A stretch of 34,647 bases of DNA from a virus. The position numbers were made by a program, and so were the translations under genes. Of this stretch, positions 1-34,647 are shown in pieces. How positions within the stretch are numbered: position 1 is the first letter of the stretch; each line of letters begins with the position of its first letter. Where the stretch lies: IMG/VR virus record IMGVR_UViG_3300032116_000721, positions 1-34,647 of that record. The stretch is one strand, 5' to 3'. The notes under the pieces were generated by a model, which was not told where the DNA came from, did no database searches, and saw only the letters and a program-made list of their open reading frames with translations.

Positions 1-1
1 T

Positions 2-2767
2 TTAACATCTGTTTCAACATCTAGTAAAGCAGTTAGTGCTTCATATGCTAGAAGTGCTTCATACGCTGTTAGTGCTTCTTTATCTCAAAATGCTATAACT
101 GCTAGTTATATATTACAAGCTGTAAGTTCAAGCTTTTCAACTACAGCTTCATATGCTATAACAGCTTCTTATGCTTTAAATGGTAGTGGAGGTAGTGTAG
201 ATACAAGTTCACTTGTTACAACTTCTTCTTTTAATCAATTTACATCTAGTTATTACATAGATAGTGCTTCATTTAGTTCAAGTATAGCTTCTTTAACAAC
301 AGCAACTAGTTCATATGTTTTAAATTCTCAAACTAGTTCAATGATTGTGTCAAGTGCTAGTTATGCTGATACAGCTTCATATGTTTTACAAGCTGTAAGT
401 TCATCATTTGCTTCAACAGCTTCTTATATAATTTTAGCCCAAACTTCATCATATGTTTTACAAGCCGTTTCAAGTTCATATTCAACAACTTCATCTTATT
501 CACTAGACTCAGACTTATTAGATGGAAAAGATAGTAGCATATTTGCTACAACAGGTTCAAACTTATTTATAGGAACTCAAGAAATAAGTGGTGCATTACA
601 ATTAAACCCAACTAATGACCCAGGAGGAGCAAACACAACTTCGTCATTTATATTTGTTACCTCATCTGGGGATAACACAGAATTTAATTTGCATTATAGA
701 AATAATGGAGCACTTTGGGAAACACATTGGCTAGAAGAAAGAGTTGATACTGGACTAGTTTGGGGAGGTGTAGTAACATTCTCAGGAACAACAATGTCAA
801 TAACTCCAGGAGCAGGTTTAATTATAAATCATAATGCTAATACAAGTTCTCATGGAGATACAATTCCAACATATGTTCAATTTGGACCTATTACAGCTTC
901 TGCTCAATTTATCACTTCATCTCAAATAACTTATTTATTAATTGATACTGATGGAAGTTTAATACAACAAACAAATATATTTACTCCTCAACAATTTAAT
1001 GAAAAATTACCATTAGGATATATCTTTTGTTTAACTACATCTTCAATTAGTAGTTATGCAGACGCTCGTACAACAACCTATGGACAAGATGAACAGCAAA
1101 CACAATTTATTAGAGCATTTGGTCCATTAAAAGTAAATGGATATGATATAACACCACAATCTGGAAGTTTAAAAATAAGTATAGCTTCTGGTAGATCATA
1201 TCGTTTTGGAGGTTTTTATATACAAAATCCTGATAATCCATCTATATATGATTCATCAAATATACCTACAGGTAGTTTAGTAAGAATATATAGAGACCCA
1301 GCTGTAGTTGGTGGATTTAAAGCAACACTAAACGGATTTGTTCCATTTACAGACATTGATCCTACAATGTGGGATGATGGAAGTGGTACATTACAAGCTG
1401 TAGGAGCTAATGAGTGGACAATTCAAAGAGTTTTTCAAGGGGTTGTTAATGGTATTAGTTATGTTTATTATGGTCAAAGTACTTATGACAGTTTAAATGC
1501 AGCTATTCAAAGTATAACAACAGAAGCATTTGAAGAATCACCAACAAGTATATTAGCTTTACCTTTTATTGGCTACATTATAGCAAGAGGTAACACAACA
1601 AATTTAGGAGATACAGTTAATAATAAAATAATAAATTCTGGTTTATTTAGAAATACAGCTGGTTCAAGTGGAGGTGGAGGTGTTGCTACAACAAATTTAA
1701 ATGATTTAGCAGATGTAAACATTGTATCTCCAAGTACAGGTCAAGCTTTAGTTTACAATGCTGGTTTATGGGAAAATAATACTCCTGCAAGCGCTTCATA
1801 TGCTAACACAGCTTCATATGTAGAAAATGCTCAAACCGCTTCATATATTTTAAACGCAATATCTAGCTCATATGCTAGTACTGCTTCATATATAGAATTA
1901 GCTCAATCAGCATCTTATGTTTTAAATGCAATAAGTTCTTCTTATTCTAATACTGCAAGTTATGTAGAATTAGCTCAAAGTGCTTCATATGTTTTACAAG
2001 CTATAAGTGCATCATTTGCTTCAACAGCTTCTTTTACACCAAATGCTTTAGTGACAGCATCTGTTAATTTAGACACAATTACTTTTACTAAAGGTGATGG
2101 TTCAACTTTTCCTATAACAGTTATAACAACAGGATCAAACACTACAGCTTCGTTTACTAATCAATCAACTTGGACTTTTAATCATAATTTAGGAACACAA
2201 CTAGTAATTATACAAGCTTTTAATACAAATTATGAACAAATAATCCCAAAAAGTATTACTTTAAATGGAATAAATCAAGCAACTATAACATTTCCTAGTA
2301 ATCAAAGCGGATATGCTGTGGCTTCTTTAGGTGGAAATTCTATATCAGAATTAAATAAAGTATATGTAGTTAGATTTCAAGCTACTGGTATAAATGCAGC
2401 GGATAATACTAGTTACTATGCTACTACATTAACTATAGCAACAACAAATCCTGCAGTACATAAATATACATTACCATATGATGTGACTTTAGTAGGAGCT
2501 CATATAACAGCTTATAATATAACAACAAATGCTACAAATGAATCATCAAGTGTATTTTTAAGATTAAATAATACAACTGATTATCTTATATCAAATGAAG
2601 TGGTACACGGAGGAACAGTCCCAGTAATGAATACTAAAGCTGTAACAGGATTATCCCAATCGTTTTCTGCTAATAATGATATTCAAATGAAATGGACAAC
2701 TCCAACATATGCAACAAACCCAGTTTCATCTGGAGTATTTTTAGATTTGTATTTTTATAAAACATAA
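2..2767 (+). CDS. Tail fibre / receptor-contact protein, 5' end cut by window edge
   Basis: The frame is open from base 2, so the gene begins upstream; at least 921 residues are visible. An internal ATG at 341 is not a credible start because the same repeat pattern continues before it. The N-terminal part and a block near residues 596-678 consist of [ST]-A-S-Y repeats with aromatic residues spaced 6 or 9 apart. Between them lies a non-repetitive region (roughly residues 180-560) without a domain I recognise. The C-terminal third is beta-rich, with an F-N-H-N-L-G motif of a kind common in phage fibre tips, and ends in a hydrophobic stretch. No enzymatic motif is visible. It belongs with the fibre genes that follow and probably contacts the cell surface or forms a fibre shaft. 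The exact structural role is inferred from composition and position. Confidence 0.75.
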   Translation, partial: LTSVSTSSKAVSASYARSASYAVSASLSQNAITASYILQAVSSSFSTTASYAITASYALNGSGGSVDTSSLVTTSSFNQFTSSYYIDSASFSSSIASLTTATSSYVLNSQTSSMIVSSASYADTASYVLQAVSSSFASTASYIILAQTSSYVLQAVSSSYSTTSSYSLDSDLLDGKDSSIFATTGSNLFIGTQEISGALQLNPTNDPGGANTTSSFIFVTSSGDNTEFNLHYRNNGALWETHWLEERVDTGLVWGGVVTFSGTTMSITPGAGLIINHNANTSSHGDTIPTYVQFGPITASAQFITSSQITYLLIDTDGSLIQQTNIFTPQQFNEKLPLGYIFCLTTSSISSYADARTTTYGQDEQQTQFIRAFGPLKVNGYDITPQSGSLKISIASGRSYRFGGFYIQNPDNPSIYDSSNIPTGSLVRIYRDPAVVGGFKATLNGFVPFTDIDPTMWDDGSGTLQAVGANEWTIQRVFQGVVNGISYVYYGQSTYDSLNAAIQSITTEAFEESPTSILALPFIGYIIARGNTTNLGDTVNNKIINSGLFRNTAGSSGGGGVATTNLNDLADVNIVSPSTGQALVYNAGLWENNTPASASYANTASYVENAQTASYILNAISSSYASTASYIELAQSASYVLNAISSSYSNTASYVELAQSASYVLQAISASFASTASFTPNALVTASVNLDTITFTKGDGSTFPITVITTGSNTTASFTNQSTWTFNHNLGTQLVIIQAFNTNYEQIIPKSITLNGINQATITFPSNQSGYAVASLGGNSISELNKVYVVRFQATGINAADNTSYYATTLTIATTNPAVHKYTLPYDVTLVGAHITAYNITTNATNESSSVFLRLNNTTDYLISNEVVHGGTVPVMNTKAVTGLSQSFSANNDIQMKWTTPTYATNPVSSGVFLDLYFYKT
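1787..2035 (+). repeat. 24-residue ASY super-repeat inside the fibre gene
   Basis: Eighty-three codons encode tandem ASY units. Aromatic residues fall at spacings 6, 9, 9, 6, 9, 9, 6, 9, 9, 6, giving a 24-residue (72-nt) superperiod. Typical units read TASYVELAQ, SASYVLQAI and SSSYAS. A similar but less regular array occupies about positions 35-500. This is a protein-coding structural repeat, probably a fibre shaft, not a mobile or CRISPR repeat. Confidence 0.85.
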
Positions 2768-2770
2768 TAT

Positions 2771-2977
2771 ATGAGAGTAGAATACGAATATAATTTAGTT
2801 AAACCTGATGGTTCCCCTAAACAAGGATGTAATAAAATTACATACAATGATGATGATGTTGAAATTATGAAAGAGTATTTACCTGATGGAATACCTAAGG
2901 GAACAGCTTTACAAGCGGTGTTAAATGCTACACCAGAGGAATTACAACAAATAAAACAACTTTTAGGAATTAGTTAA
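2771..2977 (+). CDS. Small hypothetical protein between fibre genes (68 aa)
   Basis: A 68-residue protein that starts 3 nt after the preceding stop and ends 1 nt before the next start, so it is translationally packed into the fibre operon. It has a short N-terminal beta-like segment (VEYEYNLVKPDG), an acidic middle, and a C-terminal helix (ATPEELQQIKQLLGIS). I do not recognise the family. It has no signal peptide or membrane segment. Its place between two fibre genes makes a fibre assembly or attachment accessory possible, but the sequence does not show this. Confidence 0.7.
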   Translation: MRVEYEYNLVKPDGSPKQGCNKITYNDDDVEIMKEYLPDGIPKGTALQAVLNATPEELQQIKQLLGIS

Positions 2978-2978
2978 T

Positions 2979-3809
2979 ATGCAAATATTTGACCCATCAA
3001 TAACAGGTTCATTAGTAGCTACAGGTTCAATTACTTTTATAGGTAATATGATATTAACAGGATCATTAACCTCATCTCAAGGATTTTTTGGAACAGCTTC
3101 ATGGGCAGATAATGTTTCAACAGCATCATTAGCATTAGCAGGATCAGGTTCATTTAGTGGATCATTCTCAGGTTCATTTTTTGGTAATGGCAGTGAATTA
3201 ACAGGAATAACTGCTACATCTGCTCCAGCAGGTCAAGACAAATCAATACAATTTAATGATGCGGGCTCTACTTCTGGATCAGGAAATTTTACATTTCATA
3301 AAACTACAGATATTGTATCTGTTACAGGTTCAGTAATAGCTACCTCTTTTACAGGATCATTATTAGGTACAGCTTCATTAGCTACTTCAGCTTCATATGC
3401 TTTAACTGCTTCATTTTCTCCAGTTGAATCATCAACATCAGGAGTAGGTGTAACTCCAACAGCTACTCAAACTGATACTGTAACTCATGGATTAGGTCGT
3501 ACCCCGGTTAAAATAAGAATTTATGGCGCTTCACAATTTACTAATAACGCTTCAGCAGTTCCAACTCCTTTTAGTATAGGAACTTGGACTTCAAGTGGTA
3601 ATAGATGTATTTACCAACCTTATAATACTGCTGCTATTACAACAGCACAAGCTGCTGCTACTTCAACAACATTTGCAGTTCGTGTAGATACAGCCGCAAA
3701 CGTTTTTGTGACAGGAATTATTCAAAATGTTGGAGCTACTACATTTCAAATAGCTTGGACAGAGACTGGAGCAGCTGTAGCAAGAGTGTATATGTGGGAA
3801 GCAGAATAA
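2979..3809 (+). CDS. Tail fibre / virion surface protein with TGS repeats (276 aa)
   Basis: The N-terminal half has repeated [ST]-G-S-[LI]-x-x-[ST]-G units (ITGSLVATGSITFIGN, then GSFSGSFSGSFFGNGSEL) followed by TASLATSASYALTASF, so it shares both repeat styles with the first gene. The C-terminal domain (about residues 155-276) is non-repetitive and beta-rich. It includes HGLGRTPVKIRIYG and one cysteine in GNRCIYQPY, and looks like a fibre tip or knob. No catalytic motif is seen. The gene is the last before the first intergenic promoter-like motif, closing the left fibre cluster. Receptor-binding or decoration function is inferred from architecture. Confidence 0.7.
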   Translation: MQIFDPSITGSLVATGSITFIGNMILTGSLTSSQGFFGTASWADNVSTASLALAGSGSFSGSFSGSFFGNGSELTGITATSAPAGQDKSIQFNDAGSTSGSGNFTFHKTTDIVSVTGSVIATSFTGSLLGTASLATSASYALTASFSPVESSTSGVGVTPTATQTDTVTHGLGRTPVKIRIYGASQFTNNASAVPTPFSIGTWTSSGNRCIYQPYNTAAITTAQAAATSTTFAVRVDTAANVFVTGIIQNVGATTFQIAWTETGAAVARVYMWEAE

Positions 3810-3820
3810 TCTCTTTTACC

Positions 3821-3832
3821 ATATTTATAATA
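3821..3832 (+). promoter_or_regulatory. Putative phage promoter motif before gp13
   Basis: ATATTTATAATA lies in the 33-nt gap upstream of the gp13 start, beginning 22 nt before the ATG. It is one of nine intergenic copies of the same motif in the window (consensus near ATATTTATAAYA) and contains a TATAAT core. Confidence 0.55.
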
Positions 3833-3842
3833 AACTAGCACC

Positions 3843-4979
3843 ATGAATGTCCCTATTTATCCTGGATCATCTTCATTTACACCAGGAAGCACACCATTTG
3901 GATTTTATGATAATGATTATCAATTTCAAACAGATGCTGATAGGGTAGCTACTTTTTGTGCTAGAAGATTAGGTTATCCCATAATGGAAGTTGAATTACA
4001 AGATATCAACTTCTATACAGCATTTGAAGAAGCAGTTACAACTTATGGTAATGAATTATATGCTTATCAAGTAAGAGATAATTTATTAAGTTTACTAGGT
4101 GCTTCAACTTCATCAAACATTAGTGATACTCTTATAACACCTACAATGGCAGGTGTAATAAACATGTCTCAACAATATGCTTCTGAAGCAGGAGCAGGAG
4201 GTAATTTAACTTGGTATAGTGGTTCAATAATGCTTATACCTGGTACTCAAGATTATGATTTAAAAGCATGGGCCTCTTCTAGTAATATAACAGGAGGAAT
4301 AGAAATAAAAAGAGTATTTCATTACGGGCCTCCCGCTGTAACAAGATTTTATGATCCATATGCTGGTACAGGTTTAGGAACTCAAAATTTAATGGATAGT
4401 TTTGGATTTGGAGCTTATTCTCCATCTGTAAACTTTGTTTTGATGCCTGTAAATTATGATATCCAAGTAGTTCAAGCTATTGAATTTAATGATACAGTTA
4501 GAAAATCAGCTTATTCATTTGAACTTATAAATAATAATTTAAGAATATTTCCTATTCCTGATAGAGCAGTTAATTTATGGTTTCAATATATTAATGTAAC
4601 TGAAAGAGCTAATAATGCTATAGGACCTAATGGTGTAATAACAAATCCTTCAAATATAGGATATGATAATCCAATATATTCAAATATTAATTCAATTGGT
4701 AGACAATGGATTTTTGAATATGCTTTAGCCTTATGTAAAGAAATGTTAGGATATGTTCGTGGTAAATACGCTCAAGTTCCTATACCTGAAAGTGCTGTTA
4801 CTTTAAATCAAGCAGATTTAATCTCAGCTGCTACAGCTGAAAAACAAGCTTTAATTGAAAGACTAAGAGCATATTTAGATGAAACTTCACGTCAAGCATT
4901 ATTAGATAGAAAAAAAGCAGAAAGTGATTCTGCAATGAATGAATTAGGAAAGTCTCCAATGCAAATTTATATAGGATAA
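3843..4979 (+). CDS. gp13: Neck protein, T4 gp13 family
   Basis: This is a 378-residue homologue of T4 neck protein gp13 (309 aa), which with gp14 closes the filled head and forms the connector that joins head to tail. Two conserved blocks support the call. Near residues 41-70, RRLGYPIMEVEL followed by an acidic helix and TYGN matches the gp13 N-terminus. Near residues 285-350, W-x-x-x-Y-A-L-A-L-C-K-E, then VPIPESAVTLN and an EKQALIERLRAYL helix, match the gp13 C-terminus in the same order. There is an extra N-terminal extension of about 25 residues with a Gly/Ser/Pro-rich start. The next gene starts 1 nt after its stop and is gp14-like, as in T4-type phages. It is preceded by a promoter-like motif. 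Confidence 0.85.
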   Translation: MNVPIYPGSSSFTPGSTPFGFYDNDYQFQTDADRVATFCARRLGYPIMEVELQDINFYTAFEEAVTTYGNELYAYQVRDNLLSLLGASTSSNISDTLITPTMAGVINMSQQYASEAGAGGNLTWYSGSIMLIPGTQDYDLKAWASSSNITGGIEIKRVFHYGPPAVTRFYDPYAGTGLGTQNLMDSFGFGAYSPSVNFVLMPVNYDIQVVQAIEFNDTVRKSAYSFELINNNLRIFPIPDRAVNLWFQYINVTERANNAIGPNGVITNPSNIGYDNPIYSNINSIGRQWIFEYALALCKEMLGYVRGKYAQVPIPESAVTLNQADLISAATAEKQALIERLRAYLDETSRQALLDRKKAESDSAMNELGKSPMQIYIG

Positions 4980-4980
4980 A

Positions 4981-5493
4981 ATGGCACTTTTTGGATCATC
5001 TAGAGATGTCTCTTTTGTTCGTAGAATGAATAGAGAATTGATGGGAAATATTATTTCTCAACAATGTGCTTTCTACAAATATAAATTAAATGAAACTACA
5101 GTTAATATGTATGGAGAAGCTTCAGGTGGTAAATTTTTTGATGGTCCTGTTTTATTAAATGCTTTAATAACTATAGGAGATAATACAAGTCCTACAAGTA
5201 ATTTAGGTGTAAACTTTGATTGGCCGATGACTTTTGCATTTTTAAGAGATGATTTAATAGATGCTGGAGTTCATCCAGAAGTAGGAGATATAATTTTATA
5301 TCAAGAAAGTTATTGGGAAGTTGATAATACAAACATGACTCAATTCTTTATGGGTAAAGATCCTGATTATCCATATAGTGTTAATCCATTAAATCCTGGT
5401 TTACAAAACTTTGGGTATAATGTAGATGTAGCTTGTACTTGTCATTATGTTCCTGCTGATAGATTAAATATAACTAAAACAAGATTATTATAA
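4981..5493 (+). CDS. gp14: Neck protein, T4 gp14 family
   Basis: A 170-residue protein directly after gp13, overlapping the next gene by one base (TAATG). Residues 102-130 (GDIILYQESYWEVDN, then FFMGKDPDY) resemble the T4 gp14 block GDLIYFPMDNSLFEI with its following FYQLG. Another fit is the small beta-barrel expected for a head-completion protein. T4 gp14 is 256 aa; this version is shorter and ends soon after a C-T-C-H-Y-V-P segment, so the T4 C-terminal tail is missing. It presumably partners gp13 in the neck. The assignment rests on this block plus gene order. Confidence 0.75.
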   Translation: MALFGSSRDVSFVRRMNRELMGNIISQQCAFYKYKLNETTVNMYGEASGGKFFDGPVLLNALITIGDNTSPTSNLGVNFDWPMTFAFLRDDLIDAGVHPEVGDIILYQESYWEVDNTNMTQFFMGKDPDYPYSVNPLNPGLQNFGYNVDVACTCHYVPADRLNITKTRLL

Positions 5494-6449
5494 TGGCTAT
5501 TCAAGGAAGAAAACCTATACCTAAAACTCAAAGAGAACTCAGTTTATCTCAACATGAGCCTCTTAATGAAAGAGGACCCGGTTTTCAACCTATAGGAAAT
5601 CCTAATAGAAGTGATGAATTAAATAGAGGAAGACAAGTATCATTTAATGGTGATACTACTAAACCTTTTTCAATTGGAATTCAAGATATAGATGAATCCA
5701 TAATGTATTATTTTCAAAATGTTATTCAACCTTTTGTAATACAAAATGGAACTAGAATTCCTGTTCCTATAATTTATGGTTCTCCTGAAAAATGGAAATC
5801 ATTTCAAAAAGATGGATATTATAGAGATGCTATGGGTAGAATAATGATGCCTCTTATAATGTTTAAAAGAGATAATATTGAAAAGGTTAGAAAGATGTCT
5901 AATAAATTAGATGCTAATAATCCTCATAATGTTGCTTTATATAGAAAAAAATATAGTCCTAAAAACGCTTATGATAATTTTAATGTATTAAACAATGTTG
6001 TTCCTCAAAAAGTAAATTATGCTGTTGTAGTACCTGACTATATTACTTTAACATATAGTTGTGCTATCAACACTTATTATATGGATCAATTAAATAAAAT
6101 TGTTGAAGCAATTGAATATGCTTCTGATTCATATTGGGGTGATCCTGCTCGTTTTCAGTTTAGAGCGATGATTGATTCATTTGCTATACAAACAGAAATT
6201 TCTGATAATGCTGAAAGAGTAGTTAGTAGTACTTTTAGTATTAAATTAAATGGATATATTATTCCTGATGTTATACAAAAAGATTTAACAGCATTAAAGA
6301 AACTTCAAGATGTTGTTAGAGTAAGAGTAACAGAACAAATTGAAAATGAAGGAAGATCTAGAGTTTACTATCCTCCACTTTGGATTTTAGCTACAGGATA
6401 TTGGAATGATGAAGGATTTTGGGACGATTTTGCTGTATGGATCGATTAG
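5493..6449 (+). CDS. gp15: Tail sheath stabiliser / tail completion protein, T4 gp15 family
   Basis: A 318-residue protein whose start codon overlaps the gp14 stop. Gp15 caps the top of the contractile tail and connects sheath and tube to the neck. Supporting blocks occur in the T4 order: VPIIYGSPEKW near residue 91 (T4: VPITYASKEHF), YITLTYSCAINTYYMDQ near residue 183 (T4 has IKMIYELSIFTRYEDD), and SSTFSIKLNGYIIPD near residue 240 (T4 has WSLTFEVNGWMYPP). The N-terminal 60 residues are Pro/Arg/Asn-rich and look disordered; this extension is not in T4. The C-terminus is aromatic-rich (WNDEGFWDDFAVW). It completes a gp13-14-15 neck operon. Confidence 0.8.
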   Translation: MAIQGRKPIPKTQRELSLSQHEPLNERGPGFQPIGNPNRSDELNRGRQVSFNGDTTKPFSIGIQDIDESIMYYFQNVIQPFVIQNGTRIPVPIIYGSPEKWKSFQKDGYYRDAMGRIMMPLIMFKRDNIEKVRKMSNKLDANNPHNVALYRKKYSPKNAYDNFNVLNNVVPQKVNYAVVVPDYITLTYSCAINTYYMDQLNKIVEAIEYASDSYWGDPARFQFRAMIDSFAIQTEISDNAERVVSSTFSIKLNGYIIPDVIQKDLTALKKLQDVVRVRVTEQIENEGRSRVYYPPLWILATGYWNDEGFWDDFAVWID

Positions 6450-6454
6450 GGTCA

Positions 6455-6466
6455 ATATTTATAAAA
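6455..6466 (+). promoter_or_regulatory. Putative phage promoter motif before the second fibre cassette
   Basis: ATATTTATAAAA lies in the 25-nt gap after gp15 and begins 20 nt before the next ATG. It matches the repeated intergenic motif and probably starts transcription of the fibre cassette at 6475-9517. Confidence 0.5.
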
Positions 6467-6474
6467 TGTAACAA

Positions 6475-6705
6475 ATGGCAATTGAATTAATAAATAGTGG
6501 AGAATCAGGTATAGCGGTTAGAAATACCTTAAATGAATTAATTAACTTAATTAACTCAAGCTCTCTTTTTGGGGTGCTTGTTCATCCTCAAGTAATAACA
6601 ACAGACATAACAATACCAGCAGCATATAATGGACTTTTACTAACACCAATTAGTATTAGTGGTTCAATAACTGTTGGAGAATCATCTAATTTAACAATAA
6701 TGTAA
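6475..6705 (+). CDS. Small virion/fibre-associated protein (76 aa)
   Basis: The N-terminal half is helical (VRNTLNELINLINSSSLF), and the C-terminal half is beta-like and ends in SISGSITVGESSNLTIM, a short version of the TGS/SGS repeat seen in neighbouring fibre genes. No known domain is recognised. It starts right after a promoter-like motif and is separated from the next fibre gene by only 4 nt. A trimerising or connecting fibre segment is plausible: a helical stalk followed by a beta strand repeat. That is inference from pattern only. Confidence 0.65.
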   Translation: MAIELINSGESGIAVRNTLNELINLINSSSLFGVLVHPQVITTDITIPAAYNGLLLTPISISGSITVGESSNLTIM

Positions 6706-6709
6706 AAAT

Positions 6710-7105
6710 ATGAGTAATTTAAAAGTAAATAGTATTGAACCCTACTCAAGCCCAAATGTAACTATTTCAGGCTCTTTAACTATATCAGGAAGTGGAGATC
6801 CAATAGTATTAGGATCAGGTTCAAATCCAGTAAATATAACTTCAAGTTATGCTTTAACTGCCTCTTATGCTTTAAATGGAGGTGGTGGTGGAGGATCAGA
6901 TTTTCCCTACACTGGAAGTGCTATTATAAGTGGTAGTTTAGAAGTAACAGGATCATTGGCTATTACTGGGTCAACTTTGTCTCCTCTTACTTTATTTAAT
7001 ATTCAAGAATTTCCTGATCAAGCTACTGCTGAATCAGCTGGTTTGACTACAGGAATGGTTTATAGAAATGGAGATTTTTTAATGATTGTAACAAGTAGTA
7101 TATAA
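6710..7105 (+). CDS. Short tail fibre protein with TGS/ASY repeats (131 aa)
   Basis: The N-terminus has SGSLTISGSG, then TSSYALTASYALNGGGGGG and a flexible glycine linker, followed by a second repeat block IISGSLEVTGSLAITGS. The last 40 residues (LFNIQEFPDQATAESAGL, then GMVYRNGDFLMIV) form a compact end module. The same repeat chemistry links it to the genes at 2979, 7123 and 8510, which suggests that these N-termini share a docking or assembly mechanism. The gly-run is encoded by GGT/GGA codons. Fibre role is inferred; no enzymatic residues are seen. Confidence 0.65.
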   Translation: MSNLKVNSIEPYSSPNVTISGSLTISGSGDPIVLGSGSNPVNITSSYALTASYALNGGGGGGSDFPYTGSAIISGSLEVTGSLAITGSTLSPLTLFNIQEFPDQATAESAGLTTGMVYRNGDFLMIVTSSI

Positions 7106-7122
7106 TTTAAAATTTAAATAAA

Positions 7123-8481
7123 ATGCCAAGACTAACAGGATCACTTGATTTAACTGGACTTTTAATTGTAACAGGATCAGTAAAATCTACAGGTTCAATA
7201 GAATTATCTGGATCAATTACTATTACTAATGATAGTGGTTCCATAACACTTACACCAGGAGAAACAACTCTTATTCAACCTATAATAGAATTAACCCTTA
7301 ATGGTTCAGCTTCTTATAACTCAAGTTCAATTCTTTCAACAAATTCAACATCAACAGCCAGTTATGGTATTAATGTTGTTTCAAATGTAACTGAAACAGA
7401 TTATTGTTGTGTACTTCCTGCTCCTTCAAAAGGAAAAACTGTTTCATTTGTAAATAATGGCGGAGCTCCATTTTATGTATTTTCTAGTGTTGAAGAAGGA
7501 GAAATAGATGGTGTTATTAATGGAAATTATCAAGTTCCAAATGATGGAAGACAATATGATGTTACCTGTTGGGAAAATCCACTTCCTGGAGGATGGTCAA
7601 CTACTATAGCTCCTGGAGGAGTAACTACTTATAGATCAGGTATAGTTTATGCTTCATTAGGTCCGTCAGGTTCAAATTATCAATATTTAACCTTTGTAAA
7701 TAATAGTGTTAAAGCTTCAGGTAGTGCTTTAGGAATCTACAATTACCCTGACACCGGAATTGGATTTTTAAACCACCCCCCAGCTATATTATATCCAACT
7801 TCTAATTCTATAGCGTCTTGTATATACCCAGGACTTAATACTTGGGGACAAATTACCGACATTATATTTAGAACTAATCTAACAGGATCAATTAATTTAC
7901 AAGCTCAACCATATCTAAGTGGAGATATTGAATTATATAATGCTAACACAACTATTCTTGCTTCAAAAGCTAATTTTTATTCAACTCCTCCATATACACT
8001 TAATAATTTAGACCCTAATTTTTCTGTACTTTACACCACTATAATTGAACCTTTTTTAATTAATAATCTAGGTCTTCCACCTACTGACCCTATTAATTAT
8101 ATTACGCCTGGTAGTTCTGGTGAAGGTTGGACCGGAGTCAATTATTCAATGATCAAAGGAATTATTCCGGGAACATTTTTCTCTGGTCAAATTTCAAATC
8201 CATACACTTGTACAGTAGGGAAAGGAGTTGGAAGACCAGGTACCGCTTTTTATAAATTTGACTTTAGTTATTTTGTATATCAAATGAAACCTTTTAAATA
8301 CATTGGAACTACATATTTAGGATCTTTTACTAATTCTACTTCTGGACAACAATTTGATGTTTATTATTCAACTAGAATAGGAATGGCTTTACGACAATCT
8401 GGATTAAATAATAGTGGTAACCCATTAAATCCAAACCTAACAAATCTAAGAATTATAACAGAATATATAGTCACACCTTAA
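7123..8481 (+). CDS. Tail fibre / putative receptor-binding protein (452 aa)
   Basis: Residues 1-50 are TGS repeats (LTGSLDLTG, VTGSVKSTGS, ELSGSITI) as in the neighbouring fibre genes. The remaining 400 residues are non-repetitive, rich in Gly, Asn, Thr and aromatic residues, with beta-type composition and no domain I can name. Features include TETDYCCVLPAPSKG near residue 90 and a Y-x-T-R-I-G-M-A-L segment near the C-terminus. The large unique C-terminal region behind a shared N-terminus is the usual layout of a receptor-binding fibre, where the tip diverges. It is preceded by an A-rich leader without Shine-Dalgarno. Function is inferred. Confidence 0.65.
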   Translation: MPRLTGSLDLTGLLIVTGSVKSTGSIELSGSITITNDSGSITLTPGETTLIQPIIELTLNGSASYNSSSILSTNSTSTASYGINVVSNVTETDYCCVLPAPSKGKTVSFVNNGGAPFYVFSSVEEGEIDGVINGNYQVPNDGRQYDVTCWENPLPGGWSTTIAPGGVTTYRSGIVYASLGPSGSNYQYLTFVNNSVKASGSALGIYNYPDTGIGFLNHPPAILYPTSNSIASCIYPGLNTWGQITDIIFRTNLTGSINLQAQPYLSGDIELYNANTTILASKANFYSTPPYTLNNLDPNFSVLYTTIIEPFLINNLGLPPTDPINYITPGSSGEGWTGVNYSMIKGIIPGTFFSGQISNPYTCTVGKGVGRPGTAFYKFDFSYFVYQMKPFKYIGTTYLGSFTNSTSGQQFDVYYSTRIGMALRQSGLNNSGNPLNPNLTNLRIITEYIVTP

Positions 8482-8509
8482 ATTTAATAACTTATAAAAA
8501 TTAAAAACA

Positions 8510-9517
8510 ATGCCTCCAAGAATTAATACAGTCAATTATATATCTGGATCTTTAACAGTAAAAGGAAATACTACATTCACTGGAACTACAGTATTTACAG
8601 GCTCAGTAACTATAAGTGGTTCAAACACCCTTGTAAATATAGGTCCATTCTTACAAAAAGGAGAAGTAGAAATCACAGGATCATTAGCACAAGGAGATGG
8701 AATATTAGCCTCAGGTTCATATTCGCATGCTCAAGGTCAACAAACTCAAGCTTTAGGAAATTATTCTCACGCTGAAGGTAGTAGTACTCAAGCAATAGGA
8801 AATTTTTCTCATGCTGAAGGAAGATTTTCTTATTCTTCAGGAGATTGGTCACATGCTGAAGGTTTAAGTACATTAGCATCTGGTTCACATTCACATACTG
8901 AAGGCCAATCTACAACAGCTATAGGAGGTTTCTCTCACGCTGAAGGTGATGGTACTCAAGCAATAGGAAATTGGTCACACGCTGAAGGTAGAATAAGTAA
9001 AGCTTCAGGATCATATTCACATGCTGAAGGACATCAAACTATAACTTTAGGAGATTGGTCACATACTGAAGGATATTTAACAACAGCCTCAGCTCAATAT
9101 TCACACGCTGAAGGTAGACAAACATTAGCTTCAGGCGATCACTCACACGCAGAAGGTAGACAAACAATAGCCTCAGGAATAGGAGCTCATGCAACAGGTT
9201 GGTATTCAACCGCCTCAGGTGATTATTCATTTGCTACAGGATTAGGTTCATCAGCAGATGCTAATTATCAAACGGTAGTGGGTAAATATAATGCTAAAGA
9301 TAACACAAATATATTTATTGTTGGAACTGGTACAAGTGATAGTAATAGAAAAAATGGATTAATAGTAACACCAAGTGGCTCTATAGTAGTTCCATCAACA
9401 GCCTCAGCTCCAACATATGTTGGAATGTCAGGAGAAATAGTACCTGTTGAAATTGGTGGAAATTATTACATTTATGTTTATATAGGTAATGCTTGGAGAA
9501 GTGCTTCACTAGCTTAA
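8510..9517 (+). CDS. Tail fibre with YadA-head-like SHAEG beta-roll repeats (335 aa)
   Basis: Residues 10-60 are TGS-type repeats (SGSLTVKGNTTFTGTTVFTG). Residues 71-252 are 13 tandem 14-residue units of the form [YFWH]-S-H-A-E-G-x7-G-x, the repeat of trimeric autotransporter adhesin heads (YadA/Hep_Hag type, a left-handed beta-roll). The last 80 residues are a distinct C-terminal domain starting GKYNAKDNTNIFIVGTG and ending in an aromatic strand (NYYIYVYIGNAWRSASLA). No anchor or signal peptide is present, so this is not a bacterial autotransporter; the fold is used as a trimeric fibre shaft. It closes the cassette and is followed by a strong hairpin terminator. Confidence 0.85.
   Translation: MPPRINTVNYISGSLTVKGNTTFTGTTVFTGSVTISGSNTLVNIGPFLQKGEVEITGSLAQGDGILASGSYSHAQGQQTQALGNYSHAEGSSTQAIGNFSHAEGRFSYSSGDWSHAEGLSTLASGSHSHTEGQSTTAIGGFSHAEGDGTQAIGNWSHAEGRISKASGSYSHAEGHQTITLGDWSHTEGYLTTASAQYSHAEGRQTLASGDHSHAEGRQTIASGIGAHATGWYSTASGDYSFATGLGSSADANYQTVVGKYNAKDNTNIFIVGTGTSDSNRKNGLIVTPSGSIVVPSTASAPTYVGMSGEIVPVEIGGNYYIYVYIGNAWRSASLA
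8720..9265 (+). repeat. Thirteen 42-nt (14-aa) SHAEG repeats
   Basis: Thirteen consecutive 14-codon units run without gap. Twelve begin aromatic/His-S-H-A-E-G or a close variant (SHAQG, SHTEG, AHATG), and the thirteenth is YSFATG. The last two units are the most degenerate. The DNA repeats are imperfect, and the encoded pattern is what is conserved. This could support unit gain or loss between related phages. Confidence 0.9.
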
Positions 9518-9537
9518 TAAAAAATAAAATTTAATTT

Positions 9538-9564
9538 AAGGCTTGGATTTCCCAAGCCTTTTTT
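9538..9564 (+). terminator. Intrinsic terminator after the fibre cassette
   Basis: A perfect 9-bp stem, AAGGCTTGG (9538-9546) with CCAAGCCTT (9552-9560), a 5-nt loop, and a T run that continues to 9564. It lies 20 nt after the SHAEG fibre stop. The T run merges directly into the next promoter-like motif. Confidence 0.85.
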
Positions 9565-9576
9565 ATATTTATAACA
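9565..9576 (+). promoter_or_regulatory. Putative phage promoter motif abutting a terminator
   Basis: ATATTTATAACA starts at the base following the terminator T run and begins 23 nt before the ATG at 9588. It matches the repeated intergenic consensus. Confidence 0.55.
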
Positions 9577-9587
9577 AAATAAAATTT

Positions 9588-9836
9588 ATGACAACAAGAG
9601 TTTTAACACCTGAAGAAATTCAATCATTAAAATCTCTTCAACAAAAAAGAGTTCAATTAACTGAGCAATTTGGAGTAGTCGAATTAAGAATCCAGGAAAT
9701 TAATCTTCAAAAAGATTATCTTATTGAAGAATTAAAAAAAGTAAGACAAGAAGAAATTAAAATAGGTGAATCTTTACAACAAAAGTATGGAGAAGGAACA
9801 ATAAATCTTGAAAGAGGAGAATTTACAAGTGCCTAA
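9588..9836 (+). CDS. Small coiled-coil protein (82 aa), possible assembly chaperone
   Basis: The start is taken at ATG 9588 (MTTRVLTPEEIQ), behind an AAAATAAAATTT leader. The frame extends upstream to a TTG at 9543, but that lies inside the terminator hairpin and is rejected. Residues 8-65 form one long charged helix with heptad spacing (LKSLQQKRVQL, then LQKDYLIEELKKVRQEE), ending in KYGEGTINLERGEF. I do not recognise a named family. It has its own promoter-like motif and lies between a terminator and the sheath promoter, so it is probably expressed alone. T4 gp57A, a fibre-folding chaperone, is a coiled coil of similar size (79 aa). That comparison is by size and fold only and is speculative. 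Confidence 0.75.
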   Translation: MTTRVLTPEEIQSLKSLQQKRVQLTEQFGVVELRIQEINLQKDYLIEELKKVRQEEIKIGESLQQKYGEGTINLERGEFTSA

Positions 9837-9856
9837 TACTTTTAAAAAGTTTCACC

Positions 9857-9868
9857 ATATTTATAACA
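9857..9868 (+). promoter_or_regulatory. Putative phage promoter motif before tail sheath
   Basis: ATATTTATAACA, identical to the copy at 9565, begins 32 nt before the sheath start codon. The sheath is needed in high copy number, so a dedicated promoter is expected. Confidence 0.55.
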
Positions 9869-9888
9869 AAATTAAATAATACATAACA

Positions 9889-11976
9889 ATGGCAGAAACT
9901 TTAATATCCCCAGGTGTCTTAGCAAGAGAGAATGATTCATCTTTTGTATCTAGAAGACCAGTCACTGTAGGAGCAGCTATTATAGGACCAACTGTAAAAG
10001 GTCCTGTTGAAGTCCCAACAATTATTACTACTTATAATCAGTATGTTAATGTTTTTGGTACTACCTTTTTAAGCGGTAGTGTGAATGATAAAAAAACTTA
10101 TTCATATTTTACTTCAATAGCAGCTTACAACTATTTTGTAAATGGAGGAACATCATTATTAGTAGCAAGAGTAGTATCTAGTTCTACTTCTTATTTACCT
10201 GCTACAGCATCTATTTATAATTCATTGCTAGCTACCACAGCATCTGCCACTTTAGATATTACTCCTTTTGATACTGAAGCTGCTACGGTAGGTTCAAGTT
10301 CATTTTCATTAAATGGAATTACTTTTACATTAACTGGAAGTGCAGGTGGAACAAATACTTCAAATGTTATTTATGTACCATCAGGATCAACAGCTATTGA
10401 TTCAGCTGTTTCCTTATCTTTAGCTATTAACGCTAGTTCTTCAATAGCTCCTTATAGTGCATCATTTCAATATGTAACTGCTAGTAATTCTAGTGCTAAT
10501 TTAAATTTATTTTCAACAACCGGAGTTTCAGGATTAACTGGTAACACATACTATTATATATCTGGAAGTACTACAACTTATTTTGCTGGAGGTACTAATC
10601 AAGCTGCTTTTGTTATAGAAACACTTTCTGAAGGAGATCTTATGAATAGTGCTGGAGCTGAAGGAGCTAACAATATTTTAATTAATGGAACTGAAAATAA
10701 TTTAAGATTTCAAATTGTTAATTCTAATACAGCTAATGGTACTTTTGATTTATTAGTTAGAAGAGGAAATGATAATATTTTACAACCTACTATTCTTGAA
10801 ACTTGGACTAATTTAAGTTTAGATCCTAATACTTCTAATTACATAGCTAGAGCTATTGGTAATCAAGTAGAAGAATATGATCCAAATGATAATCAAATGG
10901 AATATACTGGTGAATTTACTGTTAGATCTAACTACATTAGAATAAAACAAGTAGGATATACTACACCAAATTATTTTGATAACAATGGAGTAGCTAAAAC
11001 TCAATTTACAGCTTCTTTACCTATGAATATTAGTGGAGCGTTTGGTGGAGCTAATGGAAATATAGCTGGTGGAGCTAATTTTTACGAAAATATTAATAAT
11101 ACTAATACTCAAGGATTAATAGCCGAAGATTATGATAATATGATTAATTTATTATCTAATACTGATGATTATAAATTTAACATGTTAATTACTCCTGGAT
11201 TGGTTGATGAATTTGGAACTCATAAAGATAAAATTACAAGCATTATAACTAATACCCAAGATAGAGGAGATAATATCTACATTATCGATCCAGTAGGATA
11301 TGGTAGTAGTGTGGGAGCAGTAGTGCAACAAGCTTCTTCACGTAACACTTCATATGCCGCTGAATATTGGCCTTGGTGTCAAATTGTTGACCCTAATACT
11401 GGTAATTTAGTTTGGGTTCCTGCTTCAACATTAATAGCTGGTGTATATGCTTATAATGATGCTGTATCTGAACCATGGTTTGCACCTGCAGGTATTAATA
11501 GGGGTGGTTTATCTCAAGTAGTTAGAGTAGAACAAAAATTATCTCAAGCTAATAGAGATACTTTATACAATGGAAAAATAAATCCAATAGCTACATTCCC
11601 TGGATCAGGAATTGTAGTATATGGTCAGAAAACATTACAAACTAGAGCTTCAGCTTTAGATCGTGTAAACGTTAGAAGATTATTAATTGCTCTTAAATCA
11701 TACATTTCTCAAGTAGCACTTAATTTGGTATTTGAACAAAATACAATTGCTACAAGAAATCAATTCTTATCACAAGTTAACCCATATTTAACAAGTGTTC
11801 AACAAAGACAAGGATTGTATGCTTTTAGAGTAATTATGGATGATTCAAATAATACTCCAGATGTAATTGATAGAAATGAGTTAATAGGCCAAATTTACTT
11901 ACAGCCAACTAAAACTGCTGAATTTATTTACCTAGACTTTAATATCACTCCAACTGGAGCAACTTTCCCTGGATAA
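9889..11976 (+). CDS. gp18: Tail sheath protein, T4 gp18 family
   Basis: A 695-residue contractile sheath subunit (T4 gp18 is 659 aa). The N-terminus, ISPGVLARENDSS then AAIIGPTVKGPVEVP and a Y-x-x-F-G motif, is the standard sheath start. The middle (about residues 100-300) is a Ser/Thr-rich insertion that should be surface-exposed. The conserved C-terminal domain (residues 560-690) includes RVNVRRLLIALKSYI, a F-x-x-N-T-x-x-T-R-x-x-F segment and GQIYLQPTKTAEFI, the part that links neighbouring subunits. It stands before the tube gene in the usual order and has its own promoter-like motif. The identification is secure. Confidence 0.93.
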   Translation: MAETLISPGVLARENDSSFVSRRPVTVGAAIIGPTVKGPVEVPTIITTYNQYVNVFGTTFLSGSVNDKKTYSYFTSIAAYNYFVNGGTSLLVARVVSSSTSYLPATASIYNSLLATTASATLDITPFDTEAATVGSSSFSLNGITFTLTGSAGGTNTSNVIYVPSGSTAIDSAVSLSLAINASSSIAPYSASFQYVTASNSSANLNLFSTTGVSGLTGNTYYYISGSTTTYFAGGTNQAAFVIETLSEGDLMNSAGAEGANNILINGTENNLRFQIVNSNTANGTFDLLVRRGNDNILQPTILETWTNLSLDPNTSNYIARAIGNQVEEYDPNDNQMEYTGEFTVRSNYIRIKQVGYTTPNYFDNNGVAKTQFTASLPMNISGAFGGANGNIAGGANFYENINNTNTQGLIAEDYDNMINLLSNTDDYKFNMLITPGLVDEFGTHKDKITSIITNTQDRGDNIYIIDPVGYGSSVGAVVQQASSRNTSYAAEYWPWCQIVDPNTGNLVWVPASTLIAGVYAYNDAVSEPWFAPAGINRGGLSQVVRVEQKLSQANRDTLYNGKINPIATFPGSGIVVYGQKTLQTRASALDRVNVRRLLIALKSYISQVALNLVFEQNTIATRNQFLSQVNPYLTSVQQRQGLYAFRVIMDDSNNTPDVIDRNELIGQIYLQPTKTAEFIYLDFNITPTGATFPG

Positions 11977-11992
11977 AAAGTTAGAAATTTAG

Positions 11993-12004
11993 ATATGTAT
12001 AATA
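11993..12004 (+). promoter_or_regulatory. Putative phage promoter motif before tail tube
   Basis: ATATGTATAATA is the G variant of the repeated motif and begins 30 nt before the tail tube ATG. Having a separate copy before the tube agrees with its need for high expression. Confidence 0.5.
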
Positions 12005-12022
12005 AATTAAAATAAAATAAAA

Positions 12023-12511
12023 ATGGCAGTATTATCACCCAATGAAATATTTTTCACAGCGTTTGAACCTAAGGTAAAAAATCGCTTTATAATGTATGTT
12101 GATGGTATCCCTTCATATGTTATTAAAAAAATAGGTGCTGTAGGTGTAACAATGGATGAAATCGTATTAAACCATATTAACGTTTACCGTAAAATTAAAG
12201 GTAAAGCTAAATGGGATGATATAGAAATGACATTATTTGACCCTATCACTCCTTCAGGAGCTCAAGCAGTAATGGAATGGGTTCGTTTACATCACGAATC
12301 TGTTACAGGCCGTGATGGTTACTCTGATTTTTATAAGAAAGATGTAACTATTGATATTTTAGGTCCTGTAGGTGATATTGTTTCTGAATGGATTATTAAA
12401 GGAGCATTTATTAAATCAGCTAAATTTGGTGATTATAGCTGGGATGATGAAAACGCTGCTCAAGAAATCACTGTTAACTTAGGAATGGATTATTGTATCT
12501 TGAACTTCTAA
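12023..12511 (+). CDS. gp19: Tail tube protein, T4 gp19 family
   Basis: A 162-residue protein, nearly identical in length to T4 gp19 (163 aa), the subunit of the inner tube through which DNA passes. The sequence shows the expected pattern of a tail tube beta-barrel: KVKNRFIMYVDGIPSYVIKK, then DEIVLNHINVYRKIKGK, then WDDIEMTLFDP and a C-terminal SAKFGDYSWDDENAAQEI strand. It follows the sheath and ends with a strong terminator. CGT and AAC codons are more frequent here than in neighbouring genes, as expected for a highly expressed protein. Confidence 0.92.
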   Translation: MAVLSPNEIFFTAFEPKVKNRFIMYVDGIPSYVIKKIGAVGVTMDEIVLNHINVYRKIKGKAKWDDIEMTLFDPITPSGAQAVMEWVRLHHESVTGRDGYSDFYKKDVTIDILGPVGDIVSEWIIKGAFIKSAKFGDYSWDDENAAQEITVNLGMDYCILNF

Positions 12512-12530
12512 TTTAATAAAAATAAATTTA

Positions 12531-12566
12531 AAGAAAGCTCACTAAATTTGGTGAGCTTCTTTATTT
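12531..12566 (+). terminator. Intrinsic terminator after tail tube
   Basis: AAGCTCAC (12535-12542) pairs with GTGAGCTT (12551-12558) across an 8-nt loop. Further A/T pairing with TCTT is possible, and a T-rich tail follows. It lies 20 nt after the tube stop and just before another promoter-like motif. Confidence 0.8.
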
Positions 12567-12571
12567 TTCGT

Positions 12572-12583
12572 ATATGTATAACA
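12572..12583 (+). promoter_or_regulatory. Putative phage promoter motif before the gp26-like gene
   Basis: ATATGTATAACA begins 40 nt before the ATG at 12612 and directly follows the tube terminator. It repeats the terminator-then-promoter arrangement seen at 9538-9576. Confidence 0.5.
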
Positions 12584-12611
12584 GAATAATAAGTTACACT
12601 AAATAAAATTT

Positions 12612-13340
12612 ATGGAAAGAACAATTGCAACAGAAATAATTGACCTACCTTCAAAAGGTCTAATTTACCCAGAAGACAATCCTTTATCAAGCGGTGCTAT
12701 TGAAATGAAATATATGACCGCTAAAGAAGAAGATATTTTAACTAATCAAAATTATATTCAAAAAGGTATAGTTTTAGATAAATTACTTCAAGCTTTAATT
12801 GTATCAAAAGTTAATTATAATGATCTAATTGTAGGAGATAAAAATGCTATAATGATAGCAGCCCGTATTTTAGGTTATGGTAAAGATTATATATTTGAAT
12901 ATGATGGCCAAGAATATACAGTAGATTTATCTCTTATAGATAATAAAGAATTTGATGCTTCTAAATTAGTATCTAAAGGAATTAATGAATTTAGTTATAC
13001 TTTACCATCAAATGGTATAAACATTACTTATAAAATCTTAACTCATGGTGATGAACAAAAAATTAGTAATGAAATAGAAGGTCTTAAAAAAATTAATAAA
13101 AACGTTTCTCCTGAATTATCAACAAGATTAAAATATATGATAACTTCAGTTAATGGAGATCGAGAAACTAAAACAATCCGAGAATTTGTTGATAATCATC
13201 TTTTAGCTCGAGATTCGCGAGAATTAAGAAAACACATTAAAGAAACTCAACCAGACGTAGATCTGACTTTTTTTCCCGATGGAAGTTCCAATAGAGTCGA
13301 TATCCCAGTTGGGATTAAGTTTTTTTGGCCTGACTTCTGA
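12612..13340 (+). CDS. gp26: T4 gp26-type baseplate/tail assembly protein
   Basis: A 242-residue protein of the T4 base-plate family represented by gp26 (T4: 208 aa). The N-terminal signature is clear: DLPSKGLIYPEDNPL, then GAIEMKYMTAKEEDIL, then a helix with LDKLLQALI. The C-terminus ends in DIPVGIKFFWPDF. T4 gp26 is classed as a baseplate hub assembly protein. Here the gene lies between the tail tube and the tape measure, where other phages place tail assembly chaperones. Its last 62 nt overlap a second open frame (13279-13653), and two runs of seven T's, 13268-13274 and 13320-13326, lie at or near the ends of that overlap. This makes programmed frameshifting a real possibility. Confidence 0.8.
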   Translation: MERTIATEIIDLPSKGLIYPEDNPLSSGAIEMKYMTAKEEDILTNQNYIQKGIVLDKLLQALIVSKVNYNDLIVGDKNAIMIAARILGYGKDYIFEYDGQEYTVDLSLIDNKEFDASKLVSKGINEFSYTLPSNGINITYKILTHGDEQKISNEIEGLKKINKNVSPELSTRLKYMITSVNGDRETKTIREFVDNHLLARDSRELRKHIKETQPDVDLTFFPDGSSNRVDIPVGIKFFWPDF

Positions 13341-13653
13341 AACAGCTCCAATAATTAGAGCTAATTTATTTACTCAAATACATGAAATAGTATTTCATGG
13401 TAAAGGCGGATATGACTGGCATACTGTTTATGAGATGCCACGTTGGCTCCGCCAATTTACTTTTAATAAAATAGATGAATTTTATAAAAAAGAAAATGAA
13501 GAGTATGAAAAAGCTAAAGGTGGTGGTTCTAATAAATCAACATTAATTGACCCATCAGGTAAAATTAATAAGGAAAATTGGAAAAGTGTACCTAAACCAA
13601 TAACGCCTGGAACATCTAATAATTCATCTAAACCTAGAGTTAAATATAAATAA
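13279..13653 (+). CDS. Overlapping downstream frame, gp51-like; possible frameshift extension of gp26
   Basis: A 124-codon frame counted from ATG 13279; the frame is open from 13267. It contains ANLFTQIHEIVFHGKGGY then DWHTVYEMPRWLRQFTF, a compact conserved-looking domain, and ends in a Lys/Ser/Pro-rich disordered tail. T4 has gene 51 directly after gene 26, but gp51 is 249 aa, so equivalence is uncertain. The ATG has no A-rich leader, unlike most starts here. The frame is +1 (equivalently -2) to gp26, and both T7 runs allow slippage; at 13320-13326 a +1 slip would re-pair TTT with TTT and join GIKFF to GLTSETAPI. It may be made as a fusion, by internal initiation, or both. Confidence 0.7.
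   Translation: MEVPIESISQLGLSFFGLTSETAPIIRANLFTQIHEIVFHGKGGYDWHTVYEMPRWLRQFTFNKIDEFYKKENEEYEKAKGGGSNKSTLIDPSGKINKENWKSVPKPITPGTSNNSSKPRVKYK
13320..13326 (+). promoter_or_regulatory. Candidate frameshift site, run of seven T
   Basis: In the gp26 frame the codons read AAG TTT TTT TGG, with the sevenfold T followed by GG. A +1 slip of the second TTT keeps perfect codon-anticodon pairing and enters the downstream frame at GGC. A matching T7 run lies at 13268-13274. No convincing downstream hairpin was found by eye. Confidence 0.4.
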
Positions 13654-13667
13654 AATTTAAATTTTTA

Positions 13668-13679
13668 ATATTTATAATA
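13668..13679 (+). promoter_or_regulatory. Putative phage promoter motif before the tape measure
   Basis: ATATTTATAATA, identical to the copy before gp13, begins 29 nt before the tape-measure ATG. It follows a short A/T palindromic stretch. Confidence 0.5.
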
Positions 13680-13696
13680 GATAAATACTCTCTTTA

Positions 13697-16369
13697 ATGG
13701 CTGATGATAAAAATAAACTAGATTCCAAAGAAATAGAAGAATTAAGAAAACTTATACAACTTTTACAAAAAGAAATAAGTGAACTTGATTTTAAAAAATT
13801 AATAGAATCAGGAGGATCAGCCCGAACTCTTTTAGATAGTTTACGAAAAGAAGCAAAAGAACTTAATGATGATTTTAATGATGCTTCTTTTAATTTTAAA
13901 AAAATAGTTCAAGAAATTAAAAATTCTGATGAAGGCTTTAAATCCGCAAGTAAATCATTTAACAAACTATCAGAAATAGCTGAAAAAGTAAAGTATCATC
14001 AATCTGGTATTTCTAAACTATCATCTGATGAAATTAAAAATTTACAAAAACAAGTTGCTCAAGAAAAACAAAGGTTAGCAGATTCTAGTAAATTTTTAAA
14101 TAATAAAACATCTAAATTACAAAAAATTAGTTCTGAACTTGATAGTGAAATCCAAAAATTAACTAACCAAGATTTTCTTTTAGATAAAGAATATGATAGA
14201 TTAGGTAGTCTTTTAAATAGACAAGAAAAAATAAATAAAGAATTAAGTAAAACAGAGGCAATTCATAAACAAGTTAACGCTGCTATAAATGATGAGGATA
14301 AATCTTTTCAAGCTTTAGATAAAACATTAGGAAATATAAATAAGCAAACAGAAGACGAAAATAAAAAATTAGCAGGTACAAAAGGATTAATAGCAGGAGT
14401 AAATGAAATACCATTTTTAAGAGGAATAACAGATACTAATAAAATGTTAGATGCTGCTAATGCTAAAATAGCAGCTGGTGGAAGTGGAACCCAAGCTTTA
14501 GGGGCAGCTTTTAAAAATTTAGGAGGACAAATAAAAGGTAACCTAATAAATCCAGTAACTATAGTTGTATTTTTAGTACAACAATTAATAGAAGCTCTTA
14601 AAATAGCTGATACATCTACTGGAGATTTAGCTAAACAATTTGATTTAACATATCAAGGAGCTAGTAGTGTTAGAAGAGAATTAAATAGTATAGCTAATGA
14701 ATCTATGGATACTGCTGTAACTACTAAAGGATTGCAAGAATCTATGGTAGCTATAGGTAAATCTTTAGGTGTTAATACTCAATTAAATAAAGAAGATTTA
14801 ATTACTTTTACTAAATTAAGAGAACAAGCGGGATTTACTAATGATGAGTTAATAGGAATTCAAAGAACAACCTTAGCTACAGGCGGCAGTTTAGAAGATA
14901 ATGCTAAATCATTTATGGGTACTGTAGCTAAAATGAATGCCCAAAATAAATTAGCTATAAACGCTAAACAATTATTAAAAGAAGTAGCTAATGTTTCAGA
15001 CGCTATTAAATTGTCAGTTGGTGGAACAGCAACCAAATTAGCTGAAGCTGCATTTAAAGCAAAACAATTTGGTATTAATTTAGAACAAGCCGATAAAATA
15101 TCTCAAAGTTTGTTAGACTTTGAAAACTCAATTAACAATGAAATATCAGCTGAATTAATCACTGGTAAAGATTTAAATTTTGAAAAAGCAAGATTATTAG
15201 CCATTAATGGTGATATAGCAGGTGCATCAGCTGAAATATTAAAACAAGTAGGTGGTACAGCTGAATTTACTAAGATGAATCGTATTCAACAAGAAGCTAT
15301 AGCTAAAGCTGCGGGTATGACAAGAGATGAATTAGCTAAATCTTTAGTTGATAGAGAAGCTGCTCAAAAATTAGGTGCTAAAGAAGGCCAATCTGCTCAA
15401 GATAGATATAATGAGTTAGTTAAACAATATGGAGTTGAAAAAGCTAGTGCTATGTTAGGTGATGAAGCATTAGCTAATCAATTTAAACAACAATCAGTAC
15501 AAGAAAGATTTACAGCTGCTATTGAAAAATTAAAAGAAGTATTTATAAGTTTAGCTGATCCTTTGATGGCGGTATTTGATATTTTTGCATTAATTTTAAA
15601 ACCTGTAGGAGCTATAGCTGGAATTATAGGAATGGTAGTTGGAGGTCCTTTAAAAACCATGATTGATGGTGTAACTAAAATATTTGGATTATTTACAGGC
15701 TCTACTAAAGAATTAGGATTTTGGGAGGCTACTTTAGGTTCAATAGCTATTATAGTTGGGGCTATTAAAACATATCAATTTGCTATAGCTGGATATGAAA
15801 AATTAGCTGCTTTTTATGCTGGAGTTAAAGCCGCTGCTGAAAAACAAGGTTTGATATCTTTAGCAGCTCAAATAGGAAGACAAGCAATATTAACTGCTTC
15901 TAAAATAGCAGCAGCAGTAGCTGAAATAACTGGTATGTCTGCTGCTACATTAGGTGTAGCGGCGGGTATAGCATTAGCAGCTGGAGCCGCTGCTTGGGCA
16001 TTTTTAGGTAGTAAAAAAGGAAATGACGTAGTTTCTCAAGGATATGGCAAACGTACATTGATGGGACCTGAAGGTAAAATAGCATTAAATGATAAAGACA
16101 CAGTAATAGCAGGGACAAATTTATTTCCTAAAGAAAAATCATCATCACCTTCTATTTCTCCTCCACCTTCACCAGCTATTGCTGCTGCTACTGCAGTCAC
16201 TGCTGCTACTACTACTAATAAACAAGACAATAAAGATATTGTTAATGAATTAAAAACTATAAAATCAGAACAATCTAAAGCTAACTCTAAACCGACAGTC
16301 ATAGAAAATAATATGAATGGTACTAATTTTGGTACTGCTGTAGCTATGAGTACTTATAAAACTCAATAA
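13697..16369 (+). CDS. Tail tape measure protein (890 aa), functional analogue of T4 gp29
   Basis: The first 230 residues are a long Lys/Glu-rich coiled coil (ELRKLIQLLQKEISEL and similar). The middle is helical and Ala-rich. Hydrophobic, membrane-like segments occur near residues 286-300 (TIVVFLVQQLIEAL), 623-655 (ending in VGAIAGIIGMVVGGPL) and 750-772 (LGVAAGIALAAGAAAWAFLG). The C-terminus is a Pro/Ser/Ala linker followed by a short NNMNGTNFGTAVAMSTYKTQ end. Coiled coil plus a few hydrophobic helices, and position after the gp26-like genes, are the usual signs of a tape measure, which sets tail length and may form a membrane channel. It is longer than T4 gp29 (590 aa), which predicts a longer tail. 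I see no lysozyme or peptidase motif inside it. Confidence 0.8.
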   Translation: MADDKNKLDSKEIEELRKLIQLLQKEISELDFKKLIESGGSARTLLDSLRKEAKELNDDFNDASFNFKKIVQEIKNSDEGFKSASKSFNKLSEIAEKVKYHQSGISKLSSDEIKNLQKQVAQEKQRLADSSKFLNNKTSKLQKISSELDSEIQKLTNQDFLLDKEYDRLGSLLNRQEKINKELSKTEAIHKQVNAAINDEDKSFQALDKTLGNINKQTEDENKKLAGTKGLIAGVNEIPFLRGITDTNKMLDAANAKIAAGGSGTQALGAAFKNLGGQIKGNLINPVTIVVFLVQQLIEALKIADTSTGDLAKQFDLTYQGASSVRRELNSIANESMDTAVTTKGLQESMVAIGKSLGVNTQLNKEDLITFTKLREQAGFTNDELIGIQRTTLATGGSLEDNAKSFMGTVAKMNAQNKLAINAKQLLKEVANVSDAIKLSVGGTATKLAEAAFKAKQFGINLEQADKISQSLLDFENSINNEISAELITGKDLNFEKARLLAINGDIAGASAEILKQVGGTAEFTKMNRIQQEAIAKAAGMTRDELAKSLVDREAAQKLGAKEGQSAQDRYNELVKQYGVEKASAMLGDEALANQFKQQSVQERFTAAIEKLKEVFISLADPLMAVFDIFALILKPVGAIAGIIGMVVGGPLKTMIDGVTKIFGLFTGSTKELGFWEATLGSIAIIVGAIKTYQFAIAGYEKLAAFYAGVKAAAEKQGLISLAAQIGRQAILTASKIAAAVAEITGMSAATLGVAAGIALAAGAAAWAFLGSKKGNDVVSQGYGKRTLMGPEGKIALNDKDTVIAGTNLFPKEKSSSPSISPPPSPAIAAATAVTAATTTNKQDNKDIVNELKTIKSEQSKANSKPTVIENNMNGTNFGTAVAMSTYKTQ

Positions 16370-16372
16370 TTT

Positions 16373-16804
16373 ATGGGACTACTAAATTTATATATCTCAG
16401 CTTCACAAAATAATTTATATCCGTTTTTTAACAACCCTAATGATCCTACAGTTTATCCTGCTACAGCAACCGGTACACCTAACGCTACAGCAAACCCAGG
16501 AGCACCTCCTCAACCCTTTACAGCCTCTTATGGTCCATCTTCAACATATTTAAATGTTATAACTTCAACCCAAGATCAATTAGTTAATACTTTAAATGTT
16601 ACAAATCTTGATACAACAGATCCTGGAGTAAATGGAGGGATACCTTATAAACCAAATAATGACCCAACAACATATCCGTTAACAACTAATCATACCACAG
16701 ACACTAGAGGATTTTTCCCAGAACCTTCAGAACCTGCTCAAAAGTTCAATCAAGTATTTACAGCAAATAGTACATATTCTGATTTTATTAAAAATTATAT
16801 TTAA
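16373..16804 (+). CDS. Hypothetical Pro/Asn/Thr-rich tail protein (143 aa)
   Basis: Starts 3 nt after the tape-measure stop. The composition is Pro, Asn, Thr and Tyr-rich with few charges, and the phrase NDPTxYPxT occurs twice (residues near 23 and 96). It begins MGLLN, as does the next gene, which suggests a shared N-terminal docking element. There is no recognised domain, signal peptide or membrane helix. It lies in a run of tail-tip genes, so a virion component is likely, but nothing in the sequence proves this. Confidence 0.65.
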   Translation: MGLLNLYISASQNNLYPFFNNPNDPTVYPATATGTPNATANPGAPPQPFTASYGPSSTYLNVITSTQDQLVNTLNVTNLDTTDPGVNGGIPYKPNNDPTTYPLTTNHTTDTRGFFPEPSEPAQKFNQVFTANSTYSDFIKNYI

Positions 16805-16806
16805 CA

Positions 16807-16818
16807 ATATTTATCATA
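16807..16818 (+). promoter_or_regulatory. Putative phage promoter motif, C variant
   Basis: ATATTTATCATA begins 25 nt before the ATG at 16832. It differs from the consensus by one C, as does the copy at 27755. Confidence 0.45.
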
Positions 16819-16831
16819 AAAACATAATACT

Positions 16832-17104
16832 ATGGGACTTTTAAATAAATTAACAACCGCTGGTTCTCCATTTTCAACAGGTAATGGAGCAACCCCTTCA
16901 GTTAATCCTGGAGCTACAACTTTATCTAAACTTCATGCTAATGGAAATCAACCTGGATACTCTATTGATGGGTCTGATTTTTCAACAGTAAATGCTGCGT
17001 TTCAAGCATATAATGATGGAACAAATAACGTATTACCTCAACCCTCACAATTAGATTTAAACGGAACAACACCTTCTCAGTACATCAATAATCTACCTCA
17101 GTAA
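16832..17104 (+). CDS. Hypothetical small tail protein (90 aa)
   Basis: A 90-residue Gly/Asn/Pro/Ser-rich protein beginning MGLLNKLTTAGSPF, with the same first five residues as the upstream gene. It ends in PSQYINNLPQ and stops 2 nt before the next start. No family is recognised, and no catalytic or membrane features are seen. Its placement after a promoter-like motif and directly before two larger tail proteins suggests that it is co-transcribed with them. A virion role is inferred from context alone. Confidence 0.65.
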   Translation: MGLLNKLTTAGSPFSTGNGATPSVNPGATTLSKLHANGNQPGYSIDGSDFSTVNAAFQAYNDGTNNVLPQPSQLDLNGTTPSQYINNLPQ

Positions 17105-17106
17105 TC

Positions 17107-18249
17107 ATGCCATTAATAAATCTCCAAACTAATTTAAGAGACTTAAAATATGGTAATGACAGACCAAATGGTGATTCTAGTAACCAACCTTACTTAGCAA
17201 AGTCCTTTGTTCAAACTGGACCTAATTTTACTGGTGGAACTCTTATTGCACCTGTTGTTGGTGGGGGAAGTATTAATTTACCTCAAGTTGGTGGAAATTC
17301 TTTTAATGTTGGAACTATAGGAGGTAGTTATCAATTATCACCATTAGCTGGAGCATTAACTCAAGTTGGAGTCACTGCTACAGGAATAACTGTAGGAGCT
17401 TTACTTGGTGGACCGGCTGGTGCTTTAATTGGTGGATTTGCGGGAATTGCAATAGCAGCTGGTCCTCTTCAAAATCTTAGTGGAGGAGGTGAAACACAAA
17501 CATTTAACCTTCCTCAAGTAGGTGGAAATTTTAATACTCCTCAAATGGGAGGTGCTTTTCAACTTCCTCAAATAGGTGGAAATTTTAATATACCTAGTAC
17601 ACCTGATTTTTTGGTAAGAGGAGGTTTATCAAATCCTGCTTATGGTTTTCAAGATGCTTTTAGATTAAGTTCTTATTTTTTAGATTTTAAATCTCCTAAC
17701 GGACTATTCTTTTCTTTAAAACAAAATCTCCTCTCTAGATTATCAGTTCGTACTGAAGCTAGTGCTAATATTTTTAATGATAGTTTATATGTACCTACAA
17801 GTACAATAGCTCAAGCTGGAGTAGTTGGTTTAGGTATACATTTAAATAAACAAGGTTTAAATCCTTTACGTGATAGAGATAGTTATAGACAAGCAGTTCA
17901 ATATGATCAATATCGAGATGTAGAAGGAGGGGATTATGATGATTTAACAGAACATAATAGATTAGTAGCTTTACATAGATTAAAAATTCTTAAAGACCCA
18001 GATTATGATAGTGTTGTTAATATTAATGGTATAATAATAGATAGAAATGATGAAGAAAATTTATTAGAATATGTAGGTGGACCTAATGCTATTTTAGGTA
18101 TAGGTAAAACTAAAATTAAACTTCATTGTGGTGGAACAAGAAATAGAATTTCAGACCCTCAAGATACAGATAGAGATTCTATTATATTTGAAAAAGCTGA
18201 AAGAAAGAAATTTAAAAAATTTAGACCAACAAGTGTAGCTCAGTTTTAA
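17107..18249 (+). CDS. Tail-tip protein with glycine zipper and LPQxGG repeats (380 aa)
   Basis: Residues 58-80 and 134-162 carry repeats of the form [NQ]-L-P-Q-[VI]-G-G-N-F. Between them, residues 93-119 form a hydrophobic glycine zipper (TVGALLGGPAGALIGGFAGI), which is a membrane-inserting style of sequence. The C-terminal half starts with RGGLSNPAYGFQDAFRLS, then LFFSLKQNLLSRLSV and NKQGLNPLRDRDSYR, followed by a charged basic tail (KAERKKFKKFRP). I cannot name the family. The position between tape measure and hub suggests a baseplate or tail-tip component. The zipper could take part in host membrane contact during injection, which is inference. Confidence 0.65.
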   Translation: MPLINLQTNLRDLKYGNDRPNGDSSNQPYLAKSFVQTGPNFTGGTLIAPVVGGGSINLPQVGGNSFNVGTIGGSYQLSPLAGALTQVGVTATGITVGALLGGPAGALIGGFAGIAIAAGPLQNLSGGGETQTFNLPQVGGNFNTPQMGGAFQLPQIGGNFNIPSTPDFLVRGGLSNPAYGFQDAFRLSSYFLDFKSPNGLFFSLKQNLLSRLSVRTEASANIFNDSLYVPTSTIAQAGVVGLGIHLNKQGLNPLRDRDSYRQAVQYDQYRDVEGGDYDDLTEHNRLVALHRLKILKDPDYDSVVNINGIIIDRNDEENLLEYVGGPNAILGIGKTKIKLHCGGTRNRISDPQDTDRDSIIFEKAERKKFKKFRPTSVAQF

Positions 18250-18267
18250 TAAATAATTTTAAAAATT

Positions 18268-20739
18268 ATGCCTATAATAAGAAGACCTTTAGGAGCGTCA
18301 TTAGCTTATACTAATAAAAGTAAAGATATAGCAGAAACTGATTCAATTTTGATGGATGATTTCTCAAAATTTCCTGAATCTCCCCCAGATGGACAAGATG
18401 GATTATACTTATATCATGATATTATTAATGCTGGATTAGACGGAGTAAGTAGTAAATATTTTAATGTAAGAGATGTAAAATCTCCTGCAGGTATCATAGA
18501 AACATCAACTTTGATATTTGATCCTAGTATGACTGCTAGAAATGAAATTAGAACATCTATAATTGATTATAAATCAACTACTGCATTTTCTCCAAAATCA
18601 AACCCAGCTATAGGAGCTTCAAAACTTTTTGAAATAAAAAAACAAGACTCTAAAACTAAATTTTCATTAGCATACCCAGATTACGGTCTTACATATTCAC
18701 CTAATTTAACTTTAGTTCGTGATTCTAAAAGTTATACAATTCCGTATATTAATGCGGATAAAATAGATAAAAATAAAATATTTGATAGTGGGTATGATTC
18801 TACTAAAGATAGAGATAAACAAATTATTTTAAATCCTCCTTTATATTCAAACGCTGATAACATAACAATTCAATCTGTTTCTTCTACTGCTAAGTTAAAA
18901 TCAACATCTTACCCTCAACCTGTAGTAACAATAGGAGCTGAATATAATGGGAAATTACAAACTATGTTTTGGCAACCAAGTAATAAAACATGGACTACAA
19001 ATGAATATAATTTTATTATAATTGGTGGAGCACTAACATTCAATGCAACCCAATTAGAAATAGCTTCAGCAGGAGCTGTCCAAAATAAATCAGTTTCAGA
19101 TGCAAATGGTGGTGAGGGATTAATTGATTTTAGACAAAAGATTAGAGAAAGGATAAAAAGTAATGATGTAGCTATGAAAAAGGCTAATAAGTTAATGCCT
19201 AATACATTTACAAATTATAAAAAAGGAGCAATAGAGAATAGAGTAAATTTAGGAGACCCGGGAAACCCAGATGGTAAAGATTTAAGTTCTTATGATGGAA
19301 TTGGTGGTAGTTTAGCTACTTCTTATAACTCATATGATAAAATAAACGCTGGTGAAAATGGAAACCCTGGTTATCTTAATAATGATCTTGTTCATTTTAA
19401 AATAGGTGTATATGATTATGAAAACGGATGGAATATTATACAGTTTAGAGCTTTTTTAAATAACATTAGTGATAGTTATGATGCTACTTGGAATGCTCAA
19501 AAATACATTGGAAGAGGAGAAAATTTTTACACATATGGAAGTTTTGATAGAAAAATGTCATTATCATGGACTGTTGTAGCTCAATCAAAAAGAGAAATGA
19601 TACCTATGTACCAAAGACTAAATACATTAGCTTCTGCTTGTGCTCCTAGCTATGTTGGAAGTAGATCAGGTTATATGCAAGGAAATATATCTCAATTAAT
19701 TATAGGAGATTATATAAATTCATATGGTTTAATAACAAAAGTAGGTTATGAAATAAGTGAAGATTCATCATGGAATATTGAAATAAAAACTGAAGCTCAA
19801 AATATAGGTGACACAGTAGGAGAAATGCCTATGATGATTAAAGTGACTGGTTTTGAATTTATACCTATTAATGAAAAAGTACCTCAGTTTAAAACTAGAT
19901 TTTTTTATAGAGAATCATCTAACCCTGGAGCTCCATCAAGAATAATTTCAAACCCAAATTCAAATGGGACTACTTCAAATGGAGCTATTTCAAATGGAAT
20001 TACTCCAAATACAGATCCAGTTGGAATTAAGCCCGATAAATTCACTATGACAACTATAGATACACCTGACGTAGATTTAACTTTTGATCCTATTAATAAC
20101 ACTGCTAATGCAACTAATAATAAACCTCAATATTCTGATCCTAATGCTGTAACTGAACAATTTTCACTTCCAGATCCTACTTCTAATCAAAATTTGATAA
20201 ATGTTCCTAATACTTATTCAAATCCATTTGATTCACAAAATGTAGCATCTAGTAATATTCCATCTTCAACTGGTGTGACTACTCAAATAATTCCAACTAC
20301 TGCTCTTACAAACAATAACCCAACTAATATTTCAAACAATAGTGGAATTTATGCTACATATCTATTAGATCCAGCAGAAGCATTTAAACCTACAACAAAT
20401 GGTGATTATTTAGCATTATATGAAGTTGATCCTGATAATTTTAAGACATTAACTGATGAAGAAGGAAATGAAGTAGATAATCCATTAGCTATAGCTTATG
20501 GCAAACAAATACAAAATGATGAAGAAGAAAACCAAATGGTTTTAAACCCAGTTTGGGAAGAGTATACAAATAAATATGGTGTCCCAGATGATGGAGAAGA
20601 ACCATTACTTATAAATGGCACAGAAGCTATACCTAAATTTGTACCAAGATCTGAATTAGAAGGTGGAGAAATAATTAATAAAAACCTTTACTACTACCTA
20701 CCACCAAACACAAAATTAGAGGATTTTTATGTAAAATAA
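18268..20739 (+). CDS. Large baseplate/tail-tip structural protein (823 aa)
   Basis: Residues 1-370 are mixed, Ser/Lys/Asp-rich and without a known signature. Residues 375-540 form the best-conserved-looking core: VYDYENGWNIIQFRAFL, then a W-N-A-Q-K-Y-I-G-R-G-E motif, FDRKMSLSWTVVAQSKREM and ISQLIIGDYINSYGLITKVGY, a pattern typical of tail-tube/baseplate beta domains. Residues 545-690 are low-complexity Asn/Pro/Thr/Ser, including SNGxxSNGxxSNG triplets. The C-terminus is acidic. A tube-initiation role like that of T4 gp48/gp54 is possible from its position, but I see no direct match to either. It is probably translated with the preceding gene. Confidence 0.6.
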   Translation: MPIIRRPLGASLAYTNKSKDIAETDSILMDDFSKFPESPPDGQDGLYLYHDIINAGLDGVSSKYFNVRDVKSPAGIIETSTLIFDPSMTARNEIRTSIIDYKSTTAFSPKSNPAIGASKLFEIKKQDSKTKFSLAYPDYGLTYSPNLTLVRDSKSYTIPYINADKIDKNKIFDSGYDSTKDRDKQIILNPPLYSNADNITIQSVSSTAKLKSTSYPQPVVTIGAEYNGKLQTMFWQPSNKTWTTNEYNFIIIGGALTFNATQLEIASAGAVQNKSVSDANGGEGLIDFRQKIRERIKSNDVAMKKANKLMPNTFTNYKKGAIENRVNLGDPGNPDGKDLSSYDGIGGSLATSYNSYDKINAGENGNPGYLNNDLVHFKIGVYDYENGWNIIQFRAFLNNISDSYDATWNAQKYIGRGENFYTYGSFDRKMSLSWTVVAQSKREMIPMYQRLNTLASACAPSYVGSRSGYMQGNISQLIIGDYINSYGLITKVGYEISEDSSWNIEIKTEAQNIGDTVGEMPMMIKVTGFEFIPINEKVPQFKTRFFYRESSNPGAPSRIISNPNSNGTTSNGAISNGITPNTDPVGIKPDKFTMTTIDTPDVDLTFDPINNTANATNNKPQYSDPNAVTEQFSLPDPTSNQNLINVPNTYSNPFDSQNVASSNIPSSTGVTTQIIPTTALTNNNPTNISNNSGIYATYLLDPAEAFKPTTNGDYLALYEVDPDNFKTLTDEEGNEVDNPLAIAYGKQIQNDEEENQMVLNPVWEEYTNKYGVPDDGEEPLLINGTEAIPKFVPRSELEGGEIINKNLYYYLPPNTKLEDFYVK

Positions 20740-20747
20740 TGATTTAA

Positions 20748-20779
20748 TTTTGCTAAGTAATAAAAATTTGTTACATTTG
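20748..20779 (+). promoter_or_regulatory. Candidate Bacteroidota-type promoter (TTTG-N19-TAnnTTTG)
   Basis: TTTTG at 20748-20752 and TACATTTG at 20772-20779 are separated by 19 nt, the spacing of the Bacteroidota -33/-7 consensus. The downstream ATG (20788) lies only 8 nt past the -7 box, so a transcript from here would be almost leaderless. In AT-rich DNA a chance match is possible. Confidence 0.35.
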
Positions 20780-20787
20780 AACTTAAC

Positions 20788-21126
20788 ATGAATCGATATC
20801 AAAACATACCAATAGATTTTGGAACAGATAAAAATGGGAAAGATAAACCTATGTATCAAACAGTTAGATACCCCGAAGTACCTTTATCTGAAAATGACAT
20901 ATATGTTTATACAGTACAAGGAGATAGATTTGATAGTTTAGCTCAACAATATTATAAAGATCAATCACTATGGTGGATAATATCTATAGCTAATACTGCT
21001 ATAGCAGGTACATCTTTACCTTCTGATTTACATCAAGATTCTTTAATTATACCCGAAGGTTCACAAATTAGAATACCAACTAATTACCTAGAAGTAATCA
21101 ATAGTTATCAAAATTTAAATAGTTAA
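20788..21126 (+). CDS. LysM-like baseplate protein, T4 gp53-type
   Basis: A 112-residue protein. Residues 38-98 match the LysM-like module found in baseplate proteins: YVYTVQGDRFDSLAQQYYKD, then LWWIISIAN, and IIPEGSQIRIP at the end. T4 gp53, a baseplate wedge component with a LysM-like domain, has the comparable ANAIYGNPQLYWVLLMCN block. In tail baseplates this fold attaches wedges or hub to the tail rather than acting as an enzyme. The gene sits 1 nt before the hub gene, supporting a baseplate job. It is shorter than T4 gp53 (196 aa), so the symbol is withheld. Confidence 0.75.
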   Translation: MNRYQNIPIDFGTDKNGKDKPMYQTVRYPEVPLSENDIYVYTVQGDRFDSLAQQYYKDQSLWWIISIANTAIAGTSLPSDLHQDSLIIPEGSQIRIPTNYLEVINSYQNLNS

Positions 21127-21127
21127 T

Positions 21128-24100
21128 ATGAGTAGTAATGTAGGAAATATTTTTGGAGAAGGTTTTCCTGATGAAATAGTTAAACAGGTTGCAGAAAGAC
21201 AAAAAGTTTATGCTTCTGGTATACAAAGGGATGTTAGATCAATAGAAGATGTACAATATTTAAATTCGAATACTGCTTTTATTAAATTATTGTCTTCAGT
21301 TAGAATTAAAACTCCAAGTGATGTTAATGGTACAGTAATTAAAGACCTAAATTTATCAGGAGATAATTTAGCTAAAAAATTTGTATTATTTGGTGGTATA
21401 ACTGAACTTAAAGGAACAGAACTTACTAGCAGTATGGGAATTTCTTTTGAAAATACTTTATCTGGAAATAATGCTGCTTATGGTATGGGAGGAAATGATT
21501 TTGGAATTAGACCTATGCCTGGAATTGTATCTGCTACTATTAACCATGAAAACCGAGGTTCATTAAGAAGAGCAGAAGTAAAAATTAAAGCGTATAATAG
21601 AGCTCAATTTGAAATACTTGATGTACTATATTTAAGAGTAGGATTTCATATATTATTAGAGTGGGGACATACTTTATACCTAGACTCAGGTGGAACTCTC
21701 CAATACATGAATGGATCAGAATCTTTACAAGAAACATTTTTAAATGGAGGTAAAACTTATGAGCAAATTCTTAAAGAAATAGCTCAAAGAAGATTAACAT
21801 ACTCAGGAAATTATGATGCCATGTTAGGTAAGGTGACAAATTTTCAATGGACTTTTAATCCTGATGGTAGTTATGATATTACTGTAAAAATATCAAGTAT
21901 TGGAGATATTATAGAGTCTTTAAAGGCTAATATTTTAATAGAAACAGCTGGAGATTTTACTAGTGTAAAAAAAGAAAAAAAAGATGAGCAACAAAATTTA
22001 GATGAATTAGACTCTGATGAACTTATTGAGAAATTCTCTTCTAAACACACTATTGGAGCATTTTTGTATTTTATGAAATTTTATTTAGCTTCTCCAGTTG
22101 ATGGACTTATACCAAAAACAGATCTTATCCCAGATTTCATAGAAGAAGGACTCGCAAACAATCCTTTAGTAGTAACTGCTGTCACAGCTGTAATACCTCC
22201 AGCTAGTGTAGAATATCCCACACCTTTTAGTCTTTATAGATCTCGGGTTTTAGATTTAACAAGTATTAATCCCGCAATTACTGTAGATGCAATTAGTGCT
22301 ATTAATGCAATAAATGGAATACAAAAAACTGTAAGTAATGTTATCAAATCTGCTTTACTTGTTCCCCCGGCTACAATATATGGAGGATTGCTTTTTGCTT
22401 TATATGGCACAGAATCAATTTTTAACAAATTACCTACTTTAGTAAACATTGATCCTAATTCTATCAAAAAGAACCCTTCAGAAAAACATTATGATGGTTT
22501 ATTTTTAGAATGGGATAATTGGGGTGATGAATACTATATTAGATTAGGTACTTTTTTAGAATTTATAGAAAAAGTAATTTTAATACAAGCTATATCTGGA
22601 GGTAGTAATAAAACTCCTTTATTAAGGTTTGATACAACTAGTAAAAAAAATATCATGTTTGCCCCAAAAGGGATGATAGGCGTTGATCCAAGAATTTGTG
22701 TTGTAAATAGAGAAAGTTGGGGAGCATATAATGGTAATCTAAAATTAGAAAATGCCCCTGGAGGCGAAGAATTTATTTGTTACACAGCTACAACTAGTAA
22801 TGAATATGGAGATTTAATGAATATCTATTTAAATATGGGTTTTATTCTTAAAAAAATAGATGAAACAAAAGATGATCAAGGTAGAATAACTTTAATTGAT
22901 TTATTACAAGGTTTATTAAAAGGAGTCAATACATCATTTAGTGGAGTCCCAGATTTAGATGTTTTTATCGATGAAACTACAAATACTGTTAAAATAATAG
23001 ATAAAAATCCTCTACCAGATTTAGATGAAATTATTAAAAAAGAGGGTTTATCTGATAAAAAAGCAATATTTAGTTTATATGGGTATAGTACAATAAATGG
23101 AGAAAATCAAGCTGGATTTATACATGATTTTAACTTGACATCTGAACTAACACCTGAATTTTCAACTATGGTAACAGTTGGAGCAGCAGCCAATAGTGCT
23201 GTGGTAGGAGAAAATGACACTGCTTTATCTAAAATAAATATAGGATTAGAAGATAGATATAAAGAAAAAGTAACAAATGGTAGTTATGATCCTGCAGCTG
23301 CAGGTCATGCCGCGGCTGATTTAAGTAGAACAATATCTGATTTAGAAAATAAAATTGAAAAAATTAAATTAGAGTATTACAACTTTTTACTTGAATTAAG
23401 TCCTTCTAATGGTTCAACTCTTGATGATGCTCAAGAACTTAATAAAGAGGATGTAGATGTTTATAAAGAAACATTAAAAACTATTTATGAGATGCAAAAC
23501 CAAATAGAAGCTGGCAAAGCAAAATTAGCGGGCATGTTAACTTATAAAAAATACCAACCTAAAGGTACAGGATTTATTCCTTTTAATTTAAGTTTAACTA
23601 TGAATGGTTTAGCTGGTATGAAGATAAATCAACAATTTTATATTGATACTGCTTTTTTACCATCTAATTATCCTGATGCTGTAAGATTTTTAATAAAAAA
23701 TTTATCTCATACAATAGAAAGTAACAAATGGACTACTAGAATGGAGTCATATTGTATAGCTAATGGTAAAGAAGAAAAATCTCTTGTAACCCCGGCCAAT
23801 GTAGTAGTAGGTGGTGGAGGTGGTGGAGGAAATAATGGTGGAGGTGGTGGAGTAACTAATACTAATATTACTGGAAGTGGAGGAAACAATATCATAACAA
23901 ACACAACATCTTCAGTTCAAGACTGTGATAATAGTCCTATAAGGCAAGCAATAATTAAAAAAGCTAAAGAATACTATAATTTAGGAGCTAAAACAAAAGA
24001 AATACAATTTTACTCAGGATCTTATGTAGATAAGAAAGGTATCACTAGACCTCTGCTTATTGAAGATCAAGGATGGAAGGATCAAACTTTTCAAAAAGAA

Positions 24101-25318
24101 ATGCAAAGTGTAGGTTGGCAAAAAAATCAAATGTGGTGTAATTATTTTAGTGATTTAGTTTGGAGAGAAGCATATAAAGAAGTATCGGCTACAGACTCAT
24201 GTATTGATAATGCTTTTAAAACTACTCTTAAAGGTAAAGTTATCCCTCCTTTGACAGCCGGAGTTTTTAGAACAGCTATAGCTGCTAGAGATGCAGGTTT
24301 TGGGGTAGTATTTTCTCCTGGGGATACATGGAATGCAGGAATACTTAGTACAAATCCAAGATTTGAAATGCCTAGACCCGGAGATATGGTAATATATGCC
24401 TCAGGACATGTTAATATAGCAGTTGAAGTAGATTATATTAAAAAAACTTGGAAAACAATAGGAGGAAATGAAGGAGGAAAAGTATCATATGATGACGATT
24501 ATTGGCATACAAAAACAGTATTTGGTATAGTTCGTGTTGTAGATCCATGTTGCACAGGAGGACCTAACATTACTGTTACTCCACCATTTACATCAGTTGC
24601 CCCAGCAAACGGTTGTATTACAGTTGTAAATGCTGCTCCTATTGATATATACACTCCAACTAATTTATCTGGATCATACTTAGATGTTACACGTAATCTT
24701 AGTGATACCAATAGAAGATTGGCAATTACAAATTTTGGATGGCCGATACAAGTAGAACAATTTAATGGTAGATATTATGCTAAAATGAATAAAGCAAATA
24801 TGCATACAGATGTAGGAGGAACCAGCCCAAATGCTAGCGCTGAACGTAGACCTTTGCTTTATCCATGCCCAGAATATATGAGAAATAATTTAGGAACATT
24901 ATCATATACAGATAAAACTGGTAGAGTTAGAAGTTTCGCTAACCTTCATACCGCTGCTATTCCGGCTTTAAGAGATACTCTTACTGATATAGAAAATCAA
25001 GGACTTTTAGATTATCTTGAAACTATTTATAGTGGAATGTATACTAGAACTATAAGAAATGTTAAACAAAAAGATAATAGAAGTTATGATATTTTATCAT
25101 TTCATGGCTTCGGATTAGCATCTGATATTAATTCTGATACTTTTCCTATAGGAACAGGTGGAAAAGCAACATGGGAAAGTTATATATTAAAAGATGTAAA
25201 TTCTAAAGAATATAAATTAGCTAGAGTAGTTCAAATATTTGGAGAATCAGGAAGATTTTATTGGGGAAAAGATATTCCTGATTATCATCATATGGTAGTA
25301 AATCCTTATAGAGGTTAA
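21128..25318 (+). CDS. Baseplate hub / tail-tip protein fused to CHAP-like and M15-type peptidoglycan hydrolases
   Basis: A 1396-residue modular protein. Residues 1-890 are the structural hub, including SATINHENRGSLRRAEVKIK and LRVGFHILLEWGHTLYLD, and a helical segment near 720-800. Residues 895-930 are a glycine/asparagine linker. Residues 935-1145 look like a CHAP/NlpC-P60-type cysteine peptidase: catalytic-type C1004 in MWCNYFSDLVW, H1094 in RPGDMVIYASGHVNIAVEV, and N1114 in IGGNEGG. Residues 1180-1396 look like an M15 D-Ala-D-Ala peptidase: S-F-H1326-G-F-G-L-A-S-D1333-I-N, and DYHHMVVNP with H1387/H1388 near the end. Both would cut peptidoglycan during injection. T4 uses a lysozyme-bearing gp5 for this. 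The hub assignment is from position and size. Confidence 0.8.
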   Translation: MSSNVGNIFGEGFPDEIVKQVAERQKVYASGIQRDVRSIEDVQYLNSNTAFIKLLSSVRIKTPSDVNGTVIKDLNLSGDNLAKKFVLFGGITELKGTELTSSMGISFENTLSGNNAAYGMGGNDFGIRPMPGIVSATINHENRGSLRRAEVKIKAYNRAQFEILDVLYLRVGFHILLEWGHTLYLDSGGTLQYMNGSESLQETFLNGGKTYEQILKEIAQRRLTYSGNYDAMLGKVTNFQWTFNPDGSYDITVKISSIGDIIESLKANILIETAGDFTSVKKEKKDEQQNLDELDSDELIEKFSSKHTIGAFLYFMKFYLASPVDGLIPKTDLIPDFIEEGLANNPLVVTAVTAVIPPASVEYPTPFSLYRSRVLDLTSINPAITVDAISAINAINGIQKTVSNVIKSALLVPPATIYGGLLFALYGTESIFNKLPTLVNIDPNSIKKNPSEKHYDGLFLEWDNWGDEYYIRLGTFLEFIEKVILIQAISGGSNKTPLLRFDTTSKKNIMFAPKGMIGVDPRICVVNRESWGAYNGNLKLENAPGGEEFICYTATTSNEYGDLMNIYLNMGFILKKIDETKDDQGRITLIDLLQGLLKGVNTSFSGVPDLDVFIDETTNTVKIIDKNPLPDLDEIIKKEGLSDKKAIFSLYGYSTINGENQAGFIHDFNLTSELTPEFSTMVTVGAAANSAVVGENDTALSKINIGLEDRYKEKVTNGSYDPAAAGHAAADLSRTISDLENKIEKIKLEYYNFLLELSPSNGSTLDDAQELNKEDVDVYKETLKTIYEMQNQIEAGKAKLAGMLTYKKYQPKGTGFIPFNLSLTMNGLAGMKINQQFYIDTAFLPSNYPDAVRFLIKNLSHTIESNKWTTRMESYCIANGKEEKSLVTPANVVVGGGGGGGNNGGGGGVTNTNITGSGGNNIITNTTSSVQDCDNSPIRQAIIKKAKEYYNLGAKTKEIQFYSGSYVDKKGITRPLLIEDQGWKDQTFQKEMQSVGWQKNQMWCNYFSDLVWREAYKEVSATDSCIDNAFKTTLKGKVIPPLTAGVFRTAIAARDAGFGVVFSPGDTWNAGILSTNPRFEMPRPGDMVIYASGHVNIAVEVDYIKKTWKTIGGNEGGKVSYDDDYWHTKTVFGIVRVVDPCCTGGPNITVTPPFTSVAPANGCITVVNAAPIDIYTPTNLSGSYLDVTRNLSDTNRRLAITNFGWPIQVEQFNGRYYAKMNKANMHTDVGGTSPNASAERRPLLYPCPEYMRNNLGTLSYTDKTGRVRSFANLHTAAIPALRDTLTDIENQGLLDYLETIYSGMYTRTIRNVKQKDNRSYDILSFHGFGLASDINSDTFPIGTGGKATWESYILKDVNSKEYKLARVVQIFGESGRFYWGKDIPDYHHMVVNPYRG

Positions 25319-25321
25319 AAT

Positions 25322-25960
25322 ATGTATTTTCCTAAATCTCAAATAACAACTGATCTTTACACTAATGGTGGAGAATTTATTTATAAAAATAATGGAAATA
25401 ATTATGTAGGATATTATTGGAGAACTCAATCTGGGAAATACTATACTGGAAAAACTCCACAAGATACTCCAATTCAAGAGTTAGCCCCAGCTTCAAGAGT
25501 GATTGAAGGAGCCTCAGAAAATTCAGCTAATAACCCAGTTTTACTTTCTCCTTATGAAGTTAATATATCTTCACCTTTTATTGAAGTTAATTATGGTACA
25601 TTAGGTTATCCTAATTATGACTATAAACCTTTACGTATGCCTGAGTACTCAGCCGAATTACCTACAGAAAAAGATTATCAATTAGGAGAATTCAGAAGAT
25701 ATTTTTGTAGAAAAAGTAATGAAATAATTTATCTTGAAATTAGTAAAGATACTTTTGAAAAATTAGCTAAACGTGATTCTAATTATTATTGGCAATTATA
25801 TATACCATTTAATATTCCTTGGAGATTAGTAGGTAAAGAAGAAGAAGTTTATAAAATAAATAAAAATATAGTAGATCTTGTAACTTTTAAAAAAAGAGCT
25901 TATAAATTTGATGTTTATTTACAAAAAGATTATCTTAAGTATTACAAAGAAAAACCTTAA
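25322..25960 (+). CDS. Hypothetical tail/baseplate protein (212 aa)
   Basis: Begins 3 nt after the hub stop, so it is likely in the same transcript. The N-terminus (LYTNGGEFIYKNNGNNYVGY, then TQSGKYYTGKTP) is a short beta hairpin-like motif. The middle has a proline-rich stretch, and the C-terminal 90 residues (EFRRYFCRKSNEIIYLEI, then WQLYIPFNIPWRLVG) are mixed and Lys/Tyr-rich. I do not recognise a named family, and no catalytic motif is seen. As the last gene before the replication block it is probably the last structural gene of this stretch. Confidence 0.65.
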   Translation: MYFPKSQITTDLYTNGGEFIYKNNGNNYVGYYWRTQSGKYYTGKTPQDTPIQELAPASRVIEGASENSANNPVLLSPYEVNISSPFIEVNYGTLGYPNYDYKPLRMPEYSAELPTEKDYQLGEFRRYFCRKSNEIIYLEISKDTFEKLAKRDSNYYWQLYIPFNIPWRLVGKEEEVYKINKNIVDLVTFKKRAYKFDVYLQKDYLKYYKEKP

Positions 25961-25983
25961 GCTTGATTACTTAAGATATTTTT
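25956..25983 (+). terminator. Weak candidate terminator between structural and replication genes
   Basis: CTTAAG (25956-25961) can pair with CTTAAG (25970-25975) around an 8-nt loop, followed by ATATTTTT. The stem has only two G/C pairs, and the first arm overlaps the stop codon of the preceding gene. Its place at the change of functional module is the main reason to list it. Confidence 0.3.
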
Positions 25984-26008
25984 AGTAATTTTAGAATAAA
26001 TAAAGGTT

Positions 26009-27292
26009 ATGTTTTATATTATTGAAACTGACTCTCAACTTAAAGAGTTAATTGATAAAAATTATACAAAAGTATTTATAGAATTAATTCTATATAATGA
26101 TAACACACATCCCACTTTAAATAACTTATCTTTATTATATTTAAAACCATTAAATAATGATAAAGGATATATATTATGTATTAACCATAATGAAGCATTA
26201 CAGTTACATAAAACGCCTATAAATGCGCTTCTTGCTTCATATGAAGAAATATATGTTCGAGATAGAAAATCGTTTATATACAATTTTCCATTAAAAAATC
26301 TAATAGATATTTTATTTAATATACCTGAATACTCAGAACCAACAACCCCTACTCATGATTTCTTTTATCAGAGATATAGTGATAAAGATAATGTAAATAC
26401 AATTATACCAATTGTTAAACATTATGAAAAATGTGAACTTATATTTAATAAAGTTAAAAATTATTGTTTTAAATTTGAAAACTCAGCTTTTCATAATAAA
26501 TTAACTAGCGTATTTTTTGCTATTGAAAGAAATGGAATAAAAATAAATTATGATAAATTTACTAAATTTTTTGATCTCAATGAAGAATTACATTCTATAC
26601 AAAATAACACGATTTATACCCAATATAACTTATGTACTACAACTGGACGCCCTTCCAATAGTTTTAATGGAATTAACTTTGCTGCCTTAAAAAAAGATGA
26701 TGGTTGTAGAGAATCATTTATTCCTAAAAATGATTATTTTATTGAAATAGATATAAGTGCTTATCATCCAACTTTGGCTTCTCAATTAATAAATTATGAT
26801 TTTGGAAATGAAACTCCTTATCAATACTTTGCTAAAAAAGCAAATATAGAAGTTGATGAAGCAAAATTATTAATGTTTAGACAATTATACGGAGGTATTT
26901 ATAAAGAATATCAACATATAGAATTTTTTAAATTAATTCAAAATTACACTGATGAAATGTGGAAAACATTTCAAAATCAAGGTTTTATAGAATGTAGTAT
27001 TTCAAAACATAAGTTTACTAAAGATTTAAAAGACCTAACTCCACAAAAACTATTTAATTACCTACTCCAGAACTTGGAGACGTCAACTAATATTTGCATT
27101 TTATGGGAGATAATTAAGTTATTGAAAGGTAAGTTAACTAAAATTGTTCTTTATACTTATGATTCAATATTAATTGACTATGAAGAAGAAGATAATTTGT
27201 TAGAGCAAATCCAACAAGTTTTTCAAAAATATAAATTAAAAATAAAAATGACAAAAGGCCACAATTATGGTAAAATGTTGACTATAAAATAA
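26009..27292 (+). CDS. Short, divergent family-A DNA polymerase
   Basis: A 427-residue protein with the ordered motifs of a PolA palm. AIERNGIKIN (171-180) matches the ERxGI element. TTGRPSNSFNGINFAAL (211-227) matches TGRLSS-N-Q-N. CRESFIP then FIEIDISAYHP carries motif A with D248. Motif B is K286-LLM-F290-RQL-Y294-G295, exact for K-x3-F-x3-YG. Motif C is YTYDSILID with D385. Motif A lacks the usual QIELR (AYHPT instead), and motif C has Y-D-S where H-D-E is normal. The first 150 residues resemble a worn-down 3'-5' exonuclease region without visible D/E metal ligands. It neighbours gp32, UvsX and gp41, so it is likely the replicative or accessory polymerase. T4 itself uses a family-B enzyme. 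Confidence 0.75.
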   Translation: MFYIIETDSQLKELIDKNYTKVFIELILYNDNTHPTLNNLSLLYLKPLNNDKGYILCINHNEALQLHKTPINALLASYEEIYVRDRKSFIYNFPLKNLIDILFNIPEYSEPTTPTHDFFYQRYSDKDNVNTIIPIVKHYEKCELIFNKVKNYCFKFENSAFHNKLTSVFFAIERNGIKINYDKFTKFFDLNEELHSIQNNTIYTQYNLCTTTGRPSNSFNGINFAALKKDDGCRESFIPKNDYFIEIDISAYHPTLASQLINYDFGNETPYQYFAKKANIEVDEAKLLMFRQLYGGIYKEYQHIEFFKLIQNYTDEMWKTFQNQGFIECSISKHKFTKDLKDLTPQKLFNYLLQNLETSTNICILWEIIKLLKGKLTKIVLYTYDSILIDYEEEDNLLEQIQQVFQKYKLKIKMTKGHNYGKMLTIK

Positions 27293-27296
27293 AATT

Positions 27297-27755
27297 ATGG
27301 AACAGATCGCGTTTGAACCTAGAGTAGATATGTATAACCAGTATGATTTTGCAACCGAAGCTGGTTTTATGAATAATAGATTATTTGCTACATTTACTCA
27401 ACAAGATGTTTTGGACAAATTAGTTCAAGATTTATCTAATACTTATACTATAATGTATAGAAAAATGTTTGTACTGTTTGTAAAAAGTACAAATGAATAT
27501 GTTGTAACATATAATGTTGAACAAGGTAATGTAGACAGTATTCCTACAAACACTATTTTAGTTCATCGTAAAAAAGAATCAAATACTTTATATACAATTA
27601 ATGCTTTAAATGATTTAATTAAAAAATTAAATGGTGGAGTAGTAGATACTACTTTTAAAATTGATTGGCAACACTATAAAAATTGTATATTACTAACTCA
27701 ACACGGAGAGGTAAAACAGCTTAATACAAAGATTTACAAAATTGTAGAGCTGTAA
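27297..27755 (+). CDS. Hypothetical protein between polymerase and SSB (152 aa)
   Basis: Starts 4 nt after the polymerase stop behind an AAAATAAAATT leader, so it is probably co-transcribed. It is a mixed alpha/beta protein with FNMNNRLFATF-like N-terminal helices and a C-terminal strand-rich part (KIDWQHYKNCILLTQHGEVK). No family, metal site or nucleotide-binding motif is recognised. Its place between polymerase and ssDNA-binding protein suggests a replication accessory role, which remains unproven. Confidence 0.65.
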   Translation: MEQIAFEPRVDMYNQYDFATEAGFMNNRLFATFTQQDVLDKLVQDLSNTYTIMYRKMFVLFVKSTNEYVVTYNVEQGNVDSIPTNTILVHRKKESNTLYTINALNDLIKKLNGGVVDTTFKIDWQHYKNCILLTQHGEVKQLNTKIYKIVEL

Positions 27756-27766
27756 TATTTATCACA
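27755..27766 (+). promoter_or_regulatory. Putative phage promoter motif upstream of gp32-like gene
   Basis: ATATTTATCACA begins on the last base of the preceding stop codon and begins 139 nt before the gp32-like ATG. It matches the 16807 variant. The larger distance leaves a long untranslated leader. Confidence 0.4.
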
Positions 27767-27893
27767 GACCATTAAGGTATATTATACTAGAGTCACATCG
27801 TTAAAAAAAGAGGCATTTAAAAAGCTTGAATAGCTAGTTTGGCCTACAAGAAAAAAAACGATATATTTAATTAGTAACTTAAAACCTATAAAT
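27767..27893 (+). promoter_or_regulatory. Long leader of the gp32-like gene with inverted repeats
   Basis: This belongs to the longest non-coding stretch in the window (27756-27893). ATCGTT (27797-27802) can pair with AACGAT (27857-27862); inside it AGGC (27811-27814) can pair with GCCT (27842-27845). Two A-runs flank the inner element. In T4, gp32 represses its own mRNA through a structured, A-rich leader, so a similar control is possible here. Pairing was judged by eye only. Confidence 0.3.
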
Positions 27894-28763
27894 ATGGATT
27901 TAAAATCAATCAAAAACAAGTTGAATGCTCTTCAAACACAAGGGCAGAAAAAAGAAAAGGTCGACTATTCAAAGTACCTTTGGAAGCCAAAACAAGAAGG
28001 CAAGTATCAGATTAGAATTGTTCCATCAAAACTAGACAAGAACAATCCATTCCGAGAAGTATTTCTACACTACGGATTCTCAAAATTTCCAATTTACGCA
28101 TTAACCAACTGGGGTGAAAAAGATCCAATTGTTGAGTTTGCTTCTCAATTGCGTAAAACTAATGACAAAGAAAATTGGAAATTAGCTAAAAAAATTGAAC
28201 CCAAAATGAGAGTATTTGCTCCTGTAATTGTAAGGGGTGAAGAAGACAAAGGTGTTCGTTTGTGGGAATTTGGTAAAGAAATTTACATGCAATTATTAGG
28301 AATTGCTGATGATGAAGATTATGGTGATTATACAGACATTAATGAAGGTCGTGACTTTACACTTGAAGCTGTAACAGGTGATATTGGTGGTCGTCAAGGA
28401 TTAAAATCATCAATTCGTATTAAACCTAAAACATCTCCATTAAGTACAGATAAAGATGATATCAAATCATGGTTATCAGAACAACCAGATATTTTAGAAC
28501 TTCAGTCTAATTATAAAATGCCATTTGATAAAATGAAAGAAACTCTTCAAAACTGGTTAAACCCAGAAGATGCTTCTGAAGAAGTAGAAACTGATGAAGA
28601 GGAAGAAGAAGTTGAAACAAAATCAACAACTGCTAAAAATGATTTACCTTGGGAAGATGAAGATGCTAAACCAGCAAAGTCTACTAAAAGTAATTATGAG
28701 TTAAAAACTCAAACTAAAAAATCAAAAGCTGATAAATTTGACGAATTATTTGACGGAGAATAA
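27894..28763 (+). CDS. gp32: Single-stranded DNA-binding protein, T4 gp32 family
   Basis: A 289-residue SSB (T4 gp32: 301 aa) that coats ssDNA and coordinates polymerase, helicase and recombinase. The gp32 pattern is clear: a basic N-terminal segment (MDLKSIKNKLNALQ), YLWKPKQEGKYQIRIVP near residues 29-44, NPFREVFLHYGFSKFPIYAL, and VIVRGEEDKGVRLWEFGKEI near 111-130. The C-terminal third is strongly acidic (EEVETDEEEEEVE, ending FDELFDGE), as expected for the partner-binding tail. There are no cysteines at all, so the zinc site of T4 gp32 (His plus three Cys) is absent. A 138-nt leader precedes it, and UvsX follows 13 nt later. Confidence 0.88.
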   Translation: MDLKSIKNKLNALQTQGQKKEKVDYSKYLWKPKQEGKYQIRIVPSKLDKNNPFREVFLHYGFSKFPIYALTNWGEKDPIVEFASQLRKTNDKENWKLAKKIEPKMRVFAPVIVRGEEDKGVRLWEFGKEIYMQLLGIADDEDYGDYTDINEGRDFTLEAVTGDIGGRQGLKSSIRIKPKTSPLSTDKDDIKSWLSEQPDILELQSNYKMPFDKMKETLQNWLNPEDASEEVETDEEEEEVETKSTTAKNDLPWEDEDAKPAKSTKSNYELKTQTKKSKADKFDELFDGE

Positions 28764-28776
28764 AATATAATTAACA

Positions 28777-29862
28777 ATGGCTAAAAAAGATACATCATTA
28801 ACAGCTGCTGTTAGTTCTCAATTAAAATCAAATTTTGACCTAGACAAATTTAAAGAGAAAAAATCTTTAAACCAGAATGTTAAATTCAAAGAACAAAAAT
28901 GGATTCCATTCTCAAAAGCACTCCAGGAAATTTTAAGTATTCCTGGAGCGCCAATAGGTCATATTACACTTTTAAGAGGACATTCAGATACAGGTAAAAC
29001 AACAGCATTGCTAGAGACAGCAGTTAATGCCCAAAAAATGGGAATACTACCTGTATTTATTATTACTGAAATGAAATGGAGTTGGACTCACGCTGAACAA
29101 ATGGGTTTTAAACTTGATCCTATTGTAGATGAATCAACAGGTGAAATTGTTGATTATAAAGGATTTTTCTTATACGCTGATAGAGGTACATTAAATACTA
29201 TTGAAGATGTAGCTGAATTTATTGCTGACTTATTAGATGAACAAAGAAAAGGTAATTTACCTTATGATCTATGTTTCTTATGGGATTCAATTGGTTCTAT
29301 ACCATGTAAAATGAGTATAGAAGCAAATAAAAACAATCCTATGTGGAATGCTGGAGCTATGTCTCAACAATTTGGTAATTTTATAAATCAACGTTTTCCA
29401 TTATCACGTAAAGAAAGTTCCAAATATACTAATACAATGGTAGCAATTAATAAGATCTGGGTTGCGCCAGCTGAAACAATTATGTCTCAACCTAAAATGA
29501 AAATGAAAAACGGTGAGACAATGTTTTTAGATTCTACAATTGTATTAACATTTGGTAACATTACTAATAGCGGCACTAGTAAACATAAAGCTACTAAAAA
29601 CGGTAAAGAAGTAGAATTCGCCAAACGTACTAAAGTATCTTGTGATAAAAATCACGTCACAGGTATTACAACTAAAGGTACAATTACAATGACTGTTCAT
29701 GGTTTTATACCTGATGATAAATCAGCAATTGATAAGTATAAAAAAGAACATGCTAATGAATGGATTCAAATTCTAGGAGCAGCAGACTTTGATTTAGTTG
29801 AAGATGCTACTGATTGGGAAGAAAATATTAAAGATATACCTTTACTAGAAAATGAGCAATAA
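28777..29862 (+). CDS. uvsX: UvsX recombinase (RecA family)
   Basis: A 361-residue strand-exchange ATPase, close in size to T4 UvsX (391 aa). The Walker A motif is GHSDTGKT at residues 68-75, directly after ITLLR. Walker B is LCFLWDSIGS with D170. FIITEMKWSW near 94-103 contains the catalytic-type Glu after a hydrophobic strand. A QQFGNFINQRFPLSRK region and a VAINKIWV strand follow, as in UvsX. It functions in recombination-dependent replication with gp32 and the helicase next door. The stop overlaps the start of the downstream exonuclease by 11 nt, suggesting translational coupling. The acidic C-terminus (NIKDIPLLENEQ) is typical of the family. Confidence 0.9.
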   Translation: MAKKDTSLTAAVSSQLKSNFDLDKFKEKKSLNQNVKFKEQKWIPFSKALQEILSIPGAPIGHITLLRGHSDTGKTTALLETAVNAQKMGILPVFIITEMKWSWTHAEQMGFKLDPIVDESTGEIVDYKGFFLYADRGTLNTIEDVAEFIADLLDEQRKGNLPYDLCFLWDSIGSIPCKMSIEANKNNPMWNAGAMSQQFGNFINQRFPLSRKESSKYTNTMVAINKIWVAPAETIMSQPKMKMKNGETMFLDSTIVLTFGNITNSGTSKHKATKNGKEVEFAKRTKVSCDKNHVTGITTKGTITMTVHGFIPDDKSAIDKYKKEHANEWIQILGAADFDLVEDATDWEENIKDIPLLENEQ

Positions 29863-30901
29863 AGATTTACTTAAACTTCTTGATAGTATACAAGAGGATG
29901 GGAGTCAGACTCCTCAAAAAGATGAAAACAGAGTTTTAATTATAGATGGTTTAAATCTATTTTTTAGAAATTTTGCTGTACTAAATTATATAAATCCTCA
30001 TGGTACTCATATAGGAGGTTTAGGTGGTTTTTTACGTTCATTAGGTGCTTTAGTTAAACAAATTCGACCAACATCAATTTATATTGTATTTGATGGAGTA
30101 GGTTCTTCTGTAAATAGGAAGAACTTACTTCCCGAATACAAATCAGGTAGGAATACTACTAAAATGACTAAACAGTTATTTAATGATATTGATGAAGAAA
30201 ATGAATCTAAAGCAGATCAAATAGGTCGTTTAATACATTATTTACAATGTTTACCTGTTAAAATTTTATCACTTGATAAAGTAGAAGCTGATGATATTAT
30301 TGCCTTTTTGAGTGTTGAAATGACTAAAAACAATAAAACTAAAGCATATATTGTATCTTCAGATAAAGATTTTTTTCAATTAGTGACTGATAATATAACT
30401 GTTTATAGTGCTATTGAAAAAGAATTTTATACACCTAAAAAAGTTAAAGAAAGATATAATTTACAACCTTATAATTTTATTATTTATAAAACATTATTAG
30501 GTGATAATTCTGATAAAATAGAAGGTGTAAGAGGTTTAGGTGAGAAAAAATTATCAAAATTATTTCCTGAATTAGCAGGTGATGAAAAATTAACATTAGA
30601 TGACTTGTATAAGATTTGTGAACAAAAACATAAAGAACATGTTATATACTCTAAAATTATATTTGATTTTGATACTTTAAAAAAGAATTACAAAGTTATG
30701 AATTTAGGCAGCCCTATGCTTGATGATAGGGAAAAAGAACTTATATTAAATCATATAAAAGAATCAGCTTATAAATTAGATATACCAACATTTATGAAAC
30801 TTTATGTTGAAGACGGATTAGGTAATGTTTTAAAAAATGTTGAGTTTTGGTTAAGAGATAATTGGAGTATAATTGATAGGTATAATAAGGCTAAAAATTA
30901 A
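29852..30901 (+). CDS. rnh: 5'-3' exonuclease / RNase H of the FEN family (T4 rnh-like)
   Basis: A 349-residue FEN-family nuclease that removes RNA primers and 5' flaps. Metal-binding acidic residues appear in the right order: D32 (IIDGLNLFFRN), D81 (VFDG), LPEYKSGR at 93-100, E145/D147/D148 (VEADDIIAF), D171/D173 (SSDKDFFQLV) and D218/D221 (LLGDNSDKIEGVRGLGEKKL), the last within the helix-three-turn-helix. T4 RNase H is 305 aa. The gene overlaps uvsX by 11 nt and precedes the helicase, consistent with lagging-strand processing. All expected acidic positions are intact, so it should be active. Confidence 0.88.
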   Translation: MSNKDLLKLLDSIQEDGSQTPQKDENRVLIIDGLNLFFRNFAVLNYINPHGTHIGGLGGFLRSLGALVKQIRPTSIYIVFDGVGSSVNRKNLLPEYKSGRNTTKMTKQLFNDIDEENESKADQIGRLIHYLQCLPVKILSLDKVEADDIIAFLSVEMTKNNKTKAYIVSSDKDFFQLVTDNITVYSAIEKEFYTPKKVKERYNLQPYNFIIYKTLLGDNSDKIEGVRGLGEKKLSKLFPELAGDEKLTLDDLYKICEQKHKEHVIYSKIIFDFDTLKKNYKVMNLGSPMLDDREKELILNHIKESAYKLDIPTFMKLYVEDGLGNVLKNVEFWLRDNWSIIDRYNKAKN

Positions 30902-30909
30902 AATAAGTT

Positions 30910-32292
30910 ATGACATTATCGTATTTAGAGAATTATGGAATTGGATTCCAAACAAAGGTTATATCAGCTTTATTAACTGATAAACCATTTCTACAAAATG
31001 TTAATGATATATTAACTGATGAGTATTTCTCAAATACAGCCCACAAATGGATTGTAGATGAAGTATTAAAATACTATCAAAAATATCATTGCAATCCTAC
31101 AATGGATGTTTTAAAAGTAGAATTAAAAAAAGTAGACAATGAAGTATTACAACTGTCTATTAAAGAACAATTAAAAGAGGCATATAAATCATCTGATGAA
31201 TCAGATTTAACTTATATTAAAGAAGAATTTACAAACTTCTGTAAGAACCAACAATTAAAAAAAGCGCTTTTAAATTCAGTTGATCTATTAAAAGCAGGAG
31301 ATTATGACTCAATTAGATCATTGGTTGATGGTGCTTTACGTGCTGGTCAAGATAAAAATATAGGCCATGAATATAATAAAGATGTTGAATCTAGATATGT
31401 TGAAGATGATAGAAAACCAGTACCTACACCTTGGAAAATGTTTAATGAATTGTTACAAGGTGGTTTAGGTGAAGGTGATTTAGGTTTAATATTTGGAAAT
31501 CCAGGTGGTGGTAAGTCTTGGACATTAATTGCAATGGGTGGTTATGCTGTACAATTAGGTTATAATGTTATACACTACACATTAGAATTAGGTGAAGGAT
31601 ATGTAGGAAGACGATATGATGCATTTTTTACAGGAATACCTGTTGATAAATTAAAAAATAATAAAGCTAAAGTAGCAGAAGTAATTACTGAATTACCAGG
31701 TAATTTGATAGTTAGAGAATATCCAATGGGTAAAGCATCAATTTCCACAATAGAAGCGCATATTAAGAAATGTATTGATTTAGATTTTAAACCAGATTTA
31801 ATTATTATAGATTATATTGATTTACTATCATCTAAAAGAAAGAATCGTGAGCGTAAGGACGAAATAGACGATATTTATACCAGCACAAAGGGATTAGCTA
31901 GAGAATTAAAATTACCAATTTGGAGTGTATCTCAAGTTAATAGAGCTGGTGCAAAAGATAGTATAATTGAGGGCGACAAAGCCGCAGGATCTTACGATAA
32001 GATAATGATAGCTGATGTCGCCATGTCTCTCTCTAGACAGAAAAAAGATAAAGTTAACGGAACAGGTAGGTTTCATTTTATGAAGAATAGATACGGAATG
32101 GATGGTATGTCATTTAATGCAAAAGTAGATACAGCTACTGGTCATATAGATGTATTAAATGAAATGAGTGAGGAAGAAGAAGAAATGGAACAAAAAAGTT
32201 CTAAAACAAAATCAGATTACGGAACTAGTCTAGATTCCCTAGACCGCGAGTATTTAGCTAAACAATTTTTTGAATTAAGTAACAACAGTTAA
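30910..32292 (+). CDS. gp41: Replicative DNA helicase, T4 gp41 (DnaB-type) family
   Basis: A 460-residue hexameric helicase (T4 gp41: 475 aa). Residues 1-150 are a helical N-terminal domain of DnaB type. Walker A is GNPGGGKS at residues 196-203, following a GGLGEGDLGLIF strand. YTLELGEGYVGRRYD contains the E and R of motif H1a. Walker B is DLIIIDYIDLL with D301. The sensor-like SQVNRAG lies at 341-347, and MSLSRQKKD with FHFMKNRYG gives the arginine-finger region. The acidic C-terminal tail (SEEEEEMEQ) may bind partners. It starts behind an AAATAAGTT leader and stops 1 nt before nrdB. No primase or loader gene is in the window. Confidence 0.9.
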   Translation: MTLSYLENYGIGFQTKVISALLTDKPFLQNVNDILTDEYFSNTAHKWIVDEVLKYYQKYHCNPTMDVLKVELKKVDNEVLQLSIKEQLKEAYKSSDESDLTYIKEEFTNFCKNQQLKKALLNSVDLLKAGDYDSIRSLVDGALRAGQDKNIGHEYNKDVESRYVEDDRKPVPTPWKMFNELLQGGLGEGDLGLIFGNPGGGKSWTLIAMGGYAVQLGYNVIHYTLELGEGYVGRRYDAFFTGIPVDKLKNNKAKVAEVITELPGNLIVREYPMGKASISTIEAHIKKCIDLDFKPDLIIIDYIDLLSSKRKNRERKDEIDDIYTSTKGLARELKLPIWSVSQVNRAGAKDSIIEGDKAAGSYDKIMIADVAMSLSRQKKDKVNGTGRFHFMKNRYGMDGMSFNAKVDTATGHIDVLNEMSEEEEEMEQKSSKTKSDYGTSLDSLDREYLAKQFFELSNNS

Positions 32293-32293
32293 A

Positions 32294-33244
32294 ATGATCA
32301 CTGAACCACGAATTTATTACAAACCATTCGAGTATCAAGAGGCATTCGAATTTTACAAAAATCAACATAGAGCACACTGGTTAGCTGATGAAGTACCTTT
32401 AGCCTCAGATTTAAATGATTGGAAATTAAAACTTAATGAATCTGAGAAAAATTTAATAGGAAACATATTAAAATCATTTGCTCAAACAGAAGTTCATGTT
32501 AATGATTATTGGTCAACAAAAGTATCAGTATGGTTTCCAAAACCTGAAATTCAAGCTATGGCTCGTGTATTTGCTGATTTTGAAAGTATTCACGCTGAAG
32601 CTTATGCTAGATTAAATGAAGAATTAGGTTTAGATGATTTTAAAGCATTTATGGAAGATGAAACATCTAAAAACAAAATTGAACGTTTAATTGAAGTTCC
32701 AGGTAATACAATTGAAGAACAAGCAGTTTCATTAGCTATATTTTCAGCATTTACTGAAGGTGTAAATTTGTTTTCATCATTTGCTGTGTTAATGAGTTTT
32801 CAATTAAGAAATTTAATGAAAGGTACTGGTCAGATTGTTGAGTGGAGTGTTAGAGATGAAAGTTTACATTCAAAAGCAGGTTGTTGGTTATTTAGAACAT
32901 TACTTAAAGAACAACCTTTATTAGATACTTTTGAATTAAAAAATAAAATAGTTGAAGCATGTGAATTGTCAGTAAAATTAGAATTTGATTTTATTGAAAA
33001 GGCATTTGAAATGGGTGATATTGAAGGTTTAAATAAAGATCAATTAAAAGCTTTCATTAAAGCTAGAGCAAATGAAAAATTAATTGAATTAGGTTATAAT
33101 GCCATCTATAATGATATTGATCCTAATTTATTAAAACAAATGGATTGGTTTGGTCACTTAACAAGTGGTAAAACACACCAAGACTTTTTTGCAGGACGAG
33201 TAACAAGTTATGCTAAATCAACAGCAGATTGGGATGATCTATAA
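32294..33244 (+). CDS. nrdB: Ribonucleotide reductase class I small subunit NrdB
   Basis: A 316-residue R2-type subunit that makes the radical needed by NrdA. Metal ligands align with E. coli NrdB by spacing: E66 (in AQTEVHV, where E. coli has D84), E97 and H100 with radical Tyr Y104 in FESIHAEAY, E155 (TEGVNLFSSF), and E189/H192 in RDESLH. Distances E66-E97 (31) and E155-E189 (34) equal the E. coli spacings. The first ligand is therefore Glu instead of Asp. The C-terminus ends in SYAKSTADWDDL, the acidic/aromatic peptide that docks to NrdA. It is likely to supply dNTPs for phage DNA synthesis. It starts 1 nt after the helicase stop. Confidence 0.9.
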   Translation: MITEPRIYYKPFEYQEAFEFYKNQHRAHWLADEVPLASDLNDWKLKLNESEKNLIGNILKSFAQTEVHVNDYWSTKVSVWFPKPEIQAMARVFADFESIHAEAYARLNEELGLDDFKAFMEDETSKNKIERLIEVPGNTIEEQAVSLAIFSAFTEGVNLFSSFAVLMSFQLRNLMKGTGQIVEWSVRDESLHSKAGCWLFRTLLKEQPLLDTFELKNKIVEACELSVKLEFDFIEKAFEMGDIEGLNKDQLKAFIKARANEKLIELGYNAIYNDIDPNLLKQMDWFGHLTSGKTHQDFFAGRVTSYAKSTADWDDL

Positions 33245-33255
33245 AAAATAAAGTT

Positions 33256-33516
33256 ATGTTAAAACCACAGTCAATTAGATCAGGAGTTATCATTTATGTC
33301 AATGGTAAACCTGTAGAAAAACAAGTTATACTAGATTTAAGTAATGAATGGAGTGAAAGACAAGAAACTCTATTTAGAAAAACACTTAAAGATGGAGGAG
33401 AAATAACAATTAAAGGAATGAATATTAGAGTTATTCCTCAAGAAAAAATATTAAATTCAAAAGGAGAAAAAGATTCAAAACCCCCTAAAGGTCCAGCAGC
33501 GGACGATAGATTTTAA
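33256..33516 (+). CDS. Hypothetical small protein between nrdB and nrdA (86 aa)
   Basis: An 86-residue protein placed between the two ribonucleotide reductase genes behind an AAAATAAAGTT leader. The first half is beta-like (SGVIIYVNGKPVEKQVI), then a charged helix (NEWSERQETLFRKTLKD), a short beta hairpin (GGEITIKGMNIRVI) and a Lys/Pro-rich disordered tail. It lacks the Cys-x-x-Cys motif of a glutaredoxin or thioredoxin, so it is not an obvious RNR reductant. Family unknown. Close packing suggests co-expression with the RNR. Confidence 0.65.
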   Translation: MLKPQSIRSGVIIYVNGKPVEKQVILDLSNEWSERQETLFRKTLKDGGEITIKGMNIRVIPQEKILNSKGEKDSKPPKGPAADDRF

Positions 33517-33525
33517 AATAAAATT

Positions 33526-34647
33526 ATGAGTATACAAGTAGACACAAGCAAATGGCTTAAAGGTAAAAATTATCCTGAATGGATGGATGATATTGCAATC
33601 AGCATGATTTCAAAAGGTTATCTTATATATGATGAAGATGTATTTGATGCTTTTAAGCGAGTAAGTAAAGCCGCCGCTCGTAGATTAAAACGTAAAGATT
33701 TACAACCATTCTTTTATGAAGCAATAGTTAAAAATTGGTTATGTTTAGCTTCACCTGTTTTATCAAATTTAGGAACAGAACGTGGAATGCCTATTTCATG
33801 TTTTGGAATTGATGTTGATGATTCAATTGAAGGAATAGCAGATGCCAATTCAGAATTAATGCGTTTATCTTCCCAAGGTGGAGGAGTTGGAATCGGAGTA
33901 TCTCGTATTAGAGGTAGAGGTAAACAAATTAAAGATAATGGTGTAAGTGAAGGTGTTGTTCCTTGGTGTAAAATCTATGACTCAACAATTTTAGCTACAA
34001 ATCAAGGGTCAGTTAGAAGAGGAGCAGCCTCAGTTAATTTAAGTATTCATCATCCTGATATTGAAGAATTTTTAGGTATTCGTAGACCAAAAGGTGATGT
34101 TAATAGACAATGTTTGAATTTACATCAGTGTGTTGTTATTGATGATAAGTTTATGCAAATGGTTGAAGATAAAGACCCTAAAGCATTAAAATTGTGGGGT
34201 GAAATATTAAAAACACGTCTTGAAACAGGCGAACCTTATCTTATGTATGAAGACAATGTTAATAATGCAAGCCCTGAAGCATATAAACAAAATAACTTAA
34301 AAGTTACAATGACTAACATATGCTCAGAGATTTCACTTTATACAGATCCTTTACATTCATTTATTTGTTGTTTATCATCACTTAATTTAGCTCGTTGGGA
34401 TGAATGGAAAGATCATAAATTTGAAAATGGAATGACATTACCTGAATTAGCTTGTTGGTTTTTGGAAGGTGTTTTGCAAGAATTTATTGATAGGGCTAAA
34501 AATATCAAGTTTATGGAAAACACAGTTCGATCAGCTACTAAAGGTAGAGCAATTGGAATTGGTGTTTTAGGTTGGCATACTTATTTACAGTCAAAAAATG
34601 TTCCATTTGTAGGTATTCAAGCAAGTGCTTATACAAGAATTATGTTT
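33526..34647 (+). CDS. nrdA: Ribonucleotide reductase class I large subunit NrdA, 3' end cut by window edge
   Basis: The ATG at 33526 opens a frame that runs to the last base (374 codons visible). Catalytic residues are present: C92 in MPISCFGID (first redox Cys), N264, C266 and E268 in TNICSEISL, and C281 in CCLSSLNLAR (partner Cys). Also visible are SSQGGGVGIGVSRIRGRG and QGSVRRGAASVNL, the effector/substrate loop regions of class I enzymes. The protein starts close to the catalytic barrel: C92 corresponds to E. coli C225, so the N-terminal ATP-cone domain that senses ATP/dATP is missing. The remaining C-terminal part, including the tail cysteines, lies outside the window. Confidence 0.92.
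   Translation, partial: MSIQVDTSKWLKGKNYPEWMDDIAISMISKGYLIYDEDVFDAFKRVSKAAARRLKRKDLQPFFYEAIVKNWLCLASPVLSNLGTERGMPISCFGIDVDDSIEGIADANSELMRLSSQGGGVGIGVSRIRGRGKQIKDNGVSEGVVPWCKIYDSTILATNQGSVRRGAASVNLSIHHPDIEEFLGIRRPKGDVNRQCLNLHQCVVIDDKFMQMVEDKDPKALKLWGEILKTRLETGEPYLMYEDNVNNASPEAYKQNNLKVTMTNICSEISLYTDPLHSFICCLSSLNLARWDEWKDHKFENGMTLPELACWFLEGVLQEFIDRAKNIKFMENTVRSATKGRAIGIGVLGWHTYLQSKNVPFVGIQASAYTRIMF

What the first reader, a model, noticed from the sequence alone, without database searches (positions are those of the whole stretch)
12612..13653. gp26-like gene overlaps a second frame bracketed by two T7 runs: candidate programmed frameshift before the tape measure
The gp26-type frame and the next frame overlap by 62 nt. 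The second frame is open from 13267 and relates to gp26 by +1 (or -2). Runs of seven T occur at 13268-13274 and 13320-13326. At the second, AAG TTT TTT T GGC allows a +1 slip with perfect re-pairing. The pair sits between tail tube and tape measure, the place where many tailed phages make two tail chaperones by frameshifting (lambda G/GT by -1, Mu by -2). If real, this would link the T4 gp26/gp51 pair to that chaperone system. The downstream ATG also lacks the A-rich leader of other starts here.
Basis: partly seen in the sequence, partly recalled or inferred. Interest (0 to 1): 0.65.

Follow-up and report, generated by a model that had tools for sequence, protein, structure and literature searches.

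The report
Plus-one frameshift in phage tail chaperones
Near the end of a phage tail-assembly gene, ribosomes most likely skip one base at a run of seven T's, so one gene makes a short and a long tail chaperone; hundreds of related phages keep this arrangement, and some leave the second half no other way to be made.

Summary
Relatives fetched by protein similarity gave 135 distinct junctions. In all of them the downstream frame is +1 to the gp26-like frame. The second run (TTT TTT TGG) is kept in 103, 28 have TTT CTT TGG and 2 have TTT CTA TGG. CUU_U and UUU_U are the +1 shift sites known from bacterial prfB. The window's ATG is not conserved: 75 of 281 junctions have no ATG/GTG/TTG upstream of the slip, and in 58 the +1 frame closes within three codons of it. 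Synonymous codon conservation peaks exactly at the slip. Where a homing-endonuclease gene separates the two genes, the run is broken (TTC TTC TGG) and the second gene has its own ATG.
The two parts match the short form (T4 gp26, phrog_150) and the extra C-terminal domain (T4 gp51, phrog_634) of T4-like tail assembly chaperones. That link was published in 2022 for other T4-like phages. There the shift is -1 at U_UUU_UUC, and T4 uses two paralogous genes. New here is the +1 direction at the homologous di-Phe site in a large, mostly uncultured clade. No frameshift product was observed. The first T run is conserved only in the window's subclade and stays unexplained.

The parts
12612..13340 (+). 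short chaperone (TAC-N), gp26-like, 242 aa, zero-frame product
   Evidence: ORF; phrog_150 baseplate hub E 2e-6; AlphaFold2 pLDDT 90; Foldseek to SP-15 baseplate hub subunit E 2.4e-16 and T4-like baseplate hub assembly protein E 5e-12
13320..13334 (+). +1 shift site TTT TTT T|GG CCT GAC
   Evidence: TTT TTT TGG in 103 of 135 distinct junctions from protein searches, TTT CTT TGG in 28; strongest synonymous conservation in the 378-column fusion alignment; all Phe codons TTT
13327..13653 (+). +1-frame C-terminal domain (TAC-C, gp51-C-like), 108 aa after the slip; predicted long product join(12612..13325,13327..13653), 346 aa
   Evidence: +1 in 372 of 372 loci; profile match to phrog_634/T4 gp51 C-terminal family, probability 92.9, E 3.7e-7; in-silico fusion P0001
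13279..13281 (+). ATG of the second ORF; probably not a real start
   Evidence: Not conserved: ATG upstream of the slip in 77 of 281 junctions, no ATG/GTG/TTG in 75, frame closed within 3 codons in 58
13268..13277 (+). first T run, TTTTTTTCCC; subclade feature, role unknown, possibly an auxiliary shift site
   Evidence: Second peak of synonymous conservation (CCC 44/44); +1 frame open between the runs in 59/59 loci with run 1 against 97/216 without
12023..12511 (+). tail tube protein (gp19-like), context
   Evidence: phrog_4542 E 2.5e-22
13697..16369 (+). tape measure protein, context
   Evidence: phrog_167 E 1e-12

Best explanation
This is a tail assembly chaperone locus of the lambda G/GT kind in a T4-like tail module, expressed by a programmed +1 ribosomal frameshift. 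Most ribosomes translate the gp26-like frame to its stop and make the short chaperone. A fraction slip forward one base where peptidyl-tRNA sits on a YUU codon followed by U (or on UUU followed by Y, one codon earlier) at the conserved di-Phe, and continue into the C-terminal domain, giving a long chaperone fused at ...KFF-GLTSE.... By analogy with lambda, the N part would bind the tape measure protein and the C part would recruit tube subunits. Shown here: the conserved +1 geometry, the nucleotide-level conservation of the slip, the lack of usable starts in part of the clade, the gene context, and homology of both parts to T4-like chaperones. Inferred: that the shift happens on the ribosome, its efficiency, and the chaperone function.
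For: +1 in all 135 distinct junctions from protein searches and in 372/372 loci; slip codons confined to YUU_U apart from 2 TTT CTA TGG, and TTC TTC TGG only where the genes are separated and the second has its own ATG; top synonymous conservation at the slip; no standard start upstream in 75/281 and frame closed within 3 codons in 58/281; CUU_U and UUU_U are the shift sites of bacterial prfB (PMC5009743); stand-alone second genes begin with an IPxGxxxFxxT segment of the same length as the +1 junction peptide; position between tube and tape measure; C part related to phrog_634/gp51 C-term, N part to phrog_150; the same split occurs at -1 in P-SSM2, S-PM2, KVP40 and others.
Against: No product has been observed. 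No conserved stimulatory RNA structure or correctly spaced Shine-Dalgarno-like element was found. In two distinct junctions the second domain is encoded alone, so the fusion cannot be strictly required in every phage. Counts are not phylogenetically independent.
Confidence: 0.88

Rival explanations
1. The second gene is translated independently (own start or translational coupling inside the overlap); the T run is conserved for other reasons.
For: The window has an ATG and a TTG in frame. Many relatives have a TTG 12 nt before the slip. Two lineages with separated genes use their own ATG. LR756511 has an ATG at the gp26 stop.
Against: ATG not conserved; 75 of 281 junctions have no ATG/GTG/TTG upstream and 52 of these none in the next 18 codons either; the +1 frame is closed within 3 codons upstream in 58. 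The T run is lost exactly where an own ATG exists.
Confidence: 0.06
2. RNA polymerase slips on the T7 run and a fraction of transcripts lack one U, giving the same fusion without ribosomal slippage.
For: Homopolymeric run of 7, occasionally 8, in a very A+T-rich genome.
Against: 28 distinct junctions have the run interrupted (TTTCTTT) while geometry and +1 frame are kept; run length stays at 7-8 and never grows; CUU_U and UUU_U are known ribosomal shift sites.
Confidence: 0.05
3. The shift is -2 (as in phage Mu) rather than +1; frame and products are nearly the same but one extra Phe is inserted (KFFF-GLT).
For: On TTT TTT T a -2 slip of a P-site tRNA also re-pairs perfectly; the reading frame reached is identical (inference from sequence).
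Against: Stand-alone second genes keep the +1 spacing (11 residues, not 12). TTT CTA TGG is compatible with a +1 slip at UUU_C but not with -2. CUU_U/UUU_U are known +1 sites.
Confidence: 0.06

Closest known systems
T4-like tail assembly chaperones: gp26 (short) and gp51 (long) of T4, and -1 frameshifted TAC-N/TAC-NC of other T4-like phages (Vladimirov et al. 2022, as cited in PMC12846349 and PMC10885494)
   Same: Same protein families (phrog_150 and phrog_634), same split into a short form and a form with an extra C-terminal domain, same terminal di-Phe site.
   Different: Those shift -1 at U_UUU_UUC/U or, in T4, use two paralogous genes on opposite strands; here the shift is +1 at YUU_UGG.
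Phage lambda gpG/gpGT
   Same: Pair between tail tube gene and tape measure gene; downstream domain reached only by frameshift near the end of the first gene (PMC5009743).
   Different: Lambda shifts -1; no sequence relation was tested.
Bacterial prfB (release factor 2) +1 frameshift
   Same: CUU_U or UUU_U shift codon with +1 direction.
   Different: prfB has UGA in the A site and an upstream Shine-Dalgarno-like stimulator; here UGG and no such element found. Unrelated gene.
Influenza A PA-X +1 frameshift (UCC_UUU_CGU)
   Same: +1 shift at UUU followed by Y (PMC3498833); phage SagM-GXN1 has TTC TTT CGT at this very junction.
   Different: Eukaryotic ribosome, unrelated genes; resemblance of the shift site only.
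HSTV-2 (haloarchaeal myovirus) tail chaperone
   Same: Reported as very likely +1 frameshifting in a tail chaperone gene pair (PMC5009743; PMC8211752).
   Different: Archaeal virus; sequence relation not tested.

Membership tests
Tailed-phage tail assembly chaperone pair (G/GT, TAC-N/TAC-NC) | two overlapping frames between major tail tube and tape measure genes | tested here: met
Tailed-phage tail assembly chaperone pair (G/GT, TAC-N/TAC-NC) | conserved relative frame and shift site across relatives | tested here: met
Tailed-phage tail assembly chaperone pair (G/GT, TAC-N/TAC-NC) | second domain lacks its own start | tested here: met
   No ATG/GTG/TTG upstream in 75/281, closed within 3 codons in 58; exception: two separated lineages. 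In the window itself an ATG exists but is not conserved.
Tailed-phage tail assembly chaperone pair (G/GT, TAC-N/TAC-NC) | fusion protein made in a minor amount, absent from virions, binds the tape measure | not testable with these tools
   needs proteomics and binding assays
Tailed-phage tail assembly chaperone pair (G/GT, TAC-N/TAC-NC) | fold of known tail chaperones (HK97 gp13, 2ob9) | tested here: inconclusive
   2ob9 is the highest-probability hit among the 50 listed for the N part but only prob 0.23, E 4.0
T4_baseplate (PF12322 / phrog_150, gp26/gp51 N part) | sequence or profile match | tested here: met
   phrog_150 E 2e-6; profile-profile 69%, E 4.4e-5; Pfam PF12322 itself not reached by the window protein but SP-15, its structural neighbour, passes it
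T4 gp51 C-terminal domain (phrog_634) | profile match of the +1 domain | tested here: met
   hhalign 92.9%, E 3.7e-7 over 47 columns; single-sequence comparison with T4 gp51 not significant
prfB-type +1 frameshift site | CUU_U or UUU_U shift codon | tested here: met
   131 of 135 distinct junctions; comparison text
prfB-type +1 frameshift site | stop codon in the A site and Shine-Dalgarno-like element a few nt upstream | tested here: not met
   A site is UGG; no such element at that spacing in the alignments
-1 heptamer (X_XXY_YYZ) tail chaperone frameshift | downstream domain in the -1 frame | tested here: not met
   in the window the -1 frame stops at TGA 13331-13333; +1 in all relatives of the clade

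The most novel reading that the evidence does not exclude
The same di-Phe codon pair at the end of the gp26-type chaperone has switched frameshift direction (-1 in cyanophage- and KVP40-like lineages, +1 in this clade and probably in SP-15-like phages) while the encoded split protein stayed the same; and in the window's subclade two tandem +1 sites (UUU_UUU_CCC and UUU_UUU_UGG) may feed the same frame.
Probability: 0.5. Interest if true: 0.7.

Novelty: new variant of a known kind. Interest (0 to 1): 0.55.

Why it matters
It gives a large natural set of +1 frameshift sites (hundreds of phages) with built-in controls: interrupted runs (CUU_U), closed upstream frames, and loci where an inserted endonuclease gene goes with a lost shift site. 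It suggests that a conserved protein architecture can be kept while the direction of recoding changes, which makes the evolution of recoding signals testable. It also explains why annotators of Flavobacterium phages and relatives miss or truncate a tail gene.

Tried and rejected
RNA structure: RNAalifold on both subclades and single-sequence z-scores gave no conserved stem. An upstream GAGGAGG in the subclade without run 1 lies about 23 nt from the slip, too far for a prfB-like effect, and codes a conserved GEEV. Phe codon usage alone (86% TTT) makes the T run only moderately surprising, so it was not used as sole evidence. PDB sequence searches found nothing relevant. hhalign of the C part against T4 gp51 alone was not significant. 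A first junction count also read alignment files and was redone. The 2022 T4-like chaperone paper is not held, so whether it already mentions any +1 case could not be checked.

Full report
OBSERVATION. The pair lies between a gp19-like tube gene (phrog_4542, 2.5e-22) and a tape measure gene (phrog_167, 1e-12), downstream of a sheath gene. T7 as such is not enriched in the window (28 against 57 expected), but the 15-mer TTTTTTTGGCCTGAC is unique, and 119 of 120 IMG/VR contigs returned for it contain a gp26 homologue.

CONSERVATION. Protein searches with the second frame and its relatives gave 135 distinct junctions, all +1; over every locus including pattern hits it is 372 of 372. The slip codons are TTT TTT TGG (103), TTT CTT TGG (28, the immuto group), TTT CTA TGG (2: L457, L482) and TTC TTC TGG (2). 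In a codon alignment of 66 fusions, the five codons centred on the slip are the most conserved synonymous stretch of all 378 columns (mean excess 0.94). Phe codons at the slip are TTT in 132/132 against 86% background and 73-97% at other conserved Phe columns. Distinct sequences are not phylogenetically independent, so these counts are not probabilities.

NO CONSERVED START. In 281 distinct junctions only 77 have an ATG in the +1 frame between the upstream stop and the slip; 75 have no ATG/GTG/TTG, 52 of those have none in the next 18 codons either, and in 58 the frame is closed within three codons of the slip (first set). The window's ATG arises from GAT GGA and is lost in most relatives. Accordingly the isolate Flavobacterium phage immuto has the second gene annotated as a short ORF only (150651-150761; sequence).

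NATURAL EXPERIMENT. In L015 and L016/L018 a GIY-YIG-type homing endonuclease gene (assigned by eye from its sequence) lies between the two genes. There gp26 still ends FFWPDF but in codons TTC TTC TGG CCT GAT, and the second gene begins at an ATG with MKPTEIKIPLGLNMFGIT... or MMQNKIINVPLGLNLFNIT.... These N-termini resemble the predicted junction peptide IPVGIKFF-GLT in sequence and have its +1 length, not the -2 length. They also show that the second domain can exist as a separate protein, so the fusion is not strictly indispensable.

MECHANISM. The review of Atkins et al. states that the prfB shift site is CUU_U and that UUU_U occurs in a small minority of species (PMC5009743). Those are the two sites seen here, followed by UGG instead of UGA. 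An alternative that covers all variants, including CTA and the more distant phages SP-15 (TTT TTT CAC), LIS04 (TTT TTT AGT) and SagM-GXN1 (TTC TTT CGT), is a slip of tRNA-Phe at UUU_Y one codon earlier, as in influenza PA-X UCC_UUU_CGU (PMC3498833; junctions). In the window both give KFF-GLT. The interrupted run in 28 junctions argues against polymerase slippage. No conserved stimulatory structure was found.

WHAT THE PROTEINS ARE. The N part matches phrog_150 (E 2e-6) and, by profile, T4-like gp26 (probability 69%, E 4.4e-5). Its AlphaFold2 model (pLDDT 90) finds baseplate hub subunits of SP-15 (2.4e-16) and T4-like phages (5e-12) in BFVD. In PDB the HK97 chaperone 2ob9 has the highest probability among the 50 listed hits, but only 0.23, which is not significant. 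The C part has no significant family in PHROGs or Pfam but matches the phrog_634 / gp51 C-terminal family by profile (92.9%, E 3.7e-7).

T4 AND RELATIVES. T4 gp26 and gp51 both belong to PF12322, and gp51 carries the phrog_634 domain as a C-terminal extension; the genes are on opposite strands. In P-SSM2, S-PM2, HTVC008M, KVP40, phiM12, phiW-14 and ViI the phrog_634 domain follows the single PF12322 gene in the -1 frame, with T TTT TTC or T TTT TTT just before the gp26 stop in all but ViI. gp26-type proteins share the terminal di-Phe: GLQSFFV, GIEDFFV, NSEFFHARFDD, VGIKFFWPDF, T4 GLKEFFELL. The 2016 review called T4 the exception to the G/GT rule. That was resolved by Vladimirov, Gautam & Davidson 2022, cited in PMC12846349 and PMC10885494, which describe a short gene plus a fused longer gene in some T4-like phages and poly-T -1 signals in others. 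The paper itself is not held. The link of gp26/gp51 to chaperones is therefore not new. The +1 direction in this clade is, as far as the held literature shows; +1 was suggested before for the tail chaperone of haloarchaeal myovirus HSTV-2.

OPEN POINT. Run 1 (TTTTTTTCCC) is a subclade feature with its own synonymous conservation (CCC 44/44), and the +1 frame between the runs is open in 59/59 with run 1 against 97/216 without. This could mean a second +1 site (UUU_C) or shared ancestry; it is not resolved here.

Noticed in passing
window 13268-13277 and relatives with TTTTTTTCCC: The first T run has its own synonymous conservation (CCC in 44/44) and the +1 frame is open between the runs in 59/59 such loci against 97/216 others; role unknown.
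   Followed up: partly
L015:1872-2498, L016:1801-2484 (and L018): A GIY-YIG-type homing endonuclease gene inserted exactly between the two chaperone frames, with the shift site lost and the overlap-coded peptide present in both genes.
   Followed up: yes
window 8510-9517: ORF with many SHAEG...A.G repeats resembling trimeric adhesin head repeats, in a phage structural region.
   Followed up: no
window 2-2767, 2979-3809, 6710-7105: Several ORFs rich in TASYxLxA / SGSFSGSF-type repeats, possibly fibre or adhesion proteins.
   Followed up: no
L409: gp26 homologue interrupted by an in-frame TAA mid-gene although both halves and the slip site (TTT CTT TGG) are intact; assembly error or decay.
   Followed up: no
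L083 (Microcystis phage Mel-JY01) and L082 (Flavobacterium phage immuto): The second chaperone frame is annotated from a TTG or from a late internal ATG; both annotations are probably wrong starts of a frameshift product.
   Followed up: yes
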